A stretch of DNA of 64,000 nt, from positions 1-64,000 of the forward strand of contig CAMCVV010000002.1 of assembly GCA_945881905.1 (NCBI GenBank), read 5' to 3'. The stretch comes from Paenibacillus alvei (lineage in GTDB: Bacteria > Bacillota > Bacilli > Paenibacillales > NBRC-103111). The notes under the pieces are model-generated. The model did no database searches. It was not told where the DNA came from and saw nothing but the letters and a program-made list of their open reading frames with translations. Positions 1-64,000 of the stretch are shown here, in pieces. Made by a program: the position numbers and the translations under genes. Every line of letters begins with the position of its first letter. Position 1 is the stretch's first letter.

Positions 1-1361
1 ATAATTCGAGACAACTCTCCTCCCGATGCAATTTTGTGTAATGCTCGCAAGGGTTCTCCAGGATTGGGTGCCATCAAAAATTCGACATAATCGATTCCAT
101 CGCGATTCAGCTTATAGGTTGCTCCGTCGATAGGTAGTCCTTGCGGATCAGTGATCTGGCTGACTTGTACCCTGAATTGAGTTCGTTCCATTTGTAAATC
201 CCGCAATTCGATTTCGATACATGTAGCCAGATGTGCTGCGATTTTCTTTCGTTGCTCTGATAGTTGGCTCGCTAGCTTCACCAGAAGTGATTGTTCGTTC
301 ATAAGAGCTTGCTTCAACGATTGAATATACTCATCTTTGTTTTCAATCATCTCCACTTCATTCGTGATTTTCTCCACATACGCCAATATCTCTGGGATTT
401 GCTCACCATATTTACGACGAAGTGTGTGAAGTGTATCCATGCGCTGTTCAATGTGTTGCAAGCGATCGGGATTAAACTCCACGTCATCTGCATAATCACG
501 AAGCTGATGAGCAATGTCTTCAAGTTGAAAATACGCCGATTCAGCTTGCTCGAGTAAAGGTGCGATACGTGTTGAATCCACATCTGCAATGATGCGTATG
601 TGTTCAATGGCTTTGCTGACCATTTCCAAGCCTCGATTCGGTCCATATAATAGTTCATAACTTTCCAATGAATGATGACTTAATTTCTCTGCACTGGATA
701 ATCGAAGACGTTCTTCGAGCAATTGTTGTTCTTCATTTATATTTAATTTGGCTGACTGGATTTCTTGAATTTGAAATTTATACAGATCCAATAATTGCAA
801 CGACTTTTCTGTCGTTTCTTCTGATTTTTTAATATCTTTTTGTATTTTTATGTAATTTTCATATGAGGAGTGATATTGTTGTTTCAGAAGAACAATGTCT
901 CGATCACCAAATAGATCCAACCATTTCAAATGATGGTCTACTTTCAGAAGTGACTGATGCTCATGCTGTCCATGAATATTAACTAGCCATTCTCCGACTT
1001 CGCGCAATGTAGACAAATTGACCAGTTGTCCATTGATACGGCTTGTGCTTTTACTTTGATGATTCATTTCTCTACGAATGATGATATTTTCTTCAGGGTG
1101 AGCATGAACCCCAAGTTGTTCAAGCACATGCCAAATCGGATGTTCTGGACTCAACTCAAACATCGCTTCAATCTCTAGTTTTTCACAGCCATGTCGCACT
1201 AAATCTACAGAGCCGCGACCCCCAATGATGAGACTCAATGCATCAATAATAATTGATTTCCCTGCACCTGTCTCACCTGTAAGCACATGAAATCCAGACT
1301 TAAATTGAAGTTCAACATATTCAATTACAGCGAGATTACGAATTGAGAGTTCTCTGAGCAT
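1..1361 (-). CDS. recN: DNA repair protein RecN, 3' end beyond window
   Basis: SMC-like ATPase that acts at double-strand breaks in recombinational repair. The ATG at 1361 opens with MLRELSIRNLAVIEYVELQF, followed by a Walker A GETGAGKS within the first 40 residues. The last codons in the window read SGGELSRI, the ABC signature motif. That places the break about 450 residues into a protein that is usually 560-570 long, so only the Walker B end is missing. The middle is rich in Glu, Lys and Gln, as expected of the coiled-coil arms. It lies 16 bp downstream of argR, the usual Bacillales order, and is probably cotranscribed. No LexA-type box is visible in that short gap. Confidence 0.96.
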   Translation of the reverse strand, partial: MLRELSIRNLAVIEYVELQFKSGFHVLTGETGAGKSIIIDALSLIIGGRGSVDLVRHGCEKLEIEAMFELSPEHPIWHVLEQLGVHAHPEENIIIRREMNHQSKSTSRINGQLVNLSTLREVGEWLVNIHGQHEHQSLLKVDHHLKWLDLFGDRDIVLLKQQYHSSYENYIKIQKDIKKSEETTEKSLQLLDLYKFQIQEIQSAKLNINEEQQLLEERLRLSSAEKLSHHSLESYELLYGPNRGLEMVSKAIEHIRIIADVDSTRIAPLLEQAESAYFQLEDIAHQLRDYADDVEFNPDRLQHIEQRMDTLHTLRRKYGEQIPEILAYVEKITNEVEMIENKDEYIQSLKQALMNEQSLLVKLASQLSEQRKKIAAHLATCIEIELRDLQMERTQFRVQVSQITDPQGLPIDGATYKLNRDGIDYVEFLMAPNPGEPLRALHKIASGGELSRI

Positions 1362-1377
1362 ACATCCACCTATTTCA

Positions 1378-1827
1378 TTAATTTAATAATGCTAACAATT
1401 GATCGACGAATATCCGACTGTTCTCTTTCGTGCGACAAATGACCAATATCGTATCATCTCCACCAATCGTGCCCATGATCTCATTCCATTCGAGCATGTC
1501 AATCAAAGCACAGATCGTACTCGCCGTCCCAGGTAAGCATTTCATGACAACGAATTGTTCTGTACAATCGATGCTGATGTAATGATCATTCATAGCTCTC
1601 TTCAGTCGTTGCAGCGGATTATATCGTTGGTCAGCGGGTAATGCATATTTATAGTGACCATTATCTAAAGGCACTTTTACTAAAAACATCTCTTTGATAT
1701 CACGAGAAACCGTTGCTTGTGTAACGCGAAAGCCTGCATCACAAAGAGACTCTACAAGTTCGTCTTGCGTTTTTATTTCACCATTTGTGATGATATCTCT
1801 GATTTTCAGATGTCGTTGGCTTTTCAT
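1378..1827 (-). CDS. argR: Arginine repressor ArgR/AhrC
   Basis: Arginine-responsive hexameric regulator, 149 aa, the normal family length. The N-terminal winged helix-turn-helix (residues 1-70) contains TQATVSRDIKEM. The C-terminal oligomerisation and arginine-binding domain ends with GTIGGDDTILVICR. A good ribosome site (GAGGTG) lies 6 bases before the ATG. It sits between the TlyA-like methyltransferase and recN, a conserved Firmicutes arrangement. No arginine biosynthesis genes are in the window, so its targets lie elsewhere. Confidence 0.96.
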   Translation of the reverse strand: MKSQRHLKIRDIITNGEIKTQDELVESLCDAGFRVTQATVSRDIKEMFLVKVPLDNGHYKYALPADQRYNPLQRLKRAMNDHYISIDCTEQFVVMKCLPGTASTICALIDMLEWNEIMGTIGGDDTILVICRTKENSRIFVDQLLALLN

Positions 1828-1882
1828 GGAAACACCTCAATTTTTGTATATGATTCGCGAATCTACATACCAAATCCTTTTT

Positions 1883-2785
1883 TTATTTTTCGTGGGATAC
1901 TTTCTCGTGATGGTACGCATTTGCTTCTTTGACCACATGATCGATCATGTTTTTGAATTCACGTGGATCGATGTGAGAACTGGGATGATGAATTTCAATT
2001 GCACCGAATTGCCAATAAGCTAAAAATTCAATATTCCCTTCACCACCTGTAATCGGTGAAAACGTCAAGCCTTGTAAATGATAATGGAGCTGATGTGCCA
2101 TGAGTAAAATCGTTTCAAGCACTTCCCTATGAATATGAGCATCGCGAATGACTCCTGATTTACCGACTTTATCTCTCCCAGCTTCAAATTGTGGTTTGAT
2201 TAACGCGACGACTTGACTCGGGTGAGCCAAAACTGGACTGGTGTGTGCAATGACTTCACTGGTGTACGCGAGAATAGCTTGTAACGGTGGCAAAATTAAA
2301 CTTAATGAAATAAAAGAAACATCTATAGTAGCAAATGTCGGCGGACGTCCCTGTAAGTCCTGCGGTTTCATATAACGAAAATTGGTTTTCTCCATGACTT
2401 TGACTCGAGGATGGTTACGTATTGACCAATCTAATTGGTTGTGACCCACATCGATGGCATATACAAACTCAACTCCATGTCGTAAAGCGCAATCTGTGAA
2501 TCCTCCCGTTGATGCGCCGATATCAATCATCACTTGATGCTGTATATCGATCTTGAAGTCATGGAGAGCTTTCTCTAATTTCAAACCGCCTCGACTCACA
2601 TAAGGGTGTGTAGCACCTTTCACTCTCAGGTTCGCTGTTCGCAGTAGTTTCATACCAGGTTTGTCGATAGGTTCATCATTTGCAAAAACAAGGCCTGCCA
2701 TGATGGCGGCCTTGGCTTTTTCTCGACTATCATAAAACCCTTGTTCAACTAATAAGATATCTATACGTTCTTTCGTGGATGACAT
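1883..2785 (-). CDS. tlyA: TlyA-family rRNA (cytidine-2'-O) methyltransferase
   Basis: S4 RNA-binding domain at about residues 5-65 (RIDILLVEQGFYDSREKAK), followed by an FtsJ-like SAM methyltransferase domain with DIGASTGGFTDCAL and later VVALIKPQFEAGR. The family 2'-O-methylates cytidine in rRNA and has also been annotated as hemolysin A or YqxC. I chose the ATG at 2785 because GGAGA precedes it by 6 bases; an in-frame ATG at 2803 touches the dxs stop but has no ribosome site. Oddity: three 7-residue units lie just before the ALIKPQFEAGR strand, where relatives usually have a short loop (see the repeat entry). The S4 and SAM motifs are intact, so the enzyme is probably active. Confidence 0.92.
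   Translation of the reverse strand: MSSTKERIDILLVEQGFYDSREKAKAAIMAGLVFANDEPIDKPGMKLLRTANLRVKGATHPYVSRGGLKLEKALHDFKIDIQHQVMIDIGASTGGFTDCALRHGVEFVYAIDVGHNQLDWSIRNHPRVKVMEKTNFRYMKPQDLQGRPPTFATIDVSFISLSLILPPLQAILAYTSEVIAHTSPVLAHPSQVVALIKPQFEAGRDKVGKSGVIRDAHIHREVLETILLMAHQLHYHLQGLTFSPITGGEGNIEFLAYWQFGAIEIHHPSSHIDPREFKNMIDHVVKEANAYHHEKVSHEK
2211..2273 (-). repeat. Three in-frame 21-bp repeats inside tlyA
   Basis: Three consecutive 21-base units at 2211-2231, 2232-2252 and 2253-2273 encode, in protein order, ILAYTSE, VIAHTSP and VLAHPSQ. The units are diverged but clearly related at base level (each starts ACT and contains a CTGG/CTCGG core). The insertion lengthens the loop before the conserved ALIKPQ strand of the methyltransferase. 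Confidence 0.75.
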
Positions 2786-2802
2786 GGTCTTCTCCAATTC
2801 CA

Positions 2803-4689
2803 TTAAGCTCGCTGACGCTTCAGCGGTAACGAAGATCGAATCTCCTCGATGAGCTTGTCTACAGTGAGTCCCACTTCTTTACGTTGTTCATTCACTGAAC
2901 CATGCTCAACAAAATAATCCGGAACCCCTAAGAGTTTGATAGTCAATCCAGTAATGCCTTGAAGTGCGTAATATTCTAAAATTGCACTACCCAGTCCACC
3001 TTGTATCGATCCTTCTTCCATCGTAATCATCGGTATGTGCTCATTAGCCATTACTTCCAAGTAAGAATGATCCAGTGGTTTAATGAATCGAGCATTAACT
3101 ACTCTGATGTGTATATTTTCTCGAGCTAGTTGTTCAGCAGCTTGTTGTGCAATCTGCACCATCGGACCTACTGCAATGACAATAATGTCTCGACCTTCAA
3201 CAATAGTTTCCCATGTGCCTATCGGTATGTTGCGCAACGGTTCATCCATGGATACACCTGTCCCGCTGATACGCGGATAGCGATAAGCAATCGGGCCATC
3301 ACTATACTCATGTGCAGTGTACATCATATGTCGGAGTTCATTTTCATCTTTGGGCATCATCAATACCATATTGGGTAACATCCGTAGATAAGAAATATCA
3401 TACACCCCTTGATGTGTCTCACCGTCTGGACCTACGAATCCTGCACGATCAATCGCAAATGTAACGTTAAGTTTCGGTCTACAGATATCATGAATAACTT
3501 GATCAAAAGCTCTTTGTAAGAACGTAGAATACACCGCGAATACAGGTTTTAATCCTTCAGAAGCCATGCCTGCACAAAGTGTAGCTGCATGTTGTTCTGC
3601 AATGCCGACATCAATCATGCGATCAGGAAATCGCTTCGCAAATTTCAATAATCCTGAACCACCCGGCATAGCAGGGGTTACAGCAACAATTCGATCATCG
3701 GTTTCGGCAAGTTCGATCAATGTCTGACCGAATACTTCAGTGTACATCGGTGGTCCTGCTGTTTTCAATACTTGTCCCGATTCGATTTTATAAGGACTTA
3801 TGCCATGCCATGTATGCGAATCTTGTTCGGCAGGCGAGTAGCCCTTTCCTTTCGTGGTTAAGACATGCAAGAGAACTGGTCCCGATAATTGATTCGCTTG
3901 TTTTAACGTTTCAAGTAACATTGGGAGTTGATGTCCATCGACTGGTCCCATATACGTAAAGCCAAGTTCTTCAAACCAAACACCAGGCACCACTAGGTAT
4001 TTTAAACTGTCTTTTAGTTTCTCTGCTGTCTTCGCTAGTGTTCCCCCAATCGCAGGGATACGCTTCAATAAATGCTCTACTTCTTCTTTTGCTTTTAAAT
4101 AATTACGATCTGTTCGAATTTTATTTAAGTAATTATGTATTGCACCTACATTAGGAGCAATAGACATTTCATTATCATTTAAAATAACGAGTAAATCTTT
4201 TTTCTGATGTCCGATATGATTCATTGCTTCAAGAGCCATGCCACCTGTCATCGCTCCATCCCCAATAATCGCAATCACTTTGTGTTTCTCACCTTTTAAT
4301 TCACGAGCCACCACCATGCCCATAGCAGCAGATAATGATGTACTACTGTGACCTGCTTCCCATACATCATGTGGACTTTCCGCTTTCTTGATAAAACCGC
4401 ATAGTCCTTTATACTTTCGCAGTGTGTCGAATTGATCCATGCGACCCGTAAGTATTTTGTGAACATACGCTTGATGCCCAACATCAAAAATTAATTTGTC
4501 TTGCGGACTATTATATAAGGTATGCAGAGCAAGGGTGAGTTCAACAACACCTAGATTAGGAGCCAGATGTCCACCAGTTGCAGATAACTTCTCGATTAAA
4601 AAAAATCGGATCTCTCGAGCCAACTGCTCTAACTCATTCATAGATAAACGCTTCACATCATCTGGCTGGTGTATGTGTTCTAGTAGCAT
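2803..4689 (-). CDS. dxs: 1-deoxy-D-xylulose-5-phosphate synthase
   Basis: Thiamine-diphosphate enzyme that condenses pyruvate and glyceraldehyde 3-phosphate in the first step of the MEP isoprenoid pathway. It has 628 aa, full family length. Visible motifs are the early [16 protein letters not shown], the TPP-binding [15 protein letters not shown] followed by NDNEMSI, and the central [15 protein letters not shown] of the pyrimidine-binding domain; the C-terminal transketolase domain is present. GAGGGA lies 5 bases before the ATG. It is downstream of ispA, so two isoprenoid enzymes sit together, and it runs directly into tlyA. Confidence 0.98.
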
Positions 4690-4787
4690 ACTTGTCCCTC
4701 GCTTTCTTACCTGAAAATTATACTTGGTACAAAGTTTTTTTGTATATTATATCACATTTGTGCTAGGTTGCGAATCCTGATGAAGCT

Positions 4788-5693
4788 TCAATAGTCTCTT
4801 CTCATTAAATATTCAGCAAGTTGTAATAACCGATGTGCGTCTATATGTTCCACGCATTGGATAGCATCTATGGCTTTGTCTGTCAGTTCGATCACTTTAC
4901 GTTCAGACGCCTCGAGTCCAATAAAATAAGGAAATGTTACTTTTTGTTTGTTTTCGTCACTTTTGAGCGGTTTGCCTAATTTGACTTCATCTCCAGTCAA
5001 ATCTAGAATATCATCTTGAATTTGAAAAGCAAGTCCAATGCATGAACCAAATAACGTAAGTGCATCCAGTTGTTCGCTTGTTGCACCTGCAATTCGACCA
5101 CCTGCACGCAAAGAGAAAACAATCAGATCACTTGTTTTGTGTGTATGTATGTATTCAAGTTCTTCAAGTTTCGTTAATCCTTGCTCAGCAAGAATATCAG
5201 CTGCTTGTCCACCGATCATCCCTTTGGCACCAGCATAGATCGATAACTCCTCTACAATGGCTAAGATGTGCTCGCTATCGAGATGAGTTTCTTTACGTAA
5301 TTGTGTAATCATGTAAAAAGCATGGGTCAATAATGCATCTCCTGCGAGGATCGCCATTGCATCTCCATACACTTTGTGATTGGTGAGCTTCCCTCTTCGA
5401 TAATCATCATTATCCATAGCAGGTAAATCATCGTGAATCAGTGAATAGGTATGTATCATTTCTATCGCGCAAGCAACTGGTAAAGCGGATTGTCTAGAGC
5501 CACCCAAGGCTTCAGCTGCTGCGATGACCAGAATGGGTCTTAACCTCTTTCCTCCGGCCATAAGTGAATAGTGCATGGATTCGCGAAGTAATTGAGGTAT
5601 GTGCCATTGTGTTGAAAGAATCTGGTTTAATGCTTGTTCGACAAACGAGGTTTGTTCATTGAGATATTCCCGGAGTGTCGATGCGTTATTCAA
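4788..5693 (-). CDS. ispA: Farnesyl/geranyl diphosphate synthase
   Basis: Class I trans-prenyltransferase that joins isopentenyl diphosphate units to allylic diphosphates; 301 aa. Both aspartate-rich motifs are present: DDLPAMDND (first) and FQIQDDILD (second), plus GKRLRPILV near the N-terminus. Translation starts at a TTG that overlaps the xseB stop codon (GGGTG lies about 7 bases upstream), so it is probably translationally coupled. The 98 bp between it and dxs hold no obvious gene. Confidence 0.97.
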   Translation of the reverse strand: MNNASTLREYLNEQTSFVEQALNQILSTQWHIPQLLRESMHYSLMAGGKRLRPILVIAAAEALGGSRQSALPVACAIEMIHTYSLIHDDLPAMDNDDYRRGKLTNHKVYGDAMAILAGDALLTHAFYMITQLRKETHLDSEHILAIVEELSIYAGAKGMIGGQAADILAEQGLTKLEELEYIHTHKTSDLIVFSLRAGGRIAGATSEQLDALTLFGSCIGLAFQIQDDILDLTGDEVKLGKPLKSDENKQKVTFPYFIGLEASERKVIELTDKAIDAIQCVEHIDAHRLLQLAEYLMRRDY

Positions 5694-6000
5694 AGGATGT
5701 CACCCTATCCTCTTGTTGAGGCAAGAAGGGTTTTCGAATCCCCTTCGAGTCTCCTTCGACTAGCAGTTCAATTTGTTGTTCAACAAATTTCAGTTTCTCT
5801 GTGCATAATTTGGAGAGTTTCATCCCTTCTTGATAGAGTTCAATTGCTTTCTCAAGTGGGACGTCACCGCTCTCTAGTTGTGACACGATAAGTTCAAGTT
5901 GAATGGATGCATCTTCGAAACTCATCGTTGCTTCATGTTCATTCTTATTCTTATTCTCATTCTCATTCAAATTTTCAATCTTCATTGTCTTCTTATTCAC
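5686..6000 (-). CDS. xseB: Exodeoxyribonuclease VII small subunit
   Basis: Small subunit of the exonuclease that degrades single-stranded DNA together with XseA. The conserved part, SFEDASIQLELIVSQLESG and then ELYQEGMKLSKLC, begins about 25 residues in. I chose GTG at 6000, overlapping the xseA stop by 8 bases, because GGAGG lies 9 bases upstream; ATG at 5985 is the alternative. The extra N-terminal stretch is low-complexity (Asn, Glu and Lys from 6-bp repeats), which relatives lack. The end overlaps the ispA start by 8 bases. Confidence 0.9.
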   Translation of the reverse strand: MNKKTMKIENLNENENKNKNEHEATMSFEDASIQLELIVSQLESGDVPLEKAIELYQEGMKLSKLCTEKLKFVEQQIELLVEGDSKGIRKPFLPQQEDRVTSFE

Positions 6001-7357
6001 CTTTATTCTCCTCCTTCGCCGAAACACGCGTATGAATATGACCGTCATTGAACTGAATATGAATTTCATCACCGATATGCACTTGTTGAATCGAACGTAT
6101 CAAATTTTGTTGACGCTTATCGTATACTAAACTATACCCTCGTTGCATCACTTTAAGTGGACTAAGTGCATCAAGGTGTCGAACTGAGGCCTGCCAAGAT
6201 TGTTTTTTGCGTTGTAATAGATGAAGCATGGTCGTCGTCAATTGATGATGAACCGTTCGTGTTCGTTCTTGTAATACAGTGATTTGCTCCATCGGACTAT
6301 GTGCATGAAGTCGATGTTCTAGCTTCCTGAATTGCTCTATCTGTAGAGAAAGCTTTCGCCCGACTTCCAGATGAAGCTTAGCTTTCATTCGATCAAGTCG
6401 TTCAGCGGGTTGGATTAACATCCATCGATGTGGATGTAAGAAGTAAGGTGAGCGTCGAAGTTGCTCGATTCTCGTCTGGTTTCTCACCAAATTTCTTGTG
6501 ATCGAAGCCTGTAATCGATTCGTGTTGCTTAACAATTGTTGACTCAATTCAAGTTGATGAGGTACTGCAAGTTCTGCAGCAGCAGTTGGAGTCGCTGCTC
6601 GTAAGTCTGCGACGAAATCAGCTATCGTGAAATCAGTCTCATGACCGATTGCTGAAATAACAGGTATGCGAGAAGCGAAAATACTGCGTGCTACTTTTTC
6701 TTCGTTAAATGCCCATAACTCTTCAATTGAACCGCCCCCACGACCGACAATCAAAACATCAATATCTGATTGCATATTCATCCATGCTATAGCTCGAACA
6801 ATAGATAGAGCAGCTTGGTCACCTTGTACTTGAACAGGACAAAGTAAAATGGGCACAAAAGGATATCTTCTTTTGAGTGTTGTTAAGATATCTCTTATTG
6901 CTGCACCTGTAGGGGAAGTAATGATTCCTATTGCTTTTGGAAACCGCGGAATAAGTTTCTTATGTGTTTTAGCGAACAATCCTTCTTTTTCAAGTTTTTG
7001 CTTCAATTGCTCATAGGCAAGAAATAAACTTCCAATCCCATCGAGCTGCATGGAATTCACGTATAACTGGTAAATCCCATCTCTTTCAAATACAGAGATA
7101 TGTCCTCTAGCGATCACTAATGTACCTTCACGCGGCAAAAAACTCAGTTTCTGATTATTTGTCAGAAACATCATGCATTTTAAACGACTATCTGCATCTT
7201 TCAACGTGAAATACATATGACCACTTGAATGATGTGTGAAATTAGAGATCTCTCCGCGAATCCATACGTCTTGCAGCATGTTTTCAGTGTCTAGCTTCAT
7301 TTTTATATACTGATTCAGCTGTTTTACAGTAAGGACATGTCTCTGATTTTGTGACAT
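5993..7357 (-). CDS. xseA: Exodeoxyribonuclease VII large subunit
   Basis: Catalytic subunit of exonuclease VII, 454 aa, normal length. An N-terminal OB-fold (residues 1-100, WIRGEISNFTHHSSGHMYF) is followed by the catalytic domain with GRGGGSIEELWAFNEE and ISAIGHETDFTIADFVADLR, then a long coiled-coil-rich C-terminal half. It starts 7 bases after the folD stop with no strong ribosome site, suggesting coupling with folD. Confidence 0.97.
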   Translation of the reverse strand: MSQNQRHVLTVKQLNQYIKMKLDTENMLQDVWIRGEISNFTHHSSGHMYFTLKDADSRLKCMMFLTNNQKLSFLPREGTLVIARGHISVFERDGIYQLYVNSMQLDGIGSLFLAYEQLKQKLEKEGLFAKTHKKLIPRFPKAIGIITSPTGAAIRDILTTLKRRYPFVPILLCPVQVQGDQAALSIVRAIAWMNMQSDIDVLIVGRGGGSIEELWAFNEEKVARSIFASRIPVISAIGHETDFTIADFVADLRAATPTAAAELAVPHQLELSQQLLSNTNRLQASITRNLVRNQTRIEQLRRSPYFLHPHRWMLIQPAERLDRMKAKLHLEVGRKLSLQIEQFRKLEHRLHAHSPMEQITVLQERTRTVHHQLTTTMLHLLQRKKQSWQASVRHLDALSPLKVMQRGYSLVYDKRQQNLIRSIQQVHIGDEIHIQFNDGHIHTRVSAKEENKGE

Positions 7358-7364
7358 CGTTCAA

Positions 7365-8234
7365 TTACACGCTCGCATTCTGTTTTAAGAATCTTTCAGC
7401 AGATTCCAATGTGTTTTGTAATAGCATTGTAATCGTCATAGGCCCTACCGTTCCAGGTACTGGCGTGATATATCCCGCTAGGTGTTTCACTTGTTCAAAG
7501 TCGACGTCACCTACTAATTTGTGATCACTTATTCGTCGATTGATACCTACATCAATGACTACTGCTCCTTCTTTGACATGCTCTGCGCGAATGAACTGCG
7601 CGATGCCAATGGCAACAATTAAGATGTCTGCTTGCTGTGTGATGGTAGCGAGTTGAGTCGTTTTGGAGTGACACAGGGTCACTGTAGCATGCTCGCGAAG
7701 AAGTAACATCGCCATCGGTTTGCCAACAATATTGCTTCGTCCAACGACCACTGCATGTTGACCAGCAATGGGAATTCCTGACCTTTTGAGGATTTGAATG
7801 ACACCCGCAGGTGTGCAAGGCAAAAAACTAGGTTGCCCCAACATGAGACGACCTACATTGAGAGGATGGAAACAATCTACATCTTTCGCTGGATCAATCG
7901 ATTCGACAATGACTTCTTCTTGGATATGTTTAGGTAATGGCGACTGAACGAGGATGCCATGTATACGAGAATCATGGTTAAACCGATGAATCAACGCTAT
8001 CACATGTTCTTGTGTGGTTGACGCAGGTAGACGATGTACTTCAGAATACATACCTACGTCTTCGCATGCTTTTGCTTTATGATTTACGTAAACCAAAGAT
8101 GCAGGATCATCACCGACAATAATCACAACTAATCCGGGGCGAATTCCATGTTGACTCAGTTTAGCTATGTTAGATTTGATTTCTTCACGAATGGAACTTA
8201 TTAGGGGTTTCCCTTGTATCACGACAGCGCTCAT
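7365..8234 (-). CDS. folD: Methylenetetrahydrofolate dehydrogenase/cyclohydrolase FolD
   Basis: Bifunctional one-carbon enzyme that interconverts 5,10-methylene- and 10-formyl-tetrahydrofolate; 289 aa. It contains YVNHKAKACEDVGM with the catalytic Tyr and Lys, the Rossmann VVGRSNIVGKPMAML, and the C-terminal signature TPVPGTVGPMTITML. AAGGAGG lies 8 bases before the ATG. It is placed between nusB and xseA, as in many Bacillales. Confidence 0.98.
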   Translation of the reverse strand: MSAVVIQGKPLISSIREEIKSNIAKLSQHGIRPGLVVIIVGDDPASLVYVNHKAKACEDVGMYSEVHRLPASTTQEHVIALIHRFNHDSRIHGILVQSPLPKHIQEEVIVESIDPAKDVDCFHPLNVGRLMLGQPSFLPCTPAGVIQILKRSGIPIAGQHAVVVGRSNIVGKPMAMLLLREHATVTLCHSKTTQLATITQQADILIVAIGIAQFIRAEHVKEGAVVIDVGINRRISDHKLVGDVDFEQVKHLAGYITPVPGTVGPMTITMLLQNTLESAERFLKQNASV

Positions 8235-8269
8235 TCATCAGTCCTCCTTATCTCCTGACATACACTTGT

Positions 8270-8734
8270 TTATGATTTATTTTCAAAAAGTCTTTCCTTT
8301 AATAGTTCTACATCTTGAATCATCTTGCCTAATACACCATTCACAAATTTACCAGATTCCTCTGTGCCAAATAACTTCGCTAATTCAATCGCTTCATTGA
8401 CAACAACTCTTGGCGGTATATCATCTCGATATAACATCTCATAAATCGCTAATCGAAGAACTTCTTTATCAATACGTGAAAGCCGATCGATTTGCCATCC
8501 TTTCAAATACTCGATTAATATTTGATCAATTTCTTGTTTATGTTTACACGTTCCTTCAACAAGTTCATATAGAAATTCATGTGATACTTCGTTTTCTCCA
8601 ATCAAAAGCTCGGATTCGTTATCATTTTCAGCTTCTTCCACGATAACATCGATCGCTTCTTGCGGGGAAATATGCGTCATTTGAATTTGATATAAGCTTT
8701 GAAGAGCCATTTCTCTTGAGACTCGACGCTTCAT
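8270..8734 (-). CDS. nusB: Transcription antitermination factor NusB
   Basis: All-helical RNA-binding factor that with NusE/S10 supports rRNA antitermination; 154 aa. Starts MKRRVSREMALQSLYQIQM, with the C-terminal VVNEAIELAKLFGTEESGKFVNGVLG signature split over the last 50 residues. A strong GGGAGG lies before the ATG. It has a Glu/Asn-rich insertion in the middle (around residues 30-45), as seen in many Gram-positive NusB. Confidence 0.96.
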   Translation of the reverse strand: MKRRVSREMALQSLYQIQMTHISPQEAIDVIVEEAENDNESELLIGENEVSHEFLYELVEGTCKHKQEIDQILIEYLKGWQIDRLSRIDKEVLRLAIYEMLYRDDIPPRVVVNEAIELAKLFGTEESGKFVNGVLGKMIQDVELLKERLFENKS

Positions 8735-8832
8735 ACAGAAAATCCTCCCAAAAAATTGCTTGATCTATGTTTCACTTCTCAAAGAGCAAGCTTTAAGTAA
8801 CATCATACACGCATACAACTGGTGATCCTAAG

Positions 8833-9054
8833 TTACTTTCTCCACTTTTGTCTAATACCATGCCAAATTTCGAGTAGAATCGTGATATTTTCTTTGTTTT
8901 CTAATTGTTTTCCTGTGAAAATAGCAATACTTACGATACATGCAAAAACAAGCATGTTCCAAAAACCAAAAAATAAATATATAAACCCAAAAAATACTCC
9001 AAAACATGCACCAATCGTCATTCCCTTATGTTGCAACCAAATTTGATTCCACAT
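8833..9054 (-). CDS. DUF2273 small membrane protein
   Basis: 73-aa protein with two closely spaced hydrophobic helices (about residues 12-30 and 33-47) and a basic C-terminus. Its position directly behind asp23 and amaP, together with its size and topology, matches the DUF2273 family of the alkaline-shock membrane module. Its molecular role is not known; it is thought to act with AmaP in anchoring Asp23 to the membrane. Confidence 0.85.
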   Translation of the reverse strand: MWNQIWLQHKGMTIGACFGVFFGFIYLFFGFWNMLVFACIVSIAIFTGKQLENKENITILLEIWHGIRQKWRK

Positions 9055-9067
9055 AAGTAAGACACCT

Positions 9068-9628
9068 CTATTCCACTCGGCTATTCAATGGCGAACTTTT
9101 TTGGCTGATATTAGCAATATATACATTTACCTTTGATACAGGAATTCCTGTAATTCCATGTATATATGTCTTAACAGTCGATTGGATTTCTTCTGAAATC
9201 TCGGGTATAGGGACATCTCCATCAATATTCGCTCGAATCGTGATGAATAAACCTTGATCACTGACTTTCACTTTGGCTCTTACGTCTTTTAAACCACGAG
9301 CTTTGGATGCTGATTTGAGAGATAAGTTTTCTATGGTCTCTAGTGTGACTTTGATATCCCCGAATTCATTCCTTTGATTAATGGTTGGTCCTTGCGCACG
9401 ACGACTTCGCACAATTACCCACATAAAGCGAAAACTGATAAGCAAAAGTACAATACTCATACTAATGGTAGTATAAGCCGGTCCTTTATCAAAGTACAGA
9501 CTTTCGAGCATCGCACGTGTAGTTGTCAGTTTCATCCAACTGCTAGAAATAAATAAGAATAGACCTGCTACACAAAAAATAATAAAGCTATAGATGAATA
9601 ACAGTAGCTTATCTATGATATTGATCAC
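9068..9628 (-). CDS. amaP: Alkaline shock response membrane anchor AmaP
   Basis: 186 aa. Two N-terminal transmembrane helices (about residues 8-28 and 52-72) are followed by a cytoplasmic Asp23-like domain (KVTLETIENLSLKSASKARG). In staphylococci AmaP tethers Asp23 to the membrane. The start is GTG at 9628 with AAGGAG upstream. A short GC-rich hairpin (arms 9661-9666 and 9675-9680) lies between asp23 and this gene and may tune readthrough or stability. It is 13 bp from the DUF2273 gene. Confidence 0.88.
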   Translation of the reverse strand: MINIIDKLLLFIYSFIIFCVAGLFLFISSSWMKLTTTRAMLESLYFDKGPAYTTISMSIVLLLISFRFMWVIVRSRRAQGPTINQRNEFGDIKVTLETIENLSLKSASKARGLKDVRAKVKVSDQGLFITIRANIDGDVPIPEISEEIQSTVKTYIHGITGIPVSKVNVYIANISQKSSPLNSRVE

Positions 9629-9706
9629 ACGTGTTTGCTCCTTCCTCTATGAGAGGAAATCCCTCTGCTTCAGGAGAGGGGGGGTTCCCATCAAATCAAA
9701 TGAGTG

Positions 9707-10120
9707 CTAGCGAACTCTGGATGAATGATGATCTTCATCTTGGGATTTCTTCGTAGTTGCATCAAAATGTACATCGTGAATTTGGACATTGACTTCTTTC
9801 ACGACTATTCCAGTCATCGTCTCGATCGCTATCTTAACACTACGTTGAATCTGATGAGCAACATCTGGTATCCGCGCGCCGTACTCAATAATGATCGACA
9901 CTTCGATCGTCGCTTCTTTTTGTCCGACTTCTACTTTTACACCTTTAGATAAATTCTTTCGACCTAAAAGCTCAGCAATTCCTCCGACAAAACCTCCGCT
10001 CATTCCAGCAACACCTTGTACTTCAACAGTAGCCAATCCTGTAATGATTTCGATCACTTCTGGTGCAATTTGTATGGTTCCTAAATCAGTTCTTACATAA
10101 TCTGGATCGATGGTAGGCAT
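9707..10120 (-). CDS. Asp23/Gls24 envelope-stress protein
   Basis: 137 aa, the full Asp23 fold: TDLGTIQIAPEVIEIITGLA, then EVQGVAGMSGGFVGGIAELL and VNVQIHDVHF near the end. I chose ATG at 10120 (GGAGG 8 bases upstream) over the in-frame GTG at 10129. It is a cytoplasmic protein linked to cell-envelope stress, membrane-anchored through AmaP. It is the first gene of the asp23-amaP-DUF2273 module and follows accC by 74 bp. Confidence 0.92.
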   Translation of the reverse strand: MPTIDPDYVRTDLGTIQIAPEVIEIITGLATVEVQGVAGMSGGFVGGIAELLGRKNLSKGVKVEVGQKEATIEVSIIIEYGARIPDVAHQIQRSVKIAIETMTGIVVKEVNVQIHDVHFDATTKKSQDEDHHSSRVR

Positions 10121-10203
10121 CAATAGCACCTCCTCATGTTGTACTGGTAATCAATATACCATTATCCTGTCATTATCTCAAATGAATATTGATGAGAAGA
10201 AGC

Positions 10204-11547
10204 CTATAGCATAGACTCTTCTAAAAATTTAATATCATGATGACCCGCTACAAATACAGGATGGGTAAGCAGTTTTTTGTGAAAGGAAATTGTTGTTTTC
10301 ACACCTTCAATGGAATACTCATCAAGCGCTCTTTGCATTCTAGCTATCGCTTCTGAACGAGTTGGCGCCCAGACGATTAATTTTGCAATCATTGAATCAT
10401 AATAAGGAGGTATGAAATAACCCGAATACACAGCGCTATCGACTCTTACACCAAATCCGCCTGGAGGTAAATAAAAGCCGATTTGACCTGCCGAAGGCAT
10501 GAAATTCTTCTCTGGATCCTCTGCATTAATTCGACATTCGATCGACCATCCTTGAATGCGGATGTCGGATTGCGAAAAAGAAAGAGGATGGCCTTCAGCG
10601 ACATGGATCATTTCTTTGATTAAATCAATGCCTGTCACCATCTCAGTAACGGGATGTTCAACTTGTATGCGCGTATTCATTTCCATAAAGTAAAATTCAT
10701 TGTCTTGTCCAAGCAAGAATTCGAGAGTTCCCGCTCCACAATAATTGACGGATTTTGCTGCCCGGATCGCAGCCTCGCCCATTGCATTACGTACTTCAGG
10801 TGTCAAGATTGTACAAGGCGCTTCTTCAATTAGTTTTTGTCTGCGACGTTGAATCGAACAATCGCGTTCACCTAAATGAACCACATTGCCATGTTTATCT
10901 GCCATGATTTGAATTTCTACATGCTTCATACCAGTCAAATATTTCTCGAGATATACACCAGCATTACCAAAAGCGTTCTTAGCTTCTTGTTGCGCTTGCG
11001 TGAATTGGGTGACAAGCATTTCTTCACTATCGGCAATCCGAATGCCTTTGCCTCCGCCACCTGCAGTAGCTTTGATAATAATTGGGTATCCAATCTGACT
11101 TGCGATCTGGATAGCATCTTCAATCTGATCCACGATTCCTTCTGATCCAGGGATAACAGGAACATTCGCTTCTTTCATCGTTATCTTCGCTACGGATTTA
11201 TCACCCATCCGTTGGATGGCTTGGTATGAAGGGCCAATGAAAGTAATGTTGCATTTTTCGCAGATTTCAGCAAAGTCTGCATTCTCTGATAAAAAACCAT
11301 AGCCTGGATGAATGGCATCTGCTTCAGTTAACGTTGCCACTGTCATGATGTGGGCAAAATGTAGATAACTATCTTTAGATGCAGTAGGTCCAATACAATA
11401 AGCTTCATCTGCCATTCTTACATGCATTGCTGTTCGATCCGCTTCCGAATATACAGCAACCGTATATATACCAAGTTCTTTGCATGCTCTGATGATGCGT
11501 ACGGCAATTTCTCCGCGATTAGCAATAAGTATTTTGTTGAATTTCAT
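10204..11547 (-). CDS. accC: Acetyl-CoA carboxylase biotin carboxylase subunit
   Basis: ATP-grasp enzyme that carboxylates biotin on AccB in the first step of fatty acid synthesis; 447 aa. Begins [20 protein letters not shown]. The glycine-rich ATP loop [11 protein letters not shown] and the active-site signature [18 protein letters not shown] are intact. GGAGG lies before the ATG. accB and accC are adjacent (22-bp gap), the standard pair. Confidence 0.98.
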
Positions 11548-11569
11548 ATTCTGTCCTCCTAAGCAACAA

Positions 11570-12058
11570 CTAATCCGGTCTCACAAGAAATAACGGTTGG
11601 CCATATTCGACAAGTTGACCATTCTCAACTAAAATTTCTGTAATAACACCTTTAATCTCTGCTTCGATATCATTCATTAATTTCATTGCTTCGACGATAC
11701 ATACAACAGTTTTCTCAGTAACTTTTGAACCAATTGTCACAAATGAAGCATCACCTGGAGATGAAGCTGTGTAAAATGTTCCAACCATGGGTGAGACAAT
11801 CTTATGTAATGCATTGTTTTCAATTTGTATTTTATTTGCTTCTGTTTGGGAAATAACATGCACTGCTTCGTGTTGGTTGACACCGATCGATGGTGATTGA
11901 ACAAGCGGCTGTTGAACATATGGCGTTAGATTCATCGTCTCCGGAGGATTGGGTTTGCGAATCAATAGGCGATACCCTTCATTTTGAATTTCTAATTCTT
12001 GCAGTGTTGATTGATCAACCATCTTGATTAACTCTCTAATTTCACTTAATTTATACAT
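11570..12058 (-). CDS. accB: Biotin carboxyl carrier protein of acetyl-CoA carboxylase
   Basis: 162 aa. An N-terminal region ([20 protein letters not shown]) and a Pro/Gln-rich linker lead to the biotinyl domain with the attachment motif [15 protein letters not shown] (the Lys of AMKL is biotinylated). I chose ATG at 12058, which has AAGGAG 8 bases upstream; the next in-frame ATG at 12067 does not. It is separated from spoIIIAH by a probable terminator, so acc transcription likely begins in the intervening gap. Confidence 0.96.
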
Positions 12059-12145
12059 CCAAGTCACTCCTTAACAGTTTGATAACTATTTTCAAAGATA
12101 AAGCTAGCTAACGTATGTATTATACCCATAAACGTATCAATTGGA

Positions 12146-12170
12146 AAGAGTCCAGTTTATCCGGACTCTT
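12146..12170 (-). terminator. Hairpin between spoIIIAH and accB
   Basis: Perfect 8-bp stem (12146-12153 with 12163-12170) and a 9-base loop just after spoIIIAH. The T-tract on the minus strand is short (TTT), so termination may be partial. Its position at the end of the spoIIIA genes supports a terminator role. Confidence 0.5.
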
Positions 12171-12193
12171 CTTCACACTTTTTTCAAAGCATC

Positions 12194-12799
12194 TTAAGGG
12201 CTCATGTAATGCAATTGGATGTGTTCTGGGTTTACTTGAAGTTGTTCCATCATAAGATCTACAATGCTGACTCCTTGACTTTTCTCTAGCTTCTTCGCTT
12301 GAACAATCACTTTCCAATCATCACCTTCTTGCAAAATAACCGCTTGCGGAAAGTCTCGAAGTAGTGTTTCTTCAACATGATCAATTTTCTCTTGAAGATC
12401 TGAAATCGTTTCTAATTGGTTCGTCGCGGTGACGACCGATTCTGGATTTTGTTTATGATCTGTAATCGTGTTCAGTAAGTGCTCTGTTTGTTTCTTCAAC
12501 TCCTCATGTCTTTTCATTTGTATAGAAAGGAAATAATCGTTCGCTGATGTTTGTTGCGTATGCATCTGTTGTAAGATACGTTCATCCGCAGTAGAAGTCT
12601 GATCATCTTGTAGCTCGAATTGAGGGTCATGAACTGAAGACTCGATGTCTACCTTTACCTCTGAAATCAAGTCTGGATTCCCTTGTAAAGCTGTAAAATC
12701 AAAGCTTTTTATGTCCTCGGTTAATAAGTAATAGGCGGATAAAACGACCATCAAGCCTAGCATAGAAACTAACCAAATGGTTTGTCGTTTTGAATTCAA
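12194..12799 (-). CDS. spoIIIAH: Stage III sporulation protein AH
   Basis: Mother-cell membrane component of the SpoIIIA-SpoIIQ feeding-tube channel across the engulfed forespore septum; its C-terminal domain binds SpoIIQ. The start is TTG at 12799: GGAGG lies 8 bases upstream and the resulting N-terminus, NSKRQTIWLVSMLGLMVVL, matches the family. An in-frame ATG at 12826 would add residues not seen in relatives. One transmembrane helix (about residues 7-26), an acidic linker, a coiled segment, and a YscJ/FliF-like C-terminal domain give 201 aa. Last gene of the spoIIIA operon. Confidence 0.93.
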   Translation of the reverse strand: MNSKRQTIWLVSMLGLMVVLSAYYLLTEDIKSFDFTALQGNPDLISEVKVDIESSVHDPQFELQDDQTSTADERILQQMHTQQTSANDYFLSIQMKRHEELKKQTEHLLNTITDHKQNPESVVTATNQLETISDLQEKIDHVEETLLRDFPQAVILQEGDDWKVIVQAKKLEKSQGVSIVDLMMEQLQVNPEHIQLHYMSP

Positions 12800-12843
12800 A
12801 GTGATGTCCTCCTTCATGTCAAGCACAATGTGTTTCGAACTGT

Positions 12844-13482
12844 TTACCCTTGCTTTCTTGGTATTACAGAAATGCGATGAGGTGCTACATCTAAGCCTCT
12901 TTCAACTGCTTCTATAATCATTTTTTTGACAACTAAATTTTCGGCTCCGTTTGCTACAATAATTACTCCTCTAATCTTAGGCTGAATTTGCTTCAACACT
13001 AAAGGCTGCTCATTCCCCGAAACTTGGTATAAGACGACTTCGCCATTATGAGTAACTTCTGAAATTTGCCGAGAAGCTTGCTTGGTGTCTCGTTCTGTTG
13101 TCGTTCTTTGTGTGTTTTGAAAATTCTTATCCACGACCACTTCTTCCGTCGATTCAATCGTTACCATCACTTCAACTTCACCTACACCTACCATTTTTTG
13201 TAAAATGAAAACAAGTTCCTGTTGATATGCTTCTTCGTAGGCTTGAAATGGGTGCTTGTCTTCTGATCCTCCTTTGTTCTGTAATACTGGCGTAGACATC
13301 GGTTGAAATTCAGATGTAGTGTCTGTCAGTATCTGAGCATCTTTGACTGTGATGAACGAATTGAATAGCATCAATGCAACACTTAACAAAATGATGAGAA
13401 AGAGCCAAATAAACGTAGTAGATTTCCGAGTACTCCCTGCAGATGAGCCGAGTTTGTTCTCTATCCAGTGCAACCATTTGTT
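12844..13482 (-). CDS. spoIIIAG: Stage III sporulation protein AG
   Basis: Ring-forming component of the SpoIIIA channel, related to secretin and YscJ ring-building motifs. An N-terminal transmembrane helix (FIWLFLIILLSVALMLF) is followed by an extracytoplasmic domain with VEVMVTIESTEEVVVDKN, and the end reads GLDVAPHRISVIPR. The start is ambiguous: TTG at 13482 has GAGGTGA upstream and fits best; GTG at 13503 overlaps the spoIIIAF stop. Confidence 0.93.
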   Translation of the reverse strand, partial: NKWLHWIENKLGSSAGSTRKSTTFIWLFLIILLSVALMLFNSFITVKDAQILTDTTSEFQPMSTPVLQNKGGSEDKHPFQAYEEAYQQELVFILQKMVGVGEVEVMVTIESTEEVVVDKNFQNTQRTTTERDTKQASRQISEVTHNGEVVLYQVSGNEQPLVLKQIQPKIRGVIIVANGAENLVVKKMIIEAVERGLDVAPHRISVIPRKQG

Positions 13483-13499
13483 CAAATGCTCACCTCGTT

Positions 13500-14279
13500 T
13501 CACTTTTCACTTTCTTGGAAATGAAAATAAATGTGTGCAGGGTTAAGTTGCCAATCGCGGGAAATGATCAGTGATAGCTTCTGATATTCAATCTGTAGTT
13601 GTTCTGAAGTGACCAACGGATGCTGATCGAGTTCATGAAGTTGAACCTCTGGTTGTCTGGTATGCGTAGTGTTGAATGAATGTGTAGATGCCGCGTCATA
13701 TAGGGGTTCGATCGTTGTGGATATCTCGATAATCTGAGGTAGATCGATATCTTTGGGTAGATTAATCGATTTCACCATGTAACCAACTTTATCATCGTTA
13801 TGCCTTGGGTTGTCTGCTGTCTGGTGATCGATGTGTTGAAGTGTCACATGAATGCCTGTAAGCGTCGGTACATCCGTCTGGTAATCTAGTTTCACTTCGA
13901 CATGTGCAACCTTATAATTCGTCTGGGGCTGTAGTTCATCTGTGATTTGCTGAACGAGTTGTTGTTCAACGTGTTCAATTGCCGTTGTTCGGTGGTTAGA
14001 TTTCAAACGATCTCCTTCTTGTAAAATCGCATCTAATTCAAGTTTGTTATTCGTACGCATGTTGCTTTGTTTCGATTCTATGGTTTGAAGCCATAGATCT
14101 GTATCCCAATCACGTTGAAAGAACATCAGAATCGGCGAAAGAATCATTAACAAAATGAACAAACTTACAATGGTTTTCACATATCTCTGCATCTGATTGT
14201 TAGGAAGCAAGAATTCAAAACATGTTGCTAACAAAATAATGATAATCAGAGAACGTATCCAGCTCCCTAGCCAATCCAC
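13500..14279 (-). CDS. spoIIIAF: Stage III sporulation protein AF
   Basis: Membrane component of the SpoIIIA complex with two N-terminal helices (about residues 8-24 and 36-54) and a soluble C-terminal domain. The VDWLGSWIRSLI start at GTG 14279 fits the family and has GAGG 8 bases upstream; GTG at 14288 is an alternative. 259 aa, somewhat longer than the Bacillus subtilis protein because of a hydrophilic region rich in His, Thr and Gln in its second half. Confidence 0.9.
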   Translation of the reverse strand: MDWLGSWIRSLIIIILLATCFEFLLPNNQMQRYVKTIVSLFILLMILSPILMFFQRDWDTDLWLQTIESKQSNMRTNNKLELDAILQEGDRLKSNHRTTAIEHVEQQLVQQITDELQPQTNYKVAHVEVKLDYQTDVPTLTGIHVTLQHIDHQTADNPRHNDDKVGYMVKSINLPKDIDLPQIIEISTTIEPLYDAASTHSFNTTHTRQPEVQLHELDQHPLVTSEQLQIEYQKLSLIISRDWQLNPAHIYFHFQESEK

Positions 14280-14307
14280 ATCATTCACCTCATGAGATTA
14301 TACGAAA

Positions 14308-15504
14308 TCACCGCAACATCACTGTCACATTACTCAACGCAATCATGATCGTGATCGCTAAAAAAAACATCAACCCGACAACTGCTAATGCTGCAAATAT
14401 AAAAATCAAGCTTTTTCCAATTGTTTGCAGACAAGACGTGATTGGATGATCGCCCAATGGTTGGATGACTGCTGCAGCTAAATAATACATCAAAGCAATC
14501 GCTATGATTTTGCAAGCTGGAAATATACAGAGCATCCCGATAATCACAACTCCAGATAAACCTACTGCGTGTTTGACTAGTAACGAGGCACCGATCACTG
14601 TCTCCGCAGCATCTGAGAACAATCTGCCTACTACAGGTATGAAATTTCCCGTTATATACTTTGCTGTGCGAATCATTACACCATCTTGAATCGCACCCGT
14701 TGCAGATTGAACAGAAATTACACCTAGAAATATCGTAGCGAACGCTGCAAGAATAAGTAAGCCCATGTTACGTAAGAAATTAGCTAGTGCAGTCAATTTG
14801 TATGTTACGCTCATTGTTGTGACCACATGCAGAACAGTCGAGAAAAGCAATAATGGAAAAACAACAAATGAAATGAGGGCGCCACCTGAATGAATCATAA
14901 AAATCATCAACGGATGAATAATCGCTACAGTCGTAACATGACCCATAGAAGCCATCAATGAGAGTAACATAGGTATCAAAGCCATCATAAATGAAATCAT
15001 CTTAGAAATGGCTGATTGGGCCACATCGAGAGCAAGGCGAAAACTGTTTAAAGCAATGATCATAAGCACCATGTAGGTCATGGTGTTACCCAATTTGCTG
15101 ACTGTGTTTTTTTCGAATGAATGTTGAATCGTCTCGAGTAACATACTACATAAGGTTAACAAAACTAACGTGGCAAGTAGCTTACTATTCGCCCACACTT
15201 CATGAAAAAAATAACGTAACAAAGCCATACACACTTGAGATATTTGAAAGCTTGCAATCCCTTGAAGTAAATCTTTATAAGTTGGTGAGTTATTTTCCGG
15301 GAAATACCCACCATATTGTTTCAACAATGTCGACCAATATTGTTCCACATCATCCGTATGTATGTGTGTAACTTGTTCATCCATCATGGAGGATGCAGGT
15401 GAATTCGCGTGAGTTGCTTGCACCCATTGCAACGCTATCATCACAGACAGAACAATGACAAGTTCCCTTAGTATCCATCGTGGATCATATATGTTCGACA
15501 TCAT
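14308..15504 (-). CDS. spoIIIAE: Stage III sporulation protein AE
   Basis: Large polytopic membrane protein of the SpoIIIA channel, 398 aa. A cleavable-looking N-terminal hydrophobic segment (residues 12-30) is followed by a hydrophilic stretch and about eight helices. Conserved interior stretches include ISVQSATGAIQDGVMIRTAKY and FIPVVGRLFSDAAETV. GGAG lies about 8 bases before the ATG pair. Between spoIIIAF and spoIIIAD in the expected order. Confidence 0.95.
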   Translation of the reverse strand: MMSNIYDPRWILRELVIVLSVMIALQWVQATHANSPASSMMDEQVTHIHTDDVEQYWSTLLKQYGGYFPENNSPTYKDLLQGIASFQISQVCMALLRYFFHEVWANSKLLATLVLLTLCSMLLETIQHSFEKNTVSKLGNTMTYMVLMIIALNSFRLALDVAQSAISKMISFMMALIPMLLSLMASMGHVTTVAIIHPLMIFMIHSGGALISFVVFPLLLFSTVLHVVTTMSVTYKLTALANFLRNMGLLILAAFATIFLGVISVQSATGAIQDGVMIRTAKYITGNFIPVVGRLFSDAAETVIGASLLVKHAVGLSGVVIIGMLCIFPACKIIAIALMYYLAAAVIQPLGDHPITSCLQTIGKSLIFIFAALAVVGLMFFLAITIMIALSNVTVMLR

Positions 15505-15516
15505 GTAGAAAGCTCC

Positions 15517-15906
15517 TTAAGCGGGTAGCAACGTCACTACGGTTTCTACAATCACAGAGATGATCGGAATGGCCATCGCTATAATCATGATTTTTCCGGA
15601 TAATTCAATTTTGGCTGCAATCGATTCTTGTCCTGCATCTCGCACAATTTGCGCACCAAATTCAGCAATATATGCAATTCCTATGATTTTGAGAATAGTT
15701 TTTAAGAACATTTGGTTGATTCCTGACTTTGAAGCGAGAGCCTCCAATGAATGAATGACAGAAGAAATCTTGCCAATCAAGAACAAAAAAATCATGATAC
15801 TTGTGAAGGTCGTCAATAAAAAAGCGAATAATGGTTTTTGCTCTTTCACAAGGATCGCTAAGATAGTTACAAATAAACCTATACCTACAATTTGTAAAAT
15901 ATCCAT
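15517..15906 (-). CDS. spoIIIAD: Stage III sporulation protein AD
   Basis: 129-aa membrane protein with about four helices, ending with the conserved KIMIIAMAIPIISVIVETV. SpoIIIAD resembles SpoIIIAC and both are thought to form small membrane subunits of the channel. Spacing to neighbours is only 9-12 bp, consistent with one operon. Confidence 0.95.
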   Translation of the reverse strand: MDILQIVGIGLFVTILAILVKEQKPLFAFLLTTFTSIMIFLFLIGKISSVIHSLEALASKSGINQMFLKTILKIIGIAYIAEFGAQIVRDAGQESIAAKIELSGKIMIIAMAIPIISVIVETVVTLLPA

Positions 15907-15915
15907 GTAGACCGC

Positions 15916-16119
15916 CTATTGGAACAAAAATATGGATTTGATTTCTCGAAACAAGTGATCTAGCATTCTTACCACCATAAAAAGCACAACAACAAACCCA
16001 ATTAACGTCACCCAATGTGCAATATCTTCTTTGCCGATCTGCTTCAAAACGGTATGAATCATGGCAATAATGATGCCAATTCCTGCAATTTGGAATATCG
16101 CATTCACATCTATATTCAT
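15916..16119 (-). CDS. spoIIIAC: Stage III sporulation protein AC
   Basis: 67-aa protein with two transmembrane helices: NIDVNAIFQIAGIGIIIAMI and WVTLIGFVVVLFMVVRML. I chose ATG at 16119 because GAGGTG lies just upstream and family members start here; a longer frame to 16188 overlaps spoIIIAB and is not supported. Confidence 0.94.
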   Translation of the reverse strand: MNIDVNAIFQIAGIGIIIAMIHTVLKQIGKEDIAHWVTLIGFVVVLFMVVRMLDHLFREIKSIFLFQ

Positions 16120-16133
16120 TCGTGGCACCTCTT

Positions 16134-16658
16134 TTAGTACATCAAAATAACGATGAGTGCTCCCATTAATAACCCCAGACTCCGCCACATCGACTCGTAT
16201 TTCTGCTGTTCTTGCCTTGCTTCTGATTCTTCAGCTTGTAATTGACTTATGGCTAGGCGTAAGTGCTTCACTTGATCTTGATAATCCGATACACCTAAGA
16301 CATGCCCTAATTGAACAGCAATTTCAAATTCTGATTTTTTTAATGCTGCATGTTGCCAACAAGCCTGTAAGCTTTGTTTCCATATCTCGCAAAGCGGAGT
16401 CCCTTGATGATTCTGTAATCGAGAAGACATCACTTGAAACATTTCTGCGAAAGGTTCAGATACCTGTGCACTTACGTGCAAAAATGCTTCTTGTAAAGGT
16501 GTTTGTGCATACACAATTTCTGTTTCTATTCTTTGCAATGCCACGATGAATTGCCGAATATGCTGAGGTCTTTTAGCGAAATAAGAGGCTTTTACATATC
16601 CGAACATGGTGCACGCAAATAGGATTCCCATGATGCCCACGCTTTTGAGCATTCGCAT
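16134..16658 (-). CDS. spoIIIAB: Stage III sporulation protein AB
   Basis: 174 aa. An N-terminal hydrophobic helix, a long helical middle, and a C-terminal helix (SLGLLMGALIVILMY). It is related to GspF-type secretion platform proteins and is thought to work with the SpoIIIAA ATPase. The ATG follows the spoIIIAA TGA with no gap, so translation is coupled. Confidence 0.94.
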   Translation of the reverse strand: MRMLKSVGIMGILFACTMFGYVKASYFAKRPQHIRQFIVALQRIETEIVYAQTPLQEAFLHVSAQVSEPFAEMFQVMSSRLQNHQGTPLCEIWKQSLQACWQHAALKKSEFEIAVQLGHVLGVSDYQDQVKHLRLAISQLQAEESEARQEQQKYESMWRSLGLLMGALIVILMY

Positions 16659-17666
16659 TCAACCTCTCTTCAATCGATCACCTTGTTTGAATTCGACACT
16701 TCTCCCATCTGCATGAAATATGCTGTATTGGGCTTGGCCATTTGCATGTCGATGAATAACAACATACCTTTGAAAAGTACACGATGCGATCAATTCAAGC
16801 AAAATGGGTCTTCGCCGAATATCGTCAAGATGCGCTCCATGCGCACTGGCAATGACTGAAATCCCTGCAAATCGAGCTTCTTGAATCGCTTGGACATCTT
16901 CCTTTCTCCCGATTTCGTCTACAATAAGTACTTCGGGTGACATGGAGCGAATCATCATCATCATCCCAACTGCTTTGGGACATGCATCCATCACATCAGT
17001 TCTCGGACCTAGGTCGAAGCTAGGATTGCCTTTCACACAAGCTGCAATTTCTGAACGTTCATCGACGATGCCTACCTTGAAGCTTTTCCGAGGGAATCCC
17101 CCTGATAAGGGATGTGCGTCGCCATAACTCATCAAACGAGCTAAATCTCGTAAGAGCGTTGTTTTGCCTTGCTGAGGCAAGGAGATCACCAAGGTGTGAT
17201 GGATGCGGTCTCCTGCTTGATCATGATCAAGCAATTGCGTAAGTACGTGTTCACCTACGCCACGTATTTCTCTAGCAATCCGAATATTGAAAGAACCCAC
17301 ATCACGAACCAGCTTTACCTCTCCTCCATCAAGTAAAGTCCGTCCTGCGAAACCAATACGATGACCACCTGGAATTGTAATGAAACCCCGTTTTAATTCT
17401 TCTTCAAACGAATATAACGAATGGTTGGTCAACAATTCGAGTAAGCACTTGCACTCTTCTGGAGTAGGCTGATAAGCTAACTCAGGAGCTTTGACAACCT
17501 CTGCTTGCTGGTTCACGAAAAACACATGGTTACGCGAACATATTTCAAGAGGTCTCTGCTTGCGTATTCGGATTTCTTCAAGCCCTTCCTTTATTCCTTG
17601 AGGTAATGAATAGATGATTTGCTTTAAGTTAAGTGGAAGAATAGCTTGGACAGGTTCGAGTAGCAT
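16659..17666 (-). CDS. spoIIIAA: Stage III sporulation protein AA (ATPase)
   Basis: Secretion-type ATPase that powers or assembles the SpoIIIA channel, acting on the mother-cell side. 335 aa from ATG 17666, which has GGAGG 6 bases upstream; an upstream frame to 17777 runs over the promoter. Motifs: Walker A ISLPQQGKTTLLRD, Walker B VLIVDEIGRKEDVQAI, and ASAHGAHL. First gene of spoIIIAA-AH, behind a sigma-E-type promoter. Confidence 0.95.
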   Translation of the reverse strand: MLLEPVQAILPLNLKQIIYSLPQGIKEGLEEIRIRKQRPLEICSRNHVFFVNQQAEVVKAPELAYQPTPEECKCLLELLTNHSLYSFEEELKRGFITIPGGHRIGFAGRTLLDGGEVKLVRDVGSFNIRIAREIRGVGEHVLTQLLDHDQAGDRIHHTLVISLPQQGKTTLLRDLARLMSYGDAHPLSGGFPRKSFKVGIVDERSEIAACVKGNPSFDLGPRTDVMDACPKAVGMMMMIRSMSPEVLIVDEIGRKEDVQAIQEARFAGISVIASAHGAHLDDIRRRPILLELIASCTFQRYVVIHRHANGQAQYSIFHADGRSVEFKQGDRLKRG

Positions 17667-17697
17667 GGATGCCTCCGTTTGTGGGGTCTTGTACAAT

Positions 17698-17727
17698 AAT
17701 GTATGCGTGAACTTACCTCTTATGATT
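17698..17727 (-). promoter_or_regulatory. Sigma-E-type promoter for spoIIIA
   Basis: Reading the minus strand, TCATAA (17720-17725) is followed after 14 bases by CATACATT (17698-17705). The downstream element fully matches the sigma-E -10 consensus CATACAHT; the -35 resembles KMATATT less well. It lies about 30 bases before the spoIIIAA start codon and overlaps the end of yqhV. spoIIIA is a known mother-cell sigma-E operon in Bacillus. Confidence 0.7.
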
Positions 17728-17992
17728 ATTTTTTTAAAATACCGATAAATAGACAACTCATCCCGAGTAGCACCCATAACATTTTGCTGATCGATAATTT
17801 ATCTGCTACACCGATCAAACCAATGGTCGTCGTCGTTAATAATACGAATGGACCCACCAGAGCAAGGCTCGTATTGATCAACAGTGTTTTTTCGATGTGA
17901 TTATATCGCAACATCATCAAAGCAGCGATAATCTCTATGGATCCTGACATGAGCCTTACCGTGGAGATCCCTAGAACAATTTTGTTGAACAC
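17726..17992 (-). CDS. yqhV: YqhV family (DUF2619) membrane protein
   Basis: 88 aa with about three hydrophobic helices; core RLMSGSIEIIAALMMLRYNH and LALVGPFVLLTTTTIGLIG. In Bacillus subtilis yqhV also sits just before spoIIIAA, so both context and sequence agree. Function unknown. Its 3' end overlaps the spoIIIA promoter. Confidence 0.85.
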   Translation of the reverse strand: MFNKIVLGISTVRLMSGSIEIIAALMMLRYNHIEKTLLINTSLALVGPFVLLTTTTIGLIGVADKLSISKMLWVLLGMSCLFIGILKK

Positions 17993-18139
17993 GTACTGGC
18001 CTCCCTTCTATATCATTCTCGTGTATGTTCCTTTCTAGCTTATGCCTAACAGAGGGATTTTATCATATTGGGCACCATCATCTTGCTCATGCATATGATG
18101 ATTTAGGAGTCGAACATCCGATTACAGGGAGATGGAACT

Positions 18140-18982
18140 ATGCCAGGAACGCAGGAATGGGTCTGGAGCTCGAAATTAATCGATCCTTCAACACATCGAG
18201 AAAGCAAGCCAAGAATTCATGGAAAAACAATGGTCATTGATAAAGGCTTAGGATGGAATGGATTTGAAGATTTACTTGAAACTGCCGGTCCATATATTGA
18301 TTATGTGAAGATCGGCTTTGGCACAGCTGTGTTGTATCCTCTACCTCTCCTAAAACGAAAAATAGCGTTAGCTCGAGAATACGATGTCACCATCTTGCCC
18401 GGAGGGACATTCTTCGAAATAGCTCTGCATCAACAAGCGATTACTGAGTTTTTTGACATGATCTTGTTTCTTGGGTTTACAGGTATAGAGATTTCGGATG
18501 GTACCCTAGCATTGGATCGACGAAAACGTAACGAAATGATTCTACATGGTCTTGAAGAGGGACTTCATGTCTTGACAGAGTTTGGTAAGAAAAACAAAGA
18601 TATCCCTATGGATCATCATGAGTTCGCTGAAACATGTGATGCCGATCTGTATTATGGCGCAGAACTCGTAACGATTGAAGCAAGAGAGTCGGGATTAGGC
18701 ATCGGTGTATTCGATCAACACGGATTATGCCGAGATGACGAAGTGGAACATATGCTTGCTAGATTACCACCTCATCAACGCCATCAATTGCTATGGGAAG
18801 CACCTCTATTATCACAACAAGTTCAGCTCCTACACTTATTAGGTAACTGTGTCCATTTAGGTAACATTGCTGCCCAAGACGTGATTTCATTAGAAGCACT
18901 GCGAAGAGGTCTTCGATCAGATACTTTTGAATCATTTGCAATGAATGCTCATGAGCGAGAAAACCCATGCTCGTCGAAGTAA
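18140..18982 (+). CDS. comA: Phosphosulfolactate synthase
   Basis: TIM-barrel enzyme that adds sulfite to phosphoenolpyruvate to give (2R)-phospho-3-sulfolactate; 280 aa. Recognised from KPRIHGKTMVIDKGLGW, YVKIGFGTAVLYP, LPGGTFFE and GIEISDGTLAL. In archaea this starts coenzyme M synthesis; in sporulating Bacillus the orthologue (YitD) accompanies sulfolactate, a spore-core constituent. The phosphatase gene follows with a 16-bp overlap. Upstream, CACC (18073-18076) and CATATGATG (18092-18100) resemble a sigma-K promoter, but this is weak. The neighbourhood is spoIIIA and other sporulation genes. GGGAG lies before the ATG. Confidence 0.9.
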   Translation: MPGTQEWVWSSKLIDPSTHRESKPRIHGKTMVIDKGLGWNGFEDLLETAGPYIDYVKIGFGTAVLYPLPLLKRKIALAREYDVTILPGGTFFEIALHQQAITEFFDMILFLGFTGIEISDGTLALDRRKRNEMILHGLEEGLHVLTEFGKKNKDIPMDHHEFAETCDADLYYGAELVTIEARESGLGIGVFDQHGLCRDDEVEHMLARLPPHQRHQLLWEAPLLSQQVQLLHLLGNCVHLGNIAAQDVISLEALRRGLRSDTFESFAMNAHERENPCSSK

Positions 18983-19737
18983 TCGGAACGGTTCATGAAA
19001 CGAACCATCATCAGTTGCATCAAAAAACTGTCATTGTGGTTGATGTGCTTCGAGCAACAAGTACGATCATTACAGCACTAGCACATGGATGTCACACAGT
19101 TATCCCTGCAACCACAGTTGAAGAAGCGCTTCAATTCAAACAGTCTATGAACATAAATAACCGCGAGTGCCTCCTAGGAGGAGAACGATGCGGTCAACGA
19201 ATAGCTGGATTCGATATAGGTAATTCACCTCTGGAGTATCGAACAACCGACATCGCCCATCGAACCATCGTCATGACAACGACAAACGGAACAAGAGCAA
19301 TTCAATCTGCATCTCCTGCAGCTCATGTGCTCGCTGGCGCTTTCATCAATAGCTTCGCTTGTGCAGAGGTTGCTTCGGCATTGCAACGTGATGTCGTGAT
19401 TTTGTGTGCTGGGACCGATGATGCATTTTCTTTGGAGGATGGATTGTGCGCAGGTTGTATCATTGAACAACTGAAGGTAATATGCGGTATCCCCTCCATC
19501 ATCTTGAATGACTTAGGGATAGCCATGCAAGTCAGTTACCAAAATTGCAAACCGTTCCTTGAATCCTATCTGCTCATGTCTTCGAATGGGAAGAACCTTG
19601 TTGCGCTCGGGAGTGAAGCAGATCTCACTTATTGTGCACAGTTGAATGTCATTTCTACTGTGCCGATACTTACGTGCCAAGGCATGCAACATTTCAATCC
19701 ATCATTGATTAACGATGAATCCATCCAAGAAGCCTAG
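18967..19737 (+). CDS. comB: 2-phosphosulfolactate phosphatase
   Basis: Removes phosphate from phosphosulfolactate to yield 3-sulfolactate; 256 aa. Family motifs: VVDVLRATSTI, LLGGERCGQRIAGFDIGNSP and TTTNGTRAI. It overlaps comA, so the two steps are coupled. No later coenzyme M genes are nearby, so sulfolactate itself, rather than coenzyme M, is the likely product. Confidence 0.92.
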   Translation: MLVEVIGTVHETNHHQLHQKTVIVVDVLRATSTIITALAHGCHTVIPATTVEEALQFKQSMNINNRECLLGGERCGQRIAGFDIGNSPLEYRTTDIAHRTIVMTTTNGTRAIQSASPAAHVLAGAFINSFACAEVASALQRDVVILCAGTDDAFSLEDGLCAGCIIEQLKVICGIPSIILNDLGIAMQVSYQNCKPFLESYLLMSSNGKNLVALGSEADLTYCAQLNVISTVPILTCQGMQHFNPSLINDESIQEA

Positions 19738-19823
19738 ACCCATCCATGAAGCCTGGATGCATGTTCTATAACTCGGGTCTGCTCATATACTGGATTGAAT
19801 ATATGAAGACAAGGAGCTAATGC

Positions 19824-20288
19824 ATGAATGGCGATATTCTGCTCGTGATTTTAATCGTGATTGGTCTCATAGGGCGTTCTCCTATTATTGCAACAGCGGC
19901 TTGTATATTACTTGTTATCAAGCTATTTATGCTCGAACGGTATTTACCTGCAATCGAGCGCAGAGGACTTGAGCTCGGCTTGCTTTTCTTAACGATCGGC
20001 GTATTAGTTCCATTTGCCAGCGGCAAAATCTCGTATCGAGATGTCATTTCCGTATTCACCACTTGGCCAGGCATTATTGCATTAATCGGTGGTGCATTAG
20101 CTACGTATATGAATGGAAAAGGTCTCGAATTACTAAAAATAGACCCACAGTTGATCGTGGGTCTTGTGATGGGATCAATATTTGGCATTCTCTTCATGCG
20201 AGGCATACCTGTAGGACCGCTTATGGCTGCAGGCATTACGGCATTCCTATTAAAATTGATGGTATTGATATCAGATAAATTGGAGTAA
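19824..20288 (+). CDS. DUF441 membrane protein
   Basis: 154 aa with about five hydrophobic helices. [18 protein letters not shown] and [21 protein letters not shown] are typical of the DUF441/YtwI family; function unknown. AAGGAG lies before the ATG. It is 86 bp after comB on the same strand; an inverted repeat between them (AGACCC with GGGTCT) lacks a T-run, so cotranscription is possible. Confidence 0.85.
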
Positions 20289-20325
20289 CGATTCGTCGAA
20301 ATCCGATTCCTCTAGCGCATCGCGC

Positions 20326-21582
20326 TTACCTGCGATCGGCAGGACCACCAATAAATGCTTGATCTGATGAATCAAGTCCGTATGCTGTATGCAAAGCTCG
20401 GACAACTTCCACGAGCTGTGATTGTTCAATCACACATGAAATTTTGATTTCAGACGTGCTCACTAAAGAAATACTAATGCCTAAGTTCGAAATAACCTCG
20501 AACATCGTTGCTGCGACTCCTGGTGTACTTACCATCCCTGCTCCAACAATAGACACTTTGACTAGATCTGTTTCAGAAGTCGCTTCGCGATATCCCACAA
20601 TCGGCTGTATATGAAGTAATACGTTCATTGTTCGTTCATGATCAACAGCAGATATCGTGAAAGAAAAGTCTGCAGAACCATGCATGACGCCACTTTGAAC
20701 AATGATGTCTACATCGATCTGTGCTTGCGCAAGCGCTGAAAACACTTGAGCAAGTTGTCCAGGTCTTTCTGGTACCCCAAGTATATTTACTTTTATGACG
20801 TTTTTATCAAAAGCAATCCCTCGTACAACCATACCTTGTTCCATCGATGCATCCTCCCTTACATGAGTGCCTTCTTGATCCGAAAAACTAGAGCGCACGA
20901 CAAGTGTGACTTGATAGTTCTTCGCATACTCGACTGCTCGAGGGTGTAGTACAGCAGCTCCTAGATGAGCAAGTTCTAACATTTCATCGTAAGAAATTTC
21001 ATTGAGCTTGCGAGCTACTTTAACAACTCGTGGATCAGTTGTGTACACACCTTCAACATCTGTATATATTTCACATAAATCTGCTTGTATCGCTGCAGCA
21101 AGAGCAACCGCTGTCGTATCTGAACCACCACGTCCGAGAGTTGTAATTTCTCCTGCAACCGTCATTCCTTGGAATCCAGCTACAACCACGATCTGATTGC
21201 GATGAAGAGCATCCACAATGCGATCTGGTTGAATCGTAGTGATTTTGGCTTTGCCATGAATAGGCTCTGTATAGATCCCGCTTTGCCAACCCGTATAACT
21301 CACTGCTTCTTCGCCGAACGTACGAATGGCCATGCAAAGTAATGCCATCGATACTTGCTCTCCTGTAGATAACAACATATCCATTTCTCGTGACGGAGGT
21401 GTGCCTTCAACAATTTGCTTTGATAAATCAATCAATTCATCTGTGGTGTCTCCCATAGCTGAGACGACAACGACACATCGATGGCCTTCTTGTTTACGTT
21501 TTATGATTCGCTTTGCGACACGTTTCATACGTTCAGCATCTCCGACTGAACTACCGCCAAATTTCATTACAATGAGAGACAA
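20326..21582 (-). CDS. lysC: Aspartate kinase
   Basis: Phosphorylates aspartate, the entry step to lysine, diaminopimelate, threonine and methionine. 418 aa: kinase domain with KFGGSSVG, the GREMDMLLSTGEQVS-type region (residues 60-75) and TTLGRGGSDTTAVALAAAI, then two ACT domains from about residue 265. It resembles the lysine-sensitive LysC (aspartokinase II) type most. It starts at TTG 21582. Bacillus LysC also makes a short beta subunit from an internal start, and an ATG at the beginning of MEQGMVVRGIAF could serve here (inference). Downstream of efp; no lysine riboswitch is visible in the short gap. Confidence 0.9.
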   Translation of the reverse strand: MSLIVMKFGGSSVGDAERMKRVAKRIIKRKQEGHRCVVVVSAMGDTTDELIDLSKQIVEGTPPSREMDMLLSTGEQVSMALLCMAIRTFGEEAVSYTGWQSGIYTEPIHGKAKITTIQPDRIVDALHRNQIVVVAGFQGMTVAGEITTLGRGGSDTTAVALAAAIQADLCEIYTDVEGVYTTDPRVVKVARKLNEISYDEMLELAHLGAAVLHPRAVEYAKNYQVTLVVRSSFSDQEGTHVREDASMEQGMVVRGIAFDKNVIKVNILGVPERPGQLAQVFSALAQAQIDVDIIVQSGVMHGSADFSFTISAVDHERTMNVLLHIQPIVGYREATSETDLVKVSIVGAGMVSTPGVAATMFEVISNLGISISLVSTSEIKISCVIEQSQLVEVVRALHTAYGLDSSDQAFIGGPADRR

Positions 21583-21643
21583 CGCTTATTCACTCCTCAT
21601 CGAATCATTCACATTATCACATCTTACGTAGTGTTCCAAACAC

Positions 21644-22201
21644 TTAGGCTCGAGAAGAATACTTGCCTTCGCGCGTATCGATCACCAACACATCACCTTC
21701 ATTAATGAACATAGGCACCTGTACACTTAACCCTGTTTCGAGTTTCGCACTCTTAAGTGCTCCTTGTGATGTGTTTCCTTTAACACTTGGTTCCGTTTCA
21801 ACAACTTTCAAATGAACACTATTCGGCAATGAAATCCCGATAATTTCTCCTTGATACGACATGATATTAATGTTCATGTTTTCAATCAAAAAATTGATTT
21901 CCCATTCTAATTTCTTGATAGGAAGAGTGGTTTGATCATAGGTTTCAGTATCCATAAATGTATACTCAGTACCGCTCGCATAAAGAAATTGCATTTCGCG
22001 ATTTTCAATATGTGCACGACTTAAGTTTTCACCTGCGCGGAAAGTTCTTTCGACGGTGTTCCCGTTACGAATATTTTTTAGTTTCGTACGCACAAACGCT
22101 GCACCTTTTCCTGGTTTCACGTGTTGAAACTCTATCACTGTAAAAAGATCTGAATCCACTTCAATGGTTACTCCTGTTTTAAAATCATTAACTGAAATCA
22201 C
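21644..22201 (-). CDS. efp: Elongation factor P
   Basis: Three-domain tRNA-mimic that relieves ribosome stalling at polyproline; 185 aa, full length. GTG start at 22201 with GGAGG upstream. The loop [11 protein letters not shown] carries Lys32, the residue modified in Bacillus EF-P. It follows the Xaa-Pro peptidase gene by 14 bp, a common arrangement. Confidence 0.97.
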
Positions 22202-22215
22202 TTGTTTTCCCTCCG

Positions 22216-23289
22216 TTAATCCATAATCAGAAATTGTTTGTTCGCATGCGTTAATCGCTGAATGCCTGTATCTGTAATCAGCACATCGTCTTCAATTCTT
22301 ACTCCACCAAAGCCAGGGAGGTAGATGCCAGGTTCAACAGTGACAACCATACCCGGTCTCAAAATCGTCATATCTTGTTTGGATAGTCGAGGTGCTTCAT
22401 GAATTTGCATGCCTAAACCATGTCCAGTTCCATGACCGAACTGATCCCCATATCCGTAATGCTCAATCACATCACGAGCAAGAGCATCACCTTGTGCACC
22501 TGTCATGCCAGGCTTGAGATGGTCTAATACGTTCATTTGTGCTTCAAGAACAATCTGATACACATCTCGATGCTTATCTGATGGTTGACCCATCATGACC
22601 GTTCGCGTAAGGTCTGAACAATACCCTTTGAGGTAGGCACCGAAATCCAATGTAAGAAATTCATTCTTTTGCAATTTGCGCTCACTTGCAACTCCATGAG
22701 GTAATGCAGAGCGCTCTCCAGATGCAACAATCGTATCAAATGAAGTCGAAGTTCCACCTTGTTGGCGAATAAATATTTCGAGTTCAAGCGCAATGGCTTT
22801 CTCGGAAATCCCGGGCTGAAGCTTTGTGCATATATGAGAAAAAGCTGCATCTGCTAAATGAGCAGCTTCTTGCATGATCCGTAATTCTTCGGTATCTTTG
22901 ATGATACGTAACTCATAAATAGGCGATTTCACTGGGATGAACTGAATGTCTGCAAGCTGCGCCGTATAGTCTAGATAATCTTGGTAGGTAAGATGGGTTT
23001 GTTCGAATGCAAGCTGTTGTATCCCCAGTTCATGGAGAATTTCAAGGATCGTTAATTTCACATTTGATGCATGTTCTACAATTTCACAGTGTCCTGCTTG
23101 CGTCTTTGCTTGCACCCTATAACGAAAATCAGTTAGTAAAAAAGCGCGATCTAGCGTAACCAGTACATAGCCGGATGAACCTGTAAAACCAGTCATATAT
23201 GCACGGTTATATGAATCCGTAATCCATAATGCGGGCAGTTGTAATTCACTCATGCGTTCACGTAAACGTTGTAATCTTTGCGAATACAT
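22216..23289 (-). CDS. Xaa-Pro aminopeptidase/dipeptidase (M24)
   Basis: Metal-dependent peptidase that cleaves next to proline; 357 aa. N-terminal creatinase domain, then the pita-bread domain with [34 protein letters not shown] and the end [11 protein letters not shown], which supply the Asp, His and Glu metal ligands. It resembles Bacillus YqhT. GGAGG lies before the ATG. It groups with efp and aroQ. Confidence 0.94.
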
Positions 23290-23301
23290 CTTAAACCTCC
23301 A

Positions 23302-23736
23302 TTAGAGATGTTGAGCTAAAGCACGTAATCCTAATTCATAGCTCATTACTCCAAAACCAGCAATTTGTCCAATGACAACTGGTGCAATCACAGACTGATG
23401 TCGAAACGATTCTCTGTTATGTATGTTAGATAGATGTACTTCTACAGTCGGAATATGTACCGCGGATATTGCATCTCGAATCGCATAGCTGTAATGGGTA
23501 AATGCAGCAGGGTTAATCAGAATCCCGTCTTGATGACCCTTGGCAGCTTGAATTCGATCGATAATATAGCCTTCATGGTTAGATTGAAAAAATTCTAACT
23601 CAATGGACAATGATGCAGCAAGTTGCACTAATCGCTGTTCGATATCGGCTAACGACATTTTCCCGTATACATCCGGTTCACGATTCCCTAGCAAATTAAG
23701 GTTAGGGCCATGGATTACTAGTATTTGTTTCAACAC
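23302..23736 (-). CDS. aroQ: 3-dehydroquinate dehydratase type II
   Basis: Shikimate-pathway enzyme that dehydrates 3-dehydroquinate; 144 aa. [18 protein letters not shown] with the catalytic Tyr further on, [16 protein letters not shown] and [18 protein letters not shown] (the S written lower-case for clarity) are family signatures. It starts at GTG 23736 with GGTGGTG upstream. First gene of the run to efp and aspartokinase. Confidence 0.96.
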
Positions 23737-23944
23737 GAATCACCACCGTTTCTCGCTATATCTCGCTTATTTTACCACAACTTGATGAGCTTGGGTATAT
23801 GTAATCGTGTGATCAACGGTGTATTCCGATATCCGCAAGTCGTTTGCGTCGCTAATTGCAAGAGGTAGCAATAAATTTAAATATCCGTTACAATGAAAGC
23901 ATACGTAATGTAAAGAACAGAACTCACAGAGAAGGTGAAAATAA

Positions 23945-24889
23945 GTGCCAAAAACGAATGCAATCTATGGAGGACAAGCTGTTATCGAAGGCGTAATGTT
24001 CGCTAGTAAACATGTTCATGTTACTGCGGTTCGGCGCAAAGACGGCTCTCTTGATTTTCTTGAAATTCCCCGTACAGATTGGGGATGGATACAACCACTC
24101 AAAAAAATCCCTTTTGTTCGCGGGATTGTTGGTATTATTGAAGCCAGTGCAAAAGGTGCACAGCACTTGAACTATTCTGCTGAAGTGTATGCGGATGGAG
24201 ACGAAAGCAATAATCCCAAGCCTGCGCAACCTAAAAAAGAAAGTATCGTTACTCAGTTTTCATTGATCCTAGGTGTTGCTGTCATTGGTGTATTGTCTTT
24301 TGTGTTCGGTAAATTCATTTTTACATTAGTTCCAGCTATCATCGAACAATTATTATTCTCTCGTCTATTTGAGAATCAGATCATGCATAACCTTATCGAA
24401 GGTGTCATCAAAATGATTTTACTTGTTGGATATATTTACTTTATTTCTTTGACTCCATTGATCAAACGATTATTTCAATACCATGGCGCAGAACATAAAG
24501 TTATCAGTGCCTATGAAGCAGGACTTGAATTAACCGTCTCGAATGTACAGAAATTCAGCACGTTACATTATCGCTGTGGCAGTAGTTTCATCGTATTTAC
24601 AGTCATTGTTGGTGTGATCGTCTATTCGTTTATGCAGTATGATTCAATGCTAGAACGAATCCTGCAACGATTGCTGTTGCTACCTCTGGTGTTGGGTGTG
24701 TCTTATGAGGTTCTTCGCGTGACCAACTCATTCAGAGATGTGCCTGTACTGAGATATTTAGGATATCCAGGACTCTGGTTACAAAAACTCACCACCAAGC
24801 AACCTGAAGATGCTCAAGTCGAAGTGTCGATTGCTTCTTTTCAGCGGATGTTGGATGCAGAAAAGCGAATAATCGATGTGAAATCATGA
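23945..24889 (+). CDS. yqhQ: YqhQ (DUF1385) membrane protein
   Basis: 314 aa with N-terminal YGGQAVIEGVMFASKH, four or more helices, and the diagnostic HGAEHKVISAYEAG followed by HYRCGSSFI. It starts at GTG 23945, GAAGG upstream. Biochemical function is not established; the family neighbours aroQ and efp in many Bacillales. The ATP-free, His/Glu-containing membrane core suggests a metal site (inference). Confidence 0.92.
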   Translation: MPKTNAIYGGQAVIEGVMFASKHVHVTAVRRKDGSLDFLEIPRTDWGWIQPLKKIPFVRGIVGIIEASAKGAQHLNYSAEVYADGDESNNPKPAQPKKESIVTQFSLILGVAVIGVLSFVFGKFIFTLVPAIIEQLLFSRLFENQIMHNLIEGVIKMILLVGYIYFISLTPLIKRLFQYHGAEHKVISAYEAGLELTVSNVQKFSTLHYRCGSSFIVFTVIVGVIVYSFMQYDSMLERILQRLLLLPLVLGVSYEVLRVTNSFRDVPVLRYLGYPGLWLQKLTTKQPEDAQVEVSIASFQRMLDAEKRIIDVKS

Positions 24890-25149
24890 AAACCCGATTC
24901 TCTACGTGGACGTATGTCATCTTCTTACTTATCATCATTGGGATCTTGGTGAATTTTCAACAATACCTGATCCCTATCATTGTGTTGGGATTGATTTTCT
25001 TGTTATACAAATTCCCTCCACAGAAATGGCGTAACCTGCTTCAATGGAACCGTTCGCGAAAACCACATACTCCTACAAAGAGAGCTACTCATCGATTCCG
25101 TGTGATTCAAGGCTCCAAAAAAGATGATGACCCACCCAAACCGCATTAG
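24886..25149 (+). CDS. Small two-helix membrane protein, unknown
   Basis: 87 aa overlapping the yqhQ stop by 4 bases (ATGA type), so translation is coupled. Two hydrophobic stretches (about residues 8-24 and 29-43) are followed by a strongly basic tail (RSRKPHTPTKRATHRFR) and an acidic-proline end. I do not recognise a family beyond its recurring position after yqhQ. It converges with the patatin gene, overlapping by 4 bases. Confidence 0.75.
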   Translation: MKTRFSTWTYVIFLLIIIGILVNFQQYLIPIIVLGLIFLLYKFPPQKWRNLLQWNRSRKPHTPTKRATHRFRVIQGSKKDDDPPKPH

Positions 25150-26066
25150 TGCGCACCATGCCATTGTTTGAAGAATCGGTTCGCTGCATCTTCGCCGGAC
25201 TGAAACAAAGACATACTCATGGACGTAGATAATTCGAATTGGGTACTGCTAATACCAAGAGTCGGAATTTTCACTGTTCGAATTCGGTTGTTCTTCTCAA
25301 TATATCTTTCATCATGTGCACTAAGCATCGTTTCGATCAATGCTTGCATCATGGATAGAGGCCCTTTAATTTCACGTTTATGGAATTCATTCTTGCCAAC
25401 CAGTTGGAAACCAATTACGGGATGTTCAGATTCTTTAACTCCTTGATCAAAAATCCACAGCGGAAAATTGCTTAGTAAAGCACCGTCAACTACATAAATG
25501 CAACTGCGATGAAAAGATACCCGACGCTGGGTGTCTTTTATTTTTGGATGGATGATCACAGGATCAAAGAAATAAGGAATACTTGCACTCATACGAACAG
25601 CTCGTGCAATCGATAATTGTTTGGGATCAAACCCATATTGTTCGATGTCTTCAGGTAAGACTAATAGTTTACCTGTTGAAATGTCTGAAGCAACGATGCG
25701 GAGTTGGTTCGTGCGCAAATCACCAAATGTTCGAATCCGCTTGGCTTGTAGTTTTTCTTGTACCCACTGTTCAAGCGCATGTCCTGAGTAGAGACCTTTC
25801 TTCCATAACAATCTGAGCATAGGTCCATACATCCATTTTCGGATCAAACTCGATTGCTGTAAGAATTTTTGGAAAGGTGTTTGGAGAATCAGGTTCTTCA
25901 TTTCTTCACCTTGATATCCTGCTGCCAGAAAAGCAGCAGTGATCGCTCCAGAACTTGTGCCTGCCACTTGATCGAACTGAATCCCTGCGAGCATCGCTCC
26001 ATGGACTGCACCTGCAAGCGCGATCCCTCTGACGCCACCACCTTCAAACACAGCATTGATCTTCAT
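25146..26066 (-). CDS. Patatin-like phospholipase
   Basis: Ser-Asp dyad lipid acyl hydrolase, 306 aa. The oxyanion loop FEGGGVRGIALAGAVHG is near the N-terminus, nucleophile elbow GTSSGAITA follows at about residue 38, and the DGALLSNFP motif supplies the Asp. No signal peptide, so it is probably cytoplasmic. GGAGG lies before the ATG. Confidence 0.92.
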   Translation of the reverse strand: MKINAVFEGGGVRGIALAGAVHGAMLAGIQFDQVAGTSSGAITAAFLAAGYQGEEMKNLILQTPFQKFLQQSSLIRKWMYGPMLRLLWKKGLYSGHALEQWVQEKLQAKRIRTFGDLRTNQLRIVASDISTGKLLVLPEDIEQYGFDPKQLSIARAVRMSASIPYFFDPVIIHPKIKDTQRRVSFHRSCIYVVDGALLSNFPLWIFDQGVKESEHPVIGFQLVGKNEFHKREIKGPLSMMQALIETMLSAHDERYIEKNNRIRTVKIPTLGISSTQFELSTSMSMSLFQSGEDAANRFFKQWHGAH

Positions 26067-26148
26067 CTCATCCTCCTAGAAGCTTCACAAACAAGAAAAG
26101 CTAGCTCTCTAAGAACATATGCCGTTGAAGGGTGTAATTATGATGTGT

Positions 26149-26739
26149 TTACTTTTTGTATTTATTTAAAGTGAGTACATACGTGGTAAATCCTCCTGAA
26201 GCGATCGTGATTAACGAATAGTATAGTGTTTCGAGCGAAATGAGAATACCTCCTAGACCTATGATGATCGCGTCTGACAATAAGATCATTATCCCCATAT
26301 TCCAACCCATCTTCTTAGCGAGGAATTGTGCGAGGAGATCTATCCCTCCTGTACTGGTATCGTATCTCAACATCAATCCAAATCCCAAACCTAACAACAA
26401 TCCGCCGATCAAAGAACTCGTCAGTGCAGTTAAGGAAACATAATATATAAACACATATTGAAAAGGTGCACACACATCGATCATAAACGAAGAAACCATC
26501 ATACCTATCATGCTATCCCAGACCATCTCTCGGTCAAACCGCCACATACACACAAACAGCGGTAAGCTACATAGCAAAATAACGAGCCCAATACGCATGC
26601 CATATAAATAATTGATCATTAACGCAATACCAATCAGACCTCCATCGAGGATCAAATGTGGCATCAAAAATAAATGGATTCCGATGGCCAAAAAAAAACT
26701 GCCTATGATGATAACGAGATACTTATGTATGCCTAGCAT
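26149..26739 (-). CDS. YitT-family membrane protein (short form)
   Basis: 196 aa with five to six helices and the GGLIGIALMINYLYG and RYDTSTGGIDLLAQFLAKK signatures of the YitT/DUF161 domain. It lacks the C-terminal DUF2179 domain seen in the second copy at 37873-38781. I chose ATG 26739, which has GGGGAG 7 bases upstream; an in-frame upstream ATG at 26787 does not. Function unknown. Confidence 0.88.
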   Translation of the reverse strand: MLGIHKYLVIIIGSFFLAIGIHLFLMPHLILDGGLIGIALMINYLYGMRIGLVILLCSLPLFVCMWRFDREMVWDSMIGMMVSSFMIDVCAPFQYVFIYYVSLTALTSSLIGGLLLGLGFGLMLRYDTSTGGIDLLAQFLAKKMGWNMGIMILLSDAIIIGLGGILISLETLYYSLITIASGGFTTYVLTLNKYKK

Positions 26740-26803
26740 ATAACAACTCCCCAGAAGGCTTGTCACATTATATGCTTGGATCATCAAAAAAATTAATCAT
26801 CAC

Positions 26804-27664
26804 TTAACGATGTAGAAGTGGTGTCAATTGTTCAATATTCGCTTGCAATTGCGAAGCGCACTGGTGATACATATGTTTCGCTTTTGGGTCTTTCGTAGAT
26901 AACCCGAATAAACTTAAATCAGCTTGGCATTTTTTCAAAGTCGTTAAAAGCAATGCCCTAACTTGAGGTCGAGGGATTTTAAATTGATCGTCATATAAAT
27001 CAACATATAACTGTCGAAATGCATCCACCTGTCCAATGAATACGTTGTTTACTGGAATTCCTAATTTGTCCAATTCTGTATCTAACCATGCGCGACTCAC
27101 GCCTATGGTCGCTAGAGATTCATTCATAATTTCTCCGTCAATAATCACGGTCTGTGATTCTTGCAATGGATTAACTTGAATACCCAAATGTTTAGGAGTC
27201 AGCGGTTGGTTTTCAGCTGTTAATAACACATTAATATCTCCGTTAGGTTCTATGACAGCAAATTCTACATCAGCAATACGAAATACATTTTTCTTTCTGA
27301 ACTGCTCTGTCAATTCATCTACAGTGATCCGTTCTTTGGCTAGATTATCTTCAAGGATTTTGCCGTCTTTGACGAGTATACTTGATTTCCCATCGATCAA
27401 ATCACGAGCTAACTTACTTTTGAGCTGTAGAAATTCAACACCAATCGAAAAAATAACCCATATTCCAAGTGAAATAAGACCTAAATACCAATTCGCTTCA
27501 ATATCCAAGCAAATGTAGGCCGCTAAACTACCGATGGTTATCCCTGTAATATATTCAAAAAATGACAACTCGGAAATTTGTCTTTTCCCTAAAAGTTTAG
27601 TTAACACAAAAATAGACACAATCGCGACTACAGTTCGCAAGATAATCGACAATTCATCAGTCAT
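26804..27664 (-). CDS. DUF421/YetF-type membrane protein
   Basis: 286 aa. Three N-terminal helices with LGKRQISELSFFEYITGITIG, then a cytoplasmic domain with DGKSSILVKDGKILEDNLAK and DVEFAVIEPNGDINVLL, the usual YetF layout, and a helical C-terminal extension. The family occurs among spore and membrane genes of Bacillales; function not settled. 65 bp upstream of the YitT gene, same strand. Confidence 0.88.
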   Translation of the reverse strand: MTDELSIILRTVVAIVSIFVLTKLLGKRQISELSFFEYITGITIGSLAAYICLDIEANWYLGLISLGIWVIFSIGVEFLQLKSKLARDLIDGKSSILVKDGKILEDNLAKERITVDELTEQFRKKNVFRIADVEFAVIEPNGDINVLLTAENQPLTPKHLGIQVNPLQESQTVIIDGEIMNESLATIGVSRAWLDTELDKLGIPVNNVFIGQVDAFRQLYVDLYDDQFKIPRPQVRALLLTTLKKCQADLSLFGLSTKDPKAKHMYHQCASQLQANIEQLTPLLHR

Positions 27665-27802
27665 AATCTTCGGCTTCCTCTCTCACACAAGTCTCTTCTG
27701 CTTTACACATTGTGCACAGCATGCTGCAGAATTACTCTGTGAAAAGTTGGATAGCATCATCGTGGTTTAGTCGAAAGGCAGTTCTATGTAACTCAGAATG
27801 CA

Positions 27803-28228
27803 TTAAGCATCCGCATCTAATTCTTGTCGAATGTGGGAAAGTTCTGTTTGTCTTGATCCATCTCTACGAAAGTATTCGATCAGCACTTCGATACAAGTAA
27901 TGGAATCCCAACTCAGATGATGTTCAATTCCTTCAACATCTTTATAAATATGATCAGGATGTACACCAATAATGGTCAAAAATTCCTCAAGTAACTGATG
28001 GCGATCCACGAGGCGTTTCCCCATTTTCATACCTTTGGGTGTCAGCATAAGTCCGCGATATTTTTCATAGACGAGGTATTTATCTTTATCTAATTTCTGA
28101 ATCATTTTCGTTGCAGAAGAAGGATGAACTTCAAGCCCTTCAGCTATTTCGGATACACGTGCATATCCTTTCTCATCGATGAGCTTGTAAATTCTTTCTA
28201 GATAATCCTCCATGGTTGGTGTAGCCAT
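27803..28228 (-). CDS. mntR: Manganese transport regulator MntR
   Basis: DtxR-family Mn-dependent repressor of manganese uptake, 141 aa. With the start at ATG 28228 (GGGGGA upstream) the Mn ligands fall at Asp8, Glu11, His77, Glu99, Glu102 and His103, the same numbering as Bacillus subtilis MntR. This supports the start over the longer frame to 28288. No mnt transporter is adjacent; the window does carry a Mn-riboswitch-controlled TerC gene at 54649-55335. Confidence 0.95.
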
Positions 28229-28416
28229 AAATCCGAGTCCCCCTGATACGTATATGTGTATAGATGACACATAAGATTTAACGTCCATCTATCATATACG
28301 AAGGGAAGCAAATTGGTCAATTACATACTTCCATAATCGGACATCATTTCCTTAGTGAAATAGAAGGAATATCGTTAAACTATAACGAAACGAAGCTGCT
28401 TATCAAGGAGAGTGTG

Positions 28417-29508
28417 ATGACTACAGAAAACACGATTACAGAAAACACGACTGCACAAATAAAGTCTACACCCCTACGTGAAACTTTAAAATTCATGCCC
28501 GAGCTCGTATACTTTGAACCTGAAGCAATGGATTATCCCAAAGGTCGAGACATTATGTCATGGGCTAAACAACTGAACCTGGAAATAAAAATGACAACTT
28601 CTCATAACCAAATTCGAGATCTCCCAGATGAATCGGATATCGACAAATACCGCATCGCGAAAAAAACACTTGTAGTCGGAATCCGTAAAACATTAACCTT
28701 TGAACCATCCTTTCCTTCAGCTGAATATGCAATTCCCATTGCTACAGGTTGTATGGGTCACTGCCATTATTGTTATTTACAAACAACGTTAGGAGCAAAA
28801 CCGTATATACGTGTGTATGTCAACATGGCAGATATCTTGCAAGCGGCTCAAACGTATATCGATCAAAGAGCCCCTGAAATTACTCGTTTCGAAGCTGCCT
28901 GTACAACTGATCCTGTAGGACTAGAACATATTTCTGGATCTTTACAGCAATTAATCGAATTCATGGGTGAACAACCGCTAGGCAGGTTACGCTTCGTGAC
29001 CAAGTACCATCATGTCGAACCACTCCTTACCTTGAAGCATAACAACCACACGCGATTTAGATTTAGTGTGAATGCAGATTATGTTATAAGAAACTTCGAA
29101 CCTGGCACCTCGAATTTCACAGAGCGTCTTCAAGCTGCAAGCAAAGTCGCTCGAGCCGGATATCCATTGGGGTTTATCATTGCTCCTATTATGTGGTTTC
29201 CTCATTGGGAAGAGGAGTACTTGACTTTACTTCACCATCTACACGGATCGCTTCCTCATGAAGCCATCCATGATTTGACCTTTGAATTAATTCAACATCG
29301 ATTCACGAAAACAGCAAAACGAGTCATTCAACTCAGATACCCAAAAACAAAGCTAGAAATGAATGAAGAACAAAGAAAATACAAGTGGGGACGTTATGGA
29401 CAAGGGAAATATGTATATCCCGATGAACAAGCCCATCAATTGAAAGAAGTTTTGTCAGCTCAGATTATGTCGATATTTCCCTACGCAAAAATCGAATACT
29501 TCACGTAA
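28417..29508 (+). CDS. splB: Spore photoproduct lyase
   Basis: Radical-SAM enzyme that reverses the thymine spore photoproduct during germination. 363 aa from ATG 28417 (AAGGAG 6 bases upstream). The cluster ligands are Cys112, Cys116 and Cys119 (CMGHCHYC), and Cys162 (EAACTTDP) is in the position of the H-donor Cys141 of Bacillus subtilis (43 residues after the last cluster Cys, versus 44). The N-terminal region is somewhat extended. It converges with the CcdA gene with only 5 bp between them. Confidence 0.95.
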   Translation: MTTENTITENTTAQIKSTPLRETLKFMPELVYFEPEAMDYPKGRDIMSWAKQLNLEIKMTTSHNQIRDLPDESDIDKYRIAKKTLVVGIRKTLTFEPSFPSAEYAIPIATGCMGHCHYCYLQTTLGAKPYIRVYVNMADILQAAQTYIDQRAPEITRFEAACTTDPVGLEHISGSLQQLIEFMGEQPLGRLRFVTKYHHVEPLLTLKHNNHTRFRFSVNADYVIRNFEPGTSNFTERLQAASKVARAGYPLGFIIAPIMWFPHWEEEYLTLLHHLHGSLPHEAIHDLTFELIQHRFTKTAKRVIQLRYPKTKLEMNEEQRKYKWGRYGQGKYVYPDEQAHQLKEVLSAQIMSIFPYAKIEYFT

Positions 29509-29513
29509 TGATG

Positions 29514-30227
29514 TTAAAACTTGAGCCAGTCCGGTGTAATGCCGTTCAAATAATTGGTGATTTGCGTCATTTTGTCGGTATATAACAAGATGGCAATGAC
29601 CACCATGACGGCTCCTCCTGCTTTCATCATCACAGAAGAGTATTTCAGTAAAGCTTTCGTAGAACCAATAGAGAAAGATAAGAGGAAGAAGGGTATAGCA
29701 AACCCGAGTGAATAAGCAAACGTCATGTTCAGCCACGCTCTGGGTTCTGAAGCAGACAAAGCTAAAATTGAGGAAAGAATCGGTCCTACACAAGGTGACC
29801 ATCCCGCAGCAAAGCCAATTCCAATCAAAAGTGACCCTATATATCCTGCAGGTCGAAATTTCATCTGGAATTTACGTTCTTTCATTAAAAATTGGGGTTG
29901 GAAAATACCAAGCAAAAATAATCCCATCACAAAAATTAAAATCGCTGCGAGTTGTCTCATGAAATCTCGATAATCAAGAAATGCTTCTCCCACAAATCCT
30001 GCAGCATAACCGAGTGCAAAAAAAACTACTGAAAATCCAATGATGAAACTTAATGTGTGAAGCATAGTGGTTCTTCTTACAGAAGATTGAGCACGACCTG
30101 CTTTTAACTCAGCAACAGATATACCTGTAATATACGAAATAAAAGAAGGATATAAAGGTAAGCAACAAGGGGAGATAAAAGAAGCAAATCCAGCCCACAA
30201 AGCAATCCACACATTGACATTATCCAT
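29514..30227 (-). CDS. CcdA-type thiol-disulfide membrane transporter
   Basis: About 237 aa and six helices, with the cysteines of SPCCLPLYPSF and WSPCVGPILSSIL in helices 1 and 4, as in CcdA/DsbD-beta proteins that pass electrons across the membrane. The start could be ATG 30227 or TTG 30233. It follows znuB by 23 bp on the same strand, so it may be co-expressed with the zinc importer; in Bacillus CcdA supports cytochrome c and spore maturation. Confidence 0.9.
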   Translation of the reverse strand: MDNVNVWIALWAGFASFISPCCLPLYPSFISYITGISVAELKAGRAQSSVRRTTMLHTLSFIIGFSVVFFALGYAAGFVGEAFLDYRDFMRQLAAILIFVMGLFLLGIFQPQFLMKERKFQMKFRPAGYIGSLLIGIGFAAGWSPCVGPILSSILALSASEPRAWLNMTFAYSLGFAIPFFLLSFSIGSTKALLKYSSVMMKAGGAVMVVIAILLYTDKMTQITNYLNGITPDWLKF

Positions 30228-30250
30228 AAGCAATCATTCCTTTACGGAGA

Positions 30251-31057
30251 TTATGAGAGTTTGAAACTCTTTTTACCTATCATAAGCGAAATCAGCATGC
30301 CTATCAAGGATAGCACAATGGTTGAACCAGGAGCTAAGTCCCATACACCTGCGAAAGTCAAACCTGCGAACACACAAACTTCTGAAATGATGACTGCCAT
30401 GATGACTGCATGTTTGAAACTTCTCGCAATGAGCAAGCTACAAGCTGCAGGGATCGTCAAGAGCGCAGAAACCAACAACGCACCTACGATTTTGATGGAT
30501 ACAGCAATCACGAGTGCAGTAAGGACTGTAATGGCGATGTTATACGTAGACAAAGGTAACCCACTTACTCGCGCAGCATCTTCATCAAAAAACAGCAAAA
30601 ACATTTCTTTGAAATGAATAATAATCGCAACAACAACAACTGTACATACCCCAAAAATCAACCACAAATCCACAACGTTTAACGTATAAATACTTCCAAA
30701 GAAGTAACTCATCACATTGACGTTGAACCCTTTTCCTAAGGTGAATAGCATTGTAGCTAGCGCTACGCCTCCAGACATGATGATGGCCATAGAGAGCTCC
30801 GCATATGTTTTGTAGGCTTTCCTGAGATACTCTATAGCAAATGACGCCAAAATCGTAAATACGAGCCCTACAGCAATCGGATATACGTTAATGAGAAATC
30901 CAAGAGCGACTCCAGCAATCGTAATGTGCGCTAGCGTATCTCCAAACATCGATAACCGACGAAGCACGAGAAAAATACCCATCAAAGGTGCCGCGAGTCC
31001 AATTAATAAACCGCCGATGAGTGCTCTCTGGAAAAAATACTCATTAAAAATATCCAA
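30251..31057 (-). CDS. znuB: Zinc ABC transporter permease
   Basis: 268-aa ABC-3 family permease with about eight helices (ALIGGLLIGLAAPLMGIFLV at the start; RRLSMFGDTLAHITIAGVA is characteristic). It starts at TTG 31057 with AAGGAG upstream. Zinc is assigned from the adjacent His-rich binding protein and the Zur-like box; manganese cannot be fully excluded on the permease sequence alone. Confidence 0.92.
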   Translation of the reverse strand: MDIFNEYFFQRALIGGLLIGLAAPLMGIFLVLRRLSMFGDTLAHITIAGVALGFLINVYPIAVGLVFTILASFAIEYLRKAYKTYAELSMAIIMSGGVALATMLFTLGKGFNVNVMSYFFGSIYTLNVVDLWLIFGVCTVVVVAIIIHFKEMFLLFFDEDAARVSGLPLSTYNIAITVLTALVIAVSIKIVGALLVSALLTIPAACSLLIARSFKHAVIMAVIISEVCVFAGLTFAGVWDLAPGSTIVLSLIGMLISLMIGKKSFKLS

Positions 31058-31102
31058 GATGTACTTCTCCTTTATGTAAAAGACTGTACCGATACATGCG
31101 CT

Positions 31103-31882
31103 TCATGATCTCACACCAATTAATTCGCGCATTTGTTCGATCGAATGTGTGAGATTGGTTTCACGACAATCCTGAGCTTCGTGTGTATGCTTGACAAAAA
31201 ACTTCAGCTTGTTATTCGTCATTGACGGTTCTGCACCTAAATAAGACTCCATCATCTGGGTATCATGTGATACCATGATGAATGTCATGTGGTGATGGAG
31301 ATGCATATGTCGAATCATCTGGAAAAATCCAAGCTGTGAATCTGCATCTATGCCGATCGTAGGTTCATCTAGAATCAAGAGTTCCGGATTATTCACAATT
31401 GCGCGAGCAAGAAATGCTCTTTGCTGTTGTCCACCCGAAAGCTGACCAATCTTCCGCTCGGCAAGGTCTTCGATACGCATAGCCAAGAGAGCGTCTTGCA
31501 CTTGTTGCTTCCCGATTTTGGATATTCGCTTATACACATATGTTTTACCATAAAGTCCAGATTCGACGACTTCTCGAACTGTTGCAGGAAACATCGGATT
31601 AAATGCGTTTTTCTGCGGAACGTAACCGATTTTTTCCCAATTTTGAAATTGACCCAAAGGCTGATCGAATAATCGAATTCGCCCTTGAGTTGGTTTCAAT
31701 AAACCAACAAGCATTTTCAAAATTGTTGTTTTCCCAGAACCATTTGCACCTATTAATCCTACGAAGTCTCTTTCTTGAACTTGAAAATCAAGATTTCTGA
31801 ATACGTCATGTTGATCATACCGGTAAGCTACATTTTCTAATGAAATGATGTTTTGATGGCATGAAGTGGATGGATAGGTCAT
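31103..31882 (-). CDS. znuC: Zinc ABC transporter ATPase
   Basis: 259 aa from ATG 31882 (GGAG 7 bases upstream; the frame to 31909 has no such site). Walker A GANGSGKTTILKM, signature LSGGQQQRAFLARAI, Walker B LLILDEPTIGID, and the H-loop MVSHD are all intact. Its C-terminal tail is rich in Lys and His (FFVKHTHEAQDC). Between znuA and znuB in one operon. Confidence 0.94.
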   Translation of the reverse strand: MTYPSTSCHQNIISLENVAYRYDQHDVFRNLDFQVQERDFVGLIGANGSGKTTILKMLVGLLKPTQGRIRLFDQPLGQFQNWEKIGYVPQKNAFNPMFPATVREVVESGLYGKTYVYKRISKIGKQQVQDALLAMRIEDLAERKIGQLSGGQQQRAFLARAIVNNPELLILDEPTIGIDADSQLGFFQMIRHMHLHHHMTFIMVSHDTQMMESYLGAEPSMTNNKLKFFVKHTHEAQDCRETNLTHSIEQMRELIGVRS

Positions 31883-31928
31883 TGTGTTACTCCTAACTTG
31901 TAAGAACAATCGTATATCGTTACATCTT

Positions 31929-32900
31929 CTATTGTAACGCTTTTGTAAGATTTATCAAATTTTGTTCCATAAGTGAGATGTAATTTTGACCTGAAGTGAC
32001 TTGTTCCTCCGTTAAACCTTCGATTGGACTTAACACCATTGTCTCGATATTCAAATCTTTCGCTAGTGTTTTCGCTAATTTATCTGATAGGAGTTCTTCA
32101 AAGAAAATATGTGTGATGCCTTGTTCTTGAATAAACGCATTCACTTCTTGTATCTTCTTCGCCGTTGGTTCTGCATCAGGAGACAAACCCATAATGGCCA
32201 TTTGTGTCAAATTATACTCATGGCATAAGTACCCAAAAGCTTCATGAGATACAGCAATCTCATTACGAGGTAAAGAAGCCAGTGTCGTACGGAACTTCTC
32301 ATCTAACATTTTGAGGTTTTCAGCTAATTGCGCAAAATTTGTTTCATATGCGACTTGATGATCAGGATCTGCTTGAATGAGACCATCGCGAATATGTTCG
32401 GCCATAAGCAACGCATTGACGGGACTAAGCCACACGTGAGGATCGAAAGCTCCATGAGCATGCTCATCTTCATGACCTGCTTCTTCTTCATGACCTGCTT
32501 CTTCTTCATGACCTGCTTCTTCGGTTGCAGGTAATAATGCTAAACCTTCTGAAGCTTCAATCACGAGTAAGGACGAATCGGTTTTCAAGCTACCGAGGAA
32601 GTCATCGACCCATCCTTCAAAGCCAACGCCACTGTATACAAATACATCGGCTTTCGTTAGACTTCGCATGACACCACTTTTGGGAGTCCAATCATGAGGC
32701 TCCACTCCTGCAGGAACCAAGTTAATCACATGTGCATATTCTCCACCGATTTGACGAGCGAAATCATAAAGCGGATAGAAACTCGTAACGATATTTACTT
32801 TGCCTTCAACCAATTGGATTTGATTGGTGGTGCTACACCCGATTAATCCTGACGTCGTTAAGGTAAAAATCATGATAAGTGAAATTACTTTCCATTTCAT
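31929..32900 (-). CDS. znuA: Zinc-binding lipoprotein
   Basis: 323-aa cluster A-I solute-binding protein. Signal peptide with lipobox LIGC (acylated Cys22). Metal ligands are suggested by GVEPHDWTPK, FDPHVWLSP and VSHEAFGYL. Between the first two lies a Glu/His-rich segment made of repeated GHEEEA units ending EDEHAHG, the typical zinc-collecting loop of ZnuA/AdcA. First gene of znuA-znuC-znuB, behind a Zur-like box. Confidence 0.94.
   Translation of the reverse strand: MKWKVISLIMIFTLTTSGLIGCSTTNQIQLVEGKVNIVTSFYPLYDFARQIGGEYAHVINLVPAGVEPHDWTPKSGVMRSLTKADVFVYSGVGFEGWVDDFLGSLKTDSSLLVIEASEGLALLPATEEAGHEEEAGHEEEAGHEDEHAHGAFDPHVWLSPVNALLMAEHIRDGLIQADPDHQVAYETNFAQLAENLKMLDEKFRTTLASLPRNEIAVSHEAFGYLCHEYNLTQMAIMGLSPDAEPTAKKIQEVNAFIQEQGITHIFFEELLSDKLAKTLAKDLNIETMVLSPIEGLTEEQVTSGQNYISLMEQNLINLTKALQ
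32471..32524 (-). repeat. Three 18-bp repeats in the ZnuA metal loop
   Basis: Units at 32471-32488, 32489-32506 and 32507-32524 share the core CATGACCTGCTTCTTC on the plus strand; the first two are identical and the third differs only at its end. Together they encode GHEEEA repeats. Copy number likely varies between strains. Confidence 0.85.
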
Positions 32901-32923
32901 TGTAATAAAACCTCCCTGTTTAA

Positions 32924-32938
32924 TCGTAATGATTATTA
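32924..32938 (-). promoter_or_regulatory. Zur-like operator before znuA
   Basis: TCGTAATGATTATTA is a 7-1-7 inverted repeat that matches the Bacillus Zur box TCGTAATNATTACGA at 12 of the 14 defined bases. It lies 23 bases upstream of the znuA ATG, in an AT-rich promoter region. PerR and Fur boxes have the same architecture, but the downstream zinc importer makes Zur the best reading. Confidence 0.7.
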
Positions 32939-33015
32939 TTAACTTTATTATTATATACGTTTATATAAAATGAAGTCAACTATTTATAATCCTTACATGG
33001 AAGAGGACACAGCAT

Positions 33016-35480
<2,465 letters not shown>

Positions 35481-35548
35481 CTTATCCGTTCATCGAATAT
35501 ATCAATATTTAGTTGGTATGGAAAATATAACGAAAGCAGCACACAATG

Positions 35549-35803
35549 TCAAATCTGATCGGTAGGACTCCCTTTTTCTTGCTGAGATCGCCTTGGTGGA
35601 ACATAATCAATGCCGCCTGCGTGAAACGGATGACATTTGCATAGACGCTTGGTAGCTAACCACGTCCCCTTCATTGCTCCGTGCTCCTCTAACGCTTCAA
35701 GTGCATACATCGAACACGTCGGATAAAATCGACAAGCCGGAGGAAGTATCGGAGAGATGTATTTCCGATACCCGTGAATGATCATTTGCAAAAACTTCGT
35801 CAT
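35549..35803 (-). CDS. yidD: Membrane protein insertion efficiency factor YidD
   Basis: 84 aa, the normal length, with HGYRKYISPILPPACRFYPTCSMYALEAL and CHPFHAGGIDYVPP (described in pieces of the conserved region). The Cys residues of RFYPTCS and CKCHPF are conserved. It helps YidC insert inner-membrane proteins. It stands alone here rather than next to rnpA and yidC. Confidence 0.95.
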   Translation of the reverse strand: MTKFLQMIIHGYRKYISPILPPACRFYPTCSMYALEALEEHGAMKGTWLATKRLCKCHPFHAGGIDYVPPRRSQQEKGSPTDQI

Positions 35804-35943
35804 CGCCCAACCACCTCACCAAGAACTATCAACAGTCTATGATTCCCCTTGTCTGATTGGATATACAGCAGACGTTCCTATGATTACATTTTACTATCAA
35901 AACTGATGTTTGTATATGTGCTTCATCTTGGTCTGCTCATGAC

Positions 35944-36858
35944 TCATCTACGCTTGCTCGAATCATATTTATAGAAATACACGATGCAAGCGATCAGCAC
36001 TATAGTTGCATATAGACTTCCCTCCGCACCAAATTCCCCACCTGAAAGCACGACAGATCCTGACGGTTCAATGACAAGAATCGAAGGTGTGAATTGACCT
36101 GAAACCTGAAATCCATACACATACCCTTGAACAAAATTCCACGTCAAATGAATTCCGATCGGCATCCACAATGTACCTGTGCGTTCCCGACATATCCCCA
36201 GCATGATCCCTGCAAGCAACAGATTGATGAACCCTAGTGGAGAATCCCAAACACCTGGATTACATACGTGTAAACCCGCGAACACAGCTGTAGGGATCCA
36301 GATACCTGCGAATGAACCATACTGATAACGACATAATCCTTGCAAATACCCGCGACAAAACAGTTCTTCACTGAGTGACACGGCAATGAATATCATAAAT
36401 CCCTTAGCGATTAGCTTGAATAACGCTTGATCCATATGCACTTCTACAATCGCCAAGGAACCCGAAATGAAGATCAACGCACCGACTACAGTGATAAGTA
36501 AGAAACCTATCCACATACCATAGATAACATGTCGACCGATGTGTCCACGAGTAAACCCCAATAACCCATTCTGTGTTCGCTCACATACAGAGCTCATCAT
36601 GATCACAGCAAAGATAATACCTGCAAACTGTGCCCACATCGACGCTTCAAGAAAGAGTGGATGTCTGAACACTTCATCGAAAGAAGTCACGTTCGACTCA
36701 TCGAATAACAAGTAGACGATAACAGGAAGTAAGAACAACCATGTGAAGAGCATTGCACTCACCAGTAAGAGAACGATTCTACCGCCTACTTGCGCTATTT
36801 GAATCGTATACTTCTTGATACTTAATCGATTGATCCGTTCGGAATTCGTTACACGCAT
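35944..36858 (-). CDS. CPBP-family intramembrane metalloprotease
   Basis: 304-aa CAAX-prenyl-protease-related membrane protein with about eight helices. The catalytic motifs are present: SEELFCRGYLQG (EExxxR), FAGLHVCN and GIHLTWNF. Related proteins act in bacteriocin maturation or immunity, or on membrane-protein substrates; nothing adjacent identifies a substrate. It begins 1 base after the aldo/keto reductase stop codon, so the two are translated together. Confidence 0.85.
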   Translation of the reverse strand: MRVTNSERINRLSIKKYTIQIAQVGGRIVLLLVSAMLFTWLFLLPVIVYLLFDESNVTSFDEVFRHPLFLEASMWAQFAGIIFAVIMMSSVCERTQNGLLGFTRGHIGRHVIYGMWIGFLLITVVGALIFISGSLAIVEVHMDQALFKLIAKGFMIFIAVSLSEELFCRGYLQGLCRYQYGSFAGIWIPTAVFAGLHVCNPGVWDSPLGFINLLLAGIMLGICRERTGTLWMPIGIHLTWNFVQGYVYGFQVSGQFTPSILVIEPSGSVVLSGGEFGAEGSLYATIVLIACIVYFYKYDSSKRR

Positions 36859-36859
36859 G

Positions 36860-37834
36860 TTAGGTATTCACCGATTCTAGACGTTCTACTTGTTGTCGAT
36901 CTAGACGAACTTCATGCTGTGCGAGACTATCTCGAAGTTGGTCTAGTGAACTTGCGCCAATAATCGGAATGGCTTGGAAACCCGGTTGAGAACGTATGTA
37001 TGCCAGCACTACTGTCGTTACAGAGATACCCCAATCTGAACAGTATTCGAGAATAATCTTATATCGAGCAAGGTTAACTTCGTTCACATATCTTGCTACC
37101 AACTGTGGACTGAGTCCTGCCACGCCATACTGATGCAATTTCGTGAAGAAACCATTCGCTTGAGCAGTATACGGAATCGCTGTCAGGCCACACTCTCGAT
37201 GATAGCTCAGTGTATGTTCATCCATGTTGACTAGTGTTGGATCCGTCAGTGCTTCTGGGTTCACATCAGCAAGACTCCACATCATTTGATTGGCGACGAA
37301 TCCTCGATAGCCACGAACTTGTGCGATTTGCGCAGCTTCTCGGATTCGTGAATGATGCCAATTCGAACAAGCATAATATCTGATTTTACCTTCTTTTACT
37401 TTTGATTCTAAAGCGTCTAAGATTTCTTCAACAGGTGTAAGTACGTGATCTCGATGCAAATAATAGATATCGATATAATCGGTTCCCACATCATGCAGGC
37501 TCTGATCTAGATCTTCTGTGATAGCTGACACACTCATTCGCGGGATGTGCATACGATCTAGATGGGGATGTGCACCTTTGGTAGCTAATACGATGTGATG
37601 GCGATTTCTTCTGGCTTTCATCCAAGCACCAATCGTCTGTTCACTTATCCCTTTCCCACCACTGATCCAAGCTGCATAGATATTCGCTGTATCGATGAAA
37701 TTACCACCATAATCAGCATATTGATCCATAAGTTGAAATGAAGTTGGTGTATCTAGGACACTTCCGATATGCGCTGTCCCAAAGCATATCGAAGAAACCT
37801 GTAGGTCCGTGTTTACTAATAATTGGTTCTCCAT
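36860..37834 (-). CDS. Aldo/keto reductase
   Basis: 324-aa NAD(P)-dependent TIM-barrel reductase. FIDTANIYAAW holds the catalytic Tyr and Asp, VLATKGAHPHL the Lys, and YLHRDHV the His. The substrate is unknown; the subfamily is typical of sugar or aldehyde reductases in Paenibacillus. CPBP protease follows directly. Confidence 0.9.
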   Translation of the reverse strand: MENQLLVNTDLQVSSICFGTAHIGSVLDTPTSFQLMDQYADYGGNFIDTANIYAAWISGGKGISEQTIGAWMKARRNRHHIVLATKGAHPHLDRMHIPRMSVSAITEDLDQSLHDVGTDYIDIYYLHRDHVLTPVEEILDALESKVKEGKIRYYACSNWHHSRIREAAQIAQVRGYRGFVANQMMWSLADVNPEALTDPTLVNMDEHTLSYHRECGLTAIPYTAQANGFFTKLHQYGVAGLSPQLVARYVNEVNLARYKIILEYCSDWGISVTTVVLAYIRSQPGFQAIPIIGASSLDQLRDSLAQHEVRLDRQQVERLESVNT

Positions 37835-37872
37835 CTTGTGAGCCTCTATTCTTCTGATGTGATTACGTTATA

Positions 37873-38781
37873 TTAATGAATATCTCTCTTTTTGAAACGT
37901 CCGCCTCGCACATCATGAATATGACCGATCGCCATGAAAGCCTGTAGATCAATTTCCTCGACGATCACTTTCAACTTCGCTTCTTCTAATCGCGTGACCA
38001 CACAGAAGATTACTTTCTTATCTCCTCCCGAGAAGCCACCTTCTCCATGCAAATACGTCACACCTCTGCCCAATCGATCCATGATCGTTTCACCTATTTC
38101 TTTATGCAAGTCACTGATGATCCACACAGACTTCGATTCATCGAAGCCTTCAATGGTGACATCGATCATTTTAAATGCAATAAAATAAGAAATCAGTGAA
38201 TACATCGCTTGATCCCAACCAAATACAAACCCCGCACTACCTAAAATAAATAAATTGAGAAACATGACGACTTCGCCGACAGAAAGTGAAAATCTTTTGT
38301 TGAACACAATCGCGACAATTTCCGTGCCATCGAGAGAACCACCGAATCGGATCACCATCCCTACACCAACGCCAAGGATGATGCCTCCAAATACCGCAGC
38401 AAGCAAAAGATTTTCTGTAAACGGATCCACTTGATGTAACACAGTCGTCCCGATCGCAAGGAGAATAACCGCAAAAAATGTAGATAAGGTAAATGTTCTT
38501 CCGATTTGTTTATAGCCCATATATAGGAAAGGTAAATTCAAAGCAATAAGCAAAATCCCAATCGGGATATCAAATAAATAAGACAATATAATGGAAATCC
38601 CTACCACACCGCCATCAATAATTTGATTCGGTATCAGGAAAATTTCCAATGAAACGGATACCAAGATGGCTCCCATCGTGAGGAAAATCGCTCGTTGAAT
38701 CAGAGATTTTTTCGTGATTCCCTTATGTTTCAGATAATTGTTATGTGCAATATCTTGCGTTTCGGTTGGAAGTTGATTCAA
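37873..38781 (-). CDS. YitT-family membrane protein (full-length)
   Basis: 302 aa with five or six helices (DGGVVGISIILSYLFDIPIG and GGSLDGTEIVAIVFNKR) and a C-terminal cytoplasmic DUF2179 domain (GRGVTYLHGEGGFSGGDKKVIFCVVTRLE, in pieces). It starts at TTG 38781 with AGGAGG upstream. It is the longer paralogue of 26149-26739. Function unknown. Confidence 0.9.
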   Translation of the reverse strand: MNQLPTETQDIAHNNYLKHKGITKKSLIQRAIFLTMGAILVSVSLEIFLIPNQIIDGGVVGISIILSYLFDIPIGILLIALNLPFLYMGYKQIGRTFTLSTFFAVILLAIGTTVLHQVDPFTENLLLAAVFGGIILGVGVGMVIRFGGSLDGTEIVAIVFNKRFSLSVGEVVMFLNLFILGSAGFVFGWDQAMYSLISYFIAFKMIDVTIEGFDESKSVWIISDLHKEIGETIMDRLGRGVTYLHGEGGFSGGDKKVIFCVVTRLEEAKLKVIVEEIDLQAFMAIGHIHDVRGGRFKKRDIH

Positions 38782-38801
38782 TACAGTTCCTCCTGTTACA
38801 C

Positions 38802-39464
38802 TCAGTTGTTCAGTCGTCCCCAGTCAAAATCCACACTATTCAAGAATGCTTTCGCTAAGACCAGATGTCCCATCATATTAGGATGAACACGATCCCATGC
38901 AATCGTAGCAGGATAAACTTCTTTGAGCAATGGCTTCAGCGCGACTTGGGTATTGATATATATACAATCATAGTCAAACGCGATACTCTTAACGATTTCA
39001 CCATAACTGTCCATTTTACTACGCATCGCATCTTGTTTGTTCGGTTCTAGATAGAAGGGTGACATGAGAATTAATCCTTTGACAAGAGGACGCGTTCTTT
39101 GCACTAACTCTCTCAGTGATTCATCGTATTCTTTGATATACACATGAGATTCCCTCATTAAGGGTTGATCGAATTGCCTCCACACATCATTGGTCCCAAT
39201 CATAATTGATAACCAATCTGGCTTCAGGTCAAATACATCAAGCTGCCAGCGTTCTTTCAAATCCAATACGGTGTTACCACCTATTCCCATATTGACGACA
39301 CGAATGCCTTGATCAGGATAAAAAGCACCTAGAAATGCATCGATTAAGGCGACATATCCCTTACCTACTCCACCGAATATTCCTTCTCCATACGGTCTCT
39401 TGCGCTCACAATCGGTGATTGAATCGCCTATCATTACCAGCTTATCGTTCTTATTGAGCTTCAT
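38802..39464 (-). CDS. SGNH/GDSL hydrolase
   Basis: 220 aa. The Ser block VMIGDSITDCERKRPYG, the Gly block GIGGNTVLDL, the Asn block MIGTNDVWRQF and a C-terminal DRVHPNMMGH block are intact, giving a complete Ser-Asp-His catalytic set. No signal peptide. I chose ATG 39464, with a G-run 7 bases upstream; 39470 is the alternative. Likely deacetylates or deacylates a sugar or lipid ester. Confidence 0.9.
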   Translation of the reverse strand: MKLNKNDKLVMIGDSITDCERKRPYGEGIFGGVGKGYVALIDAFLGAFYPDQGIRVVNMGIGGNTVLDLKERWQLDVFDLKPDWLSIMIGTNDVWRQFDQPLMRESHVYIKEYDESLRELVQRTRPLVKGLILMSPFYLEPNKQDAMRSKMDSYGEIVKSIAFDYDCIYINTQVALKPLLKEVYPATIAWDRVHPNMMGHLVLAKAFLNSVDFDWGRLNN

Positions 39465-39820
39465 TTCCATACCCCCCCTATGTGAATGCGTAATTAGGTA
39501 CACACGACTTCTACTTTAATTTATATCTAATGATCAGTCAAAAGTCTAGTTTATTATTCCATTATACCATGTTCGTGCTCAACTCATGAACAACTTTACA
39601 CATACACCTCTGCATGGGTGTGAAGCGACATGTGATATCTACGCATGATAACTACACCCATTGCCATATATGTTGAAGTTCTTTCACTGCTTCTAGCGTG
39701 AGCTATGTATAAGTAATCATGAACAAACAACCTTGACTTCGTGCACTGCACAATGTCAAGGTTGTTTGTAGAGGTGTATGTACACCCGTAAGTAATTCCA
39801 TGAAGATGCGGTCTTCGTCA
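39465..39820. other. Gene-free stretch, one strong hairpin
   Basis: No supportable gene. It contains the promoter region of the SGNH hydrolase, which I could not define, and the perfect inverted repeat listed next. Short inverted pieces such as CACC with GGTG around 39607-39622 are too small to interpret. Confidence 0.6.
39723..39769. terminator. Perfect 15-bp inverted repeat, putative terminator
   Basis: Arms at 39723-39737 (ACAAACAACCTTGAC) and 39755-39769 are exact reverse complements with a 17-base loop. It lies 52 bp past the stop of the Gfo/Idh gene on the minus strand and could end that transcript. It lacks a pure T-run, so a protein-binding or mRNA-stability role is possible. Confidence 0.5.
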
Positions 39821-40843
39821 TCATCTGATCTTGACGATCGTCCCTGTGCGTTGCGATTCAAAAGCAGACAAGATCACTTGCAATGAACGCAACCCTTCTT
39901 GACCAGATATCCGCGGAGGCGTTGAATTACGGATACACGTAACAAATTCATCGATCACTCCACTTGTGACTTGTTTCTGATTGGTCGCGATTTCTCCTGC
40001 ACGATAGCGTTCGATTTGACCATTCGTTAATTCGAGAATCACTTGATCTGTTGGGTCTGTCCCGATCTTCAAGACACCATGCTCACACCAGAGAATCGTA
40101 GTCTTCTCTTCGCCTTTATAATACGTCCAACTCGCAACAAGCGTACCTATAGCTCCGCTTGTCATCCGAAGTAAACACGTCGCATTATCATCAATATCTG
40201 TTCCTGCTTTGTGTCTCGTTGCAATCATCGCTGCGACATCCTCGACTTCATCATCGAGTAACCAACGGATCAAATCAGCCTTGTGTACACCGAGATCACC
40301 CATAGCTCCCATAATGGCTTCTTCTTTTCGGAAAAACCAACTATCTCTTCCGTCGATACTCCACCCTTCGGGACCTGGATGACCAAACGAAGTGCGAAAA
40401 CTTAAGACTTTACCTAATACACCACTTTCAAGAATTTCTTTGGCTTTGACATGTGGTGGCATTAATCGCTGGTTATGTCCGACCATCACATACACTTGGT
40501 GCTGTTGCGCTGCTTCGATGATTTGCTTTGCTTCTTCCATAGATGTCGCCATCGGCTTTTCGATAAGCACATGTGCACCTGCTTCAATAGCTGCTATCGC
40601 TACTTCAGCATGCAGGAAATTCGGTGTGCACACGCTAAGGGCATGTGGTTTTTCATGTTGAAGCATTTCTGTGTAATCGCGGTAAGCTTTGCCGCCATGC
40701 ATCGTTGCAAAGTGTTGTGCTCTTTCGATGATCGGATCACAAAAAGCAACTAATTCCACATGTGAATTTTCAGCATATTCAGGTATGTGACGATGTTTGG
40801 ATATCGATCCGCAACCGACAACTGCAACTTTAATTCGATTCAT
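39821..40843 (-). CDS. Gfo/Idh/MocA-family oxidoreductase
   Basis: About 340 aa. Rossmann start KVAVVGCGSISKHRH, VCTPNFLHAEVAIAAIEAG, and the catalytic-site HVLIEKPMATS. These enzymes act on sugars, inositols or their derivatives with NAD(P). I chose ATG 40843, with GAGG 9 bases upstream. The adjacent TIM-barrel epimerase and AraC regulator suggest one sugar-related operon. Confidence 0.92.
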   Translation of the reverse strand: MNRIKVAVVGCGSISKHRHIPEYAENSHVELVAFCDPIIERAQHFATMHGGKAYRDYTEMLQHEKPHALSVCTPNFLHAEVAIAAIEAGAHVLIEKPMATSMEEAKQIIEAAQQHQVYVMVGHNQRLMPPHVKAKEILESGVLGKVLSFRTSFGHPGPEGWSIDGRDSWFFRKEEAIMGAMGDLGVHKADLIRWLLDDEVEDVAAMIATRHKAGTDIDDNATCLLRMTSGAIGTLVASWTYYKGEEKTTILWCEHGVLKIGTDPTDQVILELTNGQIERYRAGEIATNQKQVTSGVIDEFVTCIRNSTPPRISGQEGLRSLQVILSAFESQRTGTIVKIR

Positions 40844-40951
40844 AATAAACAACCTCACTTCGATTGATATAGTTTTATATCCATAGGATACCCCGTTACA
40901 GAACTGTTATGATATCCCGTTTCGATCGGCAAACATATTCATACTCGCGCA

Positions 40952-41722
40952 TTAGATCGATAAATCTTTGGATTTCAGCCATTTCAAACTATTCGCGATA
41001 CTCACGAATGGTTCCTTCTGACACACATCTTGCTCAATGACGAACCACTTCACACCTGCTTGTTTAGATGCTGCAATCACTCCGTCTAATGGCACTTCAC
41101 CTAGACCTAATTCAAGTGTTTGTATACGACCATCTGCATGTTTGTTGAAGTCTTTGGCATGTATGATCGGTAATCTGCCAGCATATTTATGTATGTATGC
41201 GATTGGGTCTTGTCCTGCATATTGAACCCAACAGACATCCAACTCGACGTGAACGTGTGAAGGTGATGTGGATTGATAGATCACATCGAATACAAACTCA
41301 TTATTGATTCTTGTGTGAAATTCAAAGTCATGATTATGATACAAGAATTGTAATCCTTGATTGAAAGCTTCTTCCCCTACTTGATGGAGATCCGTAATGA
41401 TACGTAACCAATCATCTGCACTTGAACGATCGTCAACTCCAATATAAGGACAAATCAAATAGTGCGCTCCTAATGTGCGTAACGTATCGATTTCACCTTG
41501 CAAGTCTTCTCGAAGATTTTGTATACTCACATGACAACCGATCGCTTGAAGACCAAGTTCATCAAGCAATTGCTTTAATTGATGACCGCTCCACCCATAA
41601 TACCCTGCAAATTCTACACCTGTAAATCCTAACTTGGCCACTTCGCGAAGCGTCTTCTCTACGTCTATAGACATCTCATTTCGCAACGTATATAACTGAA
41701 CACCAATTTCTATTGGTCCCAT
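40952..41722 (-). CDS. Sugar phosphate isomerase/epimerase (AP-endonuclease 2 fold)
   Basis: 256-aa Xyl-isomerase-like TIM barrel. LGFTGVEFAGYYGWSG, the metal-ligand regions LYHNHDFEFHT and VELDVCWVQYAG, and IIHAKDFNKHADG match IolE/IolI-type proteins. It is 108 bp upstream of the Gfo/Idh gene on the same strand. Substrate unknown. Confidence 0.9.
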   Translation of the reverse strand: MGPIEIGVQLYTLRNEMSIDVEKTLREVAKLGFTGVEFAGYYGWSGHQLKQLLDELGLQAIGCHVSIQNLREDLQGEIDTLRTLGAHYLICPYIGVDDRSSADDWLRIITDLHQVGEEAFNQGLQFLYHNHDFEFHTRINNEFVFDVIYQSTSPSHVHVELDVCWVQYAGQDPIAYIHKYAGRLPIIHAKDFNKHADGRIQTLELGLGEVPLDGVIAASKQAGVKWFVIEQDVCQKEPFVSIANSLKWLKSKDLSI

Positions 41723-41860
41723 GGTAGAGCGCCTCTTTTCTGAAATAGGGTACTACGTGTTCAATAACACAATTGTTTATATTATAATCAGTCTTTGCTG
41801 AAATGACCATAACCGATATAATGGAAATATAACGGATTTGGCTATTTTATTGGAGGACAC

Positions 41861-42686
41861 TTGGATATCGAATTATTGATTTGTGGCTTTTCATATCACA
41901 AAGATCGGTTTTATACACAAGAGAAGAGTGGTTTGCCTGCCTATCTTTTCCGATTACAAACTGAAGGAAAAGCACATGCATGGGCCGATGGAGAACTTAG
42001 ACTTCTCGAACCAGGGGACTTACTCCTGTACAAACCAGGTGACCCCTATGAATTAGTCATTGATCACTTACAGATCAGTCCCGAATACCCTATTATGAGT
42101 GGTGACTATTTCTTAATGTAAGAGAGGAGCATGGATGGATCACTGGTGGTTTCAATCTCCGAAGCCTATGCTCTCGAGAATCCTGCTCGACGATCGAATC
42201 CTTTCCTTGTGGCGACAATTATCTCTCGAAAAAAGACGATTAGATGCAGTGGATCATGAACTAATTGGCTATTTACTGCGTTCACTTTGTATTTATCTTG
42301 ACAGAGCTTGTGTAGAAGCGCATGTTCAGCGGGGAAATAATTACACCGCCCTACAAATGAAGAAATGTATCGAGGAAAAAGTCATGACGTCGTTCAAAAT
42401 CGAAGACATCGCGCAAAGCGTGGGATTGAGCGTATCGCGAGCAGTTCATTTGTATAAAGCATGCTTTGGTACATCCATGCTCCACTATGCGATAGAAATT
42501 CGTTTGTCTGTGTGCAAAGAACGCATGCATTACTCTACTCTCAATTTAGAACAAATCGCACACCAATGTGGATTTCATAGCTATCCTCATTTTCACCGTT
42601 TATTCAAACTCAAATACGGTGTTTCTCCTCACGCATATCGATCTTTTGCAAATAAAGTTTCACTTACACCTTATGATTCACAATAA
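41861..42686 (+). pseudogene. AraC-family regulator split by a frameshift
   Basis: The first frame (41861-42121) starts at TTG after GGAGG and encodes a cupin sensor domain up to MSGDYFLM, then TAA. The continuation lies one base later: from 42120 the next frame reads KRGAWMDHWW, exactly where relatives run through GDYxL-C-x-x-xW-x-D-x-WW. That frame continues to a full C-terminal AraC domain (IEDIAQSVGLSVSRAVHLYK and QIAHQCGFHSYPHFHRLFK). One surplus base, or two missing ones, at about 42119 breaks the gene. It diverges from the Gfo/Idh and epimerase genes, which it probably controlled. A sequencing error or genuine decay cannot be told apart here. Confidence 0.85.
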
Positions 42687-42795
42687 CCGATAATTTTTTG
42701 AATTTGTTGAAAATTTGTAATACTTTTTTAATGTAATTTTAATATTCGTAATTTATACTATGAATATAAATACTAAATATTGGGTGGTGTAAGTG

Positions 42796-43023
42796 ATGAA
42801 AATGTTCATAACAGTTCAAGACAAAAAAATCCTTGTGTTTTCAGATGAAACCAACAAAAAGAAAATAAATTTACTGAAAAACGCACTAGATCTTAAGCTG
42901 TCTAGAGGTAGAACAGCTATCAAAGATTGTATCAACTCTTTAATCAGTATTGAAATCATCGGATGTGAAGCGATCCTCCACACTTTCAACGAACGTGATT
43001 CGCTTGCACTATCTTTATACTAA
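42796..43023 (+). CDS. Small unknown protein
   Basis: 75 aa from ATG 42796 (GGTGG 8 bases before), no match I recognise. Lys-rich first half (ETNKKKINLLKNALDLKLSRG), then a hydrophobic middle. AT-rich DNA upstream and a perfect terminator downstream make a single-gene transcript plausible. No signal peptide or transmembrane helix is evident. Confidence 0.6.
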   Translation: MKMFITVQDKKILVFSDETNKKKINLLKNALDLKLSRGRTAIKDCINSLISIEIIGCEAILHTFNERDSLALSLY

Positions 43024-43062
43024 ACAGCATCATCTACACATGGCGATATGCATATATCAATA

Positions 43063-43094
43063 GACAAAAAGAGCTCTCATGAGCTCTTTTTGTC
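43063..43094. terminator. Bidirectional intrinsic terminator
   Basis: Perfect 14-bp stem (43063-43076 with 43081-43094) and a TCAT loop, with A5 and T5 runs within the arms. It lies between the converging small gene and araA, so it can end both transcripts. Confidence 0.9.
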
Positions 43095-43153
43095 ATATTA
43101 GAGGACACAAGCACATCTGACTTTCAGCTCATGATGGCTTCATATTCTTAGAC

Positions 43154-44650
43154 TTACCTCAGATTTAATGTCCAAGCAACTTCGTTCCATCTCAATTCAT
43201 TGCGAAATGCACGAAGAGTCGTCGCTTCATCAATCCACACACACTCAATACCCATGATATCTGCCCAATCCTGTAGTTGTTCAGATGTAACACGATAAGA
43301 AAATACCGTGTGATGAGCACCGCCAGCTAGAATCCATGCTTCAGCAGAATCCTTAAGTGAAGGATAAGGTTGCCATAACACGCGAGCGACAGGTAATTCC
43401 GGCATGGATTCCGTTGATTGAACAGCTTTCACTTGATTGATCAGCAATCGAAACCGTGTTCCTAAATCAACTAGCGATGCATTAATTGCTGCACCTGCAT
43501 TGCCATCAAATACAAGTCTAGCCGGATCTGATTTGCCACCAATACCCAGTGGGTGCACTTCGACTTTGGGCTTGTTTCTGGCTATGGTGGGACATATTTC
43601 CAACATATGTGAACCTAGCACAAGCTCATTTGAAGGCTCGAAATGGTACGTATAATCTTCCATGAACGAAGTTCCTTGGTTGGCTGCAATAATTTTTAAT
43701 ATACGCGTTAATGCTGCTGTTTTCCAGTCACCTTCACCTGCGAATCCATATCCTTCAGCCATTAACCTTTGAACAGCAAGCCCTGGCAGTTGTTTCATAC
43801 CATGAAGATCTTCAAAAGTCGTCGTAAATGCCGAAAAACCACCTTCTTCAAGGAACGATTTCAATCCAAGCTCTATTCGTGCTTGTTCAAGAATCGCATC
43901 TTGCACATTCCCTGCTTTCAACCCTTCTGCACTGATCTCATACATCTGCTTGTATTCATCAAAGCATGCATGCACATCTGCTTCCGAGATTTCCTTCATC
44001 CGTTGAACCAAATCCCCAATCCCATAGCCATTGACTGCCCAACCAAATTTGATTTGCGCTTCGACTTTATCGCCTTCTGTTACAGCAACCTGGCGCATAT
44101 TATCGCCAAATCTTGCTATTTTTAGCTTACGACTCTCAGCAGCAGCTACTGCGGTATATAACCAACTGCGAATACGCTGATGCACTTCGATATCTTGCCA
44201 ATGACCTACTACGACTTTGCGAGATAAACCCATTCGAGCACCGATGAAGCCGAACTCGCGGTCTCCATGCGCAGATTGATTCATATTCATGAAATTCATA
44301 TCAATGGTATCCCAAGGGATATCCCGATTAAATTGAGTATGCAGATGGAGTAATGGCTTATGAAGGATCGACAATCCTGCAATCCACATCTTTGCTGGTG
44401 AGAACGTATGCATCCATGTAAGAATTCCTGCACAATGTTCATCAGAATTCGCTTCCATACACAGTTTAAAAATTTCTTCTGGTGTTGTGACGACAGATTT
44501 GTATACCAATGGATAGCCTGTAGATAATGCTCGATCCATCCCTTCAGTCATTTGTCGAGAATGGGTAGCGACAGCTTCCAATGTCTCAGGACCATATAGG
44601 TGTTGACTTCCGGTAACGAACCAAAACACATAAGGTTTTGTTTTAAGCAT
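43154..44650 (-). CDS. araA: L-arabinose isomerase
   Basis: Converts L-arabinose to L-ribulose with Mn2+; 498 aa, full length. Recognised from VFWFVTGSQHLYGPETL, CAGILTWMHTFSPAKMWI, DIPWDTIDMNFMNMNQSAHG and HMLEICPTIARNKPKVEVHPL. G-rich ribosome site before ATG 44650. araB and araD are not in the window. An AraR-type operator lies 21 bases upstream. It is preceded by xylA on the same strand. Confidence 0.97.
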   Translation of the reverse strand: MLKTKPYVFWFVTGSQHLYGPETLEAVATHSRQMTEGMDRALSTGYPLVYKSVVTTPEEIFKLCMEANSDEHCAGILTWMHTFSPAKMWIAGLSILHKPLLHLHTQFNRDIPWDTIDMNFMNMNQSAHGDREFGFIGARMGLSRKVVVGHWQDIEVHQRIRSWLYTAVAAAESRKLKIARFGDNMRQVAVTEGDKVEAQIKFGWAVNGYGIGDLVQRMKEISEADVHACFDEYKQMYEISAEGLKAGNVQDAILEQARIELGLKSFLEEGGFSAFTTTFEDLHGMKQLPGLAVQRLMAEGYGFAGEGDWKTAALTRILKIIAANQGTSFMEDYTYHFEPSNELVLGSHMLEICPTIARNKPKVEVHPLGIGGKSDPARLVFDGNAGAAINASLVDLGTRFRLLINQVKAVQSTESMPELPVARVLWQPYPSLKDSAEAWILAGGAHHTVFSYRVTSEQLQDWADIMGIECVWIDEATTLRAFRNELRWNEVAWTLNLR

Positions 44651-44670
44651 GATTAATCCCCCCTCATAAC

Positions 44671-44682
44671 TTGTACGTACAA
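44671..44682 (-). promoter_or_regulatory. AraR-type operator before araA
   Basis: TTGTACGTACAA is a perfect 12-base palindrome within AACTTGTACGTACAACC; the AraR box is ATTTGTACGTACAAAT. It sits between xylA and araA, so araA would be derepressed by arabinose independently of xylA. No araR gene is in the window. Confidence 0.8.
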
Positions 44683-44835
44683 CCGATTCAACTTACATTC
44701 TACCTTTGATTTAGCCATTACGCAATACAAATATGAAGTGCTATCGATCACGACGCGGTCATTTAGATGAGCAAAGAAGCTATACCACAAGTAGATCATC
44801 TACAAGAGGTACAGCCCCGCATACATTGTAATTCT

Positions 44836-46152
44836 CTATACATTCGATATATATTGATTTACAATCGATTTGATCCGTTCGAGGCGACCTGATTCATGTG
44901 TGAATGGTTTATTTTGCAATGCATATGCTTCTAGCGTGTGGAAATTCGCTTTACCCGATACGATCTCAGCACCGATCCCAGATTGGAAAGAAGCATATCG
45001 ACTATCGATGAATTGTTCGATAACTCGATCTTTCAGTAAAGCAGCTGCTACTTGAAGCCCTCTTGCAAATGCGTCCATTCCAGCGATGTGTGCATACACA
45101 AGATCTAGCGGTTCGAAGGAGCTTCGTCTTACTTTTGCATCGAAATTCACACCCCCACGACCGATGCCGCCTTCATTTTGCAAGATTTCATACATCGCTA
45201 ATGTCGAAGAATACAAGTCTGTAGGGAATTCATCTGTGTCCCATCCAAGCAACATATCTCCTTGATTGGCGTCAATAGAACCTAATACACCATTCAAGCG
45301 AGACACCCTAAGTTCGTGTTCGAATGTATGTCCTGCAAGTGTCGCGTGATTCGCTTCGATATTAAGTTTGAAGTGAGGATATAACTCATATTTGCGTAGA
45401 AACGATAATGTTGTCGCTGCATCGAAATCATATTGGTGTTTGGATGGCTCTTTGGGTTTAGGTTCGATTAAGAATTGTGCATCGAATCCAATTTCTTTGG
45501 CATAGTCGACAGCGAGATGAAGGAAGCGAGCTAGATTGTCTAACTCTAGACCTAGATCGGTATTGAGCAGTGTTTCATACCCTTCGCGTCCACCCCAGAA
45601 CACATAATTCTCAGCACCTAGCTCTTTACCATGTTCAAGAGCTTTTTTGACTTGAGCAGCTGCATAGGCATACACGTCCGCATGACTTGTTGTAGCTGCA
45701 CCGTGAACAAAACGAGGATGGGTAAACATATTCGCTGTGTTCCAAAGGAGTTTCTTCCCGGTAGATTTCATCTGTTGTTGAATGATCGCTACGATTTCAT
45801 CTAAATTACGATTCGTTTCTTGTATCGTCTTTCCTTCTGGCGCAATATCGCGATCATGAAAGCAAAAATAGTCTACATCGAGAATATGTAAAAGCTCGAA
45901 GCAAGCTTCTACTCTCGCTTTAGCTAGATCCATACCTTGATAAGCATCCCAACCTCGCACAGCAGTTCCTGCTCCGAATGGGTCTGCACCAGCGCCTGTG
46001 AACGAATGCCAATAAGCTACAGCAAACCGCAAATGTTCACGCATCGTTTTCCCCATGATGATTTCATTGGGATTATAATATTTAAACGCAAGTGGATTCG
46101 TCGATGTCTTTCCTTCGAATTGAATTGGTTTGAGATGGTTAAAATAGCTCAT
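44836..46152 (-). CDS. xylA: Xylose isomerase
   Basis: Interconverts D-xylose and D-xylulose; 438 aa, TIM barrel. [12 protein letters not shown] supplies the active-site His and Asp, [15 protein letters not shown] and [14 protein letters not shown] the metal ligands. GGAGG lies 7 bases before ATG 46152, chosen over 46167. xylB is not adjacent. Divergent from xylR around a Xyl-type operator. Confidence 0.97.
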
Positions 46153-46209
46153 TGTCGATCCTCCCATAGTATGAGTTAAAGAAGTATATATCTATCATAT
46201 CACTCTGAT

Positions 46210-46240
46210 AAAAGTTTGTACATCCATTAAACAAACTTTT
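46210..46240. promoter_or_regulatory. XylR-type operator between xylA and xylR
   Basis: AAAAGTTTGT (46210-46219) and ACAAACTTTT (46231-46240) are perfect inverted 10-base arms around an 11-base spacer. The arms match the core of the Bacillus xyl operator (AGTTTGTT with AACAAACT). It lies between the divergent starts, so it can control both genes. Confidence 0.75.
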
Positions 46241-46302
46241 CCTGATGATGTTCGTATCGATTCATGTTAAAATATAGCAAAGCACGCAAATCGAGGAGCA
46301 CG

Positions 46303-47532
46303 ATGAAACAAACAGGAGATCTGAACTTAGTCAAAAAAATAAATAAATCCTTAGTACTTGATTATTTGCGCTATCATTCTCCAATATCACGATCGCATAT
46401 TGCTGAGTTAACTGGACTTACCAAAGCGACAGTATCCAATTTGGTCAATGAATGTATCGATGATCAACTTGCCTATGAAGTCGGAGCAGGTGAGTCTAGT
46501 GGTGGTCGCAAACCCATGATGCTGTTATTTCACCATCAAGCGGGATATGCGATTGGAGTAGATTTAGGGGTTAATTACATCTTAGCTGCACTTACTGATC
46601 TGCAAGGTACCCTTGTAGAGGAGTACCGCATATCTCATCACAATGTTTCACTACATGCTGTGATGACCGACTTATATGCTGTCATTCGCGAAATGATTCG
46701 ACGAACTCCGCCGTCTCCATATGGTGTTATCGGAATAGGTATCGGCATTCCAGGTATTTGTGATGAACAAGGCACGGTCTTATTCGCACCTCATTTGGGG
46801 TGGAAGAATATCCCGCTCCAGCAATGGATAGAAGATGAATTTCGATTGCCTGTTGTCATCGACAATGAAGCGAATGCAGGTGCACGCGGTGAGCAACAGT
46901 TCAGCATAGGTAAAGATGTCGAACATCTGATTTACCTCAGCATGAGTATGGGAATCGGTAGCGGTTTGATGATCAAAGGTGAACTGTATCGAGGCGTGTC
47001 TGGGTTTTCAGGTGAACTCGGGCACATGTCAATCATGTATGATGGTGCCACATGTCGATGTGGGAATTCAGGGTGTTGGGAGCTGTATGCTTCTGAACAA
47101 GCACTTCTGCGCGATGCCAAACAAGCTTTCGCTGGCCAATCTGTTCTCATACCTGTACCCTCTATGTCAAACGTACATAACGCAACTGAATGCGAACCTA
47201 CTTCACTCGAATCATTGCTTTTTCTTGCTGAGCAAGGAAATCACACTGCAATCGACTTATTTCATCAGCTTGGACGTTTCATGGGTATTGGTTTAGTGAG
47301 TGTCATCCATGGATTTAACCCTCAATATATCATTATTGGAGGTCGCTTAGCAGCTGCTCAAGTGTGGCTCACATCCTCGATGAACGAAGTAATTGAATCT
47401 CGTTCGATGTCATACCCTCGTTCACAACTTTCTGTACAATTCTCTCAATTGAACGCTCGCTCTACATTGCTAGGCGCGTGCTCATTTGTGATTACGAAGT
47501 TTTTTGCTTCTACCAAAATTACGAGAGAATAA
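46303..47532 (+). CDS. xylR: Xylose-type ROK repressor
   Basis: 409-aa ROK protein. N-terminal winged helix (HSPISRSHIAELTGLTKATV), sugar-binding domain with IDNEANAGARGEQ and the zinc motif CRCGNSGCWELYAS. I chose ATG 46303, with GAGGAG upstream; 46264 lacks one. Divergence from xylA and the operator between them identify it as XylR, which releases DNA when xylose binds. Confidence 0.92.
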   Translation: MKQTGDLNLVKKINKSLVLDYLRYHSPISRSHIAELTGLTKATVSNLVNECIDDQLAYEVGAGESSGGRKPMMLLFHHQAGYAIGVDLGVNYILAALTDLQGTLVEEYRISHHNVSLHAVMTDLYAVIREMIRRTPPSPYGVIGIGIGIPGICDEQGTVLFAPHLGWKNIPLQQWIEDEFRLPVVIDNEANAGARGEQQFSIGKDVEHLIYLSMSMGIGSGLMIKGELYRGVSGFSGELGHMSIMYDGATCRCGNSGCWELYASEQALLRDAKQAFAGQSVLIPVPSMSNVHNATECEPTSLESLLFLAEQGNHTAIDLFHQLGRFMGIGLVSVIHGFNPQYIIIGGRLAAAQVWLTSSMNEVIESRSMSYPRSQLSVQFSQLNARSTLLGACSFVITKFFASTKITRE

Positions 47533-47575
47533 AAACTCCCGACTGCCTTCTCACTAACTGAAAGAAGGGATCCCC

Positions 47576-48004
47576 TTGACGATCATTAAGCTGAGCCTAC
47601 ATGAGTTAGAATTGGCACAAGAAATAGAGCAAATCGCGAAGGAATTTGATTTGACCATTGTAAAAAGCGGAGAATATAGCTGTCAGCTCATACCTGTTCA
47701 TCATTTGGGGGTTTACGGTATTACTTGTGAACGGGAAGGTCATGAATGGTGTTTCTCGAGAGACGAAGATGCGACATCGTGGGAAGATTTCCTCTTGATG
47801 CATATGACACACCGCATTGCAGATCATCATGGATTATTGCTTTATTATCAATTTCGTAATAATGGTAAGTTCGTAGAACCTACGCTAGCGCATTTCGCTT
47901 CATTTGACCTGTATGTAGAGTATGTTGTGCGGAATCATCAAGGGATGATGAAAGATATGAAGAAAAAATGGCTGTATGCACACAAAAAAAGATTTATTCG
48001 TTAA
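47576..48004 (+). CDS. Unknown soluble protein
   Basis: 142 aa from TTG 47576 (AAGGGA upstream), 43 bp after xylR on the same strand. No recognised domain: YCQL-type and HHLGVYGITCEREGHEWCF segments with clustered His, Glu and Cys, and a basic C-terminus (KKKWLYAHKKRFIR). Six bases separate it from the convergent ROK gene. It may share the xylR transcript. Confidence 0.7.
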   Translation: MTIIKLSLHELELAQEIEQIAKEFDLTIVKSGEYSCQLIPVHHLGVYGITCEREGHEWCFSRDEDATSWEDFLLMHMTHRIADHHGLLLYYQFRNNGKFVEPTLAHFASFDLYVEYVVRNHQGMMKDMKKKWLYAHKKRFIR

Positions 48005-48010
48005 TCAGGA

Positions 48011-49225
48011 TCAATTAGACAAGATGCGCTGAACAACCATTTCGGCTGCACCTGTCACCACAGCATCTTCTCCAAGATTACCTAGACTAAATTCCACTTG
48101 ATATGTGGGATAATAATACGTTTTCTGCAAGGCAACTTGCGTCGATATATTGAAATAAAGTGGATCAAAATTCATCAATGGCCCTCCCAAGATCACTTTC
48201 TCGGGATGCAAAATATTTAACAAATTTGCTAATCCAATACCGAAGAAAGTAGCAGCTTCCGTGAACAATTCGATCGTCAAAGGGTCTTGGCTTCGGTAAG
48301 CTTGAATCAATTGAGCAAAAGGAATTCGCTCGGAATTCAGATGGAACTCTACCCCTTGCTTCAGTATCGAATCTCGACCAGCTCTTAGTTTATTCATCGC
48401 ATGTTGTTCGATTGCATATATCGAGGCATAATTCTCTAAAGCACCATAATTGTTTTTCTGATTGATCCGCGAACCATCTGCTTGAATAATCATTTGACCA
48501 ATCGAACCTTCCATATCGACAGCTCCATATACGAGTTTGCCGCTTGACATCATCGCAGAGCGAATGCCGACCCCGACATGTACGTAAAGTAAGTGCTGAT
48601 AAGCTTGATTTCTTGTAGCCCAATATTCCCCTAGAATCGCCATGTTCGAACCGTTATCGAGAAAGACAGGAAACTTCACAACAGATTCAATCATCTGACA
48701 GATGGAGACTTGCGACCAACCGATTGCTGGGAAATACATAGGTTCAGTGATCATCCCTGAGGTTCGATCGAGTGGACCCACAGCGCCTATCCCCATTCCG
48801 ATGACGGATTTCCGGGAAATATGGAGCCTCTGGAGCATGTATGTGATCGTAATCGCAATTTCTTGAACCAAGACATCAGGTGTCATTTCTTCATCCATAT
48901 GCCATTTCTTGGTATCTAACGTGTCCAACTTCATATCAAATAACGTAAGCTTAGAGAACGTACGTGATATCTCAAGACCAAACACATGACCGCACTTTGG
49001 ATTGATTTGATACAATATCGGTCTTCGACCACCTGTAGAGTCTCCTAAACCTGCATCATGAATCAATGCGCGTTCACTTAATTCTTCTAATGTACGTGTC
49101 AATGTACTTGGAGAAAGTGTCGTCAGATCAAGCAATTGTTGCTTAGAAATCGTTCTGTGTCTTCGTATCAATTCAAATGTATCTTTATACTTTTGTTCAA
49201 ATCCATCTATTTGAAAAGTATGCAT
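48011..49225 (-). CDS. ROK-family protein lacking the zinc motif
   Basis: 404 aa. An N-terminal HTH (ISKQQLLDLTTLSPSTLTRT) and a ROK domain (GMGIGAVGPLD, FLDNGSNMAILGEYW). The usual CxCGxxGC zinc motif is absent; the matching region reads GQMIIQADGSRINQ with no Cys. The sugar-binding HE/GH motif near EGSIGQMI is also altered. It could be a regulator that has lost sugar sensing, or one with another ligand. The adjacent SMP-30 remnant suggests it once controlled a sugar-acid gene. Confidence 0.85.
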   Translation of the reverse strand: MHTFQIDGFEQKYKDTFELIRRHRTISKQQLLDLTTLSPSTLTRTLEELSERALIHDAGLGDSTGGRRPILYQINPKCGHVFGLEISRTFSKLTLFDMKLDTLDTKKWHMDEEMTPDVLVQEIAITITYMLQRLHISRKSVIGMGIGAVGPLDRTSGMITEPMYFPAIGWSQVSICQMIESVVKFPVFLDNGSNMAILGEYWATRNQAYQHLLYVHVGVGIRSAMMSSGKLVYGAVDMEGSIGQMIIQADGSRINQKNNYGALENYASIYAIEQHAMNKLRAGRDSILKQGVEFHLNSERIPFAQLIQAYRSQDPLTIELFTEAATFFGIGLANLLNILHPEKVILGGPLMNFDPLYFNISTQVALQKTYYYPTYQVEFSLGNLGEDAVVTGAAEMVVQRILSN

Positions 49226-49287
49226 CAGCGAATAATATCCTCCATGCGCAAGAAATGTACGAGTTCTATCTCGAATTCATACGGTCA

Positions 49288-49644
49288 TTATACACGAGCC
49301 ATCGACAATAAACTACAGCATGATGGAAAGAAGAAATTGTTTTTTGCTGATGAATCTGGAAATACGCAAAAAGGATTATGAATAAGCGTCGTTTGAGCAG
49401 TTAGAAGATCAATATAATGAAATCCGTTCTCTAAAGCAGCAACGATCCCTCCATGTTCACGAAAAGCAAATGAACCTATCGATTGATCAAGCGCTATAGA
49501 CTTCATAAGACTCGTTCGAGATGAATCTACACCGTGATGAATTCTGTTCTCCACAATATCTACCCAGTATAACTGCTGTGTCAGTTCATCCCACACAGGA
49601 CCTTCCCCCGAGCGTACATCGAGAATCACAGACCAGTGTTGCAT
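49288..49644 (-). pseudogene. Truncated SMP-30/gluconolactonase-like gene
   Basis: 118 codons whose first 85 or so match SMP-30 family N-termini: RSGEGPVWDELTQQLYWVDI and ENGFHYIDLL. After VFPDSS the homology stops and the remaining residues (NNFFFPSCCSLLSMARV) look unrelated. A whole protein has near 290 aa, so over two thirds is missing, and only 62 bp separate it from the ROK start. The AGGAGG upstream is 20 bases from the start codon, which is poor. Confidence 0.8.
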
Positions 49645-49878
49645 TCAAGTGAAACATACATCAACCTCCTTTTGTCATAGCCCCAAACTCATTTGAATAT
49701 AGGCGATATCGGTTCATTGGTATATATGTGTAAATGTATATATTTCAATGTCAAATCACAAAATATGAAAGTCATCAATTCGGGAAAATATCAACATTTT
49801 ACATTGCGTTCACATACCGATAATCATTTACAACTATAATGTTAACATAACTATATGTCTGAGCCCATCGGAGACCAT

Positions 49879-51990
49879 ATGCAAAAAACAAGCCCCCTTC
49901 CCTCTAAAGTCAGCACATCTCCCTATATTAATCGAGATTTAAGTTGGCTGGAATTTAACTTGAGAGTGCTTGAAGAAGCCCAGGATCCGACTACACCTCT
50001 TATTGAACGGTTGAAGTTTCTAGCGATTGTGTCGAGCAATCTCGATGAATTCATGAGTGTTCGTGTTGCAGGAATTCATGATCAAGTGAAAGCAAACTAC
50101 GCGAAGCTCGATTTCTCAGGATATACCCCGTCAGGTTTACTCAAAAAAATAATGAAAAATTCGTCTCGCATCGTGGAGAATCAATACCGAACCTATCGAG
50201 AATTGTTGCGTCTATTGAGCAAAGAAGGTGTGAACTTCTTAAGCTATGATGAACTTCATCATGCCCAAAAGAAAAGTGTCGATGTGTATTTCCATGATAT
50301 CTTATTCCCTGTTTTGACACCCATGGCTGTCGACCAGAGTCGTCCGTTTCCTTTGGTACATAGCCAAAGCGTGTATTTAGCGATTGTCTTGCGTCAAGCA
50401 GATCACGGGAACGAGATTCAGGAGTTGACTGATACACCTATCAACGATGAGCTGTATTTTGCAATCCTCCAAATCCCTAGTAATTTGCCGCGATACATCC
50501 GTTTGCTCACACGAAAAAATAGCAAAAAACAAGAATATATCCTATTAGATTGTATCATCAAGCAGCATATCGATACTCTATTTAGCGGATATACGCCTAT
50601 AGATGTACATGAATTCCGGATGACGCGCAATGCTGATTTATCCATAAACGAAGAAGGCGCAGAGGATCTACTCGAGGAAATCGAGAAAGAAATTCGCAAG
50701 CGCCGTTGGGGATCTCCTGTACGATTAGAATTTCAACAAGGGATGCACCCCTTCGCTTTTGAAATTCTTGCCGATGAGTTTGACATTAAGCAAAGTGAAT
50801 TTGTGATTGATGGCCCATTGGATCTTTCCTTCTTGATGAAGTTTGCACTGCACTTGAAAGGTTTCGAACATCTGCGATATCCTAAATTAGTCCCCGTGTA
50901 CCCGCGAGAAATATCCGATCATCACGACATATTTAGTGTGCTCCAACAAAAAGATATTCTTCTGTTTCATCCTTACGAACCTTTTGATCCTGTGACGGAC
51001 TTTATCCACCAAGCCTCCGTAGACCCCGATGTGCTTGCAATCAAAATAACACTTTATCGCGTGAGTGGGGATTCTGCATTAATTCGTTCATTGGCACACG
51101 CCGCTGAAATGGGTAAACAAGTTACTGTTGTTGTAGAACTCAAAGCCCGATTTGATGAAGAGCGCAATATTGCTTGGGCGAGACAATTAGAGAAATCAGG
51201 ATGTCATGTGATATATGGGTTAATCGGCTTAAAAACCCATGCAAAAATCACATTGGTCGTTCGTCAGGAACAAGAAAGCTTACGCAGATACGTACATGTC
51301 GGAACCGGTAACTATAATGATTTCACAGCACAACTCTACACAGATATTGGTCTATTCACGTCACATCCGATTATCGGAGAAGACGCATCTAATTTATTTA
51401 ATGAAATGACAGGATATTCTGCTCCACATGATTGGAAAGCTTTTGGTGTAGCACCAACTGCATTGAAGGATAAGTTGTTTGCATTGATTGACCGCGAAGT
51501 AAAGCACGCGCGAGAGAATAAACCCGCCAGAGTCATTGCCAAGATGAATTCTTTATCCAATCAAGAAATGATTGACCACCTCTACCTAGCCTCTCAAGCT
51601 GGGGTAAAGGTGGATTTAATCGTTCGCGGTATTTGCTGTTTACGACCCGGAGTTACAGGATTAAGTGAGAACATTACAGTGCGCAGTGTCGTCGACCGTT
51701 TTTTAGAACATTCACGCATTTTTTATTTTGAGAACGCTGCTCAACCCGATATCTACATCTCTAGTGCAGATTGGATGACGCGTAATTTGACACGTCGCAT
51801 TGAATTAATGACACCTGTATTTGACAAGAATTTAAAAGAAATATTAACGCGCATCTTGCATAACATTTTGCGAGATAATGTCAAATCACGACTTCTCACT
51901 GCTAAAGGTCAATACAAAAGAGTACTGCCAAATGAATTGCCTTTCCGCAGTCAATTTGCTCTAGAAGATATTACAATTTGGAAATACTAG
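49879..51990 (+). CDS. ppk1: Polyphosphate kinase 1
   Basis: Makes polyphosphate from ATP; about 703 aa, typical length. Early YINRDLSWLEFNLRVLEEA, catalytic HxK-region GLIGLKTHAKITLVV, and YVHVGTGNYND. I chose ATG 49879, with GGAG 5 bases upstream, over ATG 49855, which has none. Ppk is convergent with ppx, and the 3' ends overlap by 20 bases. Confidence 0.96.
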   Translation: MQKTSPLPSKVSTSPYINRDLSWLEFNLRVLEEAQDPTTPLIERLKFLAIVSSNLDEFMSVRVAGIHDQVKANYAKLDFSGYTPSGLLKKIMKNSSRIVENQYRTYRELLRLLSKEGVNFLSYDELHHAQKKSVDVYFHDILFPVLTPMAVDQSRPFPLVHSQSVYLAIVLRQADHGNEIQELTDTPINDELYFAILQIPSNLPRYIRLLTRKNSKKQEYILLDCIIKQHIDTLFSGYTPIDVHEFRMTRNADLSINEEGAEDLLEEIEKEIRKRRWGSPVRLEFQQGMHPFAFEILADEFDIKQSEFVIDGPLDLSFLMKFALHLKGFEHLRYPKLVPVYPREISDHHDIFSVLQQKDILLFHPYEPFDPVTDFIHQASVDPDVLAIKITLYRVSGDSALIRSLAHAAEMGKQVTVVVELKARFDEERNIAWARQLEKSGCHVIYGLIGLKTHAKITLVVRQEQESLRRYVHVGTGNYNDFTAQLYTDIGLFTSHPIIGEDASNLFNEMTGYSAPHDWKAFGVAPTALKDKLFALIDREVKHARENKPARVIAKMNSLSNQEMIDHLYLASQAGVKVDLIVRGICCLRPGVTGLSENITVRSVVDRFLEHSRIFYFENAAQPDIYISSADWMTRNLTRRIELMTPVFDKNLKEILTRILHNILRDNVKSRLLTAKGQYKRVLPNELPFRSQFALEDITIWKY

Positions 51991-53512
51991 CGATATGAAG
52001 AGCAAGTCCCCACTGTTTCGTGAATTCTCGGGATTCCTCTTTCATTTCTTTGATTTCAATCGAACAATCATGTCGATGCTGTAAGTCAAGGACTAAAGCT
52101 GAAGCTTCAAGGCGAGGTTTCACGCTTGAAATCGGTTGTGTTTCACTACGATCTAGGGCTTTTGCAAGACGTAAGATTGAACCTAACTTAAGCACTAATT
52201 TGTAATCTTCTTCAGTTAACAAATCTTGATGTACAATGTATAGTTGACGAGTTCTTGTTTCCGAATGGAATGAAGCAATTAACGCACAGATCATGACTTC
52301 GCGATGCGATAAGCCATTTATTCTTGAATTCATGATTAAGTAGTATGTATGATTTACATAATTGTAGTAACTCACTGACACACCGATCCGATGAAGTAAT
52401 GCAGCAACCGATAGGTAGCCTTGCAAAGATGACAACCCCGATGGTTCAAAAAAAGTACTTAAGCTATGAAATAAAGTTACCGATAGACGCTTTACTTGTT
52501 GCACATGGTCTAAGGATACAATTGGGTGAAGCGCTAATACATTACTTACGCTATGATCTAACACGTTATCGAGTATGGGTTTGTGTTTCAGCCATGTCTC
52601 ATAAAATAAGCCGTCTCGCAAGCCTGCTCCACTGATGACACAGTTGTTTGCTTGCATCGCTTCACCGATGGCTAACAAGATACAAGTACCTGGAACGATG
52701 ATATCTGCCCGATCGCTAGATAACCCTTCGATTTTTTTTCTTTTGGCTAAAGATGCATGTTGTAGCGTTGAACTGAGTTGTTCCATATCTTGAAGACTTA
52801 TCGGGTAATTGTGATTCGAGCGAAACGAATACTTGGTTTGTTTTTGATGAATTTTCGCTAATGTTCTAATCGTGCCTCCAAACCCAATCACAGGTAGCCC
52901 AGGGTATTGGTATATCCATTTTTCCTGTTCAAGCGCATTTTCTACCATACGTCTAATGCGTGAGACATGGTTCTGCGTCACAGCTTCATTTCTATTCGAA
53001 ATAAACTGTTTGGTTGTATTTACGGCACCAAAAGCAAACGAAACCGTATGTACCATTCGTCTTTGGATAAATAAAGTGACTTCTGTACTTCCTCCACCAA
53101 TGTCAATCAGAAATCCATCTTCAATCGAAAGTGTATTCATGGCTCCGATGAATCCCAAACGAGCTTCTTCATATCCTGAAATCAATTCAATATTCAAGCC
53201 TGTTCGTGAAATCAGCTGCTGCATAACTTCTTTTGAGTTGGTTGCATGGCGAATAGCTGCAGTTGCGACAGCGCGAATAACTTCTGTGCGGTGTGCACGA
53301 CATAGCAATTGAAAGTGATTGAGAATCTGGACAATGATATCTAGATCTTGGTTAGTAATTGCTCCCTCGTTACTGATTCGAGCACTTAACCTGATTGAAG
53401 CTTTGCTTTCATCGATCATATGATATCCACGATGAGCTGTGATTTCATAGATCACTAATCGAATTGAATTCGATCCAATATCGATAATGCCGATTCTTTT
53501 TGGATTTCTCAC
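51971..53512 (-). CDS. ppx: Exopolyphosphatase/pppGpp phosphohydrolase
   Basis: 513 aa. Actin-like fold with GIIDIGSNSIRLVIYE, LIDIGGGSTEVTLF and VIGFGGTIRTLAKI, then a C-terminal HD-type domain. It hydrolyses polyphosphate terminally and possibly pppGpp. Opposes ppk1, and the overlapping 3' ends would produce antisense RNA if both are read at once. Confidence 0.95.
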   Translation of the reverse strand: MRNPKRIGIIDIGSNSIRLVIYEITAHRGYHMIDESKASIRLSARISNEGAITNQDLDIIVQILNHFQLLCRAHRTEVIRAVATAAIRHATNSKEVMQQLISRTGLNIELISGYEEARLGFIGAMNTLSIEDGFLIDIGGGSTEVTLFIQRRMVHTVSFAFGAVNTTKQFISNRNEAVTQNHVSRIRRMVENALEQEKWIYQYPGLPVIGFGGTIRTLAKIHQKQTKYSFRSNHNYPISLQDMEQLSSTLQHASLAKRKKIEGLSSDRADIIVPGTCILLAIGEAMQANNCVISGAGLRDGLFYETWLKHKPILDNVLDHSVSNVLALHPIVSLDHVQQVKRLSVTLFHSLSTFFEPSGLSSLQGYLSVAALLHRIGVSVSYYNYVNHTYYLIMNSRINGLSHREVMICALIASFHSETRTRQLYIVHQDLLTEEDYKLVLKLGSILRLAKALDRSETQPISSVKPRLEASALVLDLQHRHDCSIEIKEMKEESREFTKQWGLALHIASISKL

Positions 53513-53561
53513 AAATGATATGCCTCCTCATCGAGTTCTAACTTGCTTGTATAGAGGATTA

Positions 53562-54548
53562 TCATCCTAAAGAAATATGCTTAAGTTCTTTGACGATATG
53601 CTTTGGAGTTAGTCCTGACAAACCAGCTACGAGATTTTCTGCTGCAAGCATGGCCATTTGGAATCGCGTTGATGCAGTTGCTGAACCGATATGTGGTAAT
53701 AAGACGACATTCGGCATCGAGAGAAGTGGATGATCGAGCGGAAGCGGTTCAACTTCGTATACATCTAGCCCTGCTGCTCGTATCTTCCTCGATTGCAATG
53801 CATCAATCAATGCAATTTCGTCTATGACGAGTCCGCGCGAAGCGTTAATGAATATAGCCGTCGGCTTCATCATCGCAAATTGTGCATAACCCATCATCTT
53901 CTCGGTTTCTTTCGTGAGTGGCGTCATAATGACGACAAAGTCTGACTCGCGAAGCAACTGTTCTAGCGTGCATAGACGTGCATGGTACTTTTCTTCTGCT
54001 TCAGCTTGTCGACGGCCTTGATTATGGTACAACACGTTCATTCCGAAACCCCAATTTGCCCTTTGTGCGACAGCTCCACCAATACGACCCATACCGATAA
54101 TACCCAAAGTCGCGTGATGCACATCAACGCCGTACAAAGAAGTGTCTGGACCTTCTTCCCATAATCCTTGTCTCACATAGTGATCTAGTTCCGGGATCCG
54201 TCTTGCGGTTGAAAGCATTAATCCAATGATTAAGTCAGCTACCGTATCATCAAGAACCGTCGGTGTGTGAGTGCCTATGACATTTCGACGAGCCATTTCT
54301 TCGAGATCAAAATGGTTATATCCTACAGAGATAGAACTCACGATTTTTAACTTTGGTGCATGATTCAGCAGTTCAGCATCAATCGTTGTTCCTGATGTCA
54401 AGAGACCTTCCGCTTGCTCTAGTAGCTCAAAAAACTTCTCTTTCCCTAACCCCTCATTCGTGACGCAATCCCAGATGTGCACATGTTCAGTAAGATAATC
54501 TCTCACGCTTTGTGGAATTGCTCTATCGAGCACAACGTTCTTCTTCAT
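53562..54548 (-). CDS. D-2-hydroxyacid dehydrogenase (glyoxylate reductase type)
   Basis: 328 aa. NAD-binding GIIGMGRIGGAVAQR, INASRGLVIDE with the catalytic Arg, and LLPHIGSATASTR with the His. GEV-type glyoxylate/hydroxypyruvate or D-glycerate reductases fit best. GGAGG precedes two in-frame ATGs; 54548 has the better spacing. 50 bp upstream of ppx on the same strand. Confidence 0.93.
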   Translation of the reverse strand: MKKNVVLDRAIPQSVRDYLTEHVHIWDCVTNEGLGKEKFFELLEQAEGLLTSGTTIDAELLNHAPKLKIVSSISVGYNHFDLEEMARRNVIGTHTPTVLDDTVADLIIGLMLSTARRIPELDHYVRQGLWEEGPDTSLYGVDVHHATLGIIGMGRIGGAVAQRANWGFGMNVLYHNQGRRQAEAEEKYHARLCTLEQLLRESDFVVIMTPLTKETEKMMGYAQFAMMKPTAIFINASRGLVIDEIALIDALQSRKIRAAGLDVYEVEPLPLDHPLLSMPNVVLLPHIGSATASTRFQMAMLAAENLVAGLSGLTPKHIVKELKHISLG

Positions 54549-54648
54549 CATAACCTCCATGAAAGCGATTGACTGACTACTCACATGCTGGCACTGGATC
54601 GCTTAACTACGATTGCTTACACAAGATCACTTACTGTCGATGGCTTAC

Positions 54649-55335
54649 TTAAGCGTGTTTCACTTGTGTTTTGGCTTTACTGTTTTTCTTCAACCATCCC
54701 AACACAAGAACAGCAATGACCAGGACAGCAATGAAAATCCATTTGCCAAATCCGATAGATTTGATGAAACTCTCCAGGATTCTTTCATCTGCAATCATTT
54801 TCCCTGCTGTAAAAGCTAGCACTGCTGAACCGATATATATCACGATCGGATATTTCTCCGTTAAGGTAATGATTAATTTGCTTCCATAAATCATAATCGG
54901 AACACTGATCAGAAGCCCGATAATAATCAACACTTTATTTCCATGTGCAACACCTGCTACAGCAACCATATTATCTACACCCATCACGGTATCCGCTAAA
55001 ATAATCGTGCCGATTGCTTTCATCACACTTGATTCAGCTGAAACAGCATCGTGCTGTTTCTCTTGAACCAATAATTGATAGGAGACCCATACAAGTAAAA
55101 TACCTCCCGCCAAAAGAAGCCCAGGGATTTCTAGTAACCAAACGATGAGGAATGTACATATAACTCGGATGATAATCGCACCTGTAGTGCCCCAAAAGAT
55201 TACTTTTTTTTGCTTTTCTTTAGGTAAATTCCGAGCAGCGAGACCTATGACGAGCGCATTATCTCCAGCTAATAAGAGGTCTATAAGGATAATGGCAAAT
55301 AACGACGTGAATATAGACAGCGTAAAAAACTCCAT
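54649..55335 (-). CDS. TerC-family metal membrane protein
   Basis: 228 aa, seven helices: ILIDLLLAGDNALVIGLAARN, VMGVDNMVAVAGVAHGNK. TerC/YjbE members are implicated in Mn export or metalation of secreted enzymes. ATG 55335 has GAGG 8 bases upstream. A Mn-sensing yybP-ykoY riboswitch is upstream, which supports the Mn role. Confidence 0.93.
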   Translation of the reverse strand: MEFFTLSIFTSLFAIILIDLLLAGDNALVIGLAARNLPKEKQKKVIFWGTTGAIIIRVICTFLIVWLLEIPGLLLAGGILLVWVSYQLLVQEKQHDAVSAESSVMKAIGTIILADTVMGVDNMVAVAGVAHGNKVLIIIGLLISVPIMIYGSKLIITLTEKYPIVIYIGSAVLAFTAGKMIADERILESFIKSIGFGKWIFIAVLVIAVLVLGWLKKNSKAKTQVKHA

Positions 55336-55462
55336 CAATTATACCTCTCCTTTTTCCTGATATTTGTGTATTCTGTACATGGTGAATGTGTAATTTGAAG
55401 CTTTCGATAGCCATAAAAAAACCACTATCGAGTAACACATAGTTCGATAAAGGTCGTATTAC

Positions 55463-55600
55463 AAAAATAAAAAGACCTATGCCGAGCTCAGTCGTACGGC
55501 AAAGGTCTTGCTCAACAGCCATCTGCTTGTGAGATGATGCTAACAAAGCCGGGCTTTTGGCCGTATTGACGACTTTGCTATAGGAGCTACTCCCCTTCGA
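55463..55600 (-). ncRNA. yybP-ykoY manganese riboswitch
   Basis: On the minus strand GAAGGGGAGTAGCTCC is followed by AAAGTCGTCAATACGG, CCGGCTTTGTTAGC and AAGACCTTTGCC, the conserved pieces of the yybP-ykoY aptamer. The last pairs with GGCATAGGTCTT to form a terminator followed by TTTTATTTT (55462-55471). The aptamer switches on Mn2+ and controls the TerC gene. Confidence 0.94.
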
Positions 55601-55735
55601 GTAATACATATTGGGTTACCTCTATTATAAAGGGACGAGCTGAACCGTGTCAATATTGTTCTTTATACGACAATGGTTTTGAGTACCTGTGTTTCTCCAA
55701 CAGATTCGAATACTTTTCCCTGCAGTGTTCCCCTA

Positions 55736-56296
55736 TCACATTATCTTCGGCGTGTAGTTGTTCTTTGTAATCCACAAATTTGCGACTTGATCGATGAGTT
55801 CTTCGTCACTTAACGAATCTCGATGATCCACAACAGATAATAGTTCCTCAAATTCTTCTCTGGAAACTACGATTTTAGTATGTCCATCCATAACCCAAGA
55901 CATGTAGAAGTAAAGAAATACTCCTTCAATTGAAGGATCAAATTTATGTCGATGTATATATAGCCACGTTCTCATTGCACCACGAATCTCGACACCTTTC
56001 TTAAATTCAAAACCTTTGTTTTGCGCGTCTATTTCGATATTTTTGCTTCCCTCTTGAACGATCCCCTGATCATTTAATATGGTTCTGTCAGAAAAATAAC
56101 CATTCTCTCTTAAAACCATATTCAGTATTTTCAATTCAACCTTGTTCAATTTCTTTAGATCACCGAGCAACTGGTCTTCTGTTACATACTGGCCATCAGG
56201 TGCAATCGGTTTGTTTCCATTTAGAAACGATGTAATACATATTCCGATGATAATAATCGCTAGGACACCACAGATGATCACTATTCTTCTTTTCAC
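55736..56296 (-). CDS. Membrane-anchored domain protein, copy A
   Basis: 186 aa from GTG 56296 (GGAGGTG upstream; the longer frame to 56368 includes a hairpin and is rejected). An N-terminal helix (RIVIICGVLAIIIIGICI) is followed by an outward-facing domain that starts KPIAPDGQYVTEDQLLGDL, contains ENGYFSDRTILNDQG, MRTWLY and REEFEELLSVVDHRDSLSDE, and ends ANLWITKNNYTPK. I do not recognise the family. It is one of four related sequences here (copies at 56390, 61110 and 62182). Confidence 0.8.
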   Translation of the reverse strand: MKRRIVIICGVLAIIIIGICITSFLNGNKPIAPDGQYVTEDQLLGDLKKLNKVELKILNMVLRENGYFSDRTILNDQGIVQEGSKNIEIDAQNKGFEFKKGVEIRGAMRTWLYIHRHKFDPSIEGVFLYFYMSWVMDGHTKIVVSREEFEELLSVVDHRDSLSDEELIDQVANLWITKNNYTPKIM

Positions 56297-56320
56297 TAGA
56301 TCACCTCCACCGAATAAACA

Positions 56321-56348
56321 CCAGGCATAACCGTTCGGATATGCCTGG
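56321..56348 (-). repeat. Inverted repeat between copies A and B
   Basis: 9-bp stem (CCAGGCATA at 56321-56329 with TATGCCTGG at 56340-56348), 10-base loop. It lies 24 bp before the copy A start, so may be a partial terminator. A degenerate copy of the same sequence recurs at 62900-62936. Confidence 0.75.
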
Positions 56349-56389
56349 TAATTAGGATTAAGAAACATATCTAATTGTTAATTCAATCA

Positions 56390-56944
56390 TCATCGTTTCC
56401 TTGGTGTGTAGTTGTTCTTTGTAATCCATAGATTTGCGACTTGATCGATGAGTTCTTCGTCACTTAACGAATCTCGATGATCCACTTCAGATAATAGTTC
56501 TTGAAATTCTTCTCTGGAAACTACGATTTTAGTATCTCCATCCATAACCCATGAGATATCAAAGAAAAGATAAACGCCCACGATGGAATCATTTCCCGGA
56601 TGTTTGTTTAAATAAAGCCACGTTCGAATTGCTGCACGTACTTCGATACCTTCGTTAAATTCAAAACCTTTGTTTTTCGCGTCTATTTCGATATTTTTGC
56701 TTCCCTCTTGAACGATTCCCTGATCATTTAAAATGGTTCTGTCAGAAAAATAACCATTCTCTCTTAAAACCATATTCAGTATTTTCAATTCAACCTTGTT
56801 CAATTTCTTTAGATCACCGAGCAACTGCTCTTCTGTTACATACTGGCCATCAGGAGCAATCGGTTTATCTACATAAAGTAAAATGCTACAAAGACTGACA
56901 AGAAATATACCGATGACGATTAATACCCAGTGTTTCTTTTTCAT
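56390..56944 (-). CDS. Membrane-anchored domain protein, copy B
   Basis: 184 aa; N-terminal helix (HWVLIVIGIFLVSLCSILLY), then the same domain as copy A. From about KPIAPDG to the EGSKNIEIDA region the two are almost identical in protein and DNA, while the WLY segment and the N-terminal helix differ. Such patchy identity suggests gene conversion or recent duplication with diversification of one part. Follows the lipase gene on the same strand with 62 bp. Confidence 0.8.
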   Translation of the reverse strand: MKKKHWVLIVIGIFLVSLCSILLYVDKPIAPDGQYVTEEQLLGDLKKLNKVELKILNMVLRENGYFSDRTILNDQGIVQEGSKNIEIDAKNKGFEFNEGIEVRAAIRTWLYLNKHPGNDSIVGVYLFFDISWVMDGDTKIVVSREEFQELLSEVDHRDSLSDEELIDQVANLWITKNNYTPRKR

Positions 56945-57006
56945 TTGAACACCTCCCTGAATGGACAGCTTGATATAATAAGCGATTTGTGTCTAGGAGT
57001 TAAGAC

Positions 57007-58917
57007 TTATTGAACAAACGACCAAAATTTATTTGCGGTTTCTTTTAAGTTTGTCGTTTTTGATCCATCAGTTCGGTCCCATTCATTGTTATTGAAATAC
57101 TCCATATGAACCTCTAGAGGTTTTGTAATTGGATTCAACTTTACAACTTGTACCTGAGCAGGTAACCCAGATCCCCAAGTGCCTATCGAAGGAATCGGAT
57201 CCAGAACGGACTCATATCCGTTTGACATGGGTACATAAGCTCTCAGGAAAAACACTTTATTGGCTAGCATCGACATATTTGTCTTTGGCGAACCGATCTG
57301 CACGATAGCACTTGGGGAATATTTTTTACTTGCGCATAGAAGTAGCATTTTACCTGCTTCATGTGAAGCTACCCCACCTCCACTGTGTCCCAATAATATA
57401 AGTTTTCCGCCATATTTGTCTATCTCTGACAATGCAATCCCATACAGTTTGGATGCTCCGTACAGTTGATTAATCGGTGGAAGCGGTACTCCCGGAAGCA
57501 ACGTTTGTACGATTTCCATATCCGTGGAAATGAGTGCAAGTTGTAAGTAACCTAAACCAATCTGCTTTAAGATGTTTAAGTTATCTGCACTCCTATAAGG
57601 ATATTGGATCGACACATGTGCTTTCTTCCCTAATGCACTATAGCGATTCACAAGCTCTTGTTCGAGTGGTTCTAAGAATCCTGTCGAAGTGAGCATCCCC
57701 GCAGACAGAATCACGGTATAATCACAGCTCGCTGTGCATTCTCCTGGAAGTATCCGATCATTAGCTAATGCATGCGCACCTGCACTTGATGAGGCTCCAT
57801 TCATGTAATCGATTACCTTCTGATCGGTGACGACGAGGCGGACTTCTGTCGAATTCACTGTGACTGTCATGCTTTTCTCGAGCAGTTGCTTAGATAACCA
57901 TACTTTCCCTGCTTCTGTCACATAGTCTGTGCCAAGGTTCAGCTCTGTTGTAGGGACTCCATCGAGATTGACGAACACCTGACCAGATGTGTATTGAATA
58001 GCGTGGTATTCATCGATCAGTTTAGGTGTGTCCCCGATTTTCGATACATAGAGTGGCATGTATTTGTAATTACCCGTTACCGAGAGGGTAGACGACGCAC
58101 TATTGAAATTGTAACCACGGTATTTGACATAGTACGTTTGCCAAGCATTCAGTTCGAAGTTGATTTCAGAGAATAACGTGCCGTTGGCATCGTCATTATA
58201 GGCCCGTTGTTTCATATACGATGGATCACTATATAACTCGAGGTACGTATCCGAAGAATATCCGAGACTAGCTGTACTTAGTTTGAAATTCCCGTTGTAC
58301 GGTGCAGTGAAGCTGAAATACTTCGTTTCCCCATTGGCGACTGATACGCCCTGTGCATCATTCAGATTAATCGGTGTGAATGTATTTATATAGGACACGG
58401 ATAGTCGAGCATACACTGCATTCGAACTACTGTAATGTCTTAACTTTACATAGTACGTCATGCCTGCTTGAAGAGATGTCTTGATCTCCGAGAAGGTGTT
58501 GCCGTTGGCATCGTCATTCGAAGCGATCAGGCCTGAGAGGTTGGAGTAGCTGTACAATTCGAGTACGGTGTCATTCGAATCTCCATATCCATTGTAGGAG
58601 CCAGTGAATAATTTGTGCTCGCCCGAATAGCTCGGAGTGATGGCATATACCCGATATGCACCTGATGCTAGACTCACGTCAATCGGACTATTGACCGATA
58701 ATGAGTAGATGGACTGTGCAGGAGGTAAAGTCGGCGATGGTGTTGGTACAGGTGTTGGTACAGGTGTTGGTACAGGTGTTGGTGCTGAGACATATATCGT
58801 GAAGTAATCGTCCCATCCTGGAGCTTCTGGGTAATTCCATCGAATCACATACGAGCCTGCAGGGGTAGATCTACTTGTCTGCCACGTATAGCTAAGCGGG
58901 TTGCTTTGCCGATGCAT
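57007..58917 (-). CDS. PPC-domain lipase-like hydrolase, 3' half of a split gene
   Basis: 636 codons. Starts inside a domain (NPLSYTWQTSRSTPAGSYV) continuous with the end of the subtilisin frame; a Pro/Thr/Val linker (12-bp repeats); two PPC-type beta domains (SNDTVLELYSYSNLSGLIAS and SSDTYLELYSDPSYMKQRAY); a beta domain like those in copper-amine-oxidase N-termini; then an alpha/beta hydrolase with nucleophile elbow LLGHSGGGVAS and a candidate His in PLEVHMEYFNN. The first ATG (58917) has no ribosome site. It was probably translated as the C-terminal part of the subtilisin gene. Confidence 0.85.
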   Translation of the reverse strand: MHRQSNPLSYTWQTSRSTPAGSYVIRWNYPEAPGWDDYFTIYVSAPTPVPTPVPTPVPTPSPTLPPAQSIYSLSVNSPIDVSLASGAYRVYAITPSYSGEHKLFTGSYNGYGDSNDTVLELYSYSNLSGLIASNDDANGNTFSEIKTSLQAGMTYYVKLRHYSSSNAVYARLSVSYINTFTPINLNDAQGVSVANGETKYFSFTAPYNGNFKLSTASLGYSSDTYLELYSDPSYMKQRAYNDDANGTLFSEINFELNAWQTYYVKYRGYNFNSASSTLSVTGNYKYMPLYVSKIGDTPKLIDEYHAIQYTSGQVFVNLDGVPTTELNLGTDYVTEAGKVWLSKQLLEKSMTVTVNSTEVRLVVTDQKVIDYMNGASSSAGAHALANDRILPGECTASCDYTVILSAGMLTSTGFLEPLEQELVNRYSALGKKAHVSIQYPYRSADNLNILKQIGLGYLQLALISTDMEIVQTLLPGVPLPPINQLYGASKLYGIALSEIDKYGGKLILLGHSGGGVASHEAGKMLLLCASKKYSPSAIVQIGSPKTNMSMLANKVFFLRAYVPMSNGYESVLDPIPSIGTWGSGLPAQVQVVKLNPITKPLEVHMEYFNNNEWDRTDGSKTTNLKETANKFWSFVQ

Positions 58918-60835
58918 TCCATAGGGTCGAGCTTGCTACGATCTGACTAGAGTTCGACTGTGGATAGACTGTAATGTTTATTCGAGACTTAGGTGAGCTG
59001 AGTGTGATGCCTACATTGGCACTTGATCCAGCTGCTACGCTTTGTCCGTCTCCATACTTATTGTAACTTAATAATTGGATAATCTCAGAAGTCGAAGCGA
59101 TATTCGGTGCTTGTTGCAGTCCCTTCAGCTGAGTTCTCGCTTGCGTAATGACGCCTAGATATAGAGTTTCTAGTTCGACAAATTCTTCTTTTCTTGATTC
59201 ATAGACACGCTTGGAAAGCGCGTTCAGTTGTGAGACATCTTCCTTGCTAATCTGTTTGGCTTCTTCTGGCAATTGGTGCAATTCACGATTCCACATCACC
59301 AAGTCATAGTAAGATGCTTCGAGTTGCTTCGCCAGTGAGATATTGCCTTCTTCTGTAGCCATCTGCTTCAAATTTAATATCGCATTGCCCAATCCGTAAA
59401 ACTTCTCGTCTAGTTTCTTAATGTCAAATTCACCTGGTGGTGGTGTAGGGACAGACGTCGGAATTGGAGTCGATGAAGAGTTCGGAGTAGGAGTCGGAGT
59501 AGGAGTCGATGAAGAGTTCGGAGTAGGAGTGTCCTCAGGTACTTCTTGGCTAGGTGGTATCGGTTTATTCGTCAGACCTAGCGCTTTCGCTACGTTCACG
59601 ATCCCGTTTCCGTATTCACTTTTGTCACCAAGTGGCGTCGCTGTACGATACAGAGTATTCTTCACATCTTTCTGCGTCCACTTCTTATTCTTACTCCATA
59701 AGATCGCTGCGGATCCTGTGACATGAGGTACTGCCATCGAAGTACCTGACATCACACCATACGTTCCGTCGAATGTCGTACTGAGGATATTCGTCCCCGG
59801 TGCAACGAGATCTAATTGTTGTCCAGTACTGGAGAATCCTGCCCGCTTATGATTCGGACTAACAGCTCCTACAGATATGACTTCGGGGTACAGTGCAGGA
59901 TATAGTTCCGTTTCTGCGCCTGCTCCCTGATTACCAGCTGCTGCAATGACGAGAATTCCTTTTGCAGTAGCTTCCTGAATAACGGCTTGAAGGGCTTGAC
60001 TAGCTGAAGTTCCGCCAAAACTCATGGAGATGATGTTCATCTTATTGGCGATACTCCATTGAATCGCTTCGATGACTTGGCTGTAAGTGCCTTCTCCTTG
60101 TCGGTCGAGAACTTTAAGTGCGTACACGTTTGCATTCGAAGCTACACCGACGACTCCTTTCTTGTTGCTGAGTGCTGCGATTGTGCCTGCTACATGTGTA
60201 CCGTGTCCGTGATCGTCCGTGTAACTAAGATTATCAGATACAAATGACTTCCCACCTGCGATCTGTAGATCCGAGTGATTAGCAATCCCCGTATCTAACA
60301 CTGCAATCTTTATTTTTTTTCCTTCGATGCTTTTTTGCAGAGATTGGTCTGCACCTATCGCTTTTATCCCCCAAGGAATCGTATCTTTTAGTTTATTGGA
60401 CTTCAAGACAGAGATGTCCTCATCTATATAGAATCTAGATCCATCATCATCGGTAGATTCTACTGAGGCAACTTTCACGATCGCATTCGGTTCAATAAAT
60501 TCAATATTTCTATCCCATGCTGCACTTTGCAATTCTTGTGGAGTTAAATCAAGAACGAGAAGCTTTGCACTGAGTTTTTTGATATTTTTTCTTTGCCAAC
60601 TTTTCTTGATCAGCAACTTATCTGGGTCTGTTTGTTCCTTTAGTCCTATGAGATAAGAACCATTCCCTGATCCAGAATTTGCAATCTTGCTATCTTCACT
60701 ACTGCTATTCGTACTTGTGCCTGTACTGATGTCACTACTTTCCAGAGATGAACCTGCGTATACATTATTCCCACTTAATGTTAGTAATACCATGGTGCAC
60801 ATCACAGCAATCCATTTTTTCGTTTGTTTTTTCAA
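58892..60835 (-). CDS. Secreted subtilisin-like protease, 5' part of a split gene
   Basis: 647 codons; TTG start, AAGGAA upstream. Signal peptide (residues 1-27), an I9-type propeptide (60-121), and an S8 catalytic domain: Asp181 (VLDTG), His211 (GHGTHVAG), oxyanion Asn302 and Ser366 (SGTSMA). A Pro/Ser/Thr linker with a 36-bp repeat, an alpha-helical segment (about 475-580), and a beta domain cut by a TAG at 58892. At the end, Q-P-A-stop would become Q-P-L-S-Y-T-W if one C in CCC (58898-58900) were skipped. The combined product would be about 1,275 aa. Confidence 0.88.
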   Translation of the reverse strand: MKKQTKKWIAVMCTMVLLTLSGNNVYAGSSLESSDISTGTSTNSSSEDSKIANSGSGNGSYLIGLKEQTDPDKLLIKKSWQRKNIKKLSAKLLVLDLTPQELQSAAWDRNIEFIEPNAIVKVASVESTDDDGSRFYIDEDISVLKSNKLKDTIPWGIKAIGADQSLQKSIEGKKIKIAVLDTGIANHSDLQIAGGKSFVSDNLSYTDDHGHGTHVAGTIAALSNKKGVVGVASNANVYALKVLDRQGEGTYSQVIEAIQWSIANKMNIISMSFGGTSASQALQAVIQEATAKGILVIAAAGNQGAGAETELYPALYPEVISVGAVSPNHKRAGFSSTGQQLDLVAPGTNILSTTFDGTYGVMSGTSMAVPHVTGSAAILWSKNKKWTQKDVKNTLYRTATPLGDKSEYGNGIVNVAKALGLTNKPIPPSQEVPEDTPTPNSSSTPTPTPTPNSSSTPIPTSVPTPPPGEFDIKKLDEKFYGLGNAILNLKQMATEEGNISLAKQLEASYYDLVMWNRELHQLPEEAKQISKEDVSQLNALSKRVYESRKEEFVELETLYLGVITQARTQLKGLQQAPNIASTSEIIQLLSYNKYGDGQSVAAGSSANVGITLSSPKSRINITVYPQSNSSQIVASSTLWNASAKQPA

Positions 60836-61010
60836 ATTCCATGTTCCTTTTCCATAAATTTATAAATGAGAGCTGTTCTACCTTCACTTACAGATGACCT
60901 ATCGATTATGGTGACGTCGTTCATTCCTCAATTAAATTTAGTATTATTCCATAATTTTCTAAAATATATCATATTATACAAAATTGCACCACGCTGATTC
61001 GTCAGAACAT

Positions 61011-61053
61011 AAAAAAACTTTCTCTACTGTGCAGTTGCACGGTAAAGAAAGTT
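61011..61053 (-). terminator. Intrinsic terminator after the 61110 gene
   Basis: On the minus strand AACTTTCTTTACCGTGCA pairs with the GCACAGTAGAGAAAGTT arm (one mismatch), followed by TTTTTTTATG. It ends the 61110-62155 unit and lies before the subtilisin promoter. No other gene is in 60836-61109. Confidence 0.88.
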
Positions 61054-61109
61054 CATTCGAACGTTTGTTTACTTATAAACTTTAAATCTTCGGTTCATAA
61101 CCCCTGGTC

Positions 61110-62155
61110 TCAATCATAACCTTTATCGAAATACATGTCCTTCCACAACTTCGCAAGTTCTTCGACATTCAATTCATCAAAGGGGGTATTCGGGAATTGA
61201 CTGCGTATCGTATCAAATTCATATCGTGTCATCGTGATCGAATCAACAGCAAATGCTTCCCAGGTACTTGTATAGACCTCTACAGCTGCTATAGGGAATG
61301 GAAGATCCCGTTCCATTGCATACAACCACAACAACACTGCGTGCTGGATACCCGTGGAAACCAGATGATTATATTCTCCTGTCCCTTTCTTCATTCGAAT
61401 TCCAAGTGAGATCACGTGTTCATTCGAACTGAGGGTCTCACCACCAGTATTCAGCTTTGTGTTATCTGAATAGAGATAAAAATGAATAGCTCTATCTGAT
61501 GAGAATACTTTTTTGTTATTGATCCAAGACAAATCATGTCGAATCACATCTTCAGTCACAGTTGCACCAACTGGACTGATCTCTCTAGGCTGATAGCTAT
61601 CCCACACCTCGTATACATACATGATCGTTACACCAAGTAAGGCGATTAGTACAATAGTTATCAGAGTGCGACGAATGAGACCCATACTCTTGATGTAAAA
61701 CCCAACTGTGACCATAAGGTATAGGACGAACAATTGTAATAATAGGTGCTCAGGCGCAATACATAACAAAAGGAGAATGGATATGAGATAACCTATACAA
61801 GTGAGGCCCACTTTGTACCAATTCTTATAGACTACATCATAGAGAATAATCATTAAGGGTATGATGTTCAGCATGAACCATCCTAGGCCGAGATGGGGTG
61901 ACGCTTTCCTTTTCCCGTCAATGCATAACCGCAAGCTAGGAAATAATATAATACGAGGTTATTGAACAGCGGATGTTGAAATCCGTAACATAAAAATACG
62001 ATATAACTTGCTGCATATCCCACTCCAATAAAACTTACGACAGTCCATTTTTGTTGAGCTTTATACTTAAGTAGAGGTATGATTGGAAGTCCTAATAGGA
62101 TGAATTGAACAGGAGGTAGCGAAATAACAATAATTAAACCTAGGATTAAAGCATG
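61110..62155 (-). pseudogene. Broken polytopic membrane protein with the shared C-terminal domain
   Basis: The open part (61110-61934, 274 codons) has about four helices and a C-terminal domain related to copies A and B: ISPVGATVTEDVIRHDL, FSSDRAI, LLWLYAMERD, RYEFDTIRSQF, and ELAKLWKDMYF. Upstream, a second frame (62155 down to about 61893) codes for two more helices (LILGLIIVISLPPVQFILLG and SFIGVGYAASYIVFLCYG) and ends GYALTGKGKRHP; the C-run at the junction suggests a one-base loss. The 5' end lacks a start codon after a TAA (62156-62158). So it is frameshifted and 5'-truncated. Confidence 0.7.
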
Positions 62156-62181
62156 TTAGACAATACACTTGTTTCCTATCG

Positions 62182-62601
62182 TTAATATAATGGCTTGTAG
62201 CCGTTATCTTGCATCCATATTATCGATAACGCATCGACCAGCGCTTCATCGCCTAAGGAATCTCGGTTATCGATTTCAGATAAGATCTGCTCGAACTCTT
62301 GCTTGGATACAAATATAGTTGCTGGAGTATTCATAGCCAAACGGGCACGAGAATAATGAATGTTGACGCCAACAATAATGTCATCCACGATATGTCTGCG
62401 CACATATAACCAAGTTCTCATTGAAGCTCTTACTTCAGTACCTTCCAGTGAAACATCAACATGCTTGTATGCAAATATATTTATAAACTTACTTCCTGGT
62501 TCAATATTTCCTGCTTCATCTCTAACTGTATTGTTAACATAAACCCAAAAATCCGACAATTTTAATGACCTGGCTTTAACCTCTATTTTGTTTACTTTTA
62601 A
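62182..62601 (-). pseudogene. Membrane-anchored domain protein, copy C (5'-truncated)
   Basis: Reads LKVNKIEVKARSLKLSDF, then GSKFINIFAYK, RASMRTWLYVRRH, KQEFEQILSEIDNRDSLGDE and IIWMQDNGYKPLY, matching copies A and B throughout but diverged. The N-terminal helix and PIAPDG segment are missing: homology starts about 2 bases before the stop of the lipase remnant. A TTG at 62559 could give 125 aa, but no ribosome site precedes it. Confidence 0.8.
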
Positions 62602-62890
62602 TATGATGCGTGCAAATCGATCAAATTATCAAGTGCCGGATCCAACAACATCAATTCACTTCGAGCAGGTGATTTGAAGCCCCAAGAACCAATCCCAGAA
62701 ACCGGATCTTGAACGTTCACGTTGACAAACCAATATTTTTTGGGGATATAGGCTCTAAGAAAAAACACGTTGTCTGCTAACAGATCCATGTTTGTTCTTG
62801 GTGAACCGATCTGTATGATTGGACTTGGCGAATATGAGTATCTGTACAATTCGAGTACGGTGTCATTCGAACCTACATATCCAATTAAAG
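62598..62890 (-). pseudogene. Internally deleted second lipase copy
   Basis: The first part (GSNDTVLELYRYSY) matches the first PPC domain of the intact lipase (bases 62835-62890 against 58550-58600 nearly identical). It jumps directly to SPSPIIQIGSPRTNM and DNVFFLRAYIPKK, which match the hydrolase C-terminus. The junction falls where both sides read YSY/YSPS, so short homology may have driven the deletion of more than 350 codons, including the nucleophile. Confidence 0.85.
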
Positions 62891-62899
62891 AAACACTAA

Positions 62900-62999
62900 G
62901 CATAACCGATCGATGATGCCTGGTAATTAGGATTAAAGAGTACATGATTGGTTTTAGTTTCGATCCTTGTTAGCGTTCATTATCTTCGGCGTATAGTTA
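62900..62999 (-). repeat. Remnants of the copy A 3' end and its hairpin spacer
   Basis: 62978-62999 (CATTATCTTCGGCGTATAGTTA) matches the last codons of copy A at 55738-55760 (YTPKIM). 62900-62936 matches the spacer around the inverted repeat at 56321-56348. Their order recreates the unit boundary between two family copies and shows that a further copy once lay upstream. No gene remains here. Confidence 0.75.
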
Positions 63000-63093
63000 G
63001 ATATGTGATGTCCTTTTTTTTAGTATATATGCTACTATATTTATGGTAATGTTGATTTGCGTCTTGATTTTATAGTATATAGGAGGTAATCCG

Positions 63094-64000
63094 ATGATCA
63101 AAGTTGCCATGTTAAGTTATTGGCATGTACATGCAAATGATTATAATCGACAAGCAGATGAACATCCTGATACCGAAGTTGTCGCCATATGGGATGAAAT
63201 CCCTTCACGAGGGAAAGCAAAAGCTGAAGAATTGAAGTTACCTTTCTATGAGTCACTATCTGAACTACTTCAGCAGCCTCACATTGATGGTGTCATTGTA
63301 AACACACCCACATCGATGCATCGTGATGTCATGGTTGCTGCTGCTCAAGCAGGCAAGCATATTTTCACAGAAAAAGTCATTGCACCCACATTAGCTGAGT
63401 GCCAAGAAATCATCCATGAAGTAGAGAAAGCTGGAGTGAAATTAACGGTATCCCTACCAAGATTGAACGCAGGATATACCTTAGCCATTCAACAAATGCT
63501 TGAAACTAAGCTTCTTGGACAATTAACTTTGGTTAGAGTTCGTCTTTCTCACAATGGTGCACTGGCCAATTGGCTACCTGAGCATTTTTATAGTCTTGAA
63601 CAATGTGCAGGAGGAGCACTGATCGATCTTGGATGTCACCCGATGTATTTGACTCGACTATTTTTGGGTTTACCCGAAAGTGTACAAGCTACATATGGAT
63701 ATGTGACCCATAAAGAAGTAGAAGATAACGCTGTAGCTGTCTTGCAATATAAGAACGGTGCTGTAGGTATTGTAGAAGCAGGTTTTGTGAATTCTCACAG
63801 TCCTTTTTCCATCGAAGTTCATGGGACAGAAGGTAGCTTGTTCTATGGAACACCAGCCAATCAAATCGTCTATCGCACGAATCTTCAAGGAGAGTCTCAA
63901 AAGAAAGAATGGACGATCGTCAATCAACTTGATGGTGTAGCTTCTGCATTCGATCAATGGGTAACGCATATCCAACACAACACGATTGCACAGGAAAACA
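63094..64000 (+). CDS. Gfo/Idh/MocA-family oxidoreductase, 3' end beyond window
   Basis: 302 codons seen. ATG 63094 with AGGAGG 7 bases upstream. N-terminal MIKVAMLSYWHVHANDYNRQ lacks the classic GxGxxG turn; VIVNTPTSMHRDVMVAAAQ and FTEKVIAPT (the EK of the active site) follow, then the substrate domain LIDLGCHPMYLTRLFLG. It is likely a sugar oxidoreductase. The first 95 bp upstream hold a promoter I could not assign. Confidence 0.9.
   Translation, partial: MIKVAMLSYWHVHANDYNRQADEHPDTEVVAIWDEIPSRGKAKAEELKLPFYESLSELLQQPHIDGVIVNTPTSMHRDVMVAAAQAGKHIFTEKVIAPTLAECQEIIHEVEKAGVKLTVSLPRLNAGYTLAIQQMLETKLLGQLTLVRVRLSHNGALANWLPEHFYSLEQCAGGALIDLGCHPMYLTRLFLGLPESVQATYGYVTHKEVEDNAVAVLQYKNGAVGIVEAGFVNSHSPFSIEVHGTEGSLFYGTPANQIVYRTNLQGESQKKEWTIVNQLDGVASAFDQWVTHIQHNTIAQEN

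Follow-up and report, generated by a model that had tools for sequence, protein, structure and literature searches.

A probable lipase toxin-immunity array, partly decayed, on a secreted subtilase carrier in Paenibacillus alvei

We analysed a locus in the first 64,000 nucleotides of a Paenibacillus alvei contig (CAMCVV010000002.1), a stretch that we call the window. The original prediction described here a secreted protease and lipase accompanied by related membrane-anchored domain proteins, and every element that it described was confirmed, in a minus-strand region between 63.0 and 55.7 kb. In the direction of reading these are a lipase remnant, a truncated and a polytopic copy of one domain, a subtilisin ORF (ORF1), a PPC-lipase ORF (ORF2) and two further domain copies, A and B (Table 1). 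Copies A and B are indeed paralogs that directly follow the lipase, with one N-terminal helix each and 76-79% identity. The two upstream relatives were found as well, the polytopic one matching A at E=7.5e-5 with an N-terminal part that carries on upstream in another frame; a similar polytopic form of the domain is held by another genome (G022). The lipase-then-domain order occurs twice, as had been claimed, with the remnant (62601-62846) directly before the truncated copy, and we found in addition the trace of a fifth domain gene (62978-62998). Because this trace and a repeat of the hairpin precede the lipase remnant, the repeating unit reads as domain, hairpin, lipase, domain. A search of the whole 2.4-Mb genome recovered four recognisable copies of the domain, all of them within these 7 kb, which excludes a chance arrangement.

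Table 1. Features of the locus, in positions of the window.
Feature	Position	Strand	Description
ORF1	58892..60835	-	Signal peptide, propeptide, subtilase (S8), linker, helical region and first part of a beta-rich domain; putative carrier half (N-terminal) of a polymorphic toxin
ORF2	57007..58917	-	Remaining beta-rich domain, PT linker, two PPC-like repeats and C-terminal alpha/beta-hydrolase (lipase) putative warhead; frame differs from ORF1
Frameshift region	58892..58917	-	Overlap of the two frames; splits the toxin gene in this assembly
Lipase warhead domain	57010..57810	-	Motifs GHSGGG (57390-57373), DPIP (57201-57190) and VHMEY (57111-57097)
Copy A	56390..56944	-	62 nt past the lipase; predicted immunity protein, anchored in the membrane and facing outward
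49-nt hairpin between the two copies A and B	56313..56361	-	Repeat D7; hairpin judged by eye from the letters
Copy B	55736..56299	-	Second putative immunity paralog; read here from a GTG start, ORF open to 56368
Polytopic-membrane domain copy	61110..61934	-	Four hydrophobic peaks; N-terminal membrane part broken by a second frameshift
Truncated domain copy	62182..62604	-	Without the membrane helix; 38-39% identical to A; profile match from position 47
Lipase remnant	62601..62846	-	Without the GHSGGG segment; profile E=7.3e-21; directly before the truncated domain copy; repeats D4, D6
PPC piece ahead of the lipase remnant	62836-62883	-	Repeats D4, D6
Hairpin element, second copy	62888..62936	-	Repeat D7, 86%; upstream of the lipase remnant
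Fifth domain gene, 3' end	62978..62998	-	Repeat D10, 95% to the 3'-terminal 21 nt of copy B; reads NYTPKIM

ORF1 matches Peptidase_S8 (PF00082, E=1.4e-61) and contains the LDTGI, HGTHVAG and GTSMA motifs, leaving the Asp-His-Ser triad intact. The original prediction had the subtilisin joined to the PPC-lipase, but in the window they are two ORFs in different frames, where intact relatives have one continuous frame. In the alignment with these relatives, residues 2-45 of ORF2 pick up where ORF1 stops, and in five of them (L100, L096, L098, L099 and L137) the two ORFs meet on adjoining residues of a single protein. As the junction is continuous there, we conclude that the toxin gene of the window is frameshifted. 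The possibility of a separate secreted lipase gene is ruled out, because ORF2 has no signal peptide and continues the domain begun in ORF1. As judged from these alignments, the ancestral toxin is a single chain composed of signal peptide, subtilase, helical region, beta-rich domain, PPC repeats and hydrolase. ORF1 opens with a signal-peptide-like segment followed by the S8 domain, and we found in it no match to LXG or WXG, the mark sought for toxins of the type VII secretion system (T7SS).

The C-terminal domain of ORF2 gave no match in Pfam. Nevertheless, it carries a GxSxG motif with Asp and His, the three motifs (GHSGGG/DP/H) being conserved in the alignment of complete relatives, and its structural model (pLDDT 73) matches lipases and cutinases of the PDB in a Foldseek search, although the fold scores are modest (best E=2.6e-4, TM 0.35). 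Fold and motifs together suggest that the substrate of this putative warhead would be a lipid. The warhead belongs to the wider family of a widespread hydrolase of about 250 aa; this relative, which has no signal peptide, is found in 85 of 105 genomes of the family and is not linked to the domain at the loci inspected.

Next we considered the domain proteins themselves. The divergence between A and B is a mosaic, with a single amino-acid change in the 58 codons of residues 31-88 and 19 changes in the 46 codons of residues 89-134. In A, B and the lipase-linked copy of Paenibacillus piri, a positively charged start is followed by an N-terminal hydrophobic helix with a KD value of 2.6-3.0 (2.94 in copy A), from which an outward-facing domain is predicted by sequence. 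The immunity candidates found behind the nuclease ends of the same carrier are without such a helix (KD 0.6-1.2, with one borderline at 1.6). The model of copy A (pLDDT 87, pTM 0.80) has a membrane helix and a four-stranded domain in the order alpha-beta-beta-alpha-beta-beta-alpha-alpha, and a search with this fold against the PDB and viral structures returned nothing at E<=0.001. Likewise, the domain profile had no significant match among PDB sequences, and the copies fell into no family of Pfam or NCBIfam, with Pfam giving sub-threshold noise only. The claim that the family is undescribed therefore holds against Pfam, NCBIfam and the PDB, by profile and by fold, and the domain most likely represents a new immunity family within a known kind of system.

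Furthermore, we searched for the carrier in other genomes, using the linker and PPC region of ORF2 in the family and the PPC/hydrolase-proximal part in the order. The same S8-PPC/fn3 carrier was found in many genomes of the order with other C-terminal ends. In G026 and G013 it ends in PT-HINT and an AHH nuclease, with an Imm11 protein encoded behind it; PT-HINT with AHH is carried in four more genomes (G184, G330, G241 and G131) and PT-HINT with colicin D in G345. The carrier of G102 ends in a CdiA-CT RNase A, and a 95-aa gene comes next; that of G050 has a closely similar C-terminal sequence with a 105-aa gene behind it. ORF1 is 37-49% identical to the carriers of the relatives, with 45% over its length to that of G050. 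The genome of the window itself holds a second locus (contig C63, L106, 4240-11563) with a 1246-aa S8/fn3 protein, three tandem 212-aa paralogs that have no match in Pfam, and an orphan CdiA-CT RNase A tip (PF18431).

Collectively, a conserved N-terminal carrier is combined with exchanged ends (AHH, RNAse_A_bac, Colicin_D and the lipase). An immunity gene adjoins the toxin end, namely the domain at the lipase in the window, P. piri, G436 and G707, and Imm11 on the nuclease siblings. Silent or orphan cassettes and spare immunity genes occur as well, in the form of the remnants in the window, the P. piri piece, the Rhs tip of G436 and the orphan domain genes. The swapped ends, the HINT domains, the immunity genes behind them and the second locus in the same genome are marks of polymorphic toxins, a wider context that, like the frameshift, the earlier reading had missed.

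The lipase-domain pair is found on other carriers. In P. piri (L012), a C-terminal piece of the lipase follows YD-repeat debris, judged by eye, and passes directly into the domain. G436 has two pairs in an Rhs locus (YD repeats, Rhs_assc_core): a lipase piece lies 99 nt before one domain gene, and the other domain gene has, within 0.5 kb after it, a full lipase that opens with the Rhs-core end NPLTYTDPSG. In G707, on a third carrier, the domain gene starts 12 nt past the end of a full lipase. A six-frame profile scan around the domain copies found toxin-type lipases in the window, P. piri, G436 and G707 only, so that linked pairs are known from four genomes including the window's own. Six of the seven toxin-type lipases adjoin the domain, and the seventh, a secreted lipase in G014, is directly followed by a transposase gene. 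Trees of the lipases and of the domains have very long branches, too long for testing co-evolution.

Secreted degradative enzymes often contain subtilase and PPC domains, and the ~250-aa relative of the warhead is widespread without a signal peptide, so that the locus could be an ordinary protease-lipase for nutrient scavenging that happens to lie beside an unrelated membrane-protein family. We regard this as highly improbable, given that the carriers of many relatives end in nuclease toxins with immunity genes and that the lipase and the domain occur together on three further carriers.

The domain is rare. It was found in 9 of 399 genomes of the order and, counting the genome of the window, in 4 of 400 of the class, and a phylum-wide sample gave this genome alone; a sequence search in plasmids, phages and viral contigs found none, and a contig scan with the domain gave P. 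piri only. The original prediction named conserved linkage with PPC-lipase genes in many genomes as support, and a domain occurring widely without any lipase or protease neighbour as a refutation. Linkage was seen in the four genomes, but the refuting situation was seen in 8 of the 12 domain-carrying genomes, which have no lipase neighbour in the stretches examined, with a truncated domain in at least 4 of the 8. Still, these orphans are rare, often truncated and of no housekeeping family, which is what is expected of immunity genes.

Taken together, we conclude that the locus is very probably a partly decayed polymorphic toxin-immunity array, in which A and B are membrane-anchored immunity proteins against a secreted lipase toxin. 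The support is good because exchangeable warheads have immunity genes behind them and because the lipase-domain pair appears on Rhs and other carriers. Gene order, domain content, the recurrence of the pair on unrelated carriers and the swapping of warheads and immunity genes argue for this conclusion; the toxicity, the direct binding, the lipid substrate and the outward topology that go with it are what we infer.

Of the two functions offered by the original prediction, immunity is thus strongly favoured by the warhead swapping and the varied carriers of the pair, whereas a foldase or tether is not. In lipase-Lif pairs, the foldase gene lies just downstream of the lipase gene and its product has a helix in the membrane and a domain outside. 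The gene order and topology of A and B are the same, and the two proteins might accordingly be Lif-like steric chaperones of the secreted lipase or tethers holding it at the surface. However, the domain reaches the cut-off of no Pfam family, the lipase chaperone (Lif) family included, and has no significant fold match in the PDB, and the copy number and orphan pattern differ from those of Lif foldases. We consider such a role very unlikely because of the orphan copies without a lipase, the tandem paralogs and their hypervariable middle segment; furthermore, the pair travels with Rhs toxin tips, and a named immunity family (Imm11) takes the same place on sibling carriers.

Under the toxin-immunity interpretation, the full-length carrier, with its subtilase, beta-rich domain and PPC repeats, would be secreted by the Sec pathway and reach neighbouring bacteria, where the alpha/beta-hydrolase tip would most likely attack the membrane lipids from outside. 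The protease of the carrier may aid the processing of the chain or the penetration of the wall, which is a guess. A and B would sit with their N-terminal helix in the membrane of the producer, the C-terminal domain on the outer face binding and blocking the lipase. The upstream remnants may be an older toxin-immunity cassette with spare immunity copies.

This arrangement has parallels among known systems. In Staphylococcus aureus, the lipase toxin TslA is secreted by the type VII system and is countered by the immunity lipoprotein TilA (PMC10730906). As proposed for the window, an antibacterial lipase acts outside the cell and the immunity protein is on the outer face of the membrane; both systems have variable tandem immunity copies with shuffling between conserved blocks. 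The TilA family is a shuffled mosaic to which that of A and B can be likened (PMC10730906), and the alternation of conserved (31-88) and variable (89-134) stretches counts for immunity because it resembles such shuffled arrays. TslA, however, has an N-terminal lipase and uses the T7SS, while the window has a Sec-type subtilase/PPC carrier with a C-terminal lipase, and TilA is a DUF576 lipoprotein whereas the anchor in the window is a transmembrane helix. A Pfam search found no DUF576 match in any domain copy of the window. The TelC-TipC system of Streptococcus intermedius, whose T7SS-secreted toxin TelC is a lipid II phosphatase (PMC6193138), offers a second comparison: TipC resembles A and B in having one N-terminal transmembrane segment, an outward inhibitory domain (predicted in A and B) and paralogs in the operon, but it is a crescent with a seven-stranded sheet, unlike the four-stranded alpha-beta fold predicted for copy A. 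A helix with an outward domain fits a lipase that attacks the outer face of the membrane, as in both of these systems.

Sec-dependent polymorphic toxins with a built-in subtilisin have been described by Zhang et al. 2012 (PMC3482391). Like the window, they have a signal peptide, an S8 protease, an exchangeable C-terminal toxin and a downstream immunity gene, with HINT in siblings. The S8 carriers of that study bear other toxins such as Ntox32, and we did not find the lipase warhead and immunity family of the window named there. The same study defines Tox-ABhydrolase-1/2/3 as polymorphic-toxin warheads, two of which have lipids as their predicted target (PMC3482391); these are alpha/beta-hydrolases like the lipase of the window, but their immunity partners (Imm66, Imm69 and SUKH) are other families. 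The system is ordinary in kind, and what is new is the immunity family and this combination of warhead and carrier.

Next we asked whether the array is still a weapon. The odds appear even that it no longer works, the toxin being a frameshifted pseudogene and the copies either defensive orphan immunity genes or themselves decaying. Two frameshifts and internally deleted cassettes lie within 7 kb of an otherwise largely intact window. On the other hand, the catalytic motifs of both halves and the full-length A and B are intact, and an assembly error at one site (58892-58917) may account for the split. A poor assembly overall is disfavoured as the source of the frameshifts, and real decay is the more likely, because the remaining window reads cleanly, its other genes being long intact ORFs with 90% coverage. 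With its toxin gene frameshifted in this assembly, the strain may now keep mainly immunity. The genome, at 2.4 Mb (99.6% completeness) against 4-10 Mb for others of the family, is apparently strongly reduced with its toxin arrays kept. Elsewhere in the window (49288-49644, minus strand), a short ORF resembles the N-terminus of SMP-30/gluconolactonase and is apparently truncated.

We tentatively hypothesize, as a suggestion somewhat short of an even chance, that the subtilase-PPC protein is a general Sec-secreted carrier of warheads in the Paenibacillus order and that the immunity side matches the warhead, soluble inside the cell against nucleases and anchored outside against the lipase. Those on the outside would then have a new inhibitor fold, in which the hypervariable residues 89-134 set which lipase is blocked. 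These results offer a testable function for an unnamed protein family, and would extend lipase warheads that are paired with a surface-anchored inhibitor beyond the type VII systems. The Sec-secreted protease carrier for antibacterial toxins appears to be common, and little described, in the relatives of Paenibacillus, and the mosaic of A and B represents a natural experiment on the evolution of immunity specificity.

Several further arrangements were observed around such carriers. Loci across the order (L133-L140, L142 and L143) have S8 carriers of about 1800 aa whose ends are PT-HINT with AHH or with colicin D. Those of the AHH type each have a gene of about 270 aa next (two related genes tested match Imm11), and at most of these loci a large secreted protein containing RCC1-like or fn3-like stretches comes third, in a recurring three-gene arrangement. 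At L097, L101, L132, L141, L131 and L144 the S8/PPC or related carriers lack a toxin end, several of them terminating in a short YD-like stretch, and a giant Rhs/YD protein comes next, directly or after a small secreted protein, possibly as a two-component version. Finally, behind a PPC-ended secreted protein in G013 (L108, 4328-7474) lies a 180-aa protein that has a single membrane helix at its N-terminus; this protein is not matched by the domain profile and may form another outside-acting pair with the PPC-ended one.
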